Positions 1 to 64,000 of a DNA stretch of 64,000 nucleotides are shown here, in pieces. The notes under the pieces were generated by a model. That model was not told the origin of the DNA and ran no database searches. It saw nothing but the letters and a program-made list of their open reading frames with translations. The position numbers and the translations under genes were made by a program. The DNA comes from Parabacteroides hominis. GTDB taxonomy: Bacteria; Bacteroidota; Bacteroidia; Bacteroidales; Tannerellaceae. The DNA lies in the NCBI RefSeq assembly GCF_014287585.1, contig NZ_JACOOJ010000018.1, positions 34,895 through 98,894 of the forward strand. Reading direction: 5' to 3'. Within the stretch, counting starts at the first letter, position 1; each line of letters opens with the position of its first letter.

Positions 1-2353
1 ACTCTTTTTCCGGCTTTTCGTCCGACAGGGAGTAAATCGTGTAACTTCCTTCCACAGATGCTTTCTGACTGTTCACCGTATAAGCCGTTATCACAGCTTT
101 GGCGGAATCGTTCTCCATTTCCGGTCCGGGCATTCGGATATCCAGCAGGATGCCTGTATCGCCAACGGAGAAAGTATAGCTTGCTTCTTGCGTTTCTCCC
201 TTGCTGTCGGTCAGGGTTGCCGTAACTTCGTAGCTCTGGTAAGCCGCGCGCACATCTTCCGTTTCGGGTCGTTCGGGTACGAAAGATATCGTGAAATTGC
301 CTTTGCCGTCAACCTTTGCCGTTCCATTCGCAACCTGCTTGTATGTAAAATCGAACGGGTTCGGCATATAAAAACGTGCCCAGAACGGGCGGCGGGTGAT
401 CGTCCAGCTTACCTCTCCGGTCTGGAGGTCTATACCGGAGAAGGTCTGTGCTTCACCTGTTATCTTTACCGGGTTGCCGAAAGACACTTCTTCCTTGATT
501 GGCAGGAAGCTGACTTTGAAAGTCGGGCGTTTGTATTCTTCTACCCGGATGTTTGTACGGGTCCTTTCTGAAACAAGCGTGAAGTTCCCGCTCAAGGTCT
601 GTACCGGGATGGTGAATTCCCCGTTGAAGGAACCGAACCGGTCGGTCTTGAATTCTTTGCTGGCCACTTCTTTATAGTTGGCATCCCGCAAGGTAACGGT
701 ATAGGTACGTCCGGCTACGACATGCGGATTGTCCGTATCTTTTACATAAGCGATACCTTTAAAGAATACGTTTTGTCCAGGCCGGTAGATTCCCCGGTCG
801 GTGAATAGCGACAGATCGACCCTATCATTCTCCTGCCCGGAGGGGAAAGAACCGTATGGATATACATTCGTGATAATGGAGGAGGTGTCTTCACGGAACA
901 CCGGGCGTATTTGTTCGATCTTCTTTCGGGCGGGAAGGACGGCGATGCCTAACCGGTCTGTTTTCACTTCTCCCTGTCGTTGAAGGGTCCCGTTCATCAT
1001 ATTGGTTTTGTAATAGATGACGGTCGCCCCTTCGATCGGTTTACCGCTTTCCAGGTCGGTGACAAGTACTTCCGAATTGTTTGTCTGACTACGGGTAAGG
1101 GCCGCCAGGCGGCTGACGCTGAAACGGTTGGAGACGGTCAACTGTTTGCCGGGAACCGTAATCACATATTCGTACAATCCTAACTTATCCATCGGGATGG
1201 TCAGGGTAGAATCGGCTTCGGTGTAGGAGTTGGCGAGGTTCATCTTGAATGTGACCTCTTTTACCAGTTCCCCCCGCATGCTTTTGCTGTTCTTATACAG
1301 ATTGCGCCAGGCATCTTCCGGTTGACGGAGGCTTTTGTAGATGCGTACGATCAGCTGAGGCGTATTGACGTACTTGATCTGCAACGTGAGGGCCTTGCCC
1401 GGATAAACATTATTGTCTGTCTGGATATTCAAGACAGGCGTTTCCATTTGGTTCAGTTGGTTCTTGAAAATGTTTATGCGGCTGTATTGAGGATATTGCG
1501 AGATGCTTTCTTTGCAAAGATTATATATGAGTGCCTGGATGGAATCCTGGTGGGCCTTGTTTCCCTGGTAACGTTCCCGTTGGAGAAGATTCATACTGGC
1601 AATCCGTATTTCGGCGGCAAAGGGTTCTTTTTCGTACACCTTATATAGACTGTCCAGCGTATCGCTATAGCCGGTTGTGCTTACAGACTGGTTGTCGTAT
1701 TTGTATTGCCAGTAGTCCAGTTCGTCCAGCAATAAGGCTTTCTTCTCAGGTTGCGTACGGCGGAAAGCGATCAAATCTTCATACCATTTTACCGACGGCT
1801 GTATCTCGATTGCCCGGAAAGCCAGGAAATCATACAAGGTAGGGCGAAGTTCGGGAGAGTCTTTCCCTTTCTTCAGGATCAGATTATACTGGCTGACCGG
1901 TGTCTGCTGCAGCAGTGGAGCCGGTCGGAGGGATAAGGTCAGTTCCTGTTTGATCTTTTCTTTAAAAAGGTTGGAGGTCCATTCCCGGATATCATCGGGA
2001 ACATAGCCTGCTAACTGGGTCCGTTGGTTGATGTTCCAGCGGTTTTGCATATAATAGCTATTATACATCTCCGCAATCATGGAGTGGAGTACGGCAACGG
2101 ATGCGGAGTCGGGACACGTACCGGCATAGGTTTCCACCTCTTTGATCAGTTCCGGGAATGTGTCGGTGTCCTTTTCCAGTTGATTTTTCATCCGGGTAAT
2201 AAGCGACTGGATCAGTGCCGGAGTATTTTTCGTCTGGATGGCTTCTAGGATAGCCTTTTCGCTGGTTGAAGCCCGGTTTGCTTTCACGTAGAATATTGTA
2301 GATGCTATTCCGCATGCGATCAGGGCTAAAACAATAATTGCTCTTATCTTCAT
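1..2353 (-). CDS. Bacterial alpha-2-macroglobulin family protein, N-terminal part (runs off the window)
   Basis: The minus strand is open from an ATG at 2353 to the window edge (784 codons, no stop). The start MKIRAIIVLALIACGIAS is a hydrophobic export signal or membrane anchor. About 300 mostly helical residues follow, then macroglobulin-type beta domains with the MG2-like phrase DRGIYRPGQNVFFKG near residue 520 and VEEYKRPTFKV after it. Family knowledge: such Bacteroidota proteins are about 1900 residues long and are thought to be envelope protease traps or outer-membrane quality-control partners. The C-terminal half lies outside, so a thioester motif cannot be checked. The gene is convergent with nothing here and is read away from folA. 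Sure of the family, unsure of the role. Confidence 0.85.
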   Translation of the reverse strand, partial: MKIRAIIVLALIACGIASTIFYVKANRASTSEKAILEAIQTKNTPALIQSLITRMKNQLEKDTDTFPELIKEVETYAGTCPDSASVAVLHSMIAEMYNSYYMQNRWNINQRTQLAGYVPDDIREWTSNLFKEKIKQELTLSLRPAPLLQQTPVSQYNLILKKGKDSPELRPTLYDFLAFRAIEIQPSVKWYEDLIAFRRTQPEKKALLLDELDYWQYKYDNQSVSTTGYSDTLDSLYKVYEKEPFAAEIRIASMNLLQRERYQGNKAHQDSIQALIYNLCKESISQYPQYSRINIFKNQLNQMETPVLNIQTDNNVYPGKALTLQIKYVNTPQLIVRIYKSLRQPEDAWRNLYKNSKSMRGELVKEVTFKMNLANSYTEADSTLTIPMDKLGLYEYVITVPGKQLTVSNRFSVSRLAALTRSQTNNSEVLVTDLESGKPIEGATVIYYKTNMMNGTLQRQGEVKTDRLGIAVLPARKKIEQIRPVFREDTSSIITNVYPYGSFPSGQENDRVDLSLFTDRGIYRPGQNVFFKGIAYVKDTDNPHVVAGRTYTVTLRDANYKEVASKEFKTDRFGSFNGEFTIPVQTLSGNFTLVSERTRTNIRVEEYKRPTFKVSFLPIKEEVSFGNPVKITGEAQTFSGIDLQTGEVSWTITRRPFWARFYMPNPFDFTYKQVANGTAKVDGKGNFTISFVPERPETEDVRAAYQSYEVTATLTDSKGETQEASYTFSVGDTGILLDIRMPGPEMENDSAKAVITAYTVNSQKASVEGSYTIYSLSDEKPEKE

Positions 2354-2449
2354 ATCTATATGGATTTACTTGTTAAACAAACATCCTTTCAAGTATAGAT
2401 ACAAAGAAAGAGCAAAAAGTTGTAAAATTACCGTTAATTAGGAGTAATT

Positions 2450-2947
2450 TTATTTTTTACGAACGTAAGTCAGGAATGTGTAGGGGTACGGATTCTTCTC
2501 GTCGGCAGGAAATTCCTGACGTTCCACCTCTTCCCACAGATCCCAGTTGACAACGGGGAAAAATGCGTCTGCATCCGGGAACTCTCCGTGAATGCGGGTC
2601 AGATACATTTTGTCGGCAATCCCTAATCCTTGTCTGTAAACCAAAGAACCTCCGATGATGAAGATGTCTTTTTCTTTTTCGCAGATGTCCAGCGCGTCAT
2701 GCATGGATTCGCAGGCAAAGCAGTTGATGAAGCCTGCCTCCGGCATGGTGGTCAGCACGACATTTTTACGGTTGGGCAATCCGCCTTTTGGTAAAGACTC
2801 GAAAGTTTTACGTCCCATTATTACGGCGTGACCTGTTGTCAGGTCTTTAAAACGCTTCATATCTGCCGGCATGTGCCAGAGCAGACCCAGATTCTTCCCG
2901 ATCGCATTGTTGTCGGAAATCGCTGCTACAATTGAAATAGTACTCAT
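2450..2947 (-). CDS. folA: Dihydrofolate reductase
   Basis: 165 residues, the usual length of bacterial DHFR. Reduces dihydrofolate to tetrahydrofolate with NADPH in the cytosol. Visible family marks are IVAAISDNNAIGKNLGLLWHMP at the N-terminus (substrate loop with the conserved Trp), GRKTFESLP for the cofactor site, and IIGGSLVYRQGL near residue 98. It lies 48 bp downstream of thyA on the same strand, the common thyA-folA operon: thymidylate synthase makes dihydrofolate, which this enzyme recycles. Very confident. Confidence 0.97.
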   Translation of the reverse strand: MSTISIVAAISDNNAIGKNLGLLWHMPADMKRFKDLTTGHAVIMGRKTFESLPKGGLPNRKNVVLTTMPEAGFINCFACESMHDALDICEKEKDIFIIGGSLVYRQGLGIADKMYLTRIHGEFPDADAFFPVVNWDLWEEVERQEFPADEKNPYPYTFLTYVRKK

Positions 2948-2995
2948 AAACTTATCGAATTTAATAGAACTTGCTGTTTTTAATCTTTATATTCT

Positions 2996-3790
2996 TTATA
3001 CGGCAACTTCACCCTTGATGTGAGGGTGAGGGTCGTATCCCGTCAGGTTGAAATCCTCGTACTGGAACCCGAATATGTCTTTCACATCCGGGTTGATCTC
3101 CATCCGGGGAAGTGGGCGCGGATCACGTGTCAATTGCAACTTCACTTGTTCAAGGTGGTTCGTATATATATGTGCGTCACCAAGCGTGTGGACAAAATCT
3201 CCGGCTTTCAGTCCGGTTACCTGTGCCATCATCTGCAATAACAGGGCGTACGAGGCAATGTTAAAAGGTACGCCTAAGAAAATATCGGCACTGCGCTGGT
3301 ACATTTGCAGGCTCAGGCGGCCGTTTGCCACATAAAACTGAAAGAAAGCGTGGCAGGGAGGCAGATTCATATTGTCCAGGTCTCCCACATTCCAGGAACT
3401 GACGATGATACGGCGTGAATCCGGATTGTGCTTGATTGTCTCTACCGCTTCACTGATCTGATCGATACTTCCGCCTTTATAATCCGGCCATGAACGCCAT
3501 TGAAAACCGTAGATATGTCCTAAATTCCCGTCCGGGTCGGCCCATTCGTTCCAGATTCTCACTCCATGTTCCTGCAGGTATTTTGCATTTGTATCGCCTT
3601 GAAGAAACCAAAGCAGTTCATATATAATGGATTTCAAATGCAGTTTCTTTGTTGTGAGCAGAGGAAAACCATCTTCAAGATTGAAGCGCATCTGATGTCC
3701 GAATACGCTGTATGTACCGGTTCCTGTCCGATCTTCTTTCTTAACTCCTTCACGGAGGACACGATCGAGTAATTCTAAATACTGTTTCAT
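2996..3790 (-). CDS. thyA: Thymidylate synthase
   Basis: 264 residues, the same length as the Escherichia coli enzyme. Converts dUMP to dTMP using methylene-tetrahydrofolate. The nucleophile is Cys146 in [11 protein letters not shown], and the phosphate-binding DSRRIIV and the C-terminal [10 protein letters not shown] are present. First gene of a thyA-folA operon. A -7 element (TACATTTG on the minus strand, 3810-3817) lies about 20 bp before the start codon. Very confident. Confidence 0.98.
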
Positions 3791-3809
3791 TTTTCACTAT
3801 TAATGCATA

Positions 3810-3817
3810 CAAATGTA
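3810..3817 (-). promoter_or_regulatory. Bacteroidota -7 element for thyA-folA
   Basis: Minus strand reads TACATTTG, matching TAnnTTTG. No perfect -33 TTTG at the right distance, so only the -7 box is claimed. Confidence 0.5.
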
Positions 3818-3858
3818 CAAAAGTGATTTGTATTAAACAACATTATCCTACAGCATCG

Positions 3859-3888
3859 TTTGTTTTTGACAATAATAGCGTATATTTG
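3859..3888 (+). promoter_or_regulatory. Promoter of the aldose epimerase gene
   Basis: TTTG at 3859-3862, 18 bp spacer, TATATTTG at 3881-3888: a good match to the Bacteroides sigma-ABfr promoter (TTTG, 19-21 bp, TAnnTTTG). Predicted transcription start about 3895, some 30 nt before the ATG at 3927. Confidence 0.65.
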
Positions 3889-3926
3889 TTGCCTATCTAA
3901 CAACATTTAATTTATTAGTATCGAAA

Positions 3927-5063
3927 ATGAAGAGACTATGTATGGCTGTCATGGCAATGTGTGTTTTGTTGTCATGTACTGAGAAAAAAGAGGAAGCCAC
4001 TCTTTCTGGACTGATGAAATCTAATTTCGTATCAGAGGTGCAAGGAAAGCCGACTGCATTATATGTGTTGAAGAACCAGAATGGTGCGGAAGCCTGTGTC
4101 ACCAACTGGGGCGGACGCTTGGTGTCGGTTATGGTTCCTGACAAGGATGGCAAAATGACGGATGTCGTCCTGGGATACGATAATATCCAACAGTATGTGG
4201 ACAATCCAAACAATAACTATGGCGGGTTGATCGGCCGTTACGGAAACCGTATCGCAAATGGTAAGTTCTCGTTGGACGGTGTTGAATACCAGCTTCCGCA
4301 GAATAACAACGGACACTGCCTGCATGGTGGTCCGGATGGTTACCATACGGTTGTTTGGGATGCCAAGCAGGTAAATGACCAGAGCGTGGAGCTGACCTAT
4401 CTATCCAAAGACGGTGAAGCCGGTTTCCCCGGAAATCTGAACCTGAAAGTTACATATACATTGACGAACGACAATGCCGTCGATATCAAATACGAGGCTA
4501 CAACAGACAAACCGACTGTCGTGAACCTGACGAACCATAGCTATTTCAACCTTTCCGGTGTTCCGGGGTCTCAGATACTGGATCATTCGATTATGATTGC
4601 TGCAGATACCTATGTTCCGGTTGATGAAACATTGATCCCGACCGGTACGCTTGATCCGGTAGAAGGAACTCCGATGGATTTGCGCACGGCTGTTGCTGTT
4701 GGCGCACATATCGATGATCCGTTCGATCAGTTGGTAAGAGGTAAAGGCTACGATCATAACTGGGTGTTGAATAATAATTGCGACATCAATGTCTTAGCTG
4801 CAAAAGCTGTTTCTGCAAAAAGCGGTATCGGGCTTGAAGTTTATACGAATGAGCCGGGTATCCAGTTCTATGCCGGAAATGCAATGACGAAGGATGGCGA
4901 TAAGGGTAAATTAGGTGTGATCTATCCGCATCGCGGCGCTTTGTGTCTGGAAACACAGCATTATCCTGATACTCCTAACCAGCCGAGTTTTCCGAGCGTA
5001 GTGCTGCGTCCGGGTGAGAAATATTTCAGCGAATGTATTTATAAATTTACGGTTGAAAAATAA
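3927..5063 (+). CDS. galM: Aldose 1-epimerase (mutarotase), lipoprotein
   Basis: 378 residues. Interconverts alpha and beta anomers of sugars such as galactose or glucose. The N-terminus ends in LLSC with lipid-anchoring Cys17, so unlike cytosolic GalM this copy is predicted to be membrane-anchored in the periplasm or at the surface, a frequent feature in Bacteroidetes. Mutarotase marks: NRIANGKFSLDG, NNNGHCLHGG (substrate His), VNLTNHSYFNLSG (second His) and the catalytic Glu in TNEPGIQFY. Monocistronic, with its own promoter and a terminator at 5111-5142. Confident of family; the sugar handled is unknown. Confidence 0.94.
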   Translation: MKRLCMAVMAMCVLLSCTEKKEEATLSGLMKSNFVSEVQGKPTALYVLKNQNGAEACVTNWGGRLVSVMVPDKDGKMTDVVLGYDNIQQYVDNPNNNYGGLIGRYGNRIANGKFSLDGVEYQLPQNNNGHCLHGGPDGYHTVVWDAKQVNDQSVELTYLSKDGEAGFPGNLNLKVTYTLTNDNAVDIKYEATTDKPTVVNLTNHSYFNLSGVPGSQILDHSIMIAADTYVPVDETLIPTGTLDPVEGTPMDLRTAVAVGAHIDDPFDQLVRGKGYDHNWVLNNNCDINVLAAKAVSAKSGIGLEVYTNEPGIQFYAGNAMTKDGDKGKLGVIYPHRGALCLETQHYPDTPNQPSFPSVVLRPGEKYFSECIYKFTVEK

Positions 5064-5110
5064 AAGACATTATATTTTTTGGGAAACTTTCTGGTAATCG
5101 GAATGATTAG

Positions 5111-5142
5111 AAAGGGGCGGCTGTAAAAGGTCGCCCTTTTTG
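5111..5142 (+). terminator. Intrinsic terminator after the aldose epimerase
   Basis: GC-rich imperfect hairpin (AAAGGGGCGG against TCGCCCTTTT, one bulge) followed by a T-rich tail. Confidence 0.65.
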
Positions 5143-5210
5143 TTGCCAAAAATCTTTGATTTGTATCTGTTAATGTTTCTTTGTAAACAATATAGTTTGC
5201 CGTTTTTATT

Positions 5211-5218
5211 TATCTTTG
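5211..5218 (+). promoter_or_regulatory. -7 element upstream of the 6S-like RNA
   Basis: TATCTTTG fits TAnnTTTG. No TTTG at the ideal spacing (TTTG at 5180-5183 leaves 27 bp). The start would be about 5225, so the RNA may be processed at its 5' end or start later. Confidence 0.4.
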
Positions 5219-5286
5219 CAATTGACATAAGACTGTCGAGGCTTTGACTTTTCGGTAGTTTTATTGATGGATAACGTTAAGCGTTT

Positions 5287-5460
5287 AAGATATTATCTTT
5301 GGAACTGAAAATCGCCAACTTTCAAGTCGGACGAAGATAATAGACAACTGGACGCTCACGCTTGTTATATATACCCGTGTATATAGAATAGAGCGTGGGC
5401 TGTTGTTTATTATTTGTCCGATGGGTGTTTGGCGATACCTCAGTTTCAAATAATAAATTA
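5287..5460 (+). ncRNA. Long rod-shaped structured RNA, 6S RNA-like candidate
   Basis: The two ends fold on each other into one long interrupted rod, as in 6S RNA. Closing stem 5287-5308 pairs with about 5441-5460 (TTATCTTTGGAACTG against CAGTTTCAAATAATAA). ATCGCCAAC (5313-5321) pairs with GTTTGGCGAT (5428-5437). An internal bubble of about 8-9 nt per side follows, then a stem of about 18 bp (5329-5348 with 5402-5419), GCTCACGCT with AGCGTGGGC, and an apical TATATATA/TGTATATA hairpin. The segment CCCACGC plus T-run at 5467-5477 could pair with 5393-5399 as an alternative terminator. Length about 175 nt suits 6S. Inference: it binds RNA polymerase holoenzyme. It could instead be another structured leader; the strand follows the upstream -7 box. 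Confidence 0.6.
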
Positions 5461-5529
5461 ACAGTTCCCACGCTTTTTAATTATATAGATGCCAAACATC
5501 GGGGAGCAGGGCGGCAGCATAATTTGAGT

Positions 5530-5889
5530 ATGAACTCAGGAGAATCGGAGAAAATTGCAATCTGTTGCGTATTATTGGATATTGTGGAAGCTATGGGCAC
5601 AAGTGCCGATATAAAGAGTTGCCGCCATTATCAATCGTTGAGAGATAAAACGGATATTACCGATTCTGACTTTGAACGGGCGCGTTCCGTTTCGGTATTG
5701 TCAAGTCTGGTTACTTTGAAGGGGATGCATTATAACAAAAAGATGTTGCTGGCTTTGACCGTATGTGATCTTTATTCCGGGCACACGCCTGTTTCTCTTA
5801 ATTTAAGGATTGCATTCGAAACATTGATGAATGCAATCGAATGGCCGATCTCGTTTTCCGAGATATTGACGATCAGCCGGACGGAATGA
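5530..5889 (+). CDS. Small protein of unknown function (possibly TerB-like helical)
   Basis: 119 residues from the ATG at 5530. The open frame extends up to 5395, but that part overlaps the structured RNA and is not protein-like. The sequence is helical (IAICCVLLDIVEAMGTSADI, then SVSVLSSLVTLKGMHYNKKM), which vaguely recalls TerB-type all-helical domains; the resemblance is too weak to name it. No signal peptide. It converges with the uvrA-like gene, with a gap of only 9 bp. Not recognised. Confidence 0.55.
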   Translation: MNSGESEKIAICCVLLDIVEAMGTSADIKSCRHYQSLRDKTDITDSDFERARSVSVLSSLVTLKGMHYNKKMLLALTVCDLYSGHTPVSLNLRIAFETLMNAIEWPISFSEILTISRTE

Positions 5890-5898
5890 ACCGGGTCT

Positions 5899-8169
5899 TC
5901 ATCTGTTATTTGCAATGCTGCCCGCAGTCAATTCTTTCTTTAAATATTCGGCTGTGACAGATTGCTTGCAGAAGAGCATTTCTTTCGGAGTTCCGGAATA
6001 AAGCAATTCGCCACCCATTTGGCCTCCGCCGGAACCTAATTCGATCACATAATCGGCTGCTTTCAGGACATCCAGGTTGTGTTCTATCAAAAAGACCGAA
6101 TTGCCCAAGTCCACCATCGAATCGAAGAGCTGGATGATTTGATGTATGTCTTTGACGTGAAGCCCGTCGGTCGGTTCGTCCAAGATGAAGATTTTTCCTT
6201 TGTTATCGAGATAGGAGGCCAGTTTGACCCGTTGCAGTTCGCCGCCGGAAAGAGTGGAAAGTGCCTGGTTGAGATGCAGGTAGCCTAATCCTACTCTCAT
6301 CAGGGGTAACAATTTCTTTTCGATCTCTGTCCCGGCAAAACGGAGAGAAGCCTTTCGCACGGTCAAGTCCATCACTTCTGCGATATTCAGCCCGTCGACG
6401 GTATATTGCAATGCTTCTTGTGAATAGCGTAATCCGCCACAGGCTTCACAGACGGTTTCGATCGAATCCATAAAAGCCATGTCCGACACGATAACGCCTT
6501 TTCCACCGCATACCGGGCAGCCGCCTTTTCCGTTAAAGGTGAACATGCTCAATCCGGCTTTGCTATTCCGGGCAAAGAGTTTGCGTATGTCATCCGCTAC
6601 TCCGATATAGGTAGCGGGAGTAGAACGCAGGCTTATACCAATATTTTTTTGGCTGATATAAATCACGTCTTCTTCACAGGCTTGACGGAAGCATTCCATC
6701 AAGGAGCTTTTTCCCGAACCGGCAACTCCCGCGATCACCGTAAACAGGCCGAGCGGAAAGCTGACTGTCAGATCCTTTAGGTTATGTTCTCCCGCATGTT
6801 CGAGCATAAACCAGCCGGATGGAGTACGGACGTCTGTTTTCAGAGGAGATTTCTCTGCGATCATCGATCCGGTTTGCGTGCCGCTTTCCAATAAGCCCTC
6901 ATAGCTGCCTTCATATAGGATGTTGCCGCCGTCCATGCCGGAACCGGGACCCATATCGACGATATGGTCTGCGATCTGAATCATTTCCTTGTGATGCTCT
7001 ACTAAAAGAACCGTGTTGCCGTGGTCGCGCAACTTCCGTACGGAGGCTTTGAGCAGGCGGATGTCGTGGCTGTGCAGTCCTACACTGGGTTCGTCAAGCA
7101 CATACAACATGTCGGATAGGGCGGAATTTATATATTTGGCAATTTTGCAACGTTGCGCTTCGCCTCCGGAAAGCGTTCCCATGTTGCGGTCGAGTGTCAG
7201 GTAGCCCAGTCCGATCTCTTCGAGGGCGGACAGCCGGCTTCCGATGGCCTGCTTCAGGTCGTTAGCCAAAGGATCGTCAATTTTCCATAGCCAGTCGAGG
7301 ATATCGGGAATGGCGAGGCGGGTGACTTCGGCAATGTTTTTCCCTCCGATCCGGCAGGAAAGGACGGTTCGGTTCAGGCGTGAGCCTCCGCAATCCGGAC
7401 ATACGCCCATCGTTACCATCGGTTCCAGCAATTTCTGATGCAGCTTGCCTTCTTCCGAGTTGATGATGCTGCGGTACATACGGGTTACCAATCCTTCATA
7501 CTTGGCGGTCCGGGGCCAGTCGGCCGGCGGGTTCTTGAGCCGGATCTGGGGGGAATAGAGAAATAGTTCCAATTCTTCAGGCGTATAGTCCTTGATCTTT
7601 TTGTCCAGATCGAACAGACCGCTGCAAGCATACCGGATCCATCGCCATCCGCCACGGTGGAAAGCGACGTAATGGATCGTATCTTCATCGTTTAGCGACT
7701 TGTTGAAGTCGACTAATTTGTGTACATCCAATTCGCGCACTTCTCCCAATCCGTCGCAGCGAGGACATCTCCCTTGCGGATGATTGAAAGAGAATGTGTC
7801 GGAATAGCCGACAAAGGGCTTTCCGACACGTGAAAATAACAGCCGGAGCAGGGAATAGATGTCCGTGTAAGTTCCCACGGTAGAGCGGGCGTTAGGGGCC
7901 GGCTTCTTTTGGTCTATCACGATGGCAACGGGGAGATGCTCGATCCTGTCCACATGCGGGCGTCCGTACTTCGGCAGATATTGCTGGACGAAACTGGGGA
8001 AAGTCTCGTTCAGTTCCCGCCGGGAGCTGGCAGCAATGGTGTCCAACACTAAGGATGATTTGCCGGAACCGGAAACTCCGGTGAAAATAGTGATCTGTTT
8101 CTTTGGAATTTCTAATGAGATATGTTTGAGGTTATTCTCGTAAGCACCTGTTACTTTGATATTTTCCAT
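5899..8169 (-). CDS. Short UvrA-like ABC ATPase (UvrA paralog)
   Basis: 756 residues against about 940 for housekeeping UvrA. Two ABC cassettes are visible: Walker A GVSGSGKSS (about 33) and signature LSGGEAQR (about 335), then Walker A GVAGSGKSS and signature LSGGELQR. Zinc fingers CPRCDGLGEV, CPDCGGSRLN and CPVCGGKG...CEACGG are kept. The missing length fits absence of the UvrB-binding and part of the DNA-binding insertions, the class often called UvrA2, linked in other bacteria to drug or DNA-adduct tolerance rather than core excision. That role is family knowledge, not visible here. Monocistronic, read after the zeta operon terminator. Confidence 0.85.
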   Translation of the reverse strand: MENIKVTGAYENNLKHISLEIPKKQITIFTGVSGSGKSSLVLDTIAASSRRELNETFPSFVQQYLPKYGRPHVDRIEHLPVAIVIDQKKPAPNARSTVGTYTDIYSLLRLLFSRVGKPFVGYSDTFSFNHPQGRCPRCDGLGEVRELDVHKLVDFNKSLNDEDTIHYVAFHRGGWRWIRYACSGLFDLDKKIKDYTPEELELFLYSPQIRLKNPPADWPRTAKYEGLVTRMYRSIINSEEGKLHQKLLEPMVTMGVCPDCGGSRLNRTVLSCRIGGKNIAEVTRLAIPDILDWLWKIDDPLANDLKQAIGSRLSALEEIGLGYLTLDRNMGTLSGGEAQRCKIAKYINSALSDMLYVLDEPSVGLHSHDIRLLKASVRKLRDHGNTVLLVEHHKEMIQIADHIVDMGPGSGMDGGNILYEGSYEGLLESGTQTGSMIAEKSPLKTDVRTPSGWFMLEHAGEHNLKDLTVSFPLGLFTVIAGVAGSGKSSLMECFRQACEEDVIYISQKNIGISLRSTPATYIGVADDIRKLFARNSKAGLSMFTFNGKGGCPVCGGKGVIVSDMAFMDSIETVCEACGGLRYSQEALQYTVDGLNIAEVMDLTVRKASLRFAGTEIEKKLLPLMRVGLGYLHLNQALSTLSGGELQRVKLASYLDNKGKIFILDEPTDGLHVKDIHQIIQLFDSMVDLGNSVFLIEHNLDVLKAADYVIELGSGGGQMGGELLYSGTPKEMLFCKQSVTAEYLKKELTAGSIANNR

Positions 8170-8239
8170 ATTTCTAATTCTTCCTTTTGGGCGGATTCAA
8201 AAGTAATCATATAATTTGGAAGAGGAAACATCCGGATAC

Positions 8240-8277
8240 AAAAAGGGCTGGTGAATTTGATTCATCAGCCTTTTTTG
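8240..8277 (-). terminator. Intrinsic terminator after the zeta kinase operon
   Basis: Stem AAAAAGGGCTGGTGAAT / ATTCATCAGCCTTTTTT with a 3-nt loop. U-tracts on both strands, so it may work in both directions. Confidence 0.8.
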
Positions 8278-8294
8278 TATATCCAATATAATAG

Positions 8295-8465
8295 TTAAAA
8301 CATCCCTTTTTCCAAATCAGCAGCTTTTACACGGAAGATGTATCCGTTGCGCGAGAAGACCAGTTCACCGTCTTCTTTCTTTTTCTGGTTTACTAATCGT
8401 TGGAAAGCGATATTGGCTCCTTTAACTATATTCTCTTCAAATTCTCTAACTTCTTGTTCACTCAT
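8295..8465 (-). CDS. Small partner protein of the zeta-type kinase
   Basis: 56 residues from ATG at 8465. This start overlaps the stop of the kinase gene by 8 bp (ATGAGTGA), a sign of translational coupling; the frame opens further upstream but inside the kinase gene. The sequence is acidic at the start (MSEQEVREFEENIVKGANIA), then basic (QKKKEDGELVFSRNGYIFRV). It has no recognised domain. Its fixed place behind a zeta-like kinase suggests a regulator or antitoxin, but classical epsilon antitoxin is not recognisable, so this is inference only. Confidence 0.7.
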   Translation of the reverse strand: MSEQEVREFEENIVKGANIAFQRLVNQKKKEDGELVFSRNGYIFRVKAADLEKGMF

Positions 8466-9033
8466 GATGCTCAAGTTTTGTATAAATATCCGAATTATAT
8501 ATCTCTTTTTTATCACTCCTGAAACCTTTGGCGATTACTTCCATCGGCGACATAGAGTTGTCTGCAATCATCCAATAGTCACAAATGGGGATATATAGTT
8601 CAAAGAGATTATGAATACCTGCCTCGTAACGACGGCGGATAGTACTCTCCGGAATGTTATGCCCTCCGGCGGCCACTCTCATTTTAACTCGCTCCACTGC
8701 TAAGTCCGGTGTGTTTAACCAGAAATATAGCAATGTCACATAATACCCTTCCCTTTGTGCTTCCCGGATCAGGTTTGCGCCTGAACGGGTGGCAAGCGTA
8801 GTTTCCATCGCAAACGTTTCGCCCGCGGCGATCAGTTCTTTAATGCGTTTATACATAATACGACTGGCTTCAACGGCTACCGCGATACTATCAGAATTAA
8901 AAGGGGAAAGCCCCTTGGCAATCTCGTCGGAATTAACAAACTCTTTACACTTCAACATCTCTGGGAGAATTGTAAAGGAAGCTGTCGTCTTTCCTGCCCC
9001 GTTGCATCCCGATATTATGTATAGATATGGCAC
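8458..9033 (-). CDS. Zeta toxin family P-loop kinase
   Basis: 191 residues. Walker A GCNGAGKTT at residues 9-17 and the zeta-type tail RVAAGGHNIPESTIRRRY near 120-137. Zeta toxins phosphorylate UDP-N-acetylglucosamine and stall wall synthesis; chromosomal zeta-like kinases often have other or unknown substrates. First gene of a two-gene unit with the 56-residue protein, followed by a strong terminator. A -7 box TATATTTG (minus, 9056-9063) lies 22 bp upstream. Confident of family, uncertain whether it is a toxin. Confidence 0.88.
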   Translation of the reverse strand: MPYLYIISGCNGAGKTTASFTILPEMLKCKEFVNSDEIAKGLSPFNSDSIAVAVEASRIMYKRIKELIAAGETFAMETTLATRSGANLIREAQREGYYVTLLYFWLNTPDLAVERVKMRVAAGGHNIPESTIRRRYEAGIHNLFELYIPICDYWMIADNSMSPMEVIAKGFRSDKKEIYNSDIYTKLEHHE

Positions 9034-9055
9034 TACTTACTGTCTTTTGATGGGA

Positions 9056-9063
9056 CAAATATA
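9056..9063 (-). promoter_or_regulatory. -7 element of the zeta kinase operon
   Basis: Minus strand TATATTTG, a consensus TAnnTTTG box. No good -33 element seen. Confidence 0.5.
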
Positions 9064-9206
9064 GATAATAGTTTTATATGTTGGTTAATTTTATTCTCAA
9101 AAATAGTAAAAATGTGCAGAAAATGTACGGATAACCCCTCGGTTCGTTGTAAAAACAGGCGGTTTGGTGTAATTTAATGGCTTTGTCAAACGCTTGCAAC
9201 ATACCT

Positions 9207-10334
9207 TTATACCCATAAAAGGTCGCTCATTATGCCGTCGGAAATGAAAATGCCTTCTTTCGAGAGTGTCAAGGTGTCGTTTTCGTGAATCAGCAATCCT
9301 TGACGCAAATAGGTAGCTGCTTGCTGTTCGAGATAGGCTTGTTTTTCTTCTCCGAAACGCTCCCGGATGTCAGTCGTCCGGATTCCCCACATTGTGCGTA
9401 GTCCGGTGATAATAAAGTCGTTGTATTTCGTATTGATATCCAATTTTTCTATTTCTATATCGGGAATGCCTGTCTTGATCCCTTGTAAGTAGCGGGGAAG
9501 GGAAGAGATGTTCCATTGCCGGCTCTCTCCGTTGTAGGAATGGGCGGAAGGTCCGATGCCCAGATATTTTTTGCCGGTCCAGTAAGAACTGTTATGTTGG
9601 GACAGGTGGCCGGGGCGGGCGAAATTGGAAATCTCGTAGTGGAGATATCCGGCTTCGGTTAGCTTATATATTAATGTAGAGAAAAGGGTGACGCTCAACT
9701 CTTCTTCTGCAGGAGTGACTTTTCCGGTTTCCATTAATTTATATAAGGCAGTACCTTCTTCATATATTAAATGGTAGGCAGAGATATGGGGAATATCCAA
9801 TCCGATGGCTTCATTCAGGTTCGTTTCCCATTCAGCCAGTGTTTGTCCGGGCAGTCCGTATATCAGGTCGATACTGATATTTCGTATGCCGTTCTCTTTG
9901 CATAGGGCGACAGCACGAAATGCCTGCTCGCGGTTATGGCGGCGGTTCAGGAAGCGGAGGTCTTTTTCCTTAAAACTCTGAACTCCCATGCTGACGCGGT
10001 TGAATGGCAGCGAACGGAGGGAGGTGATATATTCCGGTGTCATATCATCCGGATTGGCTTCGAGAGTGATCTCCTTGCAGTTGCTTGTGTCGAATAAACG
10101 GTTTGCCGCCTCGAATATCCGTTCGAAGTCCCCGGCTTGTAATTGTGAAGGTGTGCCACCTCCGAAGTAGATCGTTTCGACCGGCTCCTTTCCTATATAT
10201 TCCTGTCGCAATTCCATTTCCCGGATAATCGCATTGATATACGGCTCCTTGAACTTCATCTCCGTATTGGAAAAGAAGTCGCAATACAGACACCGTTTGG
10301 CGCAAAAGGGAATGTGGATGTATAAGCCTGCCAT
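9207..10334 (-). CDS. hemW: HemW-type radical SAM heme chaperone
   Basis: 375 residues. The N-terminal IPFCAKRCLYCDFF holds the C-x3-C-x2-C motif that binds the radical SAM iron-sulfur cluster, followed by IYFGGGTPSQL, EANPDDMT and GVQSFKEKDLRFLNR, all typical of HemW (formerly called oxygen-independent coproporphyrinogen oxidase-like). HemW delivers heme to membrane cytochromes rather than oxidising coproporphyrinogen. Its ATG overlaps the stop of the degenerate RelE-like frame just upstream (TAATG), so it may be co-transcribed with that remnant. Confidence 0.93.
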   Translation of the reverse strand: MAGLYIHIPFCAKRCLYCDFFSNTEMKFKEPYINAIIREMELRQEYIGKEPVETIYFGGGTPSQLQAGDFERIFEAANRLFDTSNCKEITLEANPDDMTPEYITSLRSLPFNRVSMGVQSFKEKDLRFLNRRHNREQAFRAVALCKENGIRNISIDLIYGLPGQTLAEWETNLNEAIGLDIPHISAYHLIYEEGTALYKLMETGKVTPAEEELSVTLFSTLIYKLTEAGYLHYEISNFARPGHLSQHNSSYWTGKKYLGIGPSAHSYNGESRQWNISSLPRYLQGIKTGIPDIEIEKLDINTKYNDFIITGLRTMWGIRTTDIRERFGEEKQAYLEQQAATYLRQGLLIHENDTLTLSKEGIFISDGIMSDLLWV

Positions 10335-10573
10335 TATTCTAAATATTGAAAAAGTTTTTTAGGATCTTGCCGGGTATCCCATATTAGTGCTATATAGATG
10401 AAGTCTGCTTCTACCGTATAATATATTTTGCAGTGTTTTTCTACTAAATAACGATATGGAACTTCCCGTGCTGTCGTACATTCTTCTATTGTTCCCATTA
10501 ATGGGAATTGTTTGAGTAAAGATACATGTTGATTAATAGACTGTACTATCTGGATCGCTTTTTTTGTCCCTCT
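10334..10573 (-). pseudogene. RelE/ParE-type toxin, N-terminus deleted
   Basis: An open stretch of 79 codons after an in-frame TAG at 10574-10576, without a start codon near its beginning. It encodes GTKKAIQIVQSINQHVSLL, TTAREVPYRYLVEKHCKIYY and FIYIALIWDTRQDPKKL, the middle and end of a RelE/ParE-fold toxin (the R-x-V/L-Y-x-I-x-Y strand and the final W/F-D-x-R-x-D-P). The first 20-30 residues are missing. The stop codon overlaps the hemW ATG. Judged non-functional. Confidence 0.75.
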
Positions 10574-10658
10574 CTACTTGAGCCAGTTTTTGGCCATCTA
10601 ATTGCAGAAGAAGCTCCATCAGATCCATCTTTCGTGCTTTTAATTCCATAGTTGTCAT
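10533..10658 (-). pseudogene. Antitoxin remnant of the broken toxin-antitoxin module
   Basis: 41 codons from ATG at 10658: MTTMELKARKMDLMELLLQL, which resembles the N-terminus of the short helical antitoxins paired with RelE/ParE toxins in Bacteroidota. After VERDKK the frame runs out of phase into toxin sequence and stops. This suggests one deletion removed the antitoxin C-terminus and the toxin N-terminus together. From 10659 to 10886 I see no further gene; the stretch is AT-rich leader for the EF-G2 gene. Confidence 0.65.
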
Positions 10659-10886
10659 AGTTGCATTCTATTTAATGTGGACTACAAATATAAGGATATT
10701 CTGGGTGATAACCAATACTAAAGTCCTGATATTGTGTTTTTAGATACTGGAATGTTAAACAACATAGTTCTCAAACACCGAGCTTTAAATTGTTTTTCTC
10801 CTTTACAATCTCTAATTTGCGGTCCCGTGAATAAAGGGTTTGCGGGGCAATCTTTATTGTTAAACACAAATTAATACCTTGATATC

Positions 10887-13043
10887 ATGAAAGTATACCA
10901 AACAAATGAAATTAAGAACATCTCTATCTTGGGAAGTTCGGGCTCTGGGAAAACCACTCTCGCTGAAGCTATGCTTTACGAGGGTGGAGTTATAAAACGT
11001 CGCGGAAGTGTGGAATCCGGAAACACTGTGAGCGATTATTTCCCGGTTGAGAAGGAGTATGGTTACTCGGTATTCTCGACCGTTTTCAGTGTAGAATGGC
11101 AAGACAGAAAGTTGAATTTCATTGATTGTCCGGGTTCGGACGATTTTATCGGCGGTGCAGTTTCCGCTCTGAATGTGACAGACACGGCACTGATGGTACT
11201 GAATGCGCAGTATGGCGTAGAAGTCGGCACAATCAACCAGTTCCGGTATACAGAACAATTCCATAAGCCGGTTATCTTTGTCGTGAACCAACTGGATAAC
11301 GATAAGGCTGATTATGATGGAACGATCTCCCAGCTCCGCGACCAGTGGGGAAGCAAGGTTGTACCCATCCAGTATCCTGTTTCTACAGGTGCATCCTTCA
11401 ATGCCGTTGTCGACGTGCTGAAGATGAAAATGTATCGTTGGAAGCCTGAAGGCGGAGTTCCCGATGTACTGGAAATCCCCGCAGAAGAAATGGATAAAGC
11501 AATGGAACTCCACAAAGCATTGGTCGAGGCTGCCGCCGAAAACGACGATATGCTGATGGAAAAATTCTTTGAAGAAGGCACATTGAGTGAAGATGATATG
11601 CGTGCCGGTATCCGTGCCGGTCTGGTTATCCGCGGTATGTTCCCGGTATTCTGTGTATGCGCCGGTCGTGACATGTGCGTCCGCCGTACGCTCGAATTCT
11701 TGGGTAATGTCGTTCCTTGTACGGACAAGATGCCGCGCCCGGTTACTACCGAAGGTGTGGAAGTGACTCCCGATTCGAACGGACCGACCAGCCTGTTCTT
11801 CTTTAAGACGACTGTAGAACCGCATATCGGTCAGGTTTCTTATTTTAAAGTGATATCAGGTAAAGTAAAAGAAGGTGACGATTTGCTGAATGCCGATCGC
11901 GGTTCGAAGGAGCGTATCGCACAGTTGTTCTCTGTTGCCGGACAAACCCGTAATGCCGTGACCGAAATGGTTGCCGGGGATATCGGCGCTACCGTTAAAC
12001 TGAAAGATGTTCGTCGTGGTAATACTTTGAATGGTAAGGGATGCGATTATCGTTTCGACTTTATCAAATATCCGGACCCGAAGTATCGCCGTGCCGTGAA
12101 ACCGGTTAATGAAGCAGACGCCGAAAAGATGATGGAAATCTTGATGCGTATGCGCGAAGAAGACCCGACGTGGATGATCGAACAGTCCAAGGAATTGAAA
12201 CAGACAATCGTTTCCGGCCAGGGAGAATTCCATCTTCGTACATTGAAATGGAGAATCGAGAACAATGACAAATTGCCGATCGAATTCTACGAACCGAAGA
12301 TCCCGTATCGTGAAACCATCACGAAAGCTTCCCGTGCGGACTACCGCCATAAGAAACAGTCGGGTGGCGCAGGCCAGTTCGGTGAAGTTCATCTGATCGT
12401 CGAACCGTATTACGAAGGTATGCCGGCTCCGGATACATATCGTTTTGGCGGACAAGAATATAAAATCAGCGTACGTGATACGCAGACTATAGATTTGGAC
12501 TGGGGTGGAAAGCTGGTATTTATTAACAGTATCGTTGGTGGAGCCATCGATGCCCGTTTCCTTCCGGCTATCCTGAAAGGTATTATGGCTCGTATGGAGC
12601 AAGGGCCGTTGACAGGTTCGTATGCCCGTGACGTGCGTATCATCGTCTATGACGGAAAGATGCACCCGGTGGACAGCAATGAAATTTCTTTCATGCTGGC
12701 AGGCCGTAATGCTTTCAGTACCGCCTTTAAAGAAGCCGGTCCTAAGATCCTGGAACCTGTTTATGATGTGGAAGTATCGGTTCCGGCTGATTATCTGGGC
12801 GACGTGATGAGTGACCTGCAGGGACGTCGTGCCATCATTATGGGTATGAATAGTGAAAAAGGGTACGAAAAGCTGTTGGCTAAAGTACCTTTGAAAGAGA
12901 TGTCTTCGTACTCGACATCTTTGAGTTCCATCACCGGTGGACGTGCTTCATTTACGATGAAGTTCTCCAGCTACGAACTGGTTCCGTCGGATGTCCAGGA
13001 TAAGCTGTTGAAAGCTTACGAGGCAACTCAGGCAGAAGATTGA
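10887..13043 (+). CDS. fusA2: Elongation factor G paralog (EF-G2), variant GTPase site
   Basis: 718 residues with the EF-G domain order: GTPase, domain II, then III-V. G1 reads GSSGSGKTT (16-24) and G4 NQLD (134-137). G3 reads DCPGSDDF (80-87) where canonical EF-G has DTPGHVDF: the catalytic His is Ser. Established knowledge: the Bacteroides thetaiotaomicron EF-G2 lacks GTPase activity, still supports translocation, saves energy in starvation and is needed for gut fitness under the Cur regulator. The same substitution makes the same behaviour likely here. Monocistronic with a terminator at 13065-13098. Confidence 0.93.
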   Translation: MKVYQTNEIKNISILGSSGSGKTTLAEAMLYEGGVIKRRGSVESGNTVSDYFPVEKEYGYSVFSTVFSVEWQDRKLNFIDCPGSDDFIGGAVSALNVTDTALMVLNAQYGVEVGTINQFRYTEQFHKPVIFVVNQLDNDKADYDGTISQLRDQWGSKVVPIQYPVSTGASFNAVVDVLKMKMYRWKPEGGVPDVLEIPAEEMDKAMELHKALVEAAAENDDMLMEKFFEEGTLSEDDMRAGIRAGLVIRGMFPVFCVCAGRDMCVRRTLEFLGNVVPCTDKMPRPVTTEGVEVTPDSNGPTSLFFFKTTVEPHIGQVSYFKVISGKVKEGDDLLNADRGSKERIAQLFSVAGQTRNAVTEMVAGDIGATVKLKDVRRGNTLNGKGCDYRFDFIKYPDPKYRRAVKPVNEADAEKMMEILMRMREEDPTWMIEQSKELKQTIVSGQGEFHLRTLKWRIENNDKLPIEFYEPKIPYRETITKASRADYRHKKQSGGAGQFGEVHLIVEPYYEGMPAPDTYRFGGQEYKISVRDTQTIDLDWGGKLVFINSIVGGAIDARFLPAILKGIMARMEQGPLTGSYARDVRIIVYDGKMHPVDSNEISFMLAGRNAFSTAFKEAGPKILEPVYDVEVSVPADYLGDVMSDLQGRRAIIMGMNSEKGYEKLLAKVPLKEMSSYSTSLSSITGGRASFTMKFSSYELVPSDVQDKLLKAYEATQAED

Positions 13044-13064
13044 TTTGGATTTTCTATAAATTGG

Positions 13065-13105
13065 ATGAAGGCTGCCCCTGTGAAGGAGTGGCCTTCATTA
13101 TTTTT
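13065..13105 (+). terminator. Intrinsic terminator after EF-G2
   Basis: ATGAAGGC (13065-13072) pairs with GCCTTCAT (13091-13098), followed by TATTTTTTC. Confidence 0.75.
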
Positions 13106-13170
13106 TCATACGGCTGTTGCAACGGCGTAATATGAAGTGCGTTTTTTTGTATCGTGTTAATAGAAACAAC

Positions 13171-13971
13171 ATGAAACTAAGAAAGTACTATCCAACCATT
13201 GTCCTGTCGGACATTCACCTGGGTTCCGAACATTCCCGGACCGAGGAAGTGACGAATTTCCTGAAACATGTTAACTGCGACCGCCTGATACTGAACGGCG
13301 ATATCATCGATGGATGGCAACTTCAGAAGTCCGGTCGCCGCTGGAAGCAACAGCAGACCGACTTCTTCAAGGTCCTGATGAAGATGATGGAGAGACAGGG
13401 GACGGAGATTATCTATGTCCGTGGCAATCATGATGACTTCCTGGATAACCTCGTTCCGTTTTCTTTCTCCAACTTATCTATCGTGAAAGATTATATTTTG
13501 AATACGCACGGGAAGCGGTATCTGGTTACACATGGCGACATATTCGATACGGTTACGACGAATATGCGGTGGCTGGCGATGTTGGGAGATATCGGCTATA
13601 CGTTCCTGTTGTGGCTGAACCGGATATACAACCAGCGGAGGGAAAAAAACGGAAAGCCTTATTTCTCCCTTTCCCAGCATGTCAAGCATAAAGTGAAGAG
13701 CGCTGTTTCCTACATCTCGGATTTTGAAAAAGAGCTGGTCAAACTGGCGGAAGTAAAGAAACTGGACGGTATTATTTGCGGGCATATTCATCAGGCTGCT
13801 AATGTCCGGTACGGGAATATCCATTATCTGAATTCCGGCGACTGGGTGGAAAGCCTTACAGCACTTGTCGAAAATGAACAAGGAGAGTGGAATATTGTTT
13901 CTTATAATAGGGAGGAGTATGCAGCGGAAGAAATGCAACTTTCCGTCTTACACTATGCCGAAGTGATATGA
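13171..13971 (+). CDS. LpxH-like UDP-2,3-diacylglucosamine diphosphatase (calcineurin-type metallophosphoesterase)
   Basis: 266 residues from the ATG at 13171; the frame is open to 13117 but the extra 18 residues are not family-like. Metallophosphoesterase motifs in order: LSDIHLGSEH, NGDIIDGW, RGNHDDFLD, THGDIFD, CGHIHQA. In the LpxH family the enzyme cleaves UDP-2,3-diacylglucosamine to lipid X in lipid A synthesis, at the inner face of the cytoplasmic membrane. The gene overlaps the downstream glycosyltransferase by 4 bp (ATGA), so the pair is translationally coupled and probably works in one envelope pathway. Exact substrate is inferred. Confidence 0.85.
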   Translation: MKLRKYYPTIVLSDIHLGSEHSRTEEVTNFLKHVNCDRLILNGDIIDGWQLQKSGRRWKQQQTDFFKVLMKMMERQGTEIIYVRGNHDDFLDNLVPFSFSNLSIVKDYILNTHGKRYLVTHGDIFDTVTTNMRWLAMLGDIGYTFLLWLNRIYNQRREKNGKPYFSLSQHVKHKVKSAVSYISDFEKELVKLAEVKKLDGIICGHIHQAANVRYGNIHYLNSGDWVESLTALVENEQGEWNIVSYNREEYAAEEMQLSVLHYAEVI

Positions 13972-15122
13972 AAATACTGTTTATCATACAAGGTGAAGGC
14001 CGAGGTCATCTGACACAGGCGCTTTCTCTCCGTCAGAAACTGACGGACGAAGGGCATGATATAGTCGGTGTCCTGGTTGGCAAAAGCCCTGCCCGCCGCC
14101 TTCCCGATTTCTTTAGCGAGAAGATCGAAGTGCCTGTTTATCCGTTTGAAAGTCCTAACTTCCTGCCTTCCGCCAAGAATAAACGGGTCAATCTGGCTAA
14201 AAGCGTAGCCTATAATGTTTTCCGGTTGCACAAATATATGTCCAGTATCCGGTATATCAACCGGATGATAAAAGAGACGGGGGCAGATGTAGTCGTAAAC
14301 TTTTATGAGCTTTTGACCGGGCTGACTTATCTGTTCTGCCGGCCAAAAGCTGTCATGGTTTGCATTGCGCACCAGTATTTATTCCTGCATCCGGATTTTG
14401 TTTTTCCGAAAGAGAACCGTCTGTCGCTTGCTTTCCTGAAGTTCTTTACCCGTATTACGGCTATCGGGGCCGCTAAGAAGTTGGCGTTGTCTTTCCGTAA
14501 GATGCGGGAGGTTCCGGCTGGCGGAATCGTGGTGGTTCCTCCTCTTTTGCGTAAGGAAGTTTTAGAAATGACACCGACAAAAGGGGATTACCTGCATGGC
14601 TATTTGTTGAATAGTGGATTCAGCGAAGAGATACGCTCCTGGCACAAGGCGCATCCAAGTATCGAGCTGCATATCTTTTGGGATAAAAAAGAGGCGCTCC
14701 CCGAAGTAAAAGTGGATTCCAGACTTTCTTTCCATCAATTAAATGACACGCTGTTTGTCCGTTATATGGCAGGAGCGAAAGCCTATGCCACGACTGCGGG
14801 CTTCGAGTCTGTCTGCGAGGCCATGTACCTGGGTAAACCTGTCCTGATGGTTCCGACTCATATCGAACAAGCCTGCAATGCATTCGACGCCGTTCATGCC
14901 GGGGCAGGCGTTATTGCGGATCTGTTCGATCTGAATGCTTTGTTGCAACTGTCGCAAACACATCAGCCGGATCTTGCTTTTTCTCATTGGGTGAAGCAGG
15001 CGGATTGGTTGATCCTGCGTGAGTTCCGCCCGGACTTATTGATGGAGGAAACCTATTCTTCCTTGTGGCATCGCTTATCAACCCGATGGATATGCCGGTT
15101 AGGAAAATCGTTATCGATTTGA
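13968..15122 (+). CDS. GT28/MurG-like glycosyltransferase
   Basis: 384 residues. N-terminal IIQGEGRGHLTQAL is the glycine-rich GT-B donor loop, and the C-terminal half has TTAGFESVCEAMYLGKPVLM with HIEQACNA, the UDP-sugar binding site of the GT28/MurG type. Expected to transfer a sugar to a membrane lipid. Four-base overlap with the LpxH-like gene suggests a role in lipid A or another glycolipid. No signal peptide; cytosolic face of the membrane. Acceptor and donor not determinable. Confidence 0.82.
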   Translation: MKILFIIQGEGRGHLTQALSLRQKLTDEGHDIVGVLVGKSPARRLPDFFSEKIEVPVYPFESPNFLPSAKNKRVNLAKSVAYNVFRLHKYMSSIRYINRMIKETGADVVVNFYELLTGLTYLFCRPKAVMVCIAHQYLFLHPDFVFPKENRLSLAFLKFFTRITAIGAAKKLALSFRKMREVPAGGIVVVPPLLRKEVLEMTPTKGDYLHGYLLNSGFSEEIRSWHKAHPSIELHIFWDKKEALPEVKVDSRLSFHQLNDTLFVRYMAGAKAYATTAGFESVCEAMYLGKPVLMVPTHIEQACNAFDAVHAGAGVIADLFDLNALLQLSQTHQPDLAFSHWVKQADWLILREFRPDLLMEETYSSLWHRLSTRWICRLGKSLSI

Positions 15123-15199
15123 CGATTGTAAATCTCCATTCGGCTGTTTCAAACCTTCTTACAATTGTCCTATTATTCTGCAAACAAGTTATTGATTGC

Positions 15200-15240
15200 G
15201 AAAACGACTATCATACCTGCATGGTATGATAGTCGTTTTC
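15200..15240. terminator. Bidirectional terminator between convergent genes
   Basis: Perfect 18-bp inverted repeat (15200-15217 and 15223-15240) with loop TGCAT; arms end in AAAA/TTTT on both strands. It sits between the glycosyltransferase (+) and metY (-). Confidence 0.85.
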
Positions 15241-15286
15241 TAAAATCTATTGTAGTATCGACAAATTTGAACCGTAAATGGATTGT

Positions 15287-16564
15287 TTATTTCAAAGCCT
15301 GCTCGATATCCGCAATAATATCGCCTGCATTTTCGATGCCGACAGACAGGCGGATCAGGTCGGGAGCGACTCCGGCTTCGATCAGCTGTTCGTCCGTCAA
15401 CTGGCGGTGCGTATGGCTGGCGGGGTGGAGGACGCAGGTACGGGCGTCGGCTACGTGGGTTACGATGCAGATCATTTTCAGGTTATCCATAAAGCGGGTC
15501 GCATCTTCACGGGAGCCTTTCAGACCGAAGGCGATTACGCCACAAGTCCCGTTCGGCATGTATTTTTGTGCCAGTTCGTAATACTTATTGCTCTTTAATC
15601 CGGGGAAGTTCACCCAGGCAACCTGCTCGTTTGCTTCGAGCCATTCGGCAACCTGCTGGGCGTTCTTGCAATGTTGCGGCATACGCAGATGTAATGTTTC
15701 CAATCCTAAGTTCAACAGGAAGGCATTCATCGGAGCCTGGATAGAACCCAGGTCACGCATCAACTGTGCCGTAGCCTTTGTCATGTAGGCCATCTTGCCG
15801 AAAGCCTTTGTATAGGTCAGGCCATGATAGGATTCGTCCGGAGTGGTCAGGCCGGGGAATTTGTCGGCATGCGCATCCCAGTCGAAATTGCCGCTGTCCA
15901 CGACAGCACCGCCTACGCTTGTCGCATGGCCGTCCATATATTTGGTTGTAGAATGCGTCACGATATCGGCTCCCCATTCGAACGGGCGGCAGTTGATCGG
16001 CGTCGCGAATGTATTGTCGACGATCAAAGGAACACCGTGGCTGTGGGCGATACGGGCAAACTTCTCGATGTCCAGCACGCTCATGCCCGGATTAGACAAG
16101 GTTTCGCCGAACAATGCTTTTGTGTTTGGACGGAAAGCGGCCGAGATTTCTTCTTCCGCAGCATCCGGGTCGACGAATGTCACCTCGATACCTAATTTTT
16201 TGGCCGTCACGCCGAAGAGGTTGAACGTCCCGCCATAGATCGTGGAAGAGCAAACCAAGTGGTCGCCTGCCTCGCAAATGTTGAACAGGGCATAGAAGTT
16301 GGCTGCCTGTCCGGAAGCCGTCAGCATCGCGCCTACGCCCCCTTCCAGAGCGGCGATCTTGGCTGCGACAGCATCGTTTGTCGGGTTTTGCAGGCGGGTG
16401 TAGAAATATCCGCTTTCTTCGAGGTCGAAGAGTTTGGCCATCTGTTCGCTGGTGTCATACTTGAATGTCGTACTCTGATAGATGGGCAGGACGCGCGGTT
16501 CTCCCTTTTTCGGTTGCCAGCCTCCCTGCACGCAGAGGGTTTCCGGCTTTAATGAATTGTTCAT
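15287..16564 (-). CDS. metY: O-acetylhomoserine sulfhydrylase (PLP-dependent)
   Basis: 425 residues, usual for MetY. Makes homocysteine from O-acetylhomoserine and sulfide in methionine synthesis. Start SLKPETLCVQGGW, SGQAANFYALFNI, and the PLP-lysine motif HSTTKYMDGHATSVGG near residue 205 identify the Cys/Met metabolism PLP family; the long C-terminus separates it from cystathionine synthases. A -7 box (TATTTTTG on the minus strand, 16602-16609) lies about 40 bp upstream. Confident. Confidence 0.94.
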   Translation of the reverse strand: MNNSLKPETLCVQGGWQPKKGEPRVLPIYQSTTFKYDTSEQMAKLFDLEESGYFYTRLQNPTNDAVAAKIAALEGGVGAMLTASGQAANFYALFNICEAGDHLVCSSTIYGGTFNLFGVTAKKLGIEVTFVDPDAAEEEISAAFRPNTKALFGETLSNPGMSVLDIEKFARIAHSHGVPLIVDNTFATPINCRPFEWGADIVTHSTTKYMDGHATSVGGAVVDSGNFDWDAHADKFPGLTTPDESYHGLTYTKAFGKMAYMTKATAQLMRDLGSIQAPMNAFLLNLGLETLHLRMPQHCKNAQQVAEWLEANEQVAWVNFPGLKSNKYYELAQKYMPNGTCGVIAFGLKGSREDATRFMDNLKMICIVTHVADARTCVLHPASHTHRQLTDEQLIEAGVAPDLIRLSVGIENAGDIIADIEQALK

Positions 16565-16601
16565 TATGATAATGTTTTACTATGTATTTGTTATTATCCG
16601 G

Positions 16602-16609
16602 CAAAAATA
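16602..16609 (-). promoter_or_regulatory. -7 element of metY
   Basis: Minus strand TATTTTTG (TAnnTTTG) with an imperfect ATTG 21 bp upstream. Confidence 0.5.
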
Positions 16610-16627
16610 AGGAATAGTTTGTTTGTA

Positions 16628-17956
16628 TCACAATATCTTCTTCTGTAAAATACGGAACCAGACGAATGCGACGACTCCTTTCAGCATGCTGGAGATGCTG
16701 ATTGCCCACCAGACACCCGCCACACCCAGTCCCAGGGCTGTCAGCCCGATCGCCATCGGAATGCGCAGGCTGTTGAACGTGATACTGATGATGGCTGGCG
16801 GAATCGTACGGCCTGTTCCGTAGAACAATCCCTGCATCGTTATTTCCAACATCATGAACAACATGGAATAGCCGTCGATGCGAAGGAAAACGCCTCCTGC
16901 CTCATAAGCGGCCTTTTCGGGTATGATCAGAGAGAACACTTCGCTGCCGAAGAACACGAAAAGCAGCGTGCAGAAGATTCCGAACAGAGCCGTCATCCGG
17001 AGTGTCGTGTGGTAAGCGCCTAAGACACGTTCTTTTTTCCGGGCGGCATAGTTCTGCGCCACGAACGTACTCAAAGCCGTGCTGAATCCTTGTGAGGTGT
17101 TCCAGGCGATCGCTTCGATCTGTCCGCCGGCCGTCATCGTCATCAGCCCGATATGCCCGCCATAGGTGGATGCCGTGCGCGCCATCATCAGGTTGATAAC
17201 GGCAAACAAGCTGTTCAGCAACGCTACGGGAAGTCCCAACTGGAAGATTCGTTTGCTATAGCGACTTTTCAACCGGATGAGGAATGGAAATCCTCCGAAC
17301 AGCCGGTTTCTCTTTTTCAGATAGTAGATAAAAATGGCCAGCACGGTCGCCTCCGACAGCCAGGTCGCACAGGCTGCTCCATCCGTCCCCATCCCGAATC
17401 CGAATATAAATAGCGGATCGAGCACCATATTCATAATCAATCCGCTGCCGCTGACATAGAACGGGATTTTGCTCAGTCCTGCCGCGTTATAAATTCCTGT
17501 GCAGGCTGCCGACAGGAAAATGAGCGGAAACCCTGTCGCCACAATCCTGAGATAGGACACTGCATGGGCGGAAATATCCGTGTCGAGCTTGAAGAAACCG
17601 ATGACAGGATTTGCCAGTACGAACAGCAACAGGCCCCAGCAGATCGAGATAATCAAGGCAATCGTAAGGTTGTGGGAAGCAAAAGCGCGGGCGCCTTCTT
17701 CTTCACGTGCCCCGATACTTTGTGCCACGCTGACTTCCGCCCCTACCTTATTGAGGTAGGAGATCGAAGTCGTCATCCAGGTCAGGATCCCGACTGCCCC
17801 GATAGCGGCTACTGCTTCGCTACCTAAGCGTCCCACCCAAGCCATGTCGGTGATGCTGTAGGCCATTTGAATAAAAGAGGTCCCCATGATGGGAAGCGCC
17901 AGGTTGAATAGTTGTTTTTTAATAGGCCCTTCCGTCAGATTTTTTGTCCCTTGCAT
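16628..17956 (-). CDS. MATE family multidrug/cation exporter
   Basis: 442 residues from ATG at 17956 (MQGTKNLTEGPIKKQLFN); the longer open frame to 18055 has no family-like sequence and the -7 box at 17977-17984 favours the shorter start. About 12 hydrophobic segments in two halves, with MATE marks LALPIMGTSFIQMAYSITDM and MAWVGRLGSEAVAAIG. Sodium- or proton-coupled export across the inner membrane; substrate unknown. The invertible promoter at 18276-18306 currently faces this gene from about 300 bp away and might add read-through transcription. Confidence 0.92.
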   Translation of the reverse strand: MQGTKNLTEGPIKKQLFNLALPIMGTSFIQMAYSITDMAWVGRLGSEAVAAIGAVGILTWMTTSISYLNKVGAEVSVAQSIGAREEEGARAFASHNLTIALIISICWGLLLFVLANPVIGFFKLDTDISAHAVSYLRIVATGFPLIFLSAACTGIYNAAGLSKIPFYVSGSGLIMNMVLDPLFIFGFGMGTDGAACATWLSEATVLAIFIYYLKKRNRLFGGFPFLIRLKSRYSKRIFQLGLPVALLNSLFAVINLMMARTASTYGGHIGLMTMTAGGQIEAIAWNTSQGFSTALSTFVAQNYAARKKERVLGAYHTTLRMTALFGIFCTLLFVFFGSEVFSLIIPEKAAYEAGGVFLRIDGYSMLFMMLEITMQGLFYGTGRTIPPAIISITFNSLRIPMAIGLTALGLGVAGVWWAISISSMLKGVVAFVWFRILQKKIL

Positions 17957-17976
17957 GTTCGTTTCGTATTTGGCTG

Positions 17977-17984
17977 CAAAGATA
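17977..17984 (-). promoter_or_regulatory. -7 element of the MATE gene
   Basis: Minus strand TATCTTTG, about 20 bp before the ATG at 17956, giving a very short leader. Confidence 0.55.
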
Positions 17985-18236
17985 CCATTGTTTATGGAAA
18001 AAATAATTATACTCCCCTCAATCTGGTTATGACGAATGGGGTAATAGTTTACCATCAGTCGCTCCTAAAAAATAGCCTGATTTACCCCAAAATTACCCCT
18101 GTTTTTGCAAAATGCCCAAAATACGCCAAAACGCTATGCTCATTATCAGTATGTTAGCTTTTCAAAAAGTGGGTATAAAATAAGTCGTTTTAAGATGGTA
18201 AAACCCTGTATTGATGCGGGTTGTAGAGCTGTTTTG

Positions 18237-18274
18237 AAATGACTAATGAAAACGTACGTTTTTTTTAGTCATTT
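18237..18274 (+). repeat. Left inverted repeat of an invertible promoter (Mpi-type site)
   Basis: 38 bp, exactly reverse-complementary to 18402-18439. It contains AAACGTACGT, matching the site ARACGTWCGT recalled for the Bacteroides fragilis Mpi serine invertase. The repeat is itself palindromic apart from 2 bp per arm (AAATGACTAATGAAAACG against AAATGACTAAAAAAAACG). Confidence 0.88.
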
Positions 18275-18275
18275 G

Positions 18276-18306
18276 CAAAGTTATGATTTTGTCTATGATA
18301 ATCAAA
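18276..18306 (-). promoter_or_regulatory. Invertible promoter, currently pointing left (OFF for the adhesin operon)
   Basis: On the minus strand: TTTG (18306-18303), exactly 19 bp, then TAACTTTG (18283-18276), a full consensus Bacteroides promoter. It lies between the two inverted repeats, at the left end. No comparable promoter reads right. Inversion about the repeats would move it to 18370-18400 on the plus strand, with a start near 18407, some 78 nt before the ATG at 18485. In the present orientation it reads toward the MATE gene. Confidence 0.82.
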
Positions 18307-18401
18307 AAATATTGAAGATAATATTTGATATAAACCATTTATTTACAATGCTTACATGAAATTATCCAATTAAAGGTGTAAACCTTATAAAACCTCCCGA
18401 A

Positions 18402-18439
18402 AAATGACTAAAAAAAACGTACGTTTTCATTAGTCATTT
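18402..18439 (-). repeat. Right inverted repeat of the invertible promoter
   Basis: 38-bp perfect inverted copy of 18237-18274; the two enclose 127 bp (18275-18401). Flanking bases stop matching immediately, so the repeat is exactly 38 bp. Confidence 0.88.
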
Positions 18440-18484
18440 TATCAGAGGAAATTATTTCTAATATAAATTTCAAACATCAGGATC

Positions 18485-19291
18485 ATGGCAAAAAAAGTCA
18501 AACCAGGCAAACTCCGGGGCAACACGAACCCGAACAACCTAACAGCCGATGAAAACGATTATACGCTCAGTATAATCGGCGGCATGAGCTACGATTTGGA
18601 TCAGTTGGGGCAACTGGTCGTTCAGGACGGGACGACAACCGACTCCAAAGAACAAATCATCCGAAATTTCCGCCTTATTGCAGAAAAGGGTATCGAAATG
18701 GGATTGATGGGCAACAACATCAACTACGAGTACTTCCGCCTCGCGTTCGGCGTAAAAGGCGTCTTCAACTCTGCCAACGAAGCCTTTATGCGGCCTAAGC
18801 ACGAGGTCACCGCCTCGATGTCCGTAGGACCGGACGTAAGGAAGGCGATGGAAGAGACAATGGTGGAAAACATGGGGCCCGCCCAGCATTACGCCCAGAT
18901 GGACACTATCATCAACACCGTGAACGGCGAAGTAAACAAGAGTGTCACTTCCGCACAGGTGCTCGAAGTGAAAGGCGTTAACCTCCCGATCAAAGGCGAC
19001 GACCCCTCGGTCGGCATCTACCTTCAGCAGGTGGGCGAACCGGACAACACCCGCATCAAGGCTACCGTTATCCTGAACAATGAGCCGAAACGCCTGATGT
19101 TCATGGTTCCCGGAGGGTTGGTGATAAATGAGATGTACCAGTTGGTGCATATCACGCAGGCAAGCGCAAGCGGTAACACGACACAGTTGTTGAAATCGCC
19201 TCGCACAGCCTTTAGCAACACGCAGTTGAAATGCACCGACGGTACACTAATTCCCAATGGGGGAGAAGAGGAACGCCCAGGCGAATTATAA
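18485..19291 (+). CDS. HU-like DNA-binding/DUF4469-type protein
   Basis: 268 residues, no signal peptide, basic start MAKKVKPGKLRGN. Residues about 25-110 (IIRNFRLIAEKGIEMGLMG, FRLAFGVKGVFNSANEAF) resemble the divergent HU-type domain, and the rest (VKGVNLPIKGDDPSVGIYLQ, MFMVPGGLVINEMYQLVHI) the beta-rich DUF4469 domain, a combination common in Bacteroidales genes beside surface loci. Function unknown; predicted cytosolic and possibly nucleoid-associated. First gene behind the invertible promoter, 24 bp before a repeat-coded mini-ORF. Domain naming is from recall and moderately sure. Confidence 0.72.
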   Translation: MAKKVKPGKLRGNTNPNNLTADENDYTLSIIGGMSYDLDQLGQLVVQDGTTTDSKEQIIRNFRLIAEKGIEMGLMGNNINYEYFRLAFGVKGVFNSANEAFMRPKHEVTASMSVGPDVRKAMEETMVENMGPAQHYAQMDTIINTVNGEVNKSVTSAQVLEVKGVNLPIKGDDPSVGIYLQQVGEPDNTRIKATVILNNEPKRLMFMVPGGLVINEMYQLVHITQASASGNTTQLLKSPRTAFSNTQLKCTDGTLIPNGGEEERPGEL

Positions 19292-19314
19292 CTGCCTGTA
19301 GAGGTATCTTTTTA

Positions 19315-19458
19315 ATGGGTATATCCATCTGCCTAAGCATGGATATACCTATTAAGCTAAGCATGGATACCCCAATTCACCTAAGCATTGGTATACCTAT
19401 TCAAGTAAGGATTGATATACCTATTATTAAAAAACAAATTTATATCATACAAGAATAA
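19315..19458 (+). CDS. 47-residue leader ORF made of an 8-residue repeat
   Basis: ATG at 19315, stop TAA at 19456-19458 overlapping the next gene's ATG (TAATG). The core is four 8-residue repeats: ICLSMDIP, IKLSMDTP, IHLSIGIP, IQVRIDIP. The exact stop-start overlap suggests translational coupling: ribosomes finishing this ORF restart on the 899-residue protein. A real peptide product is uncertain; it could be only a coupling device. Confidence 0.5.
   Translation: MGISICLSMDIPIKLSMDTPIHLSIGIPIQVRIDIPIIKKQIYIIQE
19333..19428 (+). repeat. Four 24-bp tandem repeats
   Basis: Units begin CTAAGCAT at 19333, 19357 and 19381, and GTAAGGAT at 19405, with exact 24-bp spacing. A multiple of 3, so copy changes keep the leader ORF in frame. 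Confidence 0.8.
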
Positions 19459-22157
19459 TGAAAACAAACAACATCCAAACAATCCGTAAGGCAATGGCAC
19501 TTCTTTTCGCCATCGCTTTTTTTCATGCCAGCGCGGGGGCGCAAGGTACAAATAAACAACTTGACATTAATGATGGCTGTATTACGATTACCGATCAAGG
19601 GTATAAACAAGGTGACGATATTGATATAACCCCGTATACCGGTGCTTATACCATAATTCAAACGGATGCTGATAACAGTACCAGTGATTCGATCCAAATA
19701 CTGAGTAGCCCTGCAGGTGGTACTGATATCACATTGGAAGGGGTGAATATTAAGATTGAGGAAGAAAGATTATCCCCTATTTCTTTATCTGCTGGTACAA
19801 CAGTGAATTTGACGTTGGGAAACAAGGAGAATAAACTGATTTCTGATGCTCCTGGAGTGCGTGTCCGGCCGGGTGCGACTCTGACGGTCAAAGGAAATGG
19901 AAAATTGAATATTAAAGGTCTAAGTAATGGTGGAGCTTGTATTGGTGGAGATAGGGATGAGACCTGTGGCAAAGTAACGGTTGAGAGCGGGACTTTATTG
20001 CTTCAGTCTAATGGATATGGAGCTGGTATCGGAGTCGGCAATGGAGCAAATGCAAAAAATGCAGGTGAAATAACCATCAACGGCGGTTACGTTGAAGTGA
20101 AAGGATATGATATAGGGGGAGCTGCCGGTATCGGTGGCGGCGGTAACGGTTCTAATAACGGAGGCTATGGTGGTACGATCACGATCAACGGAGGGACCGT
20201 GATTGCTGAAGGTTCAGGCGAGGGTGCCGGTATTGGTGGCGGAAACGCTGGTGATGGCGGAATAATAACCATTACCGGAGGTAAAGTGGTGGCTACCGGA
20301 GGTGAGTTTTATAGTTCAGCCGGTTCCGGCATTGGCTTTGGTGGTAGGGGCGGCAGCACTGCAACGATAACTATAACCGGAGGAGTGGTGACGGCCACAG
20401 GGAAAGGAAGTATGAAGGGCATAAACGGAACGGCTACGATAACCGGCGATCCTGTTATTTTTGCAAACAGTATAGATCAAACCAATAAAAATGCTTGGGA
20501 GGGTATTATTGTAGAGGGTAATACTGGACAGGTCTATGGAGACCAGACTCTCACGTCTAACTTCAAGATCGGTAAAGATACGACACTGACAATTCCTGCG
20601 GGAACGACTTTAACGCTGAATACGGGGGTCTACCTGACTAATATCGGTACGCTTAAGAATGACGGGACATTGACTAATGCTGGGACGATCCGGACTGCTG
20701 GGACGATAAGCGAGAGAGATAAGCTGACAGGTACGATAATAGATCTGGTGCTTTTAGAGAACAATATGGTAGAGGCAATAGATGATCAGACCTATACCGG
20801 CTCAGTGATCGAACCGGCGATTACTCTTAATTCGTATACGGAAATTACGGATTATACCTTTGCGTACAGTGACAACACCAATGCGGGAACAGGGAAGGTT
20901 ACAGTTACTCCGTCCGAATTGGGTGCATTGTATGGGGATCCGGTAGAGGTAACCTTCAACATCAACCCGGCAGGACTGACTGTTACTCCGAAGTCCGGTC
21001 AAGTCCTTTATAGAGGAGAGCCGGTACTTTACGATTATACGGGAGCAATAGGAGGGGATACTCCTTCGTTGACGGGTGCACTGGCTTTGACGGATGGCGG
21101 TAGCGGCACTTGGACAATAGAGATGGGAACGCTTGCTTCGGATGACAATAACTATACGCCAGTGTTGAATCTTGCGGGTGTTACTTTCACCTATATCGAT
21201 CAAGATCCCGCATCGGTGGATGTTACTTTGACTCCGGACGGTAATGACGGTTGGCATAAGAGCGAGATTACCTTTAAGGCTGATAATTTCGAAGCAGCTC
21301 TGACCGGAAGCTCCGACTTGAAGTCTACGCCTGCCTATGGTGAAAGTTTTGTTTGGGACACCGATGGCAGCTACACCCTCACCTATAACTTGCGTCGCAC
21401 GACGACACAGGTCGTGTATGGAAAGACGGCAAACGTGAAGCTCGACAAGACAGCCCCGATACTTACCGCCCAGGTCAACAATCTGGCGTACACTCTCACT
21501 TTCAGTGATGCAACCAGCGGTGTCAAGACATTGAAAGTCGATGGAGATGTTATTCCTCTTGTACCCGGCGCAACTACCTATAGCAGTACTGGTTCCTCTG
21601 GCACGCATACCGCTGTCGTCACCGACGTGGCTGGTAACCAGACGAGCATCCCGCTGGTGTTGAGGGCTTACGTCCCGCCGGTTACCACTTACTACACCGT
21701 CACTCTACCTTCAGTGAAAGGCGTGACGCTTAGTAAACGTCCCGGTGACTACACGGTCGAAGAGGGCTACAACTTCACTTTCACTCTGACGCTCGATGCT
21801 GGGTATGACCTTTCCGTCCCGAAAGTCACGACCAGCCGTGGCGAGACGCTTGAAGCGGATGCCAACGGTCGCTATCGCATCAGCAACGTAGAGGAAGACA
21901 TTACCGTCTCTATCACCGGTATTGTCCTGAACGAGGACCCGACAGCAAATGCGGAGATCGAAGGAGATATATGGGTGAGAGCAGCCGGTTCTACCTTATA
22001 TATATACACTCCGAAAGAAGAAAGGGTTTCTGTTTATACTCTCACCGGATATCTGCTGAAGCAACAACGGGTGACGGGAAGTGCGGAGATCGGAATGCCG
22101 GCTGGGTTGTATATGGTCCGAGTGGCGGACAAGGTGTATAAAGTGGTGATACGGTAA
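19458..22157 (+). CDS. Large secreted repeat-rich surface protein (adhesin-like), phase-variable
   Basis: 899 residues. Signal peptide to about residue 29 (ALLFAIAFFHASAGAQ). Residues about 120-330 hold Gly-rich units such as ITINGGTVIAEGSGEGAGIG repeated about six times, a likely beta-helix. Then a DQTYTGSVIEPAI domain of the kind in large surface adhesins, an Ig-like domain with LDKTAPIL and VTDVAGNQTS (about 670-740), and a YTVTLPSVKGVTLSK module. The C-terminus (VSVYTLTGYLLKQQRVTGSA...GLYMVRVADKVYKVVIR) resembles type IX sorting domains. Function inferred as surface adhesion; ligand unknown. Expression probably follows promoter inversion. Confidence 0.8.
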   Translation: MKTNNIQTIRKAMALLFAIAFFHASAGAQGTNKQLDINDGCITITDQGYKQGDDIDITPYTGAYTIIQTDADNSTSDSIQILSSPAGGTDITLEGVNIKIEEERLSPISLSAGTTVNLTLGNKENKLISDAPGVRVRPGATLTVKGNGKLNIKGLSNGGACIGGDRDETCGKVTVESGTLLLQSNGYGAGIGVGNGANAKNAGEITINGGYVEVKGYDIGGAAGIGGGGNGSNNGGYGGTITINGGTVIAEGSGEGAGIGGGNAGDGGIITITGGKVVATGGEFYSSAGSGIGFGGRGGSTATITITGGVVTATGKGSMKGINGTATITGDPVIFANSIDQTNKNAWEGIIVEGNTGQVYGDQTLTSNFKIGKDTTLTIPAGTTLTLNTGVYLTNIGTLKNDGTLTNAGTIRTAGTISERDKLTGTIIDLVLLENNMVEAIDDQTYTGSVIEPAITLNSYTEITDYTFAYSDNTNAGTGKVTVTPSELGALYGDPVEVTFNINPAGLTVTPKSGQVLYRGEPVLYDYTGAIGGDTPSLTGALALTDGGSGTWTIEMGTLASDDNNYTPVLNLAGVTFTYIDQDPASVDVTLTPDGNDGWHKSEITFKADNFEAALTGSSDLKSTPAYGESFVWDTDGSYTLTYNLRRTTTQVVYGKTANVKLDKTAPILTAQVNNLAYTLTFSDATSGVKTLKVDGDVIPLVPGATTYSSTGSSGTHTAVVTDVAGNQTSIPLVLRAYVPPVTTYYTVTLPSVKGVTLSKRPGDYTVEEGYNFTFTLTLDAGYDLSVPKVTTSRGETLEADANGRYRISNVEEDITVSITGIVLNEDPTANAEIEGDIWVRAAGSTLYIYTPKEERVSVYTLTGYLLKQQRVTGSAEIGMPAGLYMVRVADKVYKVVIR

Positions 22158-22213
22158 TTGTCTTGTTTCCGCATCAGGTGCGGGAACAGGGATTATTATT
22201 AAGACGCATAAAA

Positions 22214-22264
22214 CAAAGCCGGATTCCTGAATGGGATTAAAACCCACGAAGGAATCCGGCTTTG
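22214..22264. terminator. Bidirectional terminator between the adhesin and barrel genes
   Basis: Perfect 15-bp stem: CAAAGCCGGATTCCT (22214-22228) and AGGAATCCGGCTTTG (22250-22264), followed by CTATTTTATT. The flanks (GCATCAGGTGCGGGAACAGG at about 22174 and CAGGCGGCAAAAGAGAG at about 22291) also occur in the element near 63.2 kb. Confidence 0.8.
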
Positions 22265-22319
22265 CTATTTTATTAATCCGGCTGTTTCAGCAGGCGGCAA
22301 AAGAGAGCCAATGGCTTTA

Positions 22320-24074
22320 TCAGAAATTGATGTTTACCCCGATCATCGCGCTGAAACTCTGCATCGGATAGCCGTAATAGAGTTCGTATTTCTGGAACAG
22401 GACATTGTTCAGTTTCAGATACAGTCCGAAGGTGTCGTTCAGGGTGTAGGAACCGGTCAGGTTGAGTTCGTTGATGTTTTTCATCTTTTCTCCTTCCGGT
22501 ATTCCTAAGAAAGCCTTACGTCCGGTTGCTAAATAATAATCCAAAGAAGCAGTTACCTGGCTGATCGGGCGGACGGTGATGCCGGCTGTCAATTCCATTT
22601 CGGGTTTGCCGTAAGCAGCTCCGATATCATCGACGTTCCAATTATTGTAAACACCTTTCAGGTTGATGTCGAATAATTGCTGATAGCTATATTTCAGATT
22701 GACACCGCCGAACGCATGTTTTGCATTTGCTTGCAAAGCTCTGCTGGTATTGGCAAAAATATCGCCTTGCGCACTTGGAGCAAGGAGTGTCGGAGCAAAG
22801 AAAACTTCATCACTCGTGATCTTATATCCTCCGAATACATCAAACCAGAAGCCGGGAGCGATACCGCTTCTGATACCGACCGTTCCATCCAGATAGTTGC
22901 GGGAGGGAAGCAGTTCCATCGCCGGGTTGATATAGCGGTTGACCTGGGAAATATCGTACATACTGTTGGAGTACAGCTTGCCGCCGGCAACGAGGTAGAG
23001 CTGTGTTTTATCGGCAACTTCCACATCGGCCGTGATATTCGGTGAAGCCATAAACTTGCTGTTGTCACCGGTCACGAACATGATGTTCGCACCTAACTTT
23101 AGATTCCAGTTGTCTCCCGACACCTTATAATAAGGTGAAAGGGTTGCTTCGGCATGGTTCTCAAATTCCAGATATTCCTGTCCGCCCATTGTCGGCAGGC
23201 TGTAATTGAAGTATTCTACGTTACCCCCTAATCCGATGCGCTGCTCACCGCCGAAACGGGCGTTCAGGTCGAACTTGACGTCGAAGGTATGTTCCGTGGG
23301 TCCGTCCTGTTCCTTGCTTAACGCATATTTATGGGAGAAGTTGGTATATCCGAGATCCAGAAGGTAGCCGACAGGAGCGTCTTCTTTCGATTCGACTCCG
23401 ATCTTTGCCTGGATAGCCTGGTTTACCTGATTGGTTTCACGGTCGAAAGCGGCTGGGTCCAGCGTGACTGACGATTCGGGACTGGGAACAGGTGCTCCGT
23501 AGTAGTTGAATGCGGAGTATCCGTATTTAAGCCCCATGTCCAGCGACATTTTGTCAAACACATGTTTGAAGTTGAGGCCGCCTAAGTTGTCGTTCAACTT
23601 AGCTTTTACTTTATCATCATATATCTCGATATATTTCACCTTCCCGTTCGTCGAGCGATGGGAGAACCAGATATTCAGCTTGTCCTTGTCCGTGCTCAGG
23701 ATATGATAGCCGAGGTCGCCGTTCAGGTTCAGATACGTGCCGCCGCCGAAGTTGAAATAACCGCGGCGTTTGTTGTACTGGATATCCGTCATGATATTGC
23801 CTGAGGGCAGGAGGCTGATTTCCTTCTCCGGATCGGTCGGGACGGTGAAAGTCGCGTAGTCGATCGGCATCTTCTTGACAACCGGTTCTTTGATGACTGG
23901 CAATGTGTTCACTTTGCTGGCATCCTGTACGGTCGGGTCATATTCGCGTTCGAGCGTCATTTCCCGGTTCAGGTCTTTTTCCTTCGTCTTGTCTTCCTGT
24001 GCGCTGACGGTTGCGACGCTTCCCAAGAGGGCCATCACGCACAATGCTTTGATGTTATATATTGTCTTCATCAC
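22320..24074 (-). CDS. Outer-membrane beta-barrel protein paired with a TPR protein
   Basis: 584 residues. Signal peptide ending VATVSAQ (about residue 25), a charged periplasmic stretch EDKTKEKDLNREMTLEREYD, then many alternating amphipathic strands and a final aromatic residue (IGVNINF), the BamA-recognised C-terminus of outer-membrane barrels. Similar to TonB-receptor barrels but without the plug domain. It starts 6 bp after the TPR gene ends, so the two form an operon. Role unknown; export or assembly at the outer membrane is plausible. Confidence 0.82.
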   Translation of the reverse strand: MMKTIYNIKALCVMALLGSVATVSAQEDKTKEKDLNREMTLEREYDPTVQDASKVNTLPVIKEPVVKKMPIDYATFTVPTDPEKEISLLPSGNIMTDIQYNKRRGYFNFGGGTYLNLNGDLGYHILSTDKDKLNIWFSHRSTNGKVKYIEIYDDKVKAKLNDNLGGLNFKHVFDKMSLDMGLKYGYSAFNYYGAPVPSPESSVTLDPAAFDRETNQVNQAIQAKIGVESKEDAPVGYLLDLGYTNFSHKYALSKEQDGPTEHTFDVKFDLNARFGGEQRIGLGGNVEYFNYSLPTMGGQEYLEFENHAEATLSPYYKVSGDNWNLKLGANIMFVTGDNSKFMASPNITADVEVADKTQLYLVAGGKLYSNSMYDISQVNRYINPAMELLPSRNYLDGTVGIRSGIAPGFWFDVFGGYKITSDEVFFAPTLLAPSAQGDIFANTSRALQANAKHAFGGVNLKYSYQQLFDINLKGVYNNWNVDDIGAAYGKPEMELTAGITVRPISQVTASLDYYLATGRKAFLGIPEGEKMKNINELNLTGSYTLNDTFGLYLKLNNVLFQKYELYYGYPMQSFSAMIGVNINF

Positions 24075-24080
24075 TTCTTC

Positions 24081-27000
24081 TTAGTTCTTAAGTTTACCCA
24101 ATCTATTTTCTATCATACCGGCGATATCGTCATCCCCTTTATAATTGTTCTGCAGGCTGGTGAGGTACTGGCGAGCCTGGAAGTCGTCACCCTGGCGGAT
24201 ATAAACGTCGGCCAGCAGGATAAATCCGCGAGCCAGCCAGTATTGGTGAGGCGTACCGTTCTCGATGAAGTTCATCAGCACTTTTTCGGCATTCTTGTCA
24301 TCGTTGGTGTCATAATACAATTGGGCCAACAGATATTTGGCCTCAGCACCGTGTACCGTGCGCGTGTCTTTGCTCAACTCTTTCAGGTCGGCAAGCGCCT
24401 TGTTCGCCTGTTTCTGGTCGATATAGGCTTTCGCGCGTACATAACGGGCTTCTGCTTCAAGTTCGGGAGAGAGCTTCGGTTCTTTCAGCAACTCGTCTGC
24501 CGCCAGAAGGGCATCCTTCTGCTGGCCGGTCTGCAAAGCGCAGCGCATGATACCTAAGCGGGCAGCCTGTTTGTTCTCAGGACTTTCGGCTACGATCTGC
24601 AAGCGTTTGAAGCTTTCCAATGCAGCCGGATAATCTTTGCCCAGGTATTCGATTTCTGCCGTGCGGGCAACCGATTCTTCGAGGAACTTGGTGTCATTGC
24701 TTGCAATCACCGATTTGAAGCGCTGGATCGCCTCGTCGAACTCTTTCTTGGCGAAAGCGATGCTTCCTAAATAGAAGTTCGCATTCGAACTGAACGCTCC
24801 TTCGGGGAATGTTTGCAGGTAACCCGCCAGGCTACGGCGTGCTCCTTCATTGTCGCCACGCATAAAGAGTTTTTCGGCGGCGATATAGGTCAATGAATCC
24901 TGTTCGCCTACTTCCAAGCGGATATTGCCGCCTATCGAGTTGACATAGTTGGCATAAGCATTGATATCGTTGAGGTCGATATAGACGGATTTCAAATCCT
25001 GCAAAGCGACTTTAGCCTCTTCGCTACCCGGATAGTTACTGATCACCTGCTTGTAGGCGGCGAGCGCCTTTTCCGGCTGGTTGTCATTATAGTAAAGCAG
25101 ACCGAGCTGGATGCCACCCTTACGGGCCAGGCTGCTCTGCGGGAATTCGCGGATCAGCTTTTCAAATGCCTGTGCGGCGGAAGAGCTGTTTTCGAGCAAG
25201 ACATAGGAGCGTCCTTTCTCGAACAACGCATCGTCTACATATTGTGATTCCGGATATTCGCTGATCAGGCGGTCCATTGCGCTGATCTTGCCTCTATAGT
25301 CTTTCTGCAAACCAAGCAAAAATCCTTTCTGGTAGATCGAGTAATCACCCGCGGAAGGAGACAATTGGGCTGCACGTGAATAGTTTTCTTCTGCCAGGCT
25401 GAACTGGCGGTTCTGATACAGGCAGTCGCCGATACGGTTGTAAGCGTCTGCCAGGGATGCCGCCTGCTGGTTGCTCTCCAGGTCGACATACTGGCGGAAG
25501 CGGTTCAGGGCGGCACTGTAATCCCGCAGCTTGAAATAGCTGTAACCTAAGTTATAATAAGCCAGAGCATACATGTCCGTATTGCGCTGGCGCGTATTGT
25601 TCAGGTATGTGCGGTAGTCGGAGATCGCATTCTCGTATTCGCCCATGCGGTAATAAGATTCGCCGCGCCAGAAATAGGCGTCGTTGCGGGCTTCCATATT
25701 ATAAGAACCGAGCGTGATTGCCTGGCTGAACAGGCTGACGGCTTCGTCGAGCTTGACATTGGCAAAAGCCTGTGTCCCGAGTTGGAAAAGGATGTCCTGT
25801 TTGGCTTCCAGGATCTTGGTGCTCGGATGTTTGATCTTGTTGATCGATTTCAGGGCGGCTTCGTAGTTCTTGGTGGTCAGGTAGACTTCTACCAGATAGT
25901 CGTTCACCTTGTCCGCATATTGCGAGTTCGGGAAATCGTTCAGGAAGTCTTCGAAGATCGTCACCGACTCGCCGAATCCGGTAAAGGCCGTTTCGTGGAT
26001 CAGCAGTGCGTAGTTGTACATGGCGACTTCTTTTATCTGCTTGTCGAAAGAAGAGGTGGCGGCAGCCTCGAAGGCCATGCGGGCATTGTTTTTGTCGCCC
26101 AACTTCAGGTAAGACTGTCCGAGATAGAGGTAAGCGTTCTGTGTCAGCTCGTCGTTCTGGCGTACGGTCCGGCTCAGGGCGTTGACCGCGCTACTGTAGT
26201 TCCCTTTGTTGAAGTAGCATACACCTAAGATGTACAAATCGCTGCGGAGCGGATTTTCCGTAGATGAAACATACTTGCTCAACATCTGGATCGCTTTTCC
26301 CTGGTCGCCCAAGTGGTAATATGAATCACCAACGATGCGATACATCTCGCTGTTGTTCTTGCTATCGGGATAGAGGGAGAGCAGTTCTTCACCTTCTTTC
26401 ACCACCTTTTCGTATTTGCTCTGGATAAAATAAATCTGTGCGATGTAGTATTGCGACTGTTCGCGGTATTTCGGGTTCTCTTTCAGGCGGGAGAACTCGA
26501 TCAGGGCATTGTTGTAATTCCCCATCGCGTAGTCGATGTAGGCGACATAATAGGTCGAAGCCTCCTTGTATTTGTCTCCGATCTGTCCGATCCGGGCGAA
26601 GTAGCCGCGGGCCTTTTCCATCTCGCCGGTCTGCAACAGCGAATAAGCCAGGCGGAAAGAATAGGCCTCCTGCTGTTCGGGACTCAACACGTCGATATCG
26701 GCCTCGTTGAACCAGAAGATCGCTTTTTCATATTCTCCGCGTTCGAAATGGACGGAACCGATCATATAATCGATCTCGTTGCTATGGCGGGAAGCCGGGT
26801 ATTCTTCCAAGTAGTCCTTTAGCAACTCGTCTGCATTGGGGCGCCCCTGTTCATAAGCGGCATAGACCAGCATGTAGTCTGCCTCCTGGATCAGGTCGGC
26901 ATCGGTGGAATGCTGCTTGTAGGCTTCCAGCTTGTCAATGCAACCGGCATAATTTTTTAAACTAAACAACTCTTTTCCTTCTACAAATAGGCGATCAGGT

Positions 27001-27083
27001 GCATCAAACTGGTACGACCGCTGCCCGTATGCGACATGACTCCCCACCACTATGCACAGTGGAATAAGTATTCTTTTCATCAC
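24081..27083 (-). CDS. Tetratricopeptide-repeat protein, exported, 1000 residues
   Basis: Signal peptide MMKRILIPLCIVVGSHVAYG, then TPR-like helical pairs almost throughout, for example AYYNLGYSYFKLRDYSAALN, DAYFWRGESYYRMGEYENAI and AEARYVRAKAYIDQKQANKA. Expected to be periplasmic and to act as a scaffold. First gene of a two-gene operon with the barrel protein; promoter box at 27144-27151. The pair is widely conserved in Bacteroidales as far as I recall, but has no established function. Confidence 0.88.
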   Translation of the reverse strand: MMKRILIPLCIVVGSHVAYGQRSYQFDAPDRLFVEGKELFSLKNYAGCIDKLEAYKQHSTDADLIQEADYMLVYAAYEQGRPNADELLKDYLEEYPASRHSNEIDYMIGSVHFERGEYEKAIFWFNEADIDVLSPEQQEAYSFRLAYSLLQTGEMEKARGYFARIGQIGDKYKEASTYYVAYIDYAMGNYNNALIEFSRLKENPKYREQSQYYIAQIYFIQSKYEKVVKEGEELLSLYPDSKNNSEMYRIVGDSYYHLGDQGKAIQMLSKYVSSTENPLRSDLYILGVCYFNKGNYSSAVNALSRTVRQNDELTQNAYLYLGQSYLKLGDKNNARMAFEAAATSSFDKQIKEVAMYNYALLIHETAFTGFGESVTIFEDFLNDFPNSQYADKVNDYLVEVYLTTKNYEAALKSINKIKHPSTKILEAKQDILFQLGTQAFANVKLDEAVSLFSQAITLGSYNMEARNDAYFWRGESYYRMGEYENAISDYRTYLNNTRQRNTDMYALAYYNLGYSYFKLRDYSAALNRFRQYVDLESNQQAASLADAYNRIGDCLYQNRQFSLAEENYSRAAQLSPSAGDYSIYQKGFLLGLQKDYRGKISAMDRLISEYPESQYVDDALFEKGRSYVLLENSSSAAQAFEKLIREFPQSSLARKGGIQLGLLYYNDNQPEKALAAYKQVISNYPGSEEAKVALQDLKSVYIDLNDINAYANYVNSIGGNIRLEVGEQDSLTYIAAEKLFMRGDNEGARRSLAGYLQTFPEGAFSSNANFYLGSIAFAKKEFDEAIQRFKSVIASNDTKFLEESVARTAEIEYLGKDYPAALESFKRLQIVAESPENKQAARLGIMRCALQTGQQKDALLAADELLKEPKLSPELEAEARYVRAKAYIDQKQANKALADLKELSKDTRTVHGAEAKYLLAQLYYDTNDDKNAEKVLMNFIENGTPHQYWLARGFILLADVYIRQGDDFQARQYLTSLQNNYKGDDDIAGMIENRLGKLKN

Positions 27084-27143
27084 TCCTTAGCTTTTATAAT
27101 ACAGATATATATAAATATAACGGTATATGTTGGTTCTAAGTTG

Positions 27144-27151
27144 CAAATATA
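27144..27151 (-). promoter_or_regulatory. -7 element of the TPR-barrel operon
   Basis: Minus strand TATATTTG, about 60 bp upstream of the TPR start and just after the Nudix stop codon. Confidence 0.5.
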
Positions 27152-27160
27152 AGAAATATA

Positions 27161-27676
27161 TTACTTTATATAGCGGTCTACTGCTTTTTTGATAGATTGC
27201 AATCCGAAATCGTCCGGATTCAACCGGTTGGCGGGCAGGATAATGATCTCGGCAGCATCGTCTTCTGCTTTTGCTCCGTTGAAGGATTCGGTGAGGCATT
27301 CGAAAAACATATCGACGGTGTGGACATCGAAACCACAATAAGGATAAATGTTGGGAATGGAGAAAAGGTAGCGGCAATCTGTCAATTCCAGTCCGGTTTC
27401 TTCCTTCACTTCCCTGTGGGCGGCTTCTTCGGCTGATTCGTCCATGTCGACAAAACCGCCGGGCAGGTCGAGCGTCCCTTTGGCCGGTTCTTTGGCACGG
27501 CGTACCAGCAACAGTTCTCCTTGGGGGTTACGGATAAAGCAGGCGACAGCCGAGGAAGGATTGAAATAATAGACGAACCCGCAGGCCGTGCATTGTTTAG
27601 CTTTCTCGTTGCGTTCCACAAATGTCCTGGCTCCGCATTTCGGACAATACGTAAATTGATGTAAAGGATGGGACAT
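27161..27676 (-). CDS. Nudix hydrolase with N-terminal zinc ribbon
   Basis: 171 residues. Zinc ribbon CPKCG...CTACG at residues 11-37, then the Nudix box beginning GGFVDMDESAEEAA and ending REVKEETGLEL (G-x5-E-x7-REUxEExGU). The zinc ribbon plus Nudix arrangement resembles NudC-like NAD hydrolases, but the length is short, so the substrate is left open. Hydrolyses a nucleoside diphosphate linked to another group in the cytosol. Confidence 0.9.
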   Translation of the reverse strand: MSHPLHQFTYCPKCGARTFVERNEKAKQCTACGFVYYFNPSSAVACFIRNPQGELLLVRRAKEPAKGTLDLPGGFVDMDESAEEAAHREVKEETGLELTDCRYLFSIPNIYPYCGFDVHTVDMFFECLTESFNGAKAEDDAAEIIILPANRLNPDDFGLQSIKKAVDRYIK

Positions 27677-27695
27677 GATATTTTATATTTAATAG

Positions 27696-27761
27696 TCAGG
27701 CACGGATTACACGGATTTCACTGTTCTGACAAACCGTGTAATCCGCGAAATCCGTGCCTGA
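27696..27761. repeat. Intergenic inverted repeat, CACGGATT family
   Basis: Arms TCAGGCACGGATTacacGGATTTC and its near reverse complement (27734-27761) around a short loop. Sequence of the GGCACGGATT...ACACGG type recurs between genes in Bacteroidales. Probably a terminator-like or REP-like palindrome between the ROK and Nudix genes. Confidence 0.6.
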
Positions 27762-27779
27762 AATAGCTTTGTGTCTTTA

Positions 27780-28742
27780 TTATTTCACTTCCCAGCCCAG
27801 TGCGCTTGCGCCTAATACGGCAGCATCGCTTTCTTTCAATTGGGAGAATAATAGTTTTGTCTTGCCTTCGAACACTTTCAGCATGTTCTTTTCCATTGAA
27901 CGTTTGATCGGGTTCATGATCAGATCGCCGGATTTGGTCAGGCCACCGAACAGGATGATCGCTTCAGGACTTGAGAAAGCTACGAAATCAGCGAATGCTT
28001 CACCTAAGATGTTACCAGTGAATTCGAAGATTTCCAAAGCCAACTTATCGTTCTTCATTGCTGCGTCATACACATCTTTTGAAGTGATTTCGTCCGGGTC
28101 CAATTCGCGAAGCAAGCTGTCATCCTTACGGATTTCCAGAAATTCGCGTGCCGTACGGGCAACACCTGTAGCAGAAGCATACGCTTCGAGGCAACCTTGA
28201 CGACCGCAACCGCAAGGACGTCCGTTGTTACGACGCATGATCACGTGACCTAATTCGCCTGCAAATCCGTCATGTCCGTAAACCAGGTTACCGCCGATCA
28301 CGATACCGCTACCGACACCGGTTCCCAGTGTGATCACGATAAAGTCTTTCATACCGCGGGCTGCGCCATACGTCATTTCACCGATAGCAGCCGCATTCGC
28401 ATCGTTTGTCAATGCAACGGGTATTCCGTCCAGCTTTTCGCTGATCAGTTGTGCCAAAGGAATTTTACCTTTCCAGGGAAGGTTCGGAGCAAATTCGATA
28501 CAACCGTTAAAAAAGTTGCCGTTAGGAGCTCCAACGCCTATACCTTTTATCTTTTCCGGGCCGCCAGCCTGGTCGATCACCAATGCCAGACCTTTGGCAA
28601 GTTCGTCGACATACTCGTCAATATCGGTATATTTACCGGTTTTAATTGATCCACTGTACAAGATTGTTCCTCTTGCATCTACTACGCCAAAAACAGTATT
28701 GGTACCACCTATATCGATACCTACTACATAAGGCTTCTCCAT
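27780..28742 (-). CDS. ROK family sugar kinase (glucokinase-like)
   Basis: 320 residues from ATG at 28742 (MEKPYVVGIDIGGTNTVFG); the open frame extends 23 residues further but the ATP-binding DIGGTN should sit near the N-terminus. Zinc motif CGCGRQGCLEAYAS and GTGVGSGIVIGGNLVYG identify ROK. No DNA-binding domain, so a kinase rather than a repressor. Phosphorylates glucose or a related hexose in the cytosol. Promoter box TATATTTG at 28782-28789. Confidence 0.92.
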   Translation of the reverse strand: MEKPYVVGIDIGGTNTVFGVVDARGTILYSGSIKTGKYTDIDEYVDELAKGLALVIDQAGGPEKIKGIGVGAPNGNFFNGCIEFAPNLPWKGKIPLAQLISEKLDGIPVALTNDANAAAIGEMTYGAARGMKDFIVITLGTGVGSGIVIGGNLVYGHDGFAGELGHVIMRRNNGRPCGCGRQGCLEAYASATGVARTAREFLEIRKDDSLLRELDPDEITSKDVYDAAMKNDKLALEIFEFTGNILGEAFADFVAFSSPEAIILFGGLTKSGDLIMNPIKRSMEKNMLKVFEGKTKLLFSQLKESDAAVLGASALGWEVK

Positions 28743-28781
28743 GATTTTATATTTTAGATTAATAATGCTTTTTCTGGAAAG

Positions 28782-28789
28782 CAAATATA
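28782..28789 (-). promoter_or_regulatory. -7 element of the ROK kinase gene
   Basis: Minus strand TATATTTG about 40 bp upstream of the ATG at 28742. Confidence 0.5.
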
Positions 28790-28850
28790 AGAGGAATCTG
28801 GTAAGGCGCAATGATTTTATTCAAAAAAAACCGAAATAGGCGTGAATATG

Positions 28851-29240
28851 TTACCTTATATGTTCTTTAACAGGTAAAATCTCAATCCAGTAATCATCCG
28901 GGTCATTGATGAAGTACAAGCCCATCTCTGTGTTCTCGAAACAAATATATCCGAGTTCGCGGTGGTATTCGCGTACCTCGTCATAATTGCCGGCTACACG
29001 GAAACAGAGATGGCTTTCATTGTCTCCCAATTCGTATGCTTCTTTCCGGTCGCGAAGCCAGGTCAGTTCCAACAGGAATCCTGTCTCGTTGTCTGTCAGG
29101 TAAACCAGGATAAACGAACCGTCTGCCGCTTCCTTGCGGTGATGTTCTTTCAAACCAAGCGCTTTTCCATAAAACGCAATACTTCTGTCCAGATCCAGGA
29201 CATTAATATTAAAATGATCGAATCTGCTCTTTATCTCCAT
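28851..29240 (-). CDS. VOC (glyoxalase) family protein
   Basis: 129 residues with the paired beta-alpha-beta-beta-beta fold of VOC proteins: FDHFNINVLDLDRSIAFYGK with a metal His early, ETGFLLELTW, ESHLCFRVA and the C-terminal DPDDYWIEILPV with a metal Glu. Glyoxalase I (lactoylglutathione lyase-type) is possible; Bacteroidales lack abundant glutathione, so the substrate is uncertain. Confidence 0.88.
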   Translation of the reverse strand: MEIKSRFDHFNINVLDLDRSIAFYGKALGLKEHHRKEAADGSFILVYLTDNETGFLLELTWLRDRKEAYELGDNESHLCFRVAGNYDEVREYHRELGYICFENTEMGLYFINDPDDYWIEILPVKEHIR

Positions 29241-29289
29241 CCTCTCTTTATTTTTTATTTTTTAATTCTTAATTTTTAATTCTTAATTC

Positions 29290-30012
29290 TCAAATGTCTG
29301 TCCCCTCTCCCGGAACGGATATCAGCACGTACCGGCAACCGCGCGACTCCGCGTAAGGCCCGAAAGCGGCCACCTCTGCCGGGCGATCCCAGAAATGCAT
29401 CGGGACAAAGATGTTGGTTTTGATGCGGTCTACAAACTGTTGCGCGCCGCGCATGAAATCGGTCCCGATACGCGGATCGACCGGAAACATGGCGACATCC
29501 AGCTTGTCGGTCACCTTTACCAGGTCGTCTAATTCTTTCAGATAGTCCTTTTCTGCTTCTGCGGCTTCTTCGGGTGTCGATTCGTCTTTCCAGTGCCAGT
29601 TATTCAGGTCGCCGGCATGGAAAAGCCGTTTCCCTTCGGTATCGATCAGGAAGGATATGCCGGAGTCCGTCGATCCGAATGCCTCGATCCGCAGGTTATG
29701 ATCCTCGTAGGTATCTCCTTTTTTGAGATAGATCGCGTCTTCTTTCTTTGCCCGGTTCCTTTTCAAAATATCTTTGCCGAAAAGATAGACGATATCTTTT
29801 TTGTATGCTTTCCACTTCAAAACCTCCGGATTGAAATGATCCGGATGGAAATGGGATGCCAATACATATAATGTACCCGCGCGATTCAACAGTTCCTCAT
29901 GCACGAATCCTTTCTCCGGCGACTTCCCTGTGTCTTTGTAATAATCGATCAAAATGGCAAATCCGTCTGCCTCGATCGCAAAACCGCTATGATAGATATA
30001 AGTCAGTCTCAT
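29290..30012 (-). CDS. MBL-fold metal-dependent hydrolase
   Basis: 240 residues. Metal-binding SHFHPDHF (HxHxDH type, about residue 53), LFHAGDLNNWH (Asp ligand region) and MHFWDRP near the end. Begins MRLTYIYHSGFAIEADG, typical of the UlaG-like branch. Cytosolic. Substrate unknown. It lies behind the VOC gene on the same strand (50 bp apart) and may be co-transcribed. Confidence 0.88.
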   Translation of the reverse strand: MRLTYIYHSGFAIEADGFAILIDYYKDTGKSPEKGFVHEELLNRAGTLYVLASHFHPDHFNPEVLKWKAYKKDIVYLFGKDILKRNRAKKEDAIYLKKGDTYEDHNLRIEAFGSTDSGISFLIDTEGKRLFHAGDLNNWHWKDESTPEEAAEAEKDYLKELDDLVKVTDKLDVAMFPVDPRIGTDFMRGAQQFVDRIKTNIFVPMHFWDRPAEVAAFGPYAESRGCRYVLISVPGEGTDI

Positions 30013-30091
30013 TTCTATTTTCCTTTCTTTTTATATACAAAACACGGAAGGCAGCATTCTTGTTGTGCAAAAGTTTTATCTATAGCCAATG

Positions 30092-30490
30092 CTATTTCTG
30101 ATCCTGTATTACTTCCTGTAAGATGGCGAGTTTCTCTTGTTCCGATTTTAACAGGCGCTCGTAAAGCTCGATAACTTTTTCTAAAGGATTGATATTGGCA
30201 ATATAGGTTATATAGCCAGAAGCATAAGCATTATCTTTCCACGTGCCGGAAAAAATATTAATGGAAGTTCCATCATTCATTTCTGTAATAGCTTCTATTG
30301 GAATATCTAATGCTTTAGCAACTTTCTCTAATATTTCAGGTTCCAGTTTGTCTCTTTTCTCGTATCCGGAAAGGGTTGCTTGTGACACGCCGATCTTTTC
30401 AGCCAATACATCCTGATTGATGTTTCGCCATTCCCGCCAACGTTTTACGTTTGCACCATGATTGCTCCTTCTTGCTGCTGTTGTTTCCAT
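30092..30490 (-). CDS. XRE-family transcriptional regulator, copy 1
   Basis: 132 residues. Helix-turn-helix in residues about 17-70: WREWRNINQDVLAEKIGVSQ followed by ATLSGYEKRDKLEPEILEKV. C-terminal part with a variable middle and a coiled-coil-like end (ELYERLLKSEQEKLAILQEV). Divergent from the 137-residue orphan gene; the dyad ATATCAAGATAT and a -7 box TATTTTTG (30520-30527 minus) in between suggest autoregulation. Near-identical paralog at 31327-31716. Confidence 0.85.
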   Translation of the reverse strand: METTAARRSNHGANVKRWREWRNINQDVLAEKIGVSQATLSGYEKRDKLEPEILEKVAKALDIPIEAITEMNDGTSINIFSGTWKDNAYASGYITYIANINPLEKVIELYERLLKSEQEKLAILQEVIQDQK

Positions 30491-30519
30491 AAGACTTTAT
30501 TATTTAAATTTCTTTGGAA

Positions 30520-30527
30520 CAAAAATA
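30520..30527 (-). promoter_or_regulatory. -7 element of XRE copy 1
   Basis: Minus strand TATTTTTG, conserved in the duplicated copy upstream of 31716. Confidence 0.45.
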
Positions 30528-30688
30528 AGCAATAATATCCGATTACTAATTATTCTGTAGACAAATATCAAGATATAACATTTGCTGATATTATTATGGC
30601 TCATTCTGATATTTTATTAATCGAACTGATAGGTGGCATTGCTTTTATTTCAATTCTTTGCATATGAAACTCAAATTAAATATATATT

Positions 30689-31102
30689 ATGGCTCATACA
30701 TCATTATTATTTGTTTCGGAAGGTGAATGTGCAGAACAACTTTGTTCCGCCTTCAAAGTAATCGGTCTTTCTTTGGATAAGACTCCTTCGTTATTCGAAA
30801 ATAAAGAAGTTTGTATTTTGGAATATCTCTGTAAGGGGGAGAAGAACTGTGCTGTTGAAATTCGTTTTAGGAATGCTACGCTCAGTTGTTTGTTTGATGG
30901 AAACACTTTGTGTGATAGTTCGTATTTGTTTTTAGACGATCAGAAGGACTTGAAGGATTATATCGAATATTGTAACCGGACGTATGATTATAATTATATA
31001 ATGAGTGCCTGGGTCACGGAGAAACTTTGTCTGCAAGTCAAATATAACGATGGCGATTATTTTTTTATCGCTTCACCAGCATCAGCGTTGTGCCAAAGCT
31101 AA
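30689..31102 (+). CDS. Orphan protein of unknown function (137 residues)
   Basis: Not recognised. No signal peptide or membrane segment; mixed alpha/beta, with many Cys residues (CILEYLCKGEKNCAVEIRF, ATLSCLFDGNTLCDSSYLF). AT-rich. Divergently arranged with XRE copy 1 and followed by a clear terminator. The end of a second copy (YNDGDYFFIASPAS) survives at 31831-31884, which shows the gene once belonged to a duplicated pair. Confidence 0.7.
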   Translation: MAHTSLLFVSEGECAEQLCSAFKVIGLSLDKTPSLFENKEVCILEYLCKGEKNCAVEIRFRNATLSCLFDGNTLCDSSYLFLDDQKDLKDYIEYCNRTYDYNYIMSAWVTEKLCLQVKYNDGDYFFIASPASALCQS

Positions 31103-31140
31103 AAATCTTACACAAAGAACCAGTCAGTAAAAGTATGTAC

Positions 31141-31176
31141 AAAACTACGGCACTTAGAAATAAATGCCGTAGTTTT
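31141..31176 (+). terminator. Terminator after the orphan gene
   Basis: Perfect 12-bp stem AAAACTACGGCA / TGCCGTAGTTTT with a 12-nt loop. Confidence 0.8.
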
Positions 31177-31198
31177 ATAAGCATGAGACAAAAATAAT

Positions 31199-31336
31199 AT
31201 GGATGATAAATTGAGACATCTGATAGAGCAACATGGAGGATATATCACCCGTAAGGAGATTATCAGCAACCGTTACCTGTATTACCGGCTACTGGAAACA
31301 GTGAAATCGGGTGAGATAATCCGTTGCTATTTCTGA
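31199..31336 (+). pseudogene. AbiEi-type antitoxin fragment (N-terminal winged helix only)
   Basis: 45 codons, MDDKLRHLIEQHGGYITRKE then YYRLLETVKSGEIIR, the N-terminal winged-helix of type IV (AbiEi-like) antitoxins or similar regulators, which normally continue for over 150 residues. It ends abruptly at the left border of duplicated copy 2 of the XRE segment, so it was truncated by that rearrangement. No AbiEii toxin is present. Confidence 0.65.
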
Positions 31337-31821
31337 TCCTGTATTACTTCCTGTAGAATGGCGACTTTCTCTTGTTCTGATTTTAATAGGCGCTCGTAAA
31401 GCTCAGCTATTTTGTCTATTGGATTAAAAGTCGGATAGTAGTTTACTCCAGATGCGTGATCGTTGAAAGTACTTGAAATAATATTAATGGCTGTATCGGA
31501 GTCCATTTCTGTAATTGCTTCTTCCGGAATATTTAATGCATCACAAATCTTCTTTAATATTTCAGGTTCCAATTTGTCTCTTTTTTCATATCCAGAAAGA
31601 GCCGCTTGTGACACGCCGATCTTTTCAGCCAATACATCCTGATTGATGTTTCGCCATTCCCGCCAACGTTTTACGTTTGCACCATGATTACTCCTTCTTA
31701 CTGCTGTTGTTTCCATAAGACTTTATTATTTTAGTTTCTTTGAAGCAAAAATAAGCAATAATATCCGATTACTAATTATTCCACAGACAAATATCAAGAT
31801 ATAACATTTGCTGATATTATC
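31325..31821. repeat. Duplicated segment, copy 2
   Basis: Direct copy of 30090-30599. Junctions: left into the AbiEi fragment at TGCTATTTCTG, right at CTGATATTAT where sequence changes to the 3' end of a second orphan gene. The operator dyad is kept at 31791-31802. Confidence 0.85.
31327..31716 (-). CDS. XRE-family transcriptional regulator, copy 2
   Basis: 129 residues, nearly identical to copy 1 in the helix-turn-helix region (WREWRNINQDVLAEKIGVSQ) and at the C-terminus. The middle (about 70-105) differs (DSDTAINIISSTFNDHASGV), which may give a different partner or ligand specificity. Still open, so possibly functional. Its divergent partner gene is almost entirely lost. Confidence 0.82.
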   Translation of the reverse strand: METTAVRRSNHGANVKRWREWRNINQDVLAEKIGVSQAALSGYEKRDKLEPEILKKICDALNIPEEAITEMDSDTAINIISSTFNDHASGVNYYPTFNPIDKIAELYERLLKSEQEKVAILQEVIQDQK

Positions 31822-31830
31822 AAAGCCCAT

Positions 31831-31884
31831 TATAACGATGGCGATTATTTTTTTATCGCTTCACCTGCATCAGTGTTGGGTTGA
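31831..31884 (+). pseudogene. 3' remnant of a second orphan gene
   Basis: 18 codons, YNDGDYFFIASPASVLG then TGA, matching the end of the 137-residue protein (30689-31102). The rest was deleted after the duplication. Confidence 0.7.
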
Positions 31885-31898
31885 AACCGCCTTGAATA

Positions 31899-33080
31899 TT
31901 ATAACTTTATCTCCAACCGCTCCATCATCACCCCGGTCTTCCGGCGTGCATCGGCCACATCCAGGCCGCGTGCCAGCAGCACAGCCATACGGCGATGTCC
32001 GTGAACTTCCGGTTTGCCGAAGAAGCGCATTTGGGTGTCCGGCTGTTCCAGTACCTTATCCAGGTTGCCTAACGAAAGCTGGGTGCTGTCCCCTTCGACC
32101 ACGACGGCACGCGAAGCGCCTGCACCGTGGAAAGCGATATTCGGGATCGGCAAGCCCAATACGGCACGGGCATGCAAGGCGAACTGCGAAAGATCTTGCG
32201 TGATCATCGTGACCATTCCCGTGTCGTGCGGACGGGGAGAGACTTCGCTGAAGATGACATCTTCGCCCTTTACAAACAATTCGACCCCGAAAATACCGCG
32301 GCCGCCGAGTGCCTCCGTGATCTTGCCTGCGATCTCGCGTGCCTTTTCCTTGGCAACCGGGCTCATCGCCTGTGGCTGCCAGGACTCGCGATAGTCGCCG
32401 TCGACCTGTACGTGTCCGACCGGTTCCAGGAATGAAGTGCCTCCGATATGGCGAACGGTCAGTTGGGTGATTTCGTAATCGAAATCGACAAACCCCTCGA
32501 CGATCACCTTTCCGGCGCCGGCACGTCCGCCTTCCTGCGCGTAATGCCAAGAGCGGTCGATGTCTTCCTCTTTGCGGATCACGCTCTGCCCGTGTCCGCT
32601 CGAACTCATGATCGGTTTGACGACACACGGCATCCCGATAACTTTGACAGCCTCGATAAACTCCTCTTCCGTCTCGGCAAAGCGATAAGGAGAGGTCGGC
32701 AAGCCCAGTTCCTCGGCAGCCAGGCGGCGGATGCCCTCGCGGTTCATTGTCAACCAAGTGGCACGGGCGGTCGGGATGACATGGAATCCTTCTTTTTCGA
32801 GTTCCATCAACGTCTGTGTCGCGATAGCCTCCACTTCGGGAACGATATAATCAGGTTTTTCTTTTTCTGCAATCTCGCGCAAAGCATCCCCATCCAACAT
32901 CGATACTACATACGAACGGTGGGCGACCTGCATGGCCGGAGCGTCCGCATATTTGTCCAAAGCGATCACTTCCACTCCATAACGCTGTAACTCGATTACA
33001 AACTCTTTGCCTAATTCGCCGGAACCGCAGAGCAAAACTTTCGTTGCGGTAGCCGATTTCGGTGTTCCTATTGTTACCAT
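31899..33080 (-). CDS. purT: Formate-dependent phosphoribosylglycinamide formyltransferase
   Basis: 393 residues, usual for PurT. Uses formate and ATP to formylate GAR in purine synthesis. N-terminal [20 protein letters not shown], then ATP-grasp core with [34 protein letters not shown] and HDTGMVT. Own promoter box TACCTTTG (minus, 33120-33127). Very confident. Confidence 0.96.
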
Positions 33081-33119
33081 ATTATATTAATGTAATGTTA
33101 TTTGTTCCGTTTGAGGGTG

Positions 33120-33127
33120 CAAAGGTA
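33120..33127 (-). promoter_or_regulatory. -7 element of purT
   Basis: Minus strand TACCTTTG, 40 bp upstream of the start. Confidence 0.5.
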
Positions 33128-33224
33128 CGGTAATTATCAGTATTTTTTCAGAGAAACCGTACTGAAAGTGTTTTTATAAGCCTTCTGTTTTCAGTTTCCT
33201 CACCTACTATTCTGTAATCAGCGC

Positions 33225-33287
33225 CGCTGATTATAAAATCACAGTCGCTGATTATGTAATCGCCGGCGCTGATTACATAATCGCCGA
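33225..33287. repeat. Three 21-bp iterated motifs
   Basis: CGCTGATTA(T/C)nnAATC begins at 33225, 33246 and 33267, exactly 21 bp apart (two helical turns). The last two units form an inverted pair (GATTATGTAATC and GATTACATAATC). Non-coding, between purT and the export operon. Possibly a protein-binding array. Confidence 0.7.
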
Positions 33288-33425
33288 CCGAGATTTAAGA
33301 AAAGTACGGCGCTAAACTACTTTTATATGCTGTAAAAGAATCTTTTTGATGGCATAAGGCGGATGTATGTCTTGTGGATCGTTTTCCAGAGTCCGTACAT
33401 AACGTTAATATATTGTAATTATTAG

Positions 33426-33444
33426 TACCTTGCGATACAAGGTA
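33426..33444 (+). promoter_or_regulatory. Operator-like dyad upstream of the MacAB-type operon
   Basis: TACCTTG-CGATA-CAAGGTA, 7-bp perfect arms, just upstream of the -7 box at 33458-33465 and overlapping the -33 region. Position and symmetry suit a repressor of the PadR kind, but no such gene lies here. Confidence 0.55.
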
Positions 33445-33457
33445 TCTTGGTAAGATA

Positions 33458-33465
33458 TATATTTG
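33458..33465 (+). promoter_or_regulatory. -7 element of the MacAB-type operon
   Basis: TATATTTG. Predicted start about 33472, leader about 75 nt. No clean -33 element; the dyad occupies that place. Confidence 0.55.
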
Positions 33466-33547
33466 TGGCAGTTAATAACAAAATATTTTCCTATTAGTGT
33501 AACGATTTTGCAAAATGTTCGTCTAATAGAAAAAAGTAACAACAAAT

Positions 33548-34234
33548 ATGATGATTCATCTGGAAGGAATTAACAAAACGTATTTCAACGGTGCGCCGCT
33601 GCACGTTTTGAAAGGCATAGACCTGGATATAGAGAAGGGAGAGATGGTGTCTATTATGGGCGCGTCCGGATCGGGAAAATCCACACTGCTGAATATCTTG
33701 GGAATACTGGATACATACGATACGGGCACTTACACCCTGAACGGGCAGTTGATCCGCAATCTGAGCGAAACCCGCGCGGCGGAACTGCGTAACCGGATGA
33801 TCGGTTTCATCTTCCAGTCCTTTAATCTGATTTCATTCAAAAATGCGATGGAAAATGTTGCCTTGCCCCTGTATTACCAGGGTATAAGCCGGAAGAAACG
33901 GAATGCTATGGCGTTGGAATATTTAGATATGGTCGGGCTGAAAGACTGGGCGGAACATATGCCGAACGAAATGTCTGGCGGGCAGAAACAGCGTGTTGCC
34001 ATTGCCCGCGCCCTGATTGCCAAGCCGCAGGTGATCCTGGCGGATGAGCCGACCGGAGCGTTGGACAGCAAGACGACGGTCGAGGTGATGGAGCTGCTCC
34101 GGAAAGTAAACCTCGAAGGGCTGACGATGGTGATCGTGACGCACGAACCTTCCGTGGCCGAGGCAACCGACCGCATTATCCGCGTGAAAGACGGTCTGAT
34201 AGAAACAATAGAAAAAGGATTGGGACATGTTTGA
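33548..34234 (+). CDS. MacB-type ABC transporter ATPase
   Basis: 228 residues. Walker A GASGSGKST (about 37-45), signature MSGGQKQR, Walker B VILADEPTGALDSKT, H-loop VTHEP. The family couples ATP hydrolysis at the inner membrane to mechanotransmission in MacB/LolD-type systems. First of five genes that together encode an ATPase, two FtsX/MacB permeases, a membrane fusion protein and a TolC channel. Overlaps the next gene by 8 bp. Confidence 0.93.
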   Translation: MMIHLEGINKTYFNGAPLHVLKGIDLDIEKGEMVSIMGASGSGKSTLLNILGILDTYDTGTYTLNGQLIRNLSETRAAELRNRMIGFIFQSFNLISFKNAMENVALPLYYQGISRKKRNAMALEYLDMVGLKDWAEHMPNEMSGGQKQRVAIARALIAKPQVILADEPTGALDSKTTVEVMELLRKVNLEGLTMVIVTHEPSVAEATDRIIRVKDGLIETIEKGLGHV

Positions 34235-35492
34235 CTTTGATAATTTCCGAGAAATATGGAGTACGATCCAAAAGAATAAACTCCGTACCTTCCTGACCGG
34301 ATTCTCCGTGGCATGGGGGATCTTCATGCTGATTGTCCTCTTGGGTGCGGGCAACGGGATGAAGAACGGCATCATGTCGAACTTCCGCAATTTCAGCCTG
34401 AACCGGGTGGAGACATGGCCGCGCTACACGAGCAAGCCGTACAAAGGAATGCAGATGAACCGGAGGATCGAGTACAAGGATGAAGACCTGGTTGCCATCC
34501 CGCGCGAAAATCCCGAAGTGGACTTGATTACGGCGAGTATCAGCCGGAGCGATACGCTTTCCTACGGAGACGAATATAACGCCTACTCCCTGAACGGCGT
34601 GCATCCGTCGAAGGCGGTGATCGACAATATCGAAATGACGGTTGGGAACGGCCGTTTTATCAATGATATAGATGTGAAGGAAAAAAGGAAGGTGATTGTC
34701 CTGAGCCCCCGCATGAAAGAAGTCCTTTTCAAAGGCGAGGACCCGTTGGGCAAATATGTGAATGCCGGGAGTGTCGCATACCAGGTAATCGGCGTCTATA
34801 AGGCGGAGGACAACGACAACAACGCGCCGGCCTATATCCCTTTCAGTACGGCGCAGACCTTGTATAACGCCGGCTACGGGCTGGATGACATCATCTTTAC
34901 CATTAACGGTATTTCCACACAGGAAGAATTTGACGCTTTCGAGAAACGTTTCCGCCAGCAGATGGGAGCGCGGCATAAGTTCGACCCCGAAGACCGGCGG
35001 GCGATCGGTATGTGGAGCACGCTCGAAAACTTCATGATGCTGAACGGGATGATGAACGGTATCGCCCTCTTTATCTGGGTGATCGGCATCGGGACACTGA
35101 CTGCCGGGATCGTAGGCGTGAGCAACATCATGCTGATAACGGTACGTGAGCGGACGAGGGAGTTCGGCATCCGGAAGGCGATAGGGGCGACTCCGTTCTC
35201 CATCCTGAAACTGATCATTGTCGAATCGATCCTGATCACGGCAGTGTTCGGCTATTTGGGCATGATCTTAGGGATCGGGCTGACGGAAGGAATCAATTCG
35301 GTTATGGAGATGATGAATGCCGGAAAGAATGTTTCGCAGGATGACATGAGCATCTTCCTGAATCCGACGGTGAACCTCAGTGTGGCGTTGTCCGCTACGG
35401 CCCTGATCATCGGGGCAGGCGTGCTGGCCGGCTATTTCCCTGCCCGCAAGGCGGTCAAGATCACGGCGATCGAGGCCATGCGCAATGAATAA
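34227..35492 (+). CDS. MacB/FtsX-type ABC permease, first
   Basis: 421 residues: one N-terminal TM helix (about 22-42), a large periplasmic MacB-PCD domain (about 50-275) and three C-terminal TM helices, with ITVRERTREFGIRKAIGATP in the coupling region. Works with the upstream ATPase and the next permease as a probable heterodimer. Overlaps the ATPase gene by 8 bp; next gene starts 24 bp after its stop. Confidence 0.92.
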   Translation: MFDFDNFREIWSTIQKNKLRTFLTGFSVAWGIFMLIVLLGAGNGMKNGIMSNFRNFSLNRVETWPRYTSKPYKGMQMNRRIEYKDEDLVAIPRENPEVDLITASISRSDTLSYGDEYNAYSLNGVHPSKAVIDNIEMTVGNGRFINDIDVKEKRKVIVLSPRMKEVLFKGEDPLGKYVNAGSVAYQVIGVYKAEDNDNNAPAYIPFSTAQTLYNAGYGLDDIIFTINGISTQEEFDAFEKRFRQQMGARHKFDPEDRRAIGMWSTLENFMMLNGMMNGIALFIWVIGIGTLTAGIVGVSNIMLITVRERTREFGIRKAIGATPFSILKLIIVESILITAVFGYLGMILGIGLTEGINSVMEMMNAGKNVSQDDMSIFLNPTVNLSVALSATALIIGAGVLAGYFPARKAVKITAIEAMRNE

Positions 35493-35516
35493 TTGGTAAT
35501 TGAAAATAGAAAGATT

Positions 35517-36785
35517 ATGTTCATATTTGATATAGATCGCTGGGTGGAAATATGGGTGACGATCACCCGTAATAAAACCCGTAGCCTGCTGACCGGCTTC
35601 GGTGTGTTCTGGGGCATCCTGATGCTGGTGATCCTGTTGGGTTCCGGCAACGGTTTTAAGAATGGCGTGTTGAAGAACGTCGACGGTTTTTCGACGAACT
35701 CCGCATTCTTCTTTTCCGAACGGACCGGCGAACCCTACAAAGGGTATAAGAAAGGGCGTTACTGGCAGATGCGCAACCGCGACTTGGAGACGATCCGCCA
35801 GCGTGTGAAAGGAGTGCGCTATCTTTCGCCGATGATCATGCAATGGGGCGGACAAAATAATGTGGTGAGAGGACAGAAAGCGGGTACATATAACGTGCGT
35901 GGCGTCTATTCCGAATATTTCAATATCGAAACGCAGCATATCCTGGCCGGACGCCTGTTGAATGAAATCGACATGATCGAAAAGCGGAAGGTGTGCCTGA
36001 TCGGTAATATCGTGCGCGAAGTCCTTTTTGCCCCGGATGAAGATCCGGTCGGGCAGTACATACGGGTGAACGGCATCTATTACCAGGTGGTCGGCGTGAT
36101 CAAGCCGAAGCCCCGTGCCCAGATCGGCGGGCGTACGGAGGAGAGCGTGATGATCCCGTTCAAGACCCTCCAGCAGGCTTCCAACCAGGGAGACAAGTTC
36201 TGGTTCCTGTGTGCGACGGCCGACGACGGTTACTCTTGCGACAAGATGGTGGAAGATATAAAGACGGTCCTGCGTTCGCAGAACGAGATTTCCCCGACGG
36301 ACGAACATGCCATCAGCAGCTTTACGATAGCCAAGCAGTTCGAAACATTCGACATGCTGTTCACCGGTATCAATATACTGGTCTGGCTGGTCGGTATCGG
36401 TACTTTGCTGGCGGGAATCATCGGGGTTAGTAATATTATGATGGTGACGGTCCGGGAGCGGACACGCGAGATCGGGGTGCGCCGTGCGATCGGTGCGAAG
36501 CCTTTCGATATTATTTCGCAGATCATGAGCGAGAGCCTGCTTCTGACTTCCCTTGCCGGGCTGATCGGGCTTAGCGCAGGGGTGTTCCTGCTCGATGTGG
36601 TGAACAATGCGATGGCAAGTGGAGGAGGTTCGTCTAACGAAACGTTCTTCTCCAATCCCGAAATCCATATCGGGACAGCGGTCTCCGCTACCGTAATCCT
36701 GCTGTTCAGCGGTCTCCTTGCCGGGTTGATCCCCGCCTGGCGGGCTATGCAGATCAAGGCTATCGACGCGATCAGGGAAGAATAG
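35517..36785 (+). CDS. MacB/FtsX-type ABC permease, second
   Basis: 422 residues from ATG at 35517 (MFIFDIDRWVEIW), chosen because the partner permease starts the same way (MFDFDNFREIW); the 8 extra residues upstream are probably not used. Same topology, one plus three TM helices, with TVRERTREIGVRRAIGAKP. Paralogous to the first permease, which suggests an asymmetric transporter. Confidence 0.91.
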   Translation: MFIFDIDRWVEIWVTITRNKTRSLLTGFGVFWGILMLVILLGSGNGFKNGVLKNVDGFSTNSAFFFSERTGEPYKGYKKGRYWQMRNRDLETIRQRVKGVRYLSPMIMQWGGQNNVVRGQKAGTYNVRGVYSEYFNIETQHILAGRLLNEIDMIEKRKVCLIGNIVREVLFAPDEDPVGQYIRVNGIYYQVVGVIKPKPRAQIGGRTEESVMIPFKTLQQASNQGDKFWFLCATADDGYSCDKMVEDIKTVLRSQNEISPTDEHAISSFTIAKQFETFDMLFTGINILVWLVGIGTLLAGIIGVSNIMMVTVRERTREIGVRRAIGAKPFDIISQIMSESLLLTSLAGLIGLSAGVFLLDVVNNAMASGGGSSNETFFSNPEIHIGTAVSATVILLFSGLLAGLIPAWRAMQIKAIDAIREE

Positions 36786-36831
36786 GGATAATTGAAAATA
36801 GAGAATTGAAAATTAAAAATTAGATATAGTT

Positions 36832-37953
36832 ATGAAGAATCGTATCGTAAAAAAAGTCCTGCGGATCATCTTTTTGGTATTAGTGGGAGCTGCTGTTATC
36901 GGCACTTTCTATTTCTTATGGAAGAAAGCGCAACCCGTCATTACCGTCTATGAGTTGGTTACTCCTGCACGTGACACGATTGAGACGAAAACCGTGGCGA
37001 CCGGAAAGGTCGAACCCCGCGACGAAGTCCTTATCAAACCGCAGATGTCGGGTATCATCTCCGAATTGTTGAAAGAAGCCGGACAAATGGTGAAAGAAGG
37101 GGAGATCATTGCCCGTATCAAGGTTATCCCCGAAATGGTCCAGTTGAACAGCGCCGAATCGCGTGTGCGGGTGGCGAAGATCAGCCTCGAACAGATCAGC
37201 GCCACGTTCAAGCGGGATGAAGAATTGCACAAACAGGGAGTTATCTCCAAAGAAGATTACGAGACTTCTCTTGCCAACTATAAGAAGGCGCAGGAAGAGG
37301 CCGAGAATGCTCAGGATGCTCTTGAGATCATCCGCGAAGGTATCTCCAAACGGTCTGCCGCTTCCAGTACGACTCAGGTTCGTTCCACTATCACCGGTAT
37401 GATCCTGGATGTGCCTATCAAGGTCGGTAACTCGGTGATCCAGTCGAACACCTTCAACGACGGTACGACGATCGCTACCGTTGCCGATATGAACAATATG
37501 ATCTTCAAGGGCAAAGTGGATGAGACGGAAGTCGGCCGCATCCACGAAGGGATGCCGATCAAACTGACGGTCGGCGCGATGGAAAGCCGTACGTTCGATG
37601 CCGAACTGGAATATGTGGCTCCTAAGGGAGTGGAAGAGAACGGAGCCGTCCTGTTTGAAGTGAAGGCTGCCGTACACATGCCCGGCGATGCTTTTATCCG
37701 TGCCGGTTACAGTGCCAATGCCGAGATCGTGTTGAAGCGTGCCGAAGATGTTTTGTCCGTGCCGGAAAGCTGCGTCGAGTTTAGCGGCGATTCGACCTTC
37801 GTGCAGGTGGTAAAAGCGGAAAAGCCGGAACAGAAGTTTGAAAAGCGTGCCGTTAAGGTAGGCTTGTCCGATGGTATCAAGATCGAGATCAAGGAAGGCC
37901 TGTCCGAAAACGAAAAGGTACGCGGGGCGATTGTCGATCCGAATAAGAAATAA
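36832..37953 (+). CDS. Periplasmic adaptor (membrane fusion protein) of the MacA/HlyD type
   Basis: 373 residues. One TM anchor (about 10-28), then the split lipoyl domain (TGKVEPRDEVLIKPQMSGII), a helical hairpin (about 100-165) and a beta-barrel with TITGMILDVPIKVGNSVIQS. Bridges the inner-membrane ABC proteins to the TolC channel encoded next. 46 bp behind the second permease. Confidence 0.92.
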   Translation: MKNRIVKKVLRIIFLVLVGAAVIGTFYFLWKKAQPVITVYELVTPARDTIETKTVATGKVEPRDEVLIKPQMSGIISELLKEAGQMVKEGEIIARIKVIPEMVQLNSAESRVRVAKISLEQISATFKRDEELHKQGVISKEDYETSLANYKKAQEEAENAQDALEIIREGISKRSAASSTTQVRSTITGMILDVPIKVGNSVIQSNTFNDGTTIATVADMNNMIFKGKVDETEVGRIHEGMPIKLTVGAMESRTFDAELEYVAPKGVEENGAVLFEVKAAVHMPGDAFIRAGYSANAEIVLKRAEDVLSVPESCVEFSGDSTFVQVVKAEKPEQKFEKRAVKVGLSDGIKIEIKEGLSENEKVRGAIVDPNKK

Positions 37954-37968
37954 TTGTAAACAGTAAAA

Positions 37969-39321
37969 ATGATGAGAAACCAATTAATAATAGCTACGAC
38001 TTTATTTCTTTCCGGTACTTTTGCTTGGGGGCAGGAACCAGCCAAACAATGGTCTTTGGAAGAATGCATCCGCTATGCAATCGAGCATAACATCGATCTG
38101 AAGCAGAGAGAGCAGGACCAGGAAAGCCGGAAAGTGGAATTGAACACCAGCAAGTTCAGTTGGTTGCCCGATCTGAATGCCAATGTCGGACAGAACTTCG
38201 ACTTCGGACGTTCTCCTTCCAAATCGGGTGTGATTGTGGATCAGAACTCGGCCAATACCTCGGCATCCGTCTCTTTGAGCATGCCGATATTCGACGGCTT
38301 GCGCATTCCGAACGATATCGCTGCCCGCAAGCTGGACTTGAAAGCGGTTGTCGAAACGTTGAATAAAGCGAAGGAAGACTTGTCGATCAATGTCGCTTCC
38401 TACTATTTGCAGGTTTTGTATAATAAGGAAGTCCAGAAGATTGCCGAGTTGCAGGTCGCGCTGAGCAATGAACAGGTCGTAAAAACCGAAGCATTGGTAA
38501 AGAACGGGAAAGTTCCCCTTTCCCAGTTATACGACATGAAAGCGCAACTGGCGAAGGACGAAGTCTCGCTGACCGAAGCGCGCAACAATGTGAAACTCGC
38601 CTTGCTCGACCTGACGCAAAGCCTCGAACTGGAGCGCGACGGCGAGAATTTCGACATTGTGGTCCCTCAATTCGAAGATGCCGTCGAACGCTATATGAGC
38701 AGCATCCTCCCTCCGGACAATGTCTATGACCATGCCGTCGCCTTCAAGCCGCAGATCAAGGAGCAGGAATATCTCTTGGAAAGCCAGAAGAAGATGCTGA
38801 AAGTGGCGCAATCCGGTTACTATCCGAAACTGAATTTCGGCGCCAGCTACAGCAACGGCTATTACCATTATTCCGGCGATGGCGACTATACGAACCTGGC
38901 TTTTAACGACCAGTTGAAGAATAACGGGCGTAAGACGATCGGCTTCAGCCTGAGCATCCCTTTGTTCAACCGTTTCCAGGTTCGCAACAGTGTCCGCTCC
39001 GCCCGTATCAATATCCGCAACCGCGAGTTGATGATGGAGAATACAAAGAAAGCCTTATATAAGGAAATCCAGCAGGCTTTCTATAATGCAACCGCCGCCC
39101 AGGAGAAATATAACGCATCCGACAAATCGGTCATCGCCAGCAAAGAAGCCTTTTCGTATGCCGAAGACCGCTATGCCGCCGGCAAAAGCACCGTTTTCGA
39201 GTATAGCGAGGCCAAGACGAAATATGCCCAGAGCTTGTCCGAGCAGGCACAATCCAAGTATGACTTCATCTTCCGTGCCAAGATCCTGGACTTCTATAAT
39301 GGTACACCAATAACACTATAA
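37969..39321 (+). CDS. TolC-family outer-membrane channel
   Basis: 450 residues. Signal peptide to about residue 22 (FLSGTFAWGQ). Two long coiled-coil repeats with SLEECIRYAIEHNIDLKQRE at the start of the first and a barrel strand pair in each half (DLNANVGQNFDFGRSP, KLNFGASYSNGYY). Forms the exit duct of the five-gene export system. Terminator at 39348-39382 closes the operon. Confidence 0.92.
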   Translation: MMRNQLIIATTLFLSGTFAWGQEPAKQWSLEECIRYAIEHNIDLKQREQDQESRKVELNTSKFSWLPDLNANVGQNFDFGRSPSKSGVIVDQNSANTSASVSLSMPIFDGLRIPNDIAARKLDLKAVVETLNKAKEDLSINVASYYLQVLYNKEVQKIAELQVALSNEQVVKTEALVKNGKVPLSQLYDMKAQLAKDEVSLTEARNNVKLALLDLTQSLELERDGENFDIVVPQFEDAVERYMSSILPPDNVYDHAVAFKPQIKEQEYLLESQKKMLKVAQSGYYPKLNFGASYSNGYYHYSGDGDYTNLAFNDQLKNNGRKTIGFSLSIPLFNRFQVRNSVRSARINIRNRELMMENTKKALYKEIQQAFYNATAAQEKYNASDKSVIASKEAFSYAEDRYAAGKSTVFEYSEAKTKYAQSLSEQAQSKYDFIFRAKILDFYNGTPITL

Positions 39322-39347
39322 CATATTTAGTTTAGACACATTTGTTT

Positions 39348-39382
39348 AAGAAAAAGAAGGTCTCCGTGATGGAAACCTTCTT
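39348..39382 (+). terminator. Terminator of the MacAB-TolC-type operon
   Basis: AGAAAAAGAAGGTCTCC pairs with GGAAACCTTCTTTTTGTTCT around GTGAT. Confidence 0.8.
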
Positions 39383-39390
39383 TTTGTTCT

Positions 39391-39398
39391 TATATTTG
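39391..39398 (+). promoter_or_regulatory. -7 element of the tandem GH97 gene
   Basis: TATATTTG just behind the upstream terminator, about 22 bp before the chosen ATG at 39420. Confidence 0.55.
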
Positions 39399-39419
39399 TC
39401 TGAAAGATATTATGATCTT

Positions 39420-41465
39420 ATGAATAAAAGAATTGTAACATTCGTTTTACTACTATTGGTATGGCTGGGAGTGAATATGGCCTCTGCTCAACATCTGCCA
39501 AAGCTTTACCAGGTGTTCTCTCCTGATAAAAAGTTAATGATGGGGATAGAACGGCACAACGACGGTTTGTTGACTTATACTTTTGCCGCGGATAGGGATG
39601 TGTTAATCAAAGAATCCCCGCTGGGCTTCAAGTTGGAATCGCAGGAGACCGTTCCTTCTTCCGATTGGAAAATAGAGAAAGTATCTGACCGGCAAGTACG
39701 GGATGAATGGAGACCGCTTTGGGGAAAGCGGGCTGTGGTCGAAGATCATTTCAATGAATTGGTGATCGATTTGCTGAATCCGGCCGGGCAACCTCAGCGG
39801 ATGCAGTTGGTGGTCCGGGGGTATAATGACGGCTTTGCTTTCTGTTATAAAATACCGGAGGGAGAAGGAGAACGTGTAAATGTGCAATCAGAACTGACGG
39901 GCTATAACTTTGCCGGGGATTATACGGCTTGGTTCTATAATGGCGAGAATCATAATATAGGACCTGAAAAGTTGACGGAAACAGATGGAACCCGTTTGCC
40001 GGTGATGACCGTCAAAGCCGGGGCTAATCATTATATGGCTATTCATGAAGCCTGCCTGGAAACGGGAGCACCTCTTGTCTTACAATCCAAAGGGGGAGAA
40101 TCGCTTTTCTCGGTCGCTTCCAAGCCGGCTTGTTTGTCGCCGGGATATACTTCAGCCTGGCGTGTCGTTTTGTATGGGAAGACACCCGGCACGTTGACCG
40201 ATTCGCATTTGTTGGAGCTATTGAATCCGAATCCCAATCCTCGCTATGACTTCTCGTGGGTAAAACCGGGATTGGCGGTCTGGGACTGGCGTATCAACGG
40301 AGCCGTGTGGGATGGATTTACGTATGAGATGTCTTATCCTTCCTGGGTGCGGATGGTCGATTTTGCTGCCGGACAGGGTTTTAAATACTTGGTATTGGAT
40401 GCCAATTGGTACGGGCCGGAATTCGAATCGGATTCCGATCCGGTTGAAGGAGAAAAAGCGCAGGATGTACAACGGCTGTTGAAGTATGGAAAAGAGAAAG
40501 GTGTCGGAATCTGGCTTTATCTGAATGATGTCGGAGGCCGGAAATATCCGATAGAAAAGACTTTGAAACAGTATGGCGATTGGGGTGCTGCCGGGGTTAA
40601 ATATGGTTTTATGAGTGGAACACAGGAAGAAAAGAACCAGTGGACGAAGAAGATTACCGAGCTTTGTGCGCAAAACCGCCTGTTAGTCGATTTCCATGAC
40701 GGTCCGGTTCATCCTTATGGGCAGATGCGTACTTGGCCGAATGCCGTGACACGCGAATATTGCCACGCGCAATTGGACGGGCATCATGTGTTCGAGCCTA
40801 AAACGTTTGTGACAACTGTCTTTGTCAATATGGTTGCCGGCCCGGTCGATATGAACAACGGGATGTTCGACCTTCGCCAAGGGCATACGACACGTGTGGA
40901 TGAGAGCCAGCCGGTTCCTTCGACATTAGTTTCGGAGGCTGCCCGTACGTTGATCGCTTTTTCGGGTGTGACTATTTTGCCGGATATTCCGGAATATTAC
41001 CGGAAATATCCGGTATTGCTGAATTTCCTGTCTGCCCAGAAGATGCCGTGGAGAGAGAGCCGTACCCTGGCCGGTGAAATCGGGGAATATATCGTTATGA
41101 TGAGGGAAACGGATGAGGCCTACCTGGTCGGTGCGGCCACGAATGAATCCGGAAGAACAATCGATTTGCCTCTTTCTTTCCTGGAAAAAGGAAACTATAC
41201 TGTCGAAGTCATTGAAGACGGCGACGATGCACACTACTTGACAAACCGAGAAAGCCTGAAGGTTACGACCCGGCAACTGACAAACAATGATAAACTGGCC
41301 TTGAAGCTGGCTCCCGGAGGTGGTGCGTGTCTCGTTATTAAGAAAAATCCCTCTATGCGTGTTTGTGAGCAAGCAACTTTTCCGCTTGTCAGCCCTTCCG
41401 GAAAAATGAATGCCGATATCAAAGTCGGGGGGGAAGAATGTAGAAATAGATTTATTTGCCAATAG
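39420..41465 (+). CDS. Glycoside hydrolase family 97, N-terminal half of a split tandem enzyme
   Basis: 681 residues from ATG at 39420, which gives the signal peptide FVLLLLVWLGVNMASAQ. Complete GH97 domain: N-terminal beta-sandwich (about 27-280), (beta/alpha)8 barrel (about 290-560) and C-terminal sandwich. The barrel has LLVDFHDGPVHPYG; in retaining GH97 alpha-galactosidases the Asp of this VDFH-type motif is the nucleophile, whereas SusB-type inverting enzymes lack it. After PSGKMNADIKVGG the frame slips at a run of seven G (41427-41433) and ends 11 codons later. With six G it would continue directly into the second GH97 domain, giving one protein of about 1263 residues. Confidence 0.85.
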   Translation: MNKRIVTFVLLLLVWLGVNMASAQHLPKLYQVFSPDKKLMMGIERHNDGLLTYTFAADRDVLIKESPLGFKLESQETVPSSDWKIEKVSDRQVRDEWRPLWGKRAVVEDHFNELVIDLLNPAGQPQRMQLVVRGYNDGFAFCYKIPEGEGERVNVQSELTGYNFAGDYTAWFYNGENHNIGPEKLTETDGTRLPVMTVKAGANHYMAIHEACLETGAPLVLQSKGGESLFSVASKPACLSPGYTSAWRVVLYGKTPGTLTDSHLLELLNPNPNPRYDFSWVKPGLAVWDWRINGAVWDGFTYEMSYPSWVRMVDFAAGQGFKYLVLDANWYGPEFESDSDPVEGEKAQDVQRLLKYGKEKGVGIWLYLNDVGGRKYPIEKTLKQYGDWGAAGVKYGFMSGTQEEKNQWTKKITELCAQNRLLVDFHDGPVHPYGQMRTWPNAVTREYCHAQLDGHHVFEPKTFVTTVFVNMVAGPVDMNNGMFDLRQGHTTRVDESQPVPSTLVSEAARTLIAFSGVTILPDIPEYYRKYPVLLNFLSAQKMPWRESRTLAGEIGEYIVMMRETDEAYLVGAATNESGRTIDLPLSFLEKGNYTVEVIEDGDDAHYLTNRESLKVTTRQLTNNDKLALKLAPGGGACLVIKKNPSMRVCEQATFPLVSPSGKMNADIKVGGEECRNRFICQ

Positions 41466-43212
41466 TGAAAAAGTGGTGACGGCAAAGACTTTGCAGTTCT
41501 CTTTGGATGAGAATATCCTGAAAGGGAACTGGAAGGTGACTAACCAAAAACGTGAATCGGTCGATCAGACCTGGCAACCCGTCTATGGGGAGCGTTCGGT
41601 CGTGACGGACCGGTATAATGAGGTTGAGCTAACGCTTCAGTCGGATGAGAACCTGAAAGAGATGGTGTTGTGTGTTCGTCTCTACGATGAGGGGCTGGCA
41701 TTCCGTTATGCCTTCGATAAACTGGATTTTTGGAACCGTACGGTAACCGATGAGAAGACGCAATTTCTTTTTCAGGAAGATTGCAAGACCTGGGTGACCG
41801 GTATGGCGCAAGGTGCTTATTCCGAAACAAAGTTGAGTGCATTGGAAGGGGCTGCCGATCGTCCGCAGGTGATCCGGGTCAATGATAACCGGTTTGTCGC
41901 AATCGGAGAAGCTGCTCTTGTCGATTACTCCCGCATGAAGTTGGAGAAGAGTGAGACTGGATTCGGGGTACAATCTGTTTTGTCGGGAAAAGTCAATCTG
42001 GATCTGGCCGGCTATCGATCTCCCTGGCGTTATGTGATGGTCGCCGGGCATCCGGGAAAATTAGTCGAAAATAATTACTTCGTCCTTAACCTGAACGAAC
42101 CTAATCAAATAGCGAATACCAGCTGGATCAAGCCCGGACAGGTGATTCGTGAAGTTACGTTGACTACGGCAGGCAGTATGGCTTGTATTGATTTTGCCGC
42201 AGAAAACAATATCGCCTATGTGCTGTTTGATGCCGGTTGGTATGGGGCGGAAGAAGATGTGAAATCGGATGCAACCACGGTTACGGTCGATCCGGCCCGT
42301 TCGAAAGGACCGCTCGATTTGCCTAAAGTAATAGAATATGCCAATTCAAAAGGAGTTGGAATACTGGTTTATGTGAATAAAAAGGCACTGCATCAGCAAC
42401 TGGATGAAATCCTGCCTTTATATAAGAAGTGGGGGATCAAAGGTGTGAAATATGGTTTTGTGAATGTGGGCGACCAGTATGCTACGGCGTGGTTGCATCA
42501 GGCAGTGCGCAAAGCTGCCAAATATGAATTGATGGTTGATATCCACGACGAGTATCGTCCGACAGGCTATTCGCGCACCTATCCGAATTTGTTGACTCAG
42601 GAAGGCATTCGTGGTGACGAAGAAAGTCCGTCGTTAGATCAGGCTATCTATACATTATATAATCGCATGATCTGCGGAGCGGGTGACTATACCAACTGTT
42701 ATTTTGCGGAAAGAGTCACGGAAAAGATGGGTGGACGTGCTGCCCAATTGGCTAAATTGGTCGCTATTTATAGTCCCTGGCAGTTTGTCTATTGGTATGA
42801 CCGCCCCGAAAAATCACCGAGACGGGCCGGTGGTGCAGGCTCAGCCGAGTCTGTGATCAAAACTGATGCCGCAACCCGTTTTTATAATTCTATCCCGACC
42901 GTATGGGACGAAACTCGTTTCCTGGAGGGAGAAATGGGTAAATACGCTGTGGTCGCCCGCCGTTCAGGTTCCGATTGGTATGTAAGTATGTTGAATGCCG
43001 GAGAAAAGAAGCAAATCACCTTGCCCCTTGATTTTCTGAAAAACAAAAAAGGCTATACCGCCACACTTTATTACCAGGCTTCCGAGAAGAAAAAGGATGT
43101 CGTCGATATCAAGAAGATCAAGTTGGATAACCGCAATGAGGTTACTGTCGGCCTGACCGGGAATAGCGGATGTGTGCTGCGTTTACGACAGAATATTTCT
43201 GGGCAGCAATAA
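41410..43212 (+). CDS. Glycoside hydrolase family 97, C-terminal half of the split tandem enzyme
   Basis: The frame is open from 41410; meaningful homology resumes right after the G run (GKNVEIDLFANSEKVVTAKT). Full second GH97 module: beta-sandwich, barrel with MVDIHDEYRPTGYSRTYPN (Asp at the retaining-type position), PWQFVYWYDRPEK, and C-terminal sandwich. It has no signal peptide of its own, so if translated separately it would stay in the cytosol and would probably be useless. Its 3' end overlaps the convergent sigma factor gene by 30 bp. Best read as the second half of one gene. Confidence 0.82.
   Translation: MPISKSGGKNVEIDLFANSEKVVTAKTLQFSLDENILKGNWKVTNQKRESVDQTWQPVYGERSVVTDRYNEVELTLQSDENLKEMVLCVRLYDEGLAFRYAFDKLDFWNRTVTDEKTQFLFQEDCKTWVTGMAQGAYSETKLSALEGAADRPQVIRVNDNRFVAIGEAALVDYSRMKLEKSETGFGVQSVLSGKVNLDLAGYRSPWRYVMVAGHPGKLVENNYFVLNLNEPNQIANTSWIKPGQVIREVTLTTAGSMACIDFAAENNIAYVLFDAGWYGAEEDVKSDATTVTVDPARSKGPLDLPKVIEYANSKGVGILVYVNKKALHQQLDEILPLYKKWGIKGVKYGFVNVGDQYATAWLHQAVRKAAKYELMVDIHDEYRPTGYSRTYPNLLTQEGIRGDEESPSLDQAIYTLYNRMICGAGDYTNCYFAERVTEKMGGRAAQLAKLVAIYSPWQFVYWYDRPEKSPRRAGGAGSAESVIKTDAATRFYNSIPTVWDETRFLEGEMGKYAVVARRSGSDWYVSMLNAGEKKQITLPLDFLKNKKGYTATLYYQASEKKKDVVDIKKIKLDNRNEVTVGLTGNSGCVLRLRQNISGQQ
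41427..41433 (+). repeat. Run of seven G at the GH97-GH97 junction (frameshift site)
   Basis: Frame 1 reads AAA GTC GGG GGG GAA; removing one G gives GTC GGG GGG AAG AAT GTA GAA (VGGKNVE) and joins both halves. Either a true slippage site, a fixed mutation or a base-calling error. Confidence 0.85.
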
Positions 43213-43776
43213 CAGGATCAACGGCAAATAATCTTTCAACGTTATCCGTAATTGCTTTAATGCCTGTTGTATCCGGTAGTCGACGGTTTTGGGAGATACT
43301 TGCAGGACTTCGGCAATTTCTTTATAGCTTTTATTATCGAAGCGGTGCATGACGAAAGCTTCCCGGTAAGCGGGAGGCAGAGCGTCTACCGCTTCCCTGA
43401 TCCTTTTTTGCAGTTCTTCGAGTTGGTAGAAATCGGTGTCTTGTAGCATCTCCTGCATATTTTCGTAGAAAAGAGTATCGGCTCTTAGTTGGGATCGATG
43501 GCGGACAATCAGGTTGATGGCGCGATGATAGACGGTTTTGAACAGATATTGGCTTAGAGACGTTTCGAAGGTTTGCGTTTCCCGGTTTTCCCATAACCAC
43601 AGCATCACATCCTGCACGATCTCTTCGGCATCTTTTAACTCCACAAACTTAGTTGCATAAGCACAGAGCATCGGATAGTATCTTCTGAACAAGACACCAT
43701 AGGCTTTTAGATCTCCATGTTGCATGGCTGAAAGTAAAAAGCGTTCCTCTGTGGTTTGTAGTTTTTCTCCTTCCAT
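43183..43776 (-). CDS. ECF-type RNA polymerase sigma factor
   Basis: 197 residues from ATG at 43776. Sigma-70 region 2 (YGVLFRRYYPMLCAYATKFV, DAEEIVQDVMLWLWENRE) and region 4 (LPPAYREAFVMHRFDNKSYK, VSPKTVDYRIQQALKQLR). Divergent from a FecR-type anti-sigma, the standard arrangement for controlling an STN-containing SusC. A TATCTTTG box (minus, 43788-43795) directly before the start would give a very short leader. Convergent overlap of 30 bp with the GH97 gene. Confidence 0.93.
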   Translation of the reverse strand: MEGEKLQTTEERFLLSAMQHGDLKAYGVLFRRYYPMLCAYATKFVELKDAEEIVQDVMLWLWENRETQTFETSLSQYLFKTVYHRAINLIVRHRSQLRADTLFYENMQEMLQDTDFYQLEELQKRIREAVDALPPAYREAFVMHRFDNKSYKEIAEVLQVSPKTVDYRIQQALKQLRITLKDYLPLILLLLPRNILS

Positions 43777-43897
43777 ATATCTGTTCACAAAGATAAATCT
43801 TTTGTGGTAGAAAAAAAATATTGAAAAAAGATGGCCTTTCGTTTAGGAATCCGTTCGACTTCTCTTGTCTAATAGGTAAACAAGGATAAAGACAGAC

Positions 43898-44923
43898 ATG
43901 GAAACACCGAATACAGATATGATAGAATACCTTCTTCCCCGCTATTGCTCCGGCGAAGCGACAGTCGAGGAATGCCGGCAGGTCGAGGAATGGATAAGGC
44001 AATCGGATGAAAATTACCGGATTGCCAAGCAGATCCATACTCTTTATCTGGCAACGGATACGATGCAGGTATTATCGAAAGTGGATACGGAGAAAGCCTT
44101 GTCTTCTGTTTGTCAAAAAATGAGCAAGGACAGTGTTCGCCCTAAAGTAACTGTGGTTACTTGGCTGCAACGTGTTGCAGCGATTCTGTTTATTCCTCTT
44201 TTGATAGCTTTCGGTATACAAAACCTGAAACCCCGCCCGGTAGAAATCGCCCAAACGATCGAAGTAAAAACGAATCCGGGCATGACGACTACGGTTAATC
44301 TGCCGGATGGTTCTGTTGTCTACCTTAATTCGGAATCGAAACTGTCTTACCCGTCTTCCTTCGATAAGGACAAAAGAAGGGTGACTTTGCAGGGAGAGGC
44401 ATTTTTCGAAGTGCAGAAAGACCCGGAACATGGCTTTGTCATCTCTACTCCCCATGAAACAAAAATAGAGGTGTTGGGTACTTCATTCAATGTCGAAGCA
44501 TTCGAAAAAGACGCTTTTGTCTCTACTACCCTGATAGAAGGAAAGGTGCGTTTCGATTATATGAAAAACGAGCGGGCCACGGCCGTACTGATGAAACCCG
44601 GACAGAAACTGACCTATGATTCTTCTTCTTCCCGGATACAACTGACAGAAACGAATGGCGAGTCGGAGATTGCCTGGAAAGACGGAAAGATTGTTTTCCT
44701 GGCGACCCCTCTGCCCGAAGCCTTGCGGATGCTGGAAAAGCGGTTTAATGTAACTTTCGTCTTATCCAATGACCGTCTCCGTGGTGAAGCATTTACCGGA
44801 TCTTTCAGTCATCAACGGTTGGAGCGTATATTGGAAATCTTCAAAATATCATCTAATATCAAATGGCGTTATTTAGATACGCAGGATACCATGAATGAAA
44901 AAACGAGAATAGAAATCTATTAA
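43898..44923 (+). CDS. FecR-family anti-sigma factor
   Basis: 341 residues. Cytosolic N-terminus that would hold the sigma factor (MIEYLLPRYCSGEATVEECR), one TM helix (about 90-105, VAAILFIPLLIAFGI), periplasmic FecR domain (TTVNLPDGSVVYLNSESKLS, GEAFFEVQKDPEHGFVI) and a C-terminal DUF4974-like domain (PLPEALRMLEKRFNVTFV). Receives the signal from the STN domain of the SusC protein and releases the sigma factor. Located between the sigma gene and susC. Confidence 0.93.
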   Translation: METPNTDMIEYLLPRYCSGEATVEECRQVEEWIRQSDENYRIAKQIHTLYLATDTMQVLSKVDTEKALSSVCQKMSKDSVRPKVTVVTWLQRVAAILFIPLLIAFGIQNLKPRPVEIAQTIEVKTNPGMTTTVNLPDGSVVYLNSESKLSYPSSFDKDKRRVTLQGEAFFEVQKDPEHGFVISTPHETKIEVLGTSFNVEAFEKDAFVSTTLIEGKVRFDYMKNERATAVLMKPGQKLTYDSSSSRIQLTETNGESEIAWKDGKIVFLATPLPEALRMLEKRFNVTFVLSNDRLRGEAFTGSFSHQRLERILEIFKISSNIKWRYLDTQDTMNEKTRIEIY

Positions 44924-45078
44924 ACAATCAAGAAAACATGAAAAACAGACCTCCGTAAAGAAAAACATCCGGAAAAATATTGGCGTATTCTCCCGGATGA
45001 AATGAATTGACTTTAAAACGCTTGTTTGGCGACAAGCAGTAATAAATCATTTTTTATTAAATACATCACAACAAAGTT

Positions 45079-48000
45079 ATGCAAAAACATTTTAATACCC
45101 AACTGTTTTGGGTACCAGAGTCGCTTTGGTTTACCTTAAACAAAATTCCAAGAGTTATGAAGCTATACATCTTCTTACTATTCTGTTCGATCAGTTTGGT
45201 ACAAGCCACGAACAGTTATGCGCAAAAAACAACCGTTAACCTGAAAATGCAGAACCAGACAGTCCAGACCGTTCTATATGAGATTGAAAACCAATCGGAG
45301 TTCTCTTTCTTTTTTAACACAAGGCATGTCGATCTGAATAGAAAGGTGTCGATTGATGCAAATAAGAGTGATATATTTAAAGTGCTGGATAATATTTTTG
45401 CTGGTACTAATGTGCGTTATTCGGTGGTGGATAAGAAGATTATACTTTCTACGGAAAAAGCAATTTCGCAACAAACGAAAAAAAAAGTGACCGGTGTTGT
45501 CAAAGATCAGAACGGTGAGCCGGTGATTGGTGCAAATGTGTCTGTTAAAGAAACAACTAACGGAACAATTACAGATATAGACGGAAATTTCAGCCTGGAT
45601 AATATATCAAATAAAGATATTATCGTTATTTCTTATATTGGTTATATTTCACAAGAAATCGCAATTGACCAAAAAACTACGTTAAAAGTGGTTTTGCAAG
45701 AAGATCAACAAACTTTGGAGGAAGTTGTCGTAATCGGTTACGGGGCAGTCAAGAAGAAAGACCTTACCGGAGCTATTGCTCAAGTAAAAGCCGACAAATA
45801 TGCCACTCAGCAAAGTACGAACGTTTTAGATATGTTGAATGGAACCGTTGCTGGTTTTAACTCCAACATCGGAACTTCTGCTTCCGGAGCAAGTGAAATG
45901 GAAATACGAGGTCCCGCTTCACTCTCAGCTAACAATTCACCCTTGATTGTCTTGGATGGAGTTATCTTCAATGGTTCTATCAATGATATCAATCCATCGG
46001 ATATTGAGACTATAGACGTATTGAAAGATGCCAGCTCTGCTGCCGTTTACGGTTCGCGGTCTGCTGCCGGTGTTGTAATTATCAATACCAAACAAGGCAA
46101 AGGAGACAAAATGAGTATAAATTTCTCCGCCCAACTGGGTTTAACAGACTTCACCAATGAAATCAAACCGAATGATTTGTCTGGATTCATCCAACGCAGA
46201 CAAGATTTCCAACGCAGAATAAATCCAGACAAGCCGGAAGGATATTACAATAGTCCCAATCAGTTACCGAAAGGCATTGATGTCGATACTTGGCAAAAGT
46301 ACGATGCGTCATTCCAGTCAGATCCAATTTTGACTTGGATGACACGTCTGAATTTGCGTGATATCGAACAACAAAACTATCTGAATGGAAATGCCTATGA
46401 TTGGTATGGAGAAGCTACACGTCCCGGATTAAGGCAAAACTACAATGTAAACATATCCGGAGGCATTGGCAAAACTAAATATTACTGGTCATTAGGCTAT
46501 ACGGACAATCAAGGTTATATAAAGGGAGATGAGTATAAAACAATCCGTTCCCGAATTAATGCAGATACCAAAGTTGCCGAATTCCTGACTGTGGGAATCA
46601 ATGCTCAATTTAGCAACAAAGATGAAAGTAATGAAGCCATCAAATTATCGAATATAAGCCGTCAGAGTCCTTTGGGACAACCTTATGATGAAAACGGAGA
46701 ACTAAAATGGTATCCTCATGACGATTCAGGAATTGAACAAAACCCATTTCTTTTATACAAAAAACGGGATAAATTCAATGTCACCCAAAATCTGTTTGCC
46801 ACCATGTATGCCGATCTGAAACTGCCATTCGGTTTTAGTTACAAAGTCTCTTATATCAACCGCTATGATTGGCAAAAAAATTATTACTATGATCCGTCAA
46901 GCATCCCAAGTGGCAATAAGACAGGAGGCTTCGGACAGCGTATCAATTATTCGCTTTACGAATGGCAAATAGACAACATCGTTTCATGGAAAAAAACTTT
47001 TGGAGTTCATGATTTTTATGCAACGTTCTTATACAATGCAGAAAAGAAACAAACATGGAAAGATACCGGTGAAAATGTAAATTTCACCCCCAGTGAAGCA
47101 TTAGGCTTCCATCAATTAGGGGCGGGAGGATCACCTACTATTAAAAACGAAGATACTTATTCGACCGGTACCGCAATAATGGGCCGTCTGAATTACACGC
47201 TCATGAACCGCTATTTCCTAACTCTATCTATTCGTAGAGACGGATATTCGGCTTTTGGTATGGAAAATCCTTACGCTACTTTTCCATCCGGAGCTTTAGC
47301 CTGGAATTTATCAGACGAATCGTTCTTCAATATCAAATGGATAAATAATCTCAAGGTCAGAGCCTCTTATGGAATAAACGGTAACCGGGATATAGGGATT
47401 TATGATGCATTGGCAAAACTTGAAACAAACAAATACCTGACTGGAAGCACATTGATCTCAGGCATATACAGCAGTTCACTGGCGAACCAATATCTAAAGT
47501 GGGAAAAGACTAAAGCTTTTAATTTAGGTCTGGACTTTTCCGTCTTAGACAGCCGGTTAAATGGTTCGGTTGATTATTATAGCATGATTACAAATGACTT
47601 GTTGTTAAAACGTAGCCTGCCGACAATTATTGGATACGACAATGTAATGTCTAATATGGGAGAATTGCAAAACAACGGATTTGAAATGACTCTTAATAGT
47701 TACAATATCCAAAATAAGGATTTCAGTTGGAACTCGACATTGACGTTCTCATTTAATAGAAACAAGATCAAACATCTCTATGGAGAAATGATCGATATTT
47801 TAGACGAAAATGGCAATATAATCGGCCAAAGAGAAGGTGATGATATCGACAATGGATGGTTTATCGGACAATCAATAGATCGGATATGGGATTACAAATT
47901 CCTTGGTATTTACCAACTTGGAGAAGAAGAATTGGCTAAATCATTCGGAAAAGCTCCTGGCGATGTCAAATTATACGATCCTAATGGGGATGGAGTATCT

Positions 48001-48477
48001 ACCCAAGAAGATAAAGTATTTCAAGGTTATACGAAGCCACGCTTTCGTTTAGGGCTTCGAAATGACTTTACTCTTTTCAAAAATTTCCAGATTTCTTGTT
48101 TCATCCGTGCAGATTTAGGACATTGGAGAGCGAACAATTTATTGAGCAACACATCTAATGTCGAGGACAGAGCCAATAGTTATGCATTGCCTTACTGGAC
48201 TCCGGAAACCCCGACAAACAAATATACACGGTTAAATACGGTAAACACACCTGGGTATAACATTTATGAAAAGAGCAGTTTTGTACGTTTGCAAGACTTA
48301 TCCATAGCATACAATATCCCGGAAAATATTCTCAAAAACCTGAAAGTAGGGCATTGTAAAGTATATTTAAGTGGACGTAACCTGCTAACTTTCACAAAAT
48401 GGTCCGGTTGGGATCCTGAATCTGGAAATACTCCTATGCCGCGAATCTTTACATTTGGAATCGATGTCACATTATAA
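45079..48477 (+). CDS. SusC/RagA-type TonB-linked outer-membrane transporter with STN signalling domain
   Basis: 1132 residues; the signal peptide is best after the internal ATG (MKLYIFLLFCSISLVQATNS), so translation may begin there. Domains: STN (about 50-130, VQTVLYEIENQSEFSFFFNT), carboxypeptidase-regulatory-like domain (VTGVVKDQNGEPVIGANV), TonB box EEVVVIGYG, plug with the family motif SSAAVYGSRSAAGVV, then a 22-strand barrel. Imports oligosaccharides with the SusD lid next to it; the STN domain signals to FecR and the ECF sigma factor. Visibly more AT-rich than the flanking genes. Confidence 0.95.
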   Translation: MQKHFNTQLFWVPESLWFTLNKIPRVMKLYIFLLFCSISLVQATNSYAQKTTVNLKMQNQTVQTVLYEIENQSEFSFFFNTRHVDLNRKVSIDANKSDIFKVLDNIFAGTNVRYSVVDKKIILSTEKAISQQTKKKVTGVVKDQNGEPVIGANVSVKETTNGTITDIDGNFSLDNISNKDIIVISYIGYISQEIAIDQKTTLKVVLQEDQQTLEEVVVIGYGAVKKKDLTGAIAQVKADKYATQQSTNVLDMLNGTVAGFNSNIGTSASGASEMEIRGPASLSANNSPLIVLDGVIFNGSINDINPSDIETIDVLKDASSAAVYGSRSAAGVVIINTKQGKGDKMSINFSAQLGLTDFTNEIKPNDLSGFIQRRQDFQRRINPDKPEGYYNSPNQLPKGIDVDTWQKYDASFQSDPILTWMTRLNLRDIEQQNYLNGNAYDWYGEATRPGLRQNYNVNISGGIGKTKYYWSLGYTDNQGYIKGDEYKTIRSRINADTKVAEFLTVGINAQFSNKDESNEAIKLSNISRQSPLGQPYDENGELKWYPHDDSGIEQNPFLLYKKRDKFNVTQNLFATMYADLKLPFGFSYKVSYINRYDWQKNYYYDPSSIPSGNKTGGFGQRINYSLYEWQIDNIVSWKKTFGVHDFYATFLYNAEKKQTWKDTGENVNFTPSEALGFHQLGAGGSPTIKNEDTYSTGTAIMGRLNYTLMNRYFLTLSIRRDGYSAFGMENPYATFPSGALAWNLSDESFFNIKWINNLKVRASYGINGNRDIGIYDALAKLETNKYLTGSTLISGIYSSSLANQYLKWEKTKAFNLGLDFSVLDSRLNGSVDYYSMITNDLLLKRSLPTIIGYDNVMSNMGELQNNGFEMTLNSYNIQNKDFSWNSTLTFSFNRNKIKHLYGEMIDILDENGNIIGQREGDDIDNGWFIGQSIDRIWDYKFLGIYQLGEEELAKSFGKAPGDVKLYDPNGDGVSTQEDKVFQGYTKPRFRLGLRNDFTLFKNFQISCFIRADLGHWRANNLLSNTSNVEDRANSYALPYWTPETPTNKYTRLNTVNTPGYNIYEKSSFVRLQDLSIAYNIPENILKNLKVGHCKVYLSGRNLLTFTKWSGWDPESGNTPMPRIFTFGIDVTL

Positions 48478-48488
48478 ATAAACAAGTT

Positions 48489-50267
48489 ATGAAAAACTGG
48501 ATAAAATATATCATTTGTGCGTCTCTGTTTACAACCGTTTCATGCGGAGACGATTTCTTGGAGATAAAGCCCCTTTCTATCTTCACGCCGGAATCTATTT
48601 ACACGGATAAGGCTGGATTTAACGGAATACTGGTTAATCTCCGTAAAAACTTACGCCCCGATTTTTATGGAGAGGGAGGAGGTCTGGCTTCTGAGCTAAT
48701 CGCCTCAGATATCGCAATCAGTGCCAATAAAGCAGCCAATGCTATACATAATTTCGATACTCAAGTATTACCGACAGGAACCGGTACGACCTATGACTTC
48801 CATGAGATCTGGACAAGAGGATATAACCAGATACGAAATGCGAATGTAATTCTGTCGCGTATCGGCAATGGCAAATTCGACACAGAAGAAATCAAAAATG
48901 CAATTATTGCCGAAGCGTATTTTCACAGAGCCTATTGGTATTATAGATTAGTCCATTTATATGGAGATGTCCCCTTTTTGAATATAGAACATACGGCTCC
49001 TAAAATCGACTTTTATACACATTCGAGAAAAACGATACTTGCAAAAATAGAGGAAGATTTAGCATGGGCCGTCCAGTGGCTACCCCAAACAGTTGTTCCC
49101 GGAGCAGTCTCTAAGGCAGCCGGCAACCATTTACTTACAAAAATATATCTGTCAAATGGAAAATTCACAGAAGCTGTCGACGCCTCTTCTGCGGTCATTA
49201 ACGACGGAATTCACTTTTTAATGACTGACCGCTTCGGGGTAGATGCTTCCGATCCTCAGTTTAATACGATCTGGGATCTCCATCAAAAAGACAATAAAAG
49301 CTCATCTTCAAATAAAGAAGGCATCCTTGTCGTACAGGAACGCTACGGATTTCCGGAAGCAGAAATAAGTGGAGGCACCCAGGCCATGCGTCGTTATGTT
49401 CCCTCCTGGTGGAATTCGTCCTACATGAAAGATCCCGATGGAAAAAGAGGAACTATCGATACACAAGGAAATGAGTTTGTCATAAAAATAGGAAGAGGAG
49501 TCGGCTATGTCCGGCCTTGCAGTTATTACAATTATGAAATATGGAATAACTGTAATAAGGACTTGAGACATGACAATCAAGTAAACTGGTTCTCCGTCGA
49601 TAAATTCATTTACAACAATCCATCTTCCAAATATTTCGGACAACCCGTACAGATACAATACACAAATCCCAAAGATACCATCCATTGCTGGTATCCTTTC
49701 CCTTATTATAAGGTGTATGTCGAAGATGAAGAAAGACCCGATCAGCCATACGGAGGACATTCGGACTGGTATTTATTCAGACTGGCTGAAACTTATCTTT
49801 TAAGAGCAGAAGCCTACTATTGGTTAAACCAAACAGATAAAGCCGCTGCCGATATAAACTCGGTAAGAGTACGTGCGAAAGCCGATCCAATTGTAGCTTC
49901 GCAAGTTTCAATAGATTATATTTTAGATGAAAGAGCCAGAGAACTTTTCGCAGAAGAATTCAGAAAAACGGAATTAACCAGAATTGCCTTTATTATGGCT
50001 GAAAAAGGGTTAAACGGCTATTCCTTAGAAAATTTCTCCGAAAAGAATTTCTGGTATGATCGGACTATAGCCAAAAATGAATTTTATAAGGCAGGTGATA
50101 TTTTATGGGGAACAAACGTATTCAAGATAAGCCCATTCCACGTCCTTTGGCCTATCCCGGCAAACGCCATCGATAGTAACCAGGGAGGAACCATTAACCA
50201 GAATAAAGGTTATATCGGGTACGAAAAAAATATTCCTCCATTAACAGTCATAGACGATCAACAATAA
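48489..50267 (+). CDS. SusD/RagB-type glycan-binding lipoprotein
   Basis: 592 residues, lipobox ASLFTTVSC with Cys19. N-terminal GDDFLEIKPLSIFTPESIY and the TPR-like helices (AIIAEAYFHRAYWYYRLVHL, ETYLLRAEAYYWLNQTDKAA) are typical. Sits on the SusC barrel as a lid that captures glycan at the cell surface. 11 bp after susC. A stable hairpin (50274-50303) follows and may lower transcription into the sulfatase gene. Confidence 0.95.
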   Translation: MKNWIKYIICASLFTTVSCGDDFLEIKPLSIFTPESIYTDKAGFNGILVNLRKNLRPDFYGEGGGLASELIASDIAISANKAANAIHNFDTQVLPTGTGTTYDFHEIWTRGYNQIRNANVILSRIGNGKFDTEEIKNAIIAEAYFHRAYWYYRLVHLYGDVPFLNIEHTAPKIDFYTHSRKTILAKIEEDLAWAVQWLPQTVVPGAVSKAAGNHLLTKIYLSNGKFTEAVDASSAVINDGIHFLMTDRFGVDASDPQFNTIWDLHQKDNKSSSSNKEGILVVQERYGFPEAEISGGTQAMRRYVPSWWNSSYMKDPDGKRGTIDTQGNEFVIKIGRGVGYVRPCSYYNYEIWNNCNKDLRHDNQVNWFSVDKFIYNNPSSKYFGQPVQIQYTNPKDTIHCWYPFPYYKVYVEDEERPDQPYGGHSDWYLFRLAETYLLRAEAYYWLNQTDKAAADINSVRVRAKADPIVASQVSIDYILDERARELFAEEFRKTELTRIAFIMAEKGLNGYSLENFSEKNFWYDRTIAKNEFYKAGDILWGTNVFKISPFHVLWPIPANAIDSNQGGTINQNKGYIGYEKNIPPLTVIDDQQ

Positions 50268-50273
50268 TTCCTA

Positions 50274-50303
50274 AACCTACCGGTTATTATCAACCGGTAG
50301 GTT
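50274..50303 (+). terminator. Hairpin between susD and the sulfatase (terminator or attenuator)
   Basis: Perfect 12-bp stem AACCTACCGGTT / AACCGGTAGGTT with a 6-nt loop, followed by ATATTTATAAA; weak U-tract, so partial termination is likely. Confidence 0.6.
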
Positions 50304-50344
50304 ATATTTATAAATCCTTTGTATTCACATTTAATTTAGACATC

Positions 50345-51817
50345 ATGAAAAATAATTATCCTTTGCTATCGGTTTGTTTGCTGGCATTGCCCTTTCAAGG
50401 CTACGCACAAAAAAAGGCAAATGAGACGAAGCCCAATATACTTTTTATATGTGTAGACGACCTTCGCCGTGAATTAGGGGCCTATGGCTCTGTTGTGAAA
50501 ACCCCAAACGTTGACCGACTGGCATCACAAGGCAGTTTATTTTTCCAGCATTATGTACAAGTCCCGACAAGTGGAGCGTCACGAGCCAGCATGTTGACAG
50601 GACATTTTCCTAAGGACAAATCGGATCTCTCCAACGAAGCATGCCGAACAAGACTGTCTGATAAACCGGAAGGGGAAATCCCGGAAACAATGTTCCATCA
50701 TTTACGCAGGAATGGCTATTATACTGTCGGCATTGGAAAGATAAGCCATTATGTCGACGGTTGCCTGTATGGCTATGATGCTCCGAAAACCGATAAGCCG
50801 GAACTGCCTTATAGTTGGGATGAAATGCTTTTCGATGCAGGGAAATGGGGGAACGGTTGGAACGCCTTTTTCGGATATGCAGATGGAAGTAATCGGCAAA
50901 ATCGTAAGAAACAAGTGAAACCATACGAATGTGCAGACGTTGGCGATGAGGGTTATCCAGATGGACTAACGGCAAATCTGGCGGTCAAAAAGCTAAACGA
51001 GCTAACAGCTAAAAATGAGCCGTTCTGCCTGGCTGTCGGTTTCTTCAAACCTCATTTGCCTTTCACATCCCCTAAAAAATATTGGGATATGTATGATGAA
51101 GCCTCTATCCCCATTTCTCCTATGCCCGACATTCCGGAAGGATGTGATCCGATCAGCCTACATGAAAGCGCGGAATTCAAGAGCTATCAATTAGGTGACG
51201 AAATGCCTTCCATCGAAAATAGAGTTTCTGACGAATATGCACGCAAACTCCGTCACGCCTATTTCGCTTGCGTAAGTTATATGGATGCTCAAGTGGGAAA
51301 AGTGTTGGATGCCCTTGAAGCCAGCGGAAAAATGGATAATACGATTATTATTCTATGGGGAGATCATGGATGGCACTTAGGAGACCTGCGTGTTTGGGGG
51401 AAACATACACTACATGAAACCTCTCTAAGCAGTGCACTCGTAATAAAAGCCCCCAAGTGCAAACCCGGGATTAAAAATAACCGGATTGTCAGTTCTATAG
51501 ATATTTATCCGACTCTTATGGAACTTTGCAAAATCTCCTTACCCAAAGGACTGGACGGACATAGTTTTGCATCCTTGCTCAACAATCCTAATGACAAAAA
51601 ATGGACAGATGCCGCTTACAGTTATTACCGAAATTGTATAACACTCCGAACTCCGGAATATCGTTTTACTCGTTACAATAAAAAAGGAGAAACAATCACC
51701 GAACTTTATCAATACGGGCCGGACCGTATCGAGCGCAAAAATATAGCGCAAGAAAAGCCCCACATTGTAAAAAAGTTACTGCCTCTCTGGGAGAAAGGCG
51801 TTAGATTCAATGATTAG
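50345..51817 (+). CDS. Serine-type sulfatase, iduronate-2-sulfatase-like
   Basis: 490 residues, signal peptide to about residue 22. Metal ligands in ICVDDLRRELGAYG and, late, LWGDHGWHLGD. The active-site motif is S76-G-A-S-R80 instead of C-x-P-S-R, so formylglycine must be made from Ser by a radical SAM maturase (anSME), which is not in the window. Sequence around it (TPNVDRLASQGSLFFQ, ASMLTGHFP) is of the iduronate-2-sulfatase type. Last gene of the SusCD unit, so the target glycan is probably sulfated; the exact sulfate ester is unknown. Confidence 0.9.
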   Translation: MKNNYPLLSVCLLALPFQGYAQKKANETKPNILFICVDDLRRELGAYGSVVKTPNVDRLASQGSLFFQHYVQVPTSGASRASMLTGHFPKDKSDLSNEACRTRLSDKPEGEIPETMFHHLRRNGYYTVGIGKISHYVDGCLYGYDAPKTDKPELPYSWDEMLFDAGKWGNGWNAFFGYADGSNRQNRKKQVKPYECADVGDEGYPDGLTANLAVKKLNELTAKNEPFCLAVGFFKPHLPFTSPKKYWDMYDEASIPISPMPDIPEGCDPISLHESAEFKSYQLGDEMPSIENRVSDEYARKLRHAYFACVSYMDAQVGKVLDALEASGKMDNTIIILWGDHGWHLGDLRVWGKHTLHETSLSSALVIKAPKCKPGIKNNRIVSSIDIYPTLMELCKISLPKGLDGHSFASLLNNPNDKKWTDAAYSYYRNCITLRTPEYRFTRYNKKGETITELYQYGPDRIERKNIAQEKPHIVKKLLPLWEKGVRFND

Positions 51818-51884
51818 CAAATATATTGAAACTGTCGAATTAAATCAGCTATCCATTGCAAATAAACTTTCCCAAAAATAATCC

Positions 51885-51949
51885 TTCATTCCTTCAGCCC
51901 TAAGCCCATCCGGTTAACCTTCACTCGCTTACGGCTGAAGGAAATGAAT
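51885..51949. repeat. Palindromic repeat, copy A
   Basis: Long arms TTCATTCCTTCAGCC...GGCTGAAGGAAATGAA around CCATCCGG and CTCGC. Related to copies at 52261-52311 and 55671-55723. Also a likely terminator after the sulfatase. Confidence 0.65.
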
Positions 51950-51955
51950 AAATCC

Positions 51956-52097
51956 TTAATAATTAAACCCGAAATGCCAAAGCGGAATGATATTCTTGTG
52001 TCCGTATTCGATGTCGTCTTTCACGATGTAGGTATCTGACATAAGACGTGTCGGTGAGTCTGAGCAATCTCCTGAAAAGTTCTATAAGCTGTTCCAT
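51956..52097 (-). pseudogene. Remnant of an AAA/DUF4143-type ATPase (both ends fused)
   Basis: From ATG at 52097 one frame gives MEQLIELFRRLLRLTDTSYV, like the N-terminus of AAA_14/DUF4143 ATPases. A second overlapping frame to the stop at 51956 gives IVKDDIEYGHKNIIPLWHFG, like their C-terminus (normally ...IPLWLFGFLY). The ATPase core, some 350 residues, is gone. The family assignment is from recall. Confidence 0.6.
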
Positions 52098-52136
52098 GTC
52101 CTGTCCGGTTGAATAGTTCGTATGGGCAAATATACG

Positions 52137-52260
52137 GAAATTGCCGAATTAAATCAGCACTTTTTCTGTGAAATTGCCGAATTAAATCAGCACTTTTTCT
52201 GTGAAATTGCCGAATTAAATCAGCACTTTTTCTGTGAAATTGCCGAATTAAATCAGCACT
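52137..52260 (+). repeat. 33-bp tandem repeat, four copies
   Basis: Units start at 52137, 52170, 52203 and 52236 (the last truncated at 25 bp) and are identical, beginning GAAATTGCCGAATTAAATCA. A related single unit (GTCGAATTAAATCAGC) lies near 51835. Unspaced, so not CRISPR. The frame codes EIAELNQHFFC repeats, probably not a protein. Confidence 0.88.
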
Positions 52261-52311
52261 CCTTCATCCGTAAGCCTATCCGATTGTCCCTTACTCGCCT
52301 ACGGATGAAGG
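52261..52311. repeat. Palindromic repeat, copy B
   Basis: CCTTCATCCGTAAGC (left) and GCCTACGGATGAAGG (right) around CTATCCGATTGTCCC, closely similar to copy A. It follows the tandem repeats without a gap. Confidence 0.7.
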
Positions 52312-52406
52312 GAATCTGTTTTGATTCGGTAAGATTTATGTATTTATGAGGCTGAAATTCGGTATGAAAAATGTTGCTTGACGTCCTATGTTCGGTTGGA
52401 AAAATG

Positions 52407-52414
52407 TATATTTG
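52407..52414 (+). promoter_or_regulatory. -7 element surviving upstream of an ATPase fragment
   Basis: TATATTTG, 30 bp upstream of the decayed DUF4143 frame. Confidence 0.4.
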
Positions 52415-52443
52415 CATGCGATGTCATTAAATAAAAGATTGTT

Positions 52444-52725
52444 ATGTATAGAAATATCATAGAACGACTCAGGGAATGGAAAAATAAGGAAGATAGGAAA
52501 CATAGCAATGATGCGAAGTTGGAGATCGACTTCTTGATTCAGTACGGTAGCGAAATAGTACCGATAGAGGCGAAAGCGGAAGAGAATCTTCGGGCAAAAT
52601 CGCTTTATACCTTTGTGTCTTCACGCCCTGGTATGCACGGATTGCGTTTCTCTATGTCGGATTATCGGGAACAGGATTGGATGACGAATGTACCACTCTA
52701 TGCCGTAACAACTTGTTTCAAGTAA
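52444..52725 (+). pseudogene. C-terminal fragment of a DUF4143/AAA_14 ATPase
   Basis: 93 residues. The useful part, EIDFLIQYGSEIVPIEAKAE then SLYTFVSS and FSMSDYREQDWMTNVPLYAV, is the nuclease-like C-terminal domain (E/D-x-D ... E-x-K) of DUF4143 proteins, which normally follows an AAA domain of over 200 residues. Fused to an unrelated short N-terminus behind an intact promoter box, so a deletion product. It comes from a different family member than the remnant at 51956-52097. Confidence 0.7.
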
Positions 52726-52736
52726 TCCCCAATAAT

Positions 52737-53333
52737 TCAGAAATACGGAAATGAATAAACCCTCGTGCTCCGATACCCGTGTTTCGTCAATTTTCCTTCA
52801 TCAATCAGTTTGTTCAGGTCTTGCAGGGCGCGGTATTTGGAGCAGCCGGTCAATTTACGGTAGTCGCCGCATGTGATGAAATGATGCGAGTTCAGGTGGT
52901 TTGTCAGGCGGCGGAGCCGTTCTTCAAAGGACGGGAGAGTCGATTTGGTTTCCGGCATACGTTCGAGACGCATCGTTTTCAGCTTCTTTTTCAGGTATTT
53001 CCCGCAACGGAAGTTGACGTTGCGGAAGTGGATCGATTCGCTTCGGATCTCGCTCTTGTCCATGACCGGGCGCGAGGAAAGCGAGATGCTGAAAAAGCCG
53101 ATCCCTTCTAACTCGACGATATATCCTTCCTCCAATTTGTCGGCCATCACGTCGGCAAGCGTTTGCAAAACCCCTTTGACATCTCCTGCCGAAAGGCCGC
53201 TACGTGATTCGACCTGGTACATCAGGTCATTGATGCGTACCGTCCCGTAAGGTACGACACGAGGATGTAAAGCCTGTTTCTTATGTTCTCCTGTCGGGTC
53301 CGGATTCCGGACTAATCTATATCTTGCACACAT
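52737..53333 (-). CDS. HU-family DNA-binding protein with C-terminal winged helix
   Basis: 198 residues. Residues about 25-115 match the divergent HU/IHF-like domain of Bacteroidetes (YQVESRSGLSAGDVKGVLQT, GYIVELEGIGFFSISLSSRP). A linker follows, then a predicted winged helix (FITCGDYRKLTGCSKYRALQ, LIDEGKLTKHGYRSTRVYSF). Divergent from the VirE-type primase gene, a pairing seen repeatedly in Bacteroidales accessory regions. Role unknown; DNA binding at a mobile or defunct replicon is plausible. Confidence 0.8.
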   Translation of the reverse strand: MCARYRLVRNPDPTGEHKKQALHPRVVPYGTVRINDLMYQVESRSGLSAGDVKGVLQTLADVMADKLEEGYIVELEGIGFFSISLSSRPVMDKSEIRSESIHFRNVNFRCGKYLKKKLKTMRLERMPETKSTLPSFEERLRRLTNHLNSHHFITCGDYRKLTGCSKYRALQDLNKLIDEGKLTKHGYRSTRVYSFPYF

Positions 53334-53397
53334 ATCCGTATTATATTAAGGTTAAACATTGCACTTGTTAGCGCTTGACTGCCATGTCCTATCCCGC

Positions 53398-53433
53398 CTC
53401 ACAACTGCCGGACGCTTGTGCGACAGTTGTGAG
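53398..53433. repeat. Inverted repeat in the divergent control region
   Basis: CTCACAACTG (53398-53407) and CAGTTGTGAG (53424-53433) are perfect arms. GACGCTTGT occurs twice nearby. The 53334-53587 interval holds no gene; this dyad may be an operator for the divergent pair. Confidence 0.5.
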
Positions 53434-53587
53434 ACGCTTGTTTGTCGTGTGTCTTACAAGCGTTTCACTGCTGTCGGACAAGAACAAACATGGCACTAAA
53501 GGTACAAAGAATAATGGGAAAAAGGCTTGTTGTATCTATCTTTTTGTCTTATCTTTACAAGATATGCTAATTTTAAATCAGCTAAGA

Positions 53588-55666
53588 ATGAATGTAACAC
53601 AGTTTAAAGACGGATGTAAGTCCGTCAAGATGCTTTCCCTTAATGAATTAATCGAAAACATGAGAGACTCTGGGACCGGTAAGCCGGTTGTCGGGTTTCG
53701 TGAAAAACTACAGGAATATTCGCCGGGCTATCCGTGTCCGGCATCGGCCAAGCTCCCTTGTGTCGTTTTCGGCGCCGGGTTCAGGAAGAAGAAAGGAGTG
53801 ATGGAAATGGCCGGATATAACGGACTTGTGCTGTTGGAAGTCGGGGATCTGTCCGGCTATAAGGAGGCGACGGAGGTGAAAAACGCTGCGGCCGCATCTT
53901 TGCAGACTTTGCTGGCTTTTATCGGTTCGAGCGGGAAAAGCGTGAAGATCGTCGTCCCTTTTACGTTGCCTGACGGCTCTTTGCCGCAGGACCGGCAACT
54001 GGCGGAATGGTTTCATGCCCATGCCTACCGGTTGGCGTATAACTATTACCGGATGCAGTTGCAACGGGACATCACTTATAAACAACCGGCTGTCGACCGT
54101 GCGTGCCGTCTCTCCCATGATCCGGAGCTTTATTATAACCCGTCTGCCGTCCCGGCGACGCTCGGACAGCCTTTGCAGATGCCGGCCGGAGCCACGTTCC
54201 GGGAGTTGAAGCGACGGGAGACGCTGCCTCTCGAACGCATGGAGGCGGGGAACGAACGGAGCCATTCGGTCTACCTGCTTTATCAGGCGGCTTTGAAGAA
54301 GGCCATTGAAGAAACCGGAGGGGAAGCCGGAAAACAGACGGCGGATGCCTTGCTGGTCCGGCTGGCGGAGAATTGTTTGCGTGCCGGCGTGCCCGAAGAA
54401 GATGTGGTGAAATGGTCGCTGGCGAACGCTCATTTCGAACGGAACGAGATGGAACTGCGTGCTGCCGTGCATAACGCCTATTTGCTGGACCGGTATTTCG
54501 GGGCGGGACCGGCGATGCCCGCCTGCCAGAACCTTGTGATCCGTATGGAGGAATTCATGAAGCGCCGCTATGAGCTGCGGCGTAACGAGCTGAAAGGAGA
54601 GGTGGAATATCGTGAACGCCGTTCCTACTATTACGACTTTTTCCCGGTTACCGACGAGGTGCTGAACACGATCTCCTTGCAGGCGCAGGCGGAAGGGCTG
54701 GAGTTGTGGGACCGGGATGTGAAACGTTATGTCTATTCCAACAAGATACCGGCGTTCAACCCGTTGGACGATTACCTGGACCATCTGCCCGAATGGGACG
54801 GGGAGGATCGTATCCGCCGGCTTGCCGGGACTGTGCCGACGGCTTCGCGGTTGTGGCCGGATCATTTTTATATTTGGTTCTTAGGGCTTGTCGCGCAGTG
54901 GAAACAGATGAACCGGACGCATGCCAACAGCGTGTTGCCCCTGTTGGTCGGTGACCAGGGGTGCGGCAAATCGACCTGGTGCCGCAATCTGCTGCCTCCC
55001 GCCTTGCGCGAGTTCTATACGGACAGTGTCGATTTCGGGAACCGCCGGGATGCTGAACTGATGCTGCACCGTTTTGCCCTGATCAATATCGACGAGTTCG
55101 ATTCGATAAGTTCATCCCGCCAGTCTTTCCTGAAACACCTGCTTCAGAAGCCGGAGGTGAACGCCCGGCGTCCTTATAAGTCGAGTGTCCGTGCCCTGAG
55201 ACGTTATGCCGGGTTTGTCGGGACTTGCAATAATATGGATTTGTTGTCCGATCCGACCGGTAGCCGCCGTTTCCTTTGTGTGGAGATAAAGGGGGAGATC
55301 GACCACCGCCGGCCGGTAGAGTATGACCAGTTGTACGCCCAGGCTCTCCACGCCCTTCGCTCCGGCGAACGCTATTGGCTGACACGCGAGGAGGAAAAGG
55401 CCGTGACCCGCCAGAACGAAGTGTTCGAACAGGTTCCCGTCGAAGAGCAGCTTTTCCTGCAATATTTCCGTTCCGTGCCCGAAGGAGAAGATGTGTCCGG
55501 CGAATGGCTCCCTGCGGCAGAGATCATGCAGCGGATTCGCAAACGGAGCCGTCTTACATTCGGCAACTCGACAATCAACGCTTTCGGCCGCCTGCTGCGC
55601 CGCAACAATGTGGTTTGCCGCCATGTTCAGCGGGGAAATATCTATCATGTAGAGGAGATAAAATGA
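53588..55666 (+). CDS. BT4734-like/VirE-type primase-helicase
   Basis: 692 residues from ATG at 53588 (MNVTQFKDGCKSVKMLSLNE); the frame is open from 53375, but the extra stretch is low-quality and contains the dyad. N-terminal half resembles the BT4734/BF3469 primase-like domain (VVFGAGFRKKKGVMEMAGYN, KSVKIVVPFTLPDGSLP); the C-terminal half is a VirE/D5-like ATPase with Walker A VGDQGCGKSTW, INIDEFDS (Walker B) and GTCNNMDLLSDPTGSRRFL. Similar proteins replicate phages, plasmids or satellites. No recombinase or capsid gene is nearby. GC-richer than the surroundings. Confidence 0.87.
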   Translation: MNVTQFKDGCKSVKMLSLNELIENMRDSGTGKPVVGFREKLQEYSPGYPCPASAKLPCVVFGAGFRKKKGVMEMAGYNGLVLLEVGDLSGYKEATEVKNAAAASLQTLLAFIGSSGKSVKIVVPFTLPDGSLPQDRQLAEWFHAHAYRLAYNYYRMQLQRDITYKQPAVDRACRLSHDPELYYNPSAVPATLGQPLQMPAGATFRELKRRETLPLERMEAGNERSHSVYLLYQAALKKAIEETGGEAGKQTADALLVRLAENCLRAGVPEEDVVKWSLANAHFERNEMELRAAVHNAYLLDRYFGAGPAMPACQNLVIRMEEFMKRRYELRRNELKGEVEYRERRSYYYDFFPVTDEVLNTISLQAQAEGLELWDRDVKRYVYSNKIPAFNPLDDYLDHLPEWDGEDRIRRLAGTVPTASRLWPDHFYIWFLGLVAQWKQMNRTHANSVLPLLVGDQGCGKSTWCRNLLPPALREFYTDSVDFGNRRDAELMLHRFALINIDEFDSISSSRQSFLKHLLQKPEVNARRPYKSSVRALRRYAGFVGTCNNMDLLSDPTGSRRFLCVEIKGEIDHRRPVEYDQLYAQALHALRSGERYWLTREEEKAVTRQNEVFEQVPVEEQLFLQYFRSVPEGEDVSGEWLPAAEIMQRIRKRSRLTFGNSTINAFGRLLRRNNVVCRHVQRGNIYHVEEIK

Positions 55667-55670
55667 AAAA

Positions 55671-55723
55671 TCCTTCATCTGCAAATCGCTTATGCTTAGC
55701 CGCGTAAGGTGGCGGATGAAGGA
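55671..55723. repeat. Palindromic repeat, copy C
   Basis: TCCTTCATCTGC (55671-55682) and GCGGATGAAGGA (55712-55723) around TTATGCTTAGCC. Third member of the family at 51885 and 52261; it follows the primase stop directly and may terminate it. The stretch 55724-55876 holds only a 40-codon frame (55761-55883, plus) with no recognisable product. Confidence 0.6.
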
Positions 55724-55876
55724 ATGAAGGAATATTTTTGAAAAACTTTTGTTGGGCGGAATGTCACGGGCGCAACGCAGGCTCTTCCCGGAGAACCGTT
55801 TGCTGGAATGCGGCTACCGGGAAGCTGTCGTTCCGGTAGTGCTCCCGGCGGAAATGTTTTCGGCGGAGGTGCTCCC

Positions 55877-56233
55877 TCAATGATTATCCTTGATCAAGTT
55901 GCAAACCTCATTGTATCTGCTTTTCAACAGTTCCCATTGTTCTGCGATTCCTTCCATGTTTTCGTTTCTTAATTGCTCCGTCATGGGGGATAGCAGGTCC
56001 AGAAGAGATTGGATTTCCAGGTTTGCAACGATTCCTTTCATCGTGTGGGCCAGTATGAAGGACTCTTTAATGTCTTTATTGTTCAGGCTCTCTTCCAATT
56101 TTCCGAAACTTTTCTCCTGTGTGAAAGAGAAGAGGAATTTGTCATACATCGCTTCATTTCCCATGAAACGGTTCAGGGCTTTGTCTAAATTGACTCCGGC
56201 CTTTTGTAGCTGTTTTTTATATGTATCTGTCAT
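55877..56233 (-). CDS. Separate HPt (histidine phosphotransfer) protein
   Basis: 118 residues from ATG at 56233 (MTDTYKKQLQKAGVNLDKAL); the open frame up to 56335 is probably not used. HPt helix bundle with phospho-accepting His63 in ILAHTMKGIVANL. Divergent from the hybrid kinase at 56393, which ends in a receiver domain and has no HPt of its own, so this protein probably takes the phosphate from D877 of the kinase. Confidence 0.87.
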   Translation of the reverse strand: MTDTYKKQLQKAGVNLDKALNRFMGNEAMYDKFLFSFTQEKSFGKLEESLNNKDIKESFILAHTMKGIVANLEIQSLLDLLSPMTEQLRNENMEGIAEQWELLKSRYNEVCNLIKDNH

Positions 56234-56361
56234 AAGAGATAAAAGTTTCTTGAAACCAAGGCTGCCCTGAATTTCGAAATACGGGGCAAGGTATCGAGAA
56301 AATCTTAGATAGACAAGGGAAAATGCAAATATCATTTATAGATAACATGAAAATTAGTGCT

Positions 56362-56369
56362 TATATTTG
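56362..56369 (+). promoter_or_regulatory. -7 element of the hybrid kinase gene
   Basis: TATATTTG, 24 bp upstream of the ATG. Confidence 0.5.
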
Positions 56370-56392
56370 CGAAGATATTAGAAAAATAATAC

Positions 56393-59260
56393 ATGAATAG
56401 GGTAATGATAGCGGATTTGCTTCGTAAACATTTCGGACAGCACATCGTTTTATGTTTGGTGGCATTCCTGATGTTGGTATCGAGTGCCCCAGGCCGGGCT
56501 GAAGAAAGCCGGAGACGTCTGCTCCGGGTGGCCTTTCCGCAAGTAGCAGGTATGAGCTGGACGGCTGCCGATGGAAGCCGGCATGGCTTGTTGGTGGATT
56601 ATCTCAACGAGATCGCTAAATATACCGGTTGGGAATACGAATATATCGATACGGACAACAAGACTCTGCTGAAAGATTTTAAAGAAGGCAAGTATGAGTT
56701 GCTGGGAGGACACTTTTATATACCCGGCTTAGAGCAGTTTTATGCTTATCCTGACTACAATACCGGGTACAGCCGTTCCGTTTTATTGGCGCGCTATGAC
56801 GATCGCAGCATCCACAGCTATGATCTGGAGAGCATGAACGGGAAAACGATCGGGGTTTATAAAAATGCCAGGGAGAATATTCGCCGTCTCAAGGAGTTCA
56901 TAGCGATCAATGGCCTGCATTGTAACTTCCGGTATTTAACTTTTGATGAGATCGTGAGTGGCAGGGGAGGGCATGACTTTCTAATGAATGGCGAGATCGA
57001 TCTGCTGCTGAATAATATTTCTTATGAGAAGGATTCTGTCAGGGTGGTGGTGGCCTACGATTCGCAACCTTTTTACATTGTGACGAATCCCGGAAACCAG
57101 GAGGTCCTGGACGGTTTGAACATGGCGTTGGAGCGGATTCTGGATGCCAATCCCAATTTCGCGGCCGAACATTATGCTGCAAATTTCCCTGTACGGTTTG
57201 TCGATATCCAGCTCAGTGACCGGGACTTGGCGTATATCCGGGAAAAGGAAACGATCACGGTGGCTATTCCGGAGAAGCGTCTTCCTTTATATAAAAAGGG
57301 GACGGGTGGCGAAAGCTCTTCCGGTATTGTTGCGGATGTGCTGAACGAGATAAAGAAGTTTACCGGCTTGCAGTTCTCGTATATGCATGTGAAGAGTTAT
57401 AATGAGGCGGTCCGTTTGGTGCAACAGGGGAAGGCTGATATATTGGGCTTTTTTCCGGGTTCCGAAAATGATGCGATTCGGGATGGGCTGGCTCTCTCGG
57501 CGTCGTACATGAACTTGAACAATATCGTGGCACGCAACAAGGCTTGTAACTTTCCCGGTGAACAGTTGGTGGGCGCCGTGGTGGAAGGGCAGCGGTTGCC
57601 TGCTGAAATTCCGGCAAGGGAGGTCCGCACGTTTACAGACATAACATCGGCATTGCTGGCGGTCAACCGCGGAGAAGTCGATTTCGTGTATGCGATGTCT
57701 TCCCAAATGGAGCAGGACCTTCAGAGATATCATTTCTCCAACCTTGCTCCCGTCATTCTGGACAATGACCAGAGCGCGATCAGCTTTGCCCTGTCCAGCC
57801 CGGTCGACCCGGATCTGTTGACGGTGCTCAACAAAGCGATCAATAATCTTTCCAAATCCGAAAAGGCTGTCATACGCGACCGGAACCTGGGGGCTATCGT
57901 GGTAAGCGAATTTTCTCTTTCTGACTTTATTTATGCCAATCCCGTGTTGTTTCTCGCTATTGTGATCTCCATCCTGCTGATTCTGGTAACGGCAGTGTTG
58001 GTGGTTGCACGGGCGCGGATGAAAGCAACGGTGATACAGAACAACCTCGAACGGGCAGAGGCGGCTAACCGGGCGAAGAGTGAATTCCTGTCCCGCATGA
58101 GCCATGAGATACGCACGCCGCTCAACGGCATCATGGGGATGAGTGCCATCGCCATGCAAAATCTGGACAATGACGCTAAGGTGGAAGACTGCCTCGGAAA
58201 GGTAGTCATGTCTTCCCGGCATCTTCTCATGCTTATCAACGATGTGCTGGATATGTCCAAGATCGAAAGCGGGAAAGTGGAACTGCGCTTGGAGGCTTTC
58301 GATTTCAGGGCTTTTCTTGGAATATTTGAAAACCTCTATCATGAACAGGCACGCAACAAAGGGGTGGACTATGAAACCCTGCTGGCAGGTGACATGCCGG
58401 TACAGTTGGTCGGAGACTCTTTGCGCCTGAACCAAATCCTTTCCAACCTGTTGTCGAACGCCATGAAGTTCACGCCTGCCGGAGGATCGATCAAACTCCG
58501 TGTGTCCCGGACGTCCGAAGATGATGATAACGTGCATATCCGTTTCGAAGTGATCGATACGGGTTGCGGTATCTCCGAAGAGAATTACGGCAAGATATTC
58601 GAGTCGTTCGAACAGGAGAATATCGATGTCGCCCACAAATACGGAGGAACGGGTCTCGGCCTTGCTATTGTCAAGAACTTTATCGAGTTGATGGGCGGGA
58701 ACGTGTCGGTGGAGAGCGTGTTGGGTAGCGGGAGCACCTTCACGGTGGACCTGCCTTTCGGCAAAGTCAAGGAAAAGGGCGAGACGGCCCGTTTTTCCGA
58801 TTTCGGCCAACTGTCCGATCCTGTGGACGGCTACAGTGCGGTCGATTATGATTTCAAAGGTAAGCATATCTTGCTGGTTGAAGACAACGAGCTTAACCGG
58901 GAGATTGCGATGGAACTGATCGGCGCTACCGGTGCGTGTATGGAAAGTGCCGAAAACGGCGTGCAGGCGGTGAAAGCGTTCGAAGATTCGCCTGAAGGGT
59001 ATTACGACCTGATTTTGATGGATATACAGATGCCGAATATGGATGGCTACGAAGCTACCCGGCATATCAGGGCGCTGAAACGTCTTGATGCCCGTACGGT
59101 TCCGATCTTTGCCATGACTGCCAATGCGTTTGCAGAGGATGTGGAGAAAAGTAAGGAAGCCGGCATGGACGCCCATATATCCAAACCTTTGGATGTCCAT
59201 GCCGTGTATAAGCAGATGAGCGAATATCTGACTCTATCTTTTCAACTTCCCGACAAATAG
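56393..59260 (+). CDS. Hybrid sensor histidine kinase with two periplasmic solute-binding domains
   Basis: 955 residues. Signal/TM near 15-35, PBPb (SBP_bac_3) domain 1 at about 45-265 ([20 protein letters not shown]), domain 2 at about 285-505 ([20 protein letters not shown]), TM at about 520-540, HisKA with H571 in [12 protein letters not shown], HATPase ([32 protein letters not shown]), and a receiver domain with D877 in [18 protein letters not shown]. The layout is like BvgS/EvgS but the HPt is a separate, divergent gene. Ligand unknown, likely a small amino acid-like molecule. No output regulator gene is adjacent. 3' end overlaps the propeller gene by 27 bp. Confidence 0.93.
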
Positions 59261-60400
59261 CAGGTTGTTGTCGTTTTCATGCAGGGTTGCCGCCAGCTCT
59301 TTCAGCTTGGCTTTGTCCTGGCCGGGACATTTGCCGGAGGAAAGATGGGCTTCGATCATTTCCTGAAGTGTAGCCGGTTCGACATTGAAAATGAATCTGC
59401 CCTTGTTGAAGCGGCTGTTCGGATTGGGAATCGGAAGATTCCCGTAGAAGTCGTTGACCAGGCGGTATTGGGAAGACGACATTTTCTTCTTGTCTATCAA
59501 TATATTCCCTCCGGGTGTGAACCGGCCTTTGTCCCAAGTGTAGTAGTGGACAAGGACATGATCAGGCAGTTCCGTGTAAATATGGATAGGTTTTTGAGCA
59601 AAATCCGGAAAGTTAATCGTGAAACGGGGGATCAGCTTGTTTACTTCCGTATCGTATGTGAAAGTCGTGTCGATGCCGGTATAGAAGAAGTCGAATGTCC
59701 CGGTATTCCGGTAGGAGAATATCTCACCGTCGAAATTTCTCGCCAACATATAGTCGCGTGCCGGTATCTGTGACAGTATGTTCCCGTCCGTATCCATCCG
59801 GAAAGCGATCGGCGCTCCTTCTTCAAATGGCATGTGGACGACCGAGAGCGTACCGTCGGCATTGATCTCGATTTTCGGCTTGTTGATTTGTCCGGGCAGG
59901 TCGATATCTTTTATCCACTTCCCGTCGAGGCCGTACATCATGATTTTTTTCCCGTAAAAGGGAGAGAAGAATATGTGGCCGCCCTGTTCGTCGATGATTT
60001 CGTCGTAGACAGTCATCGAATACTCGCCGGGGCCGTTCCCCATTGCGCCTACGTTGCAGAGGAATTTTCCGTCCTTGTCGTATAGCTTCACTACGTTGGA
60101 TTCCTGCCGTACACAAATATAATTGTCGCTCACCTCGATCCACCAGGCGTTGAACAGGGCCTCGTCGGAGGTTTCGAAACGCACGATCCGGCAGTCTTCG
60201 ACCAATTCGCTAAGTGGGATATCGACCGTATCGCTTGCCGCTTTCAGGTCGCAGATGTAAAGCGGGCCGTCCGGGTTTTCGATTATCCTGACACTGCCGT
60301 CGTCTGCCACCAACGATTTCGGGGCGGAGGAATCACAACTTGCAAGGCTTGCCAAAAGGAAAAAGATAGCGGGAAGGAGTGCTTTTGTATTCATATTCAC
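59234..60400 (-). CDS. 6-bladed beta-propeller lipoprotein
   Basis: 388 residues, lipobox FLLASLASC with Cys22. Repeated propeller blades such as [20 protein letters not shown], and the [20 protein letters not shown] opening, typical of the Bacteroidales 6-bladed (DUF4934-like) lipoprotein family. Probably at the cell surface or in the periplasm; binding partner unknown. A TACTTTTG box (60424-60431 minus) lies about 25 bp upstream. Convergent with the sensor kinase. Confidence 0.87.
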
Positions 60401-60423
60401 GTAGATTTAAGTGATTATAAAAA

Positions 60424-60431
60424 CAAAAGTA
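60424..60431 (-). promoter_or_regulatory. -7 element of the propeller lipoprotein gene
   Basis: Minus strand TACTTTTG fits TAnnTTTG. Confidence 0.45.
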
Positions 60432-60491
60432 TGAATAATCCGTAGATACGAACTATTCATACTTGCATTATAATTAAACGATTAATCTAAA

Positions 60492-62681
60492 TTAACGGAT
60501 AAACAAAAGTTCCCTGTATTTTGGCAGCGGCCACATCTGGTTGTCGACCATCAGTTCCAGCTCGTCTATATGGCTGCGGATTTCGTCCAGGTAGGGAGCG
60601 ACGGTATCGTGGTAAGCGATCGCTTTGGTACGCAAATCCGTGATGCGGTTTGCTTTTTTGCGGGCTTCCACCATTTCGTCTGTCATCCGGGTTACGGCGT
60701 TGACATGTTGGGAAATGTTACGCACCAGGCGGCGTGGCTCTGCTGAGAGATCATCGTATTCTTCTTTATCAAAAGTCTCTTTCAGCTTCATGATGTTGCT
60801 GAGCAGCAGGGACTGGTAGTGGAGGACGACCGGAATGATATGGTTCATCGACAAGTCGCCGAGGACACGGGCTTCGATCTGTACCTTTTTAATATACATT
60901 TCCCATTTGACCTCATTGCGGGCTTCCAGTTCCTTCTGGCTTAAAACACCGGTTTCTTCAAACATTTGAATGACTTCCGGTTTCAGGTAAGCATCGTATT
61001 GCAACGGAACGCTGTTTTCGCAGTCCAGTCCGCGGCGGGCAGCTTCTTCCTTCCATTCGTCGCCGTAGCCGTTTCCGTCGAAGCGGATCGGTTTGGATTC
61101 TTTGATGTAGGCTTTCAGCACTTCGAAGATGGCGGCTTCCTTGCTTTTCCCTTCGGCGCGCAATGCCTCGACATCCTGTTTGAACTGGCGGAGCTGGTAG
61201 GCAACGGCGGAGTTCAGTGCCAACATGGCTGAGCCGCAGTTGGCCGACGATCCCAATGCACGGAATTCGAAACGGTTTCCGGTGAAAGCAAAAGGAGAGG
61301 TACGGTTACGGTCCGTATTGTCTAACAGCAGTTCAGGAATCTGTCCGAAGCCCAGGTGCAGGCGTTTCTTGTCGTCCACCTCGATAGCGTCTTCGATGGA
61401 ACAGTTCTCGAACTTGTCCAGGATTTCGGTGATTTGTGTTCCTAAGAAGGAAGAGATGATAGCGGGAGGCGCTTCATTGGCTCCCAGACGGTGTGCGTTG
61501 GTAGCCGAAGCAATGCTGGCTTTCAGCAACGCGTTGTATTTATAAACAGCCATCAGCGAGTTGACCACGAATGTGATGAAACGCAGGTTGTCTTCCCGGT
61601 CTTTTCCCGGAGAGAAGAGGTTGATGCCTGTATCGGTTCCCATCGACCAGTTACAGTGCTTGCCGGAACCGTTCACACCCATAAAAGGCTTTTCGTGGAG
61701 CAGCACGCGGAAGTTATGGCGGCGGGAAACACGTTTCATCACCGACATCAAGAGCTGGTTATGGTCGTTGGCCAGGTTGCATTCCTCATAAATAGGCGCC
61801 AGCTCGAACTGGTTCGGGGCAACCTCGTTATGGCGTGTCTTGACCGGGATGCCTAACTTATAGCATTCTGTTTCCAGATCTTTCATAAACTCCTGTACAC
61901 GGGAGGGGATGGCGCCGAAATAGTGGTCGTCCAATTGCTGGTTCTTCGCACTTTCGTGCCCTAAGAGGGTACGTTCCGTCAGCGACAGGTCCGGGCGCGC
62001 GGAATAGAGGTCTTCGTCCACTAAGAAATACTCCTGTTCCCAACCTAAATAGGTGATGACTTTGCCCACATCTTCGTTGAAATAATTGCAGACATCTTTG
62101 GCAGCCTTGTTCAGGGCTTCGATGGAGCGGATCAGCGGGGTTTTGTAGTCCAGCGCTTCACCGGTATAGGCGATGAATACGGTCGGAATACATAAGGTGT
62201 CGTCTACGATAAACGCAGGTGAGGAGGGGTCCCAGGCTGAATAACCGCGGGCTTCGAACGTGTTGCGCAATCCGCCGTTTGGGAAGCTCGAAGCGTCCGG
62301 TTCCTGTTGGGCGAGCAGCTTGCCGCTGAATTCTTCGATCATGCCGCCGCTTCCGTCATGTTCGACGAATGCGTCGTGCTTTTCGGCTGTCCCGTCGGTA
62401 AGGGGCTGGAACCAGTGTGTGTAGTGTGTGACTCCTTTTTCCAGTGCCCACATGCGCATGCCGGCAGCCACATGATTGGCAATTTCGCGGTCGATCGGGG
62501 TTCCGTTGTCGATGGCATGGGTCAGGGCTTTGTAGGTTTCCTTGGAGAGATACTTTTGCATTGCCTTCCGGTTGAAGACGTTCTCACCATAATATTCGGA
62601 TACTTTCTGATTGGGAGTAATGGCTTCCACGGCCTTTCGGTTGGATGCTTTCTCCACTGCATTAAAGCGTGAGATTGACAT
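60492..62681 (-). CDS. glnN: Type III glutamine synthetase
   Basis: 729 residues from ATG at 62681 (MSISRFNAVEKASNRKAVEA), the same length as the Bacteroides fragilis GSIII; the open frame continues 21 residues upstream over the promoter. Makes glutamine from glutamate, ammonia and ATP in the cytosol. GSIII features: AGMRMWALEKGVTHYTHWFQ, YLGWEQEYFLVDE, TRHNEVAPNQFELAP, FMGVNGSGKHCNWSMGT and RTSPFAFTGNRFEFR. Main ammonium-assimilation enzyme of the genus. Promoter box TATCTTTG at 62710-62717. Confidence 0.97.
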   Translation of the reverse strand: MSISRFNAVEKASNRKAVEAITPNQKVSEYYGENVFNRKAMQKYLSKETYKALTHAIDNGTPIDREIANHVAAGMRMWALEKGVTHYTHWFQPLTDGTAEKHDAFVEHDGSGGMIEEFSGKLLAQQEPDASSFPNGGLRNTFEARGYSAWDPSSPAFIVDDTLCIPTVFIAYTGEALDYKTPLIRSIEALNKAAKDVCNYFNEDVGKVITYLGWEQEYFLVDEDLYSARPDLSLTERTLLGHESAKNQQLDDHYFGAIPSRVQEFMKDLETECYKLGIPVKTRHNEVAPNQFELAPIYEECNLANDHNQLLMSVMKRVSRRHNFRVLLHEKPFMGVNGSGKHCNWSMGTDTGINLFSPGKDREDNLRFITFVVNSLMAVYKYNALLKASIASATNAHRLGANEAPPAIISSFLGTQITEILDKFENCSIEDAIEVDDKKRLHLGFGQIPELLLDNTDRNRTSPFAFTGNRFEFRALGSSANCGSAMLALNSAVAYQLRQFKQDVEALRAEGKSKEAAIFEVLKAYIKESKPIRFDGNGYGDEWKEEAARRGLDCENSVPLQYDAYLKPEVIQMFEETGVLSQKELEARNEVKWEMYIKKVQIEARVLGDLSMNHIIPVVLHYQSLLLSNIMKLKETFDKEEYDDLSAEPRRLVRNISQHVNAVTRMTDEMVEARKKANRITDLRTKAIAYHDTVAPYLDEIRSHIDELELMVDNQMWPLPKYRELLFIR

Positions 62682-62709
62682 ACAGATTGTTTTTATGTTA
62701 TACCGGCTG

Positions 62710-62717
62710 CAAAGATA
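62710..62717 (-). promoter_or_regulatory. -7 element of glnN
   Basis: Minus strand TATCTTTG, 28 bp before the ATG. Confidence 0.55.
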
Positions 62718-62795
62718 CATGCAATTCTCTATGAATGCTTTCATCCGGTAGTTAAAAATATACGTGCAGGAAACTATTTGGTCTGGTACATGTAT

Positions 62796-63439
62796 CTGTT
62801 ACTTTTGGCTTGATCCAAAAGTAACCAAAAGATCAAGGCCGAACCTGCTTCGCTACTCCGTTCCCTTCGTTCGCTGTCGCGTCTGAAACTCGCTTCGCTT
62901 GGGACAGCAGACGCTCCGGTCGCTCACTGCGGTCTCTGCGCTTAACGCTCACCAGCTTAGGCCGGAAATAGAGCCTGACGGCTCTTTGGGGATGGCCGAT
63001 ACCGCCTGCTCCTTTGCAATTCAATTGAGACAAGCCTCATGCCGCAGGTTTCTTTTGCCGTTTGCTTCAGCAGACGGATAGATGATTGTGTTCCGGCTTT
63101 GCCGGTTCCTCTGTGGGTTTTTAACCCCTTTAAATGTAATCTATGAAAGGGGTTAAAACCCACAAAGGAAGAGGCTTTGCCTCCAGGCTTTTTAAACCGT
63201 CTGCTGAAGCAGACGGCAAAAGAGAGGCGGATGGGGCTTTGGGGGGTTGCCGATACCGTCTGTTTCTTTGCGATCCCGCATCAAGTGCGGGAACAGGCTT
63301 GTCCCCGTGCTTGACACGGGGTCGCAGAAGAACCGGCGGTATCGGCAATCCCAAGAGAAAGCGTAGCCTTTGCCCGGAGTAGACCGGACGGTTAAGCCTT
63401 GATCTTTTGGTTACTTTTGGATCAAGCCAAAAGTAACAG
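62796..63439. mobile_element. 644-bp non-coding element with 44-bp perfect terminal inverted repeats
   Basis: Ends 62796-62839 and 63396-63439 are exact reverse complements. Each end itself folds (TTACTTTTGG-CTTGAT-CCAAAAGTAA). Inside are further nested palindromes, for example around TTTAACCCCTTT / AAAGGGGTTAAA (63119-63155) and TGCTTCAGCAGACGG / CCGTCTGCTGAAGCA (63065 and 63198), and a repeated phrase TGCCGATACCGTCTGTTTCT (63249) resembling 62995. Only spurious frames occur. Looks like a MITE-like or other dispersed palindromic element; no target duplication seen. Confidence 0.65.
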
Positions 63440-63477
63440 GTAAATCAATTTTTAACGGTTCAAATCTTAAAACAACG

Positions 63478-63516
63478 AAGCCCCGAAGATGTCGATCACC
63501 TCCGGGGCTTGTTTTC
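63478..63516. terminator. Intrinsic terminator
   Basis: AAGCCCCG and CGGGGCTT arms with T-rich flank on the plus strand (GTTTTCTG). It probably ends transcripts entering the interval. Confidence 0.6.
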
Positions 63517-63690
63517 TGTATGCTTTCGTCCTTCACAGGGTTACAGGCTACATTGAACTTTTAATTTCAATATACTTTAGTATTATTAATATTAAATCTG
63601 ACCGCTTGTTCGCCTGTCGCAGGGTAATTGCCGTTTAACGGGCACACGGCCAAACACTTTAGAATTATTTGATTATAAAATATCTTTCTT

Positions 63691-63716
63691 TTGCCGGGGG
63701 ATCAATCCCCCGGCAA
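63691..63716. terminator. Strong GC hairpin beside the DUF6383 gene
   Basis: Perfect 12-bp stem TTGCCGGGGGAT / ATCCCCCGGCAA with a 2-nt loop, 21 bp after the stop codon of the minus-strand gene. No clear U-tract, so the exact role is uncertain. 63440-63690 holds no gene. Confidence 0.55.
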
Positions 63717-63736
63717 GGGAAATTGTTCTGTTTCTT

Positions 63737-64000
63737 TTATTTTACAATTGCTTTGACAGCTTCTTCGCCTTCGACAGCTACTACGACTACACCCTGGGGA
63801 GCAGCGATTACAGCGTTGTCAGAAGCGATTACTGTGTTGGCTACTACCTGGCCTAAGATGTTGCTGATAACAACTTTCTTACCGGCAGCGTTAGCGATCG
63901 TTACCTGGCCTTCGCCTGCGATAACGGCTACTTCAGATGTTGCGATTGTTTCGTTGTCTGTTGCAATTACATCGTCTGCAGAAACTTCAAGAACGTTTAC
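63737..64000 (-). CDS. DUF6383-type C-terminal domain of a secreted protein (partial)
   Basis: The last 87 residues and stop. The sequence VTIANAAGKKVVISNILGQV then NAVIAAPQGVVVVAVEGEEA and KAIVK matches the C-terminal domain recalled as DUF6383, widespread in Parabacteroides and Bacteroides surface proteins and related in design to type IX sorting domains. The rest lies outside the window, so the function is open. Codon use is strongly biased, with few codons per amino acid, suggesting high expression. Confidence 0.75.
   Translation of the reverse strand, partial: VNVLEVSADDVIATDNETIATSEVAVIAGEGQVTIANAAGKKVVISNILGQVVANTVIASDNAVIAAPQGVVVVAVEGEEAVKAIVK

Follow-up and report, generated by a model that had tools for sequence, protein, structure and literature searches.

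A Predicted Mpi-Type Invertible Promoter and Its HU-DUF4469 Surface-Protein Cassette in Parabacteroides hominis

Introduction

The invertible promoters of Bacteroides fragilis are controlled by the invertase Mpi (Coyne, 2003, cited in PMC4747536 and PMC8375218). A 64,000-nucleotide stretch of the Parabacteroides hominis genome (positions 34,895-98,894 of the forward strand of contig NZ_JACOOJ010000018.1; hereafter the window, with position 1 as its first letter) carries a 203-bp element of similar appearance in front of a gene for an HU-like protein with a DUF4469 domain and a second gene for a protein of 899 residues. Does this element invert, which recombinase would turn it, and what would be switched? 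An original prediction, made from the window alone, described it as a Mpi-type promoter switch caught in the OFF orientation. Here we follow that description through the genus Parabacteroides.

Anatomy of the Element

The element is bounded by two 38-bp recombination sites, the left at 18237-18274 (plus strand) and the right at 18402-18439 (plus strand), which enclose an invertible spacer of 127 bp (18275-18401, no strand assigned). As predicted, the two arms are perfect reverse complements of one another (38/38), and the DNA between them holds a single promoter match that reads leftward, TTTG-N19-TAACTTTG (18276-18306, minus strand; TTTGATTATCATAGACAAAATCATAACTTTG as read from 18306 to 18276), whose -7 box lies one base from the left arm. 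The plus strand of the spacer gave no promoter match. The promoter thus faces away from the HU-DUF4469 operon, and relative to that operon the OFF orientation is upheld.

Each site is near-palindromic around the core ACGTACGT, and an identical site is found at loci L053, L056, and L065 of related genomes. Within the window AAACGTACGT occurs four times, always inside the two arms (0.12 expected; 0/100 dinucleotide shuffles with four). A pattern scan of viral contigs for the site returned 0 matches and so gives no sign that it is phage-borne. A transcription terminator or a chance repeat is ruled out by the 38/38 identity of the arms together with the recurrence of the site. Exact inverted repeats of at least 20 bp with arms less than 600 bp apart occur twice in the window, the switch being one of them. 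The other has perfect 44-bp arms (62796-62839 and 63396-63439, 556 bp apart) with hairpin-like non-coding DNA between them, adjoins a gene that by eye is glutamine synthetase-like, and looks like a MITE-like or other repeat element.

The core had been fitted to a B. fragilis site given as ARACGTWCGT. That form was not found in the literature searched; the consensus printed for the B. fragilis Mpi site is ARACGTTCGTN (PMC8375218), from which ACGTACGT is one base off, just as AAACGTACGT differs by one base from the printed core ARACGTTCGT. Both core forms, the window type and the TTCG type, are present in the relatives G013 and G016. Sites with the ACGTACGT core are without polarity because their central dinucleotide, TA, is self-complementary (TT in the printed B. 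fragilis site), and with a palindromic core the sites alone do not decide between inversion and excision.

The Cassette and Its Chromosomal Place

The first gene of the operon (18485-19291, plus strand) encodes a protein of 268 amino acids in which Pfam finds both of the expected domains, HU-DNA_bdg (PF14848) and DUF4469 (PF14734). Its relatives are 82% identical in P. acidifaciens strain 426-9 (G001) and 63% identical in a Parabacteroides metagenome-assembled genome (MAG; L002). A 24-bp tandem palindromic repeat array of approximately five units follows between the two genes (19315-19434, plus strand; TRF 19333-19426, period 24, 3.9 copies), and the second gene (19458-22157, plus strand) encodes the 899-residue putative secreted surface protein.

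How did this unit come to lie here? A block of 4.3 kb that comprises the switch and both genes (17993-22318, no strand assigned; limits taken from the alignment to G016) is absent from the junction between a MATE transporter gene and an outer-membrane-protein gene in 10/10 other genomes (G001, G002, G010, G013, G014, G015, G016, G020, G021, and G022). The two flanking genes adjoin in all ten, although in G022 they are separated by about 0.9 kb of other DNA. P. acidifaciens carries its HU-DUF4469 gene at another place, together with a surface protein that is 45% identical, and the sequence immediately to the left of the switch is similar there as well. In the MAG a different site, GACTAGAAAAAAGGAAC, stands before the HU-DUF4469 gene, and the promoter again reads left. 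Since the cassette is found at other places in relatives, the unit seems to move as a whole, and on these genome comparisons it would behave as a self-contained phase-variable cassette that occupies different chromosomal places in different species. Neither a flanking duplication nor a transposase was noticed round the block on casual inspection.

Promoter Reach and the Left Neighbor

Inversion had been predicted to place the promoter 78 nt before the HU-DUF4469 gene. Counted from the end of the -7 box to the ATG the distance is 84 nt, and the lower figure holds if the count begins at a transcription start some 6-7 nt past the end of the box. No other promoter is visible for the operon, again as predicted: between 18201 and the beginning of the second gene, no TAnnTTTG box was found on the plus strand.

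As sequenced, the promoter points at the MATE-family transporter gene (16628-18055, minus strand), a neighbor absent from the original prediction. Could the element be a two-way switch, in which the OFF-orientation promoter drives the MATE gene so that two payloads alternate in place of ON and OFF? The geometry is in its favor, the longest MATE reading frame starting 182 bp past the left arm, and three other HU-DUF4469 switches likewise face a divergent neighbor. The MATE gene, however, owns a -7 box, TATCTTTG at 17984-17977 (by eye with no -33 TTTG), and a TAnnTTTG box is present at that place also in G001, G013, G015, and G016, four relatives without the cassette there. The cassette is moreover a later insertion at this junction, and the left neighbor differs elsewhere, being ApbE in P. 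acidifaciens (through an inferred contig link) and another in the MAG. We consider the two-way arrangement unlikely and read the element as an ON/OFF switch of the HU-DUF4469 operon.

Sites and Invertase in Related Genomes

Which enzyme would act on these sites? The invertase was predicted to be outside the window, and with four Parabacteroides recombinases as tblastn queries no serine recombinase was found within it, the best match having E = 0.40. Action in trans also fits P. acidifaciens, in which no ACGTACGT site occurs in the 15 kb round mpi. Exact copies of the 38-bp site stand at promoter switches in three other Parabacteroides genomes (both arms in G013, one arm each in G015 and G016), where the payloads are DUF6383 (S-layer-like) proteins and a polysaccharide locus. 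Among the 38 genus genomes scanned, copies of AAACGTACGTTT number 22 in G001, 16 in G013, 13 in G016, nine in G015, and two in G022, and the other 33 genomes hold 0 or 1 each. A 1000-residue TPR-like protein encoded beside the cassette locus is 97-98% identical in G013, G016, G001, and G015 and 92% identical in G022, and the window is accordingly placed among these Parabacteroides.

The invertase follows the same division. Where AAACGTACGTTT sites are paired, in five genomes, the best Mpi orthologue has 91-100% identity to the G001 protein, which itself scores 321.9 bits against NF009949, the "master DNA invertase Mpi family" (cut-off 272); in the remaining 33 genomes identity is at most 81%, and three of these are without a match. 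The co-occurrence of paired sites and Mpi clade gives a Fisher p of 2e-6, a value drawn from related species that are not independent and confounded with kinship. The Mpi-type reading is thus backed by identical sites at other switches, by a Mpi above the NCBIfam cut-off, by clade co-occurrence, and by the inverted orthologous switches described below.

The switch might instead be real but worked by a recombinase other than the Mpi orthologue. In P. acidifaciens PF00239 matches five serine recombinases; apart from mpi, three of them hit the Mpi model with scores under its cut-off. Other site families in the genus go with other presumed recombinases. Against this, the sites are tracked by the Mpi clade (with Mpi as the query) and lie one base from the printed B. 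fragilis Mpi site, and we hold another recombinase to be improbable; the Mpi orthologue is the enzyme assumed in what follows.

What else do such sites control? In loci fetched round sites only, with distances of 150-200 sought, there are 28 distinct site pairs, window included, spaced 163-186 bp. They serve 23 DUF6383-type surface proteins as payload, along with three polysaccharide loci, a single PAS-histidine kinase, and, in the window, the HU-DUF4469 operon. Among the 23, the DUF6383 domain was found by Pfam in four (L049, L053, L075, and L083), and the others were assigned by the shared end AVKAI(V/I)(K/R) or, for two whose ends lie beyond the fetched stretch, by the start MNKKFSTL. Pfam was likewise applied to one polysaccharide locus (L048), whose first protein is shared, by sight, by L056 and L060. 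The original prediction had set the window's payload, which is not a capsule locus, against the capsule loci for which such switches are known, but the contrast softens when 23 of the 28 fetched pairs precede DUF6383-type proteins. The switch before the PAS-histidine kinase (L054:7054-7257 in G013) has TTCG cores, is 71.8% identical over 209 bp to the spacer and arms of the window, and may be an invertible promoter that serves a sensor kinase. At the far end of the window itself (63737-64000, minus strand) lies the C-terminal end of a protein, VVVVAVEGEEAVKAIVK, like those of the DUF6383-type proteins at the Mpi-type switches of relatives; the promoter of this gene is outside the window.

Evidence for Inversion

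Orthologous switches in different genomes offer a view of both orientations. When G013 L050 is compared with G016 L062, the flanks align on the plus strand and the 207-bp middle aligns on the minus strand, at 86%; the two spacers are 41% identical as they lie and 82% identical with one turned. The spacers of L048 and L060 are 50% identical as they lie and 73% when turned. In the other two orthologous pairs the orientation is shared, with identities of 79% and 97% before any turning. Of the four orthologous switches compared, two are therefore opposite between two genomes, which means that such sites invert. In P. acidifaciens the orthologous switch is apparently split between the ends of two contigs, C73 and C102, with both breaks falling precisely on an arm's inner edge (the link rests on arms identical at 37/38 and a left flank of 71% identity). 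In the same assembly 10 of the 22 sites are less than 60 bp or so from where a contig stops, as is expected if reads carry both orientations, and short repeats could add to the number.

The window segment thus very probably flips, by which a two-gene surface-protein cassette would be switched on and off. A fossil or static inverted repeat that inverts no more, be it a locked promoter or an extended leader hairpin, would account for the one orientation seen in the window strain, but it is highly improbable beside arms identical at 38/38, a site exactly identical across species, and orthologous switches inverted between genomes.

The ON state is nearly unseen in assemblies. Of the 23 DUF6383 pairs 22 are OFF and one is ON, 16 of the 17 HU-DUF4469 switches considered below are OFF, and this excess fits a rare ON state. 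The polysaccharide switches are OFF at L048, OFF at L056, and ON at L060, the last two being read from the -7 box alone, with no full promoter match.

Proposed Working of the Switch

With high confidence, we read the 203-bp element as a Mpi-type invertible promoter that would be served by a Mpi orthologue in trans, OFF as sequenced and ON when turned. The serine invertase, encoded elsewhere, would recombine the two 38-bp sites, the likeliest crossover point being the TA in the middle of ACGTACGT, and the 127-bp spacer would be turned round. In the sequenced orientation the leftward promoter would leave the operon of HU-DUF4469 gene, repeat array, and 899-residue protein gene OFF. After inversion transcription would start inside the right arm, approximately 78 nt upstream of the HU-DUF4469 start codon, which would turn the operon ON. 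That inversion is the usual outcome, rather than loss of the segment, would come from the synapse, which sets the same preference in known serine invertases. We infer that both inversion and expression would take place in the window strain through its own Mpi.

HU-DUF4469 Loci With Predicted Switches Across the Genus

DUF4469 gives 229 matches in 28 of the 38 genus genomes, and in the wider order the domain is found in 9/119 genomes drawn, G001 included. From the matches listed, 80 of the 229 were taken by score and genome, a non-random choice from 25 genomes, and these were joined by the window, L001, and L002. Of the resulting 83 loci, five with less than 250 bp upstream or without an ATG start were dropped from the switch count. 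With a switch defined as an inverted repeat of at least 14 bp and at least 90% identity round a promoter, invertible-promoter architecture is present at 17 of 78 HU-DUF4469 loci, compared with 0/1560 dinucleotide shuffles, and the other 61 are without a switch by those criteria. Control genes in the same stretches (an earlier pass) scored in four of 160 cases, each of them a HU-DUF4469 switch seen from its divergent neighbor. The 17 switches are not independent, because L168, L172, and L190, from three related genomes, seem to represent a single orthologue. Sixteen face away from their gene, and the single ON switch, facing its gene, is L203 (G010).

The sites at these 17 switches are, by eye, of four kinds: that of the window, ACGTACGT; GACTAGAAAAAA with a variable core (n = 4); AGTTC...GAACT with close variants (n = 8); and CCTTATTT...AAATAAGG (n = 4). 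Switches are also more frequent where the next gene has the same C-terminal tail, by a profile built from the window, L001, and L002: 9/24 such loci are switched versus 6/52 others (Fisher p = 0.013, with the window and L002 left out and with loci that are not independent).

Repeat Arrays Behind DUF4469 Genes

The array of the window is diverged (TRF, 76% matches), and its spacing recurs behind DUF4469 genes elsewhere. Taking the leading period from the autocorrelation of 150 nt at lags 8-40, a period of 23 or 24 directly behind the DUF4469 stop was obtained in 80/83 loci (23 in 67, 24 in 13) versus 26/300 control windows downstream of other genes in those stretches (23 in nine, 24 in 17). On average the autocorrelation reaches 0.47 at lag 23 and 0.44 at lag 46; the remaining 15 lags printed give 0.23-0.29. 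With both strands counted, some 6-mer is present at least four times in 61/83 loci versus 38/4150 shuffles and 7/300 control windows, and in many arrays the half-sites alternate at 10/13, 11/12, or 9/14. The stretches form stable hairpins: among the 58 loci at which another reading frame starts 60-260 nt behind the stop, a hairpin z below -4 was found at 24/28 loci with the tail and 23/30 other DUF4469 loci, versus 11/70 control gaps; the value for the window array is -3.55. In other genera of the order at least five of 14 DUF4469 loci have the same spacing (L223, L231, L227, L233, and L234) and others are without it. Elsewhere in the window, a 33-bp tandem repeat of 3.8 copies with 100% matches lies at 52137-52260.

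Period is kept between loci, and sequence is locus-specific. The idea that the HU-DUF4469 sequence dictates the array sequence was largely rejected (Spearman 0.09 for 3321 pairs of 82 proteins). Proteins that are 95-96% identical have arrays with no 7-mers in common (L144/L152) or few (L155/L160), and the 14 protein pairs of at least 90% identity share more array 7-mers on average.

What might the arrays do? We tentatively suggest that the HU-DUF4469 gene and its 3' palindromic arrays of 23/24 bp could form a new regulatory module of Parabacteroides surface operons, one that controls the cargo after promoter choice. The HU-like protein would recognize the array by shape and spacing in place of sequence, and the two would set how much cargo is made; the invertible promoter, of whichever recombinase is at hand, would decide whether the operon is transcribed, and cassette, switch, and array would travel together. 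Among open-license papers none was found on DUF4469, nor any on HU-like proteins with palindromic tandem repeats in Parabacteroides.

The 899-Residue Protein

The second gene had been taken to encode a surface protein and adhesin. The reading frame stands, as does a Pfam match to Beta_helix_3; "surface" and "adhesin" are deduced from the architecture. A single-family Pfam name for the protein was set aside, only Beta_helix_3 passing, and no DUF6383 domain was found in it. The AlphaFold2 model (mean pLDDT 84.1, pTM 0.53) comprises a signal-peptide-like N-terminal helix, a beta-solenoid, an Ig-like region, and a C-terminal domain; with these two scores, the single domains can be trusted and their arrangement cannot. 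A Foldseek search with the whole model named no relative, the best TM by query length being 0.16 among the matches listed.

The C-terminal domain (residues 740-899) is common to 228/1040 candidate proteins at E <= 0.001. Against the T9SS sorting tail model TIGR04183 the 899-residue protein scores 16.7 bits, whereas the cut-off is 23; a match at E <= 0.01 was obtained for 20 of the 27 proteins aligned, that of the window included, and T9SS tails are present in 6/6 genomes searched. The domain is, from these profile matches, likely a T9SS sorting tail, with a score below the cut-off.

Relation to Known Systems

The switch is of the known Mpi kind, with a one-base variant of the core. As in the B. 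fragilis Mpi promoters, the promoter lies between inverted repeats, has a -7 box of the form TAnnTTTG, and would be one of many sites for one serine invertase. Unlike those promoters, its core is ACGTACGT and not ARACGTTCGT, hence palindromic, its arms are 38 bp, and its payload is a HU-DUF4469 gene with a beta-solenoid protein in place of a capsule. Parabacteroides distasonis has phase-variable S-layer glycoproteins (Fletcher, 2007, cited in PMC8400631 and PMC10773633), which share with our locus the genus and a surface protein as payload, and this S-layer glycoprotein family probably includes the DUF6383 genes that follow the identical 38-bp site in relatives. The window payload differs in being without the DUF6383 tail and in being preceded by HU-DUF4469 and a repeat array.

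The capsule of Bacteroides intestinalis is under invertible promoters of 183-186 bp whose transcription start was mapped inside the proximal repeat (PMC8375218), where the start is also predicted in the window, but there the repeat is one of 10 bp, GTTCGTTTAA, and the payload a capsule. In resistance operons on integrative elements, invertible promoters have gained new payloads several times (PMC8748976). Their promoter consensus is the same (-33 TTTG, -7 TANNTTTGY), whereas they carry a different cargo and have the invertase gene alongside. No description of the payload of HU-DUF4469, array, and surface protein, of its repeated capture by different sites, or of the 23/24-bp arrays was found in the literature searched, and the cassette looks new.

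Biological Implications

That sites and invertase clade occur together suggests that the specificity of an invertase can be read from genomes, and the arrays give the little-studied DUF4469 family a concrete, testable partner. Operons of one type with recombination sites of four kinds suggest that capture has recurred and that bet-hedged expression is selected for. A surface-protein cassette of this sort would thereby be added to the set of things that gut Bacteroidales switch by DNA inversion.
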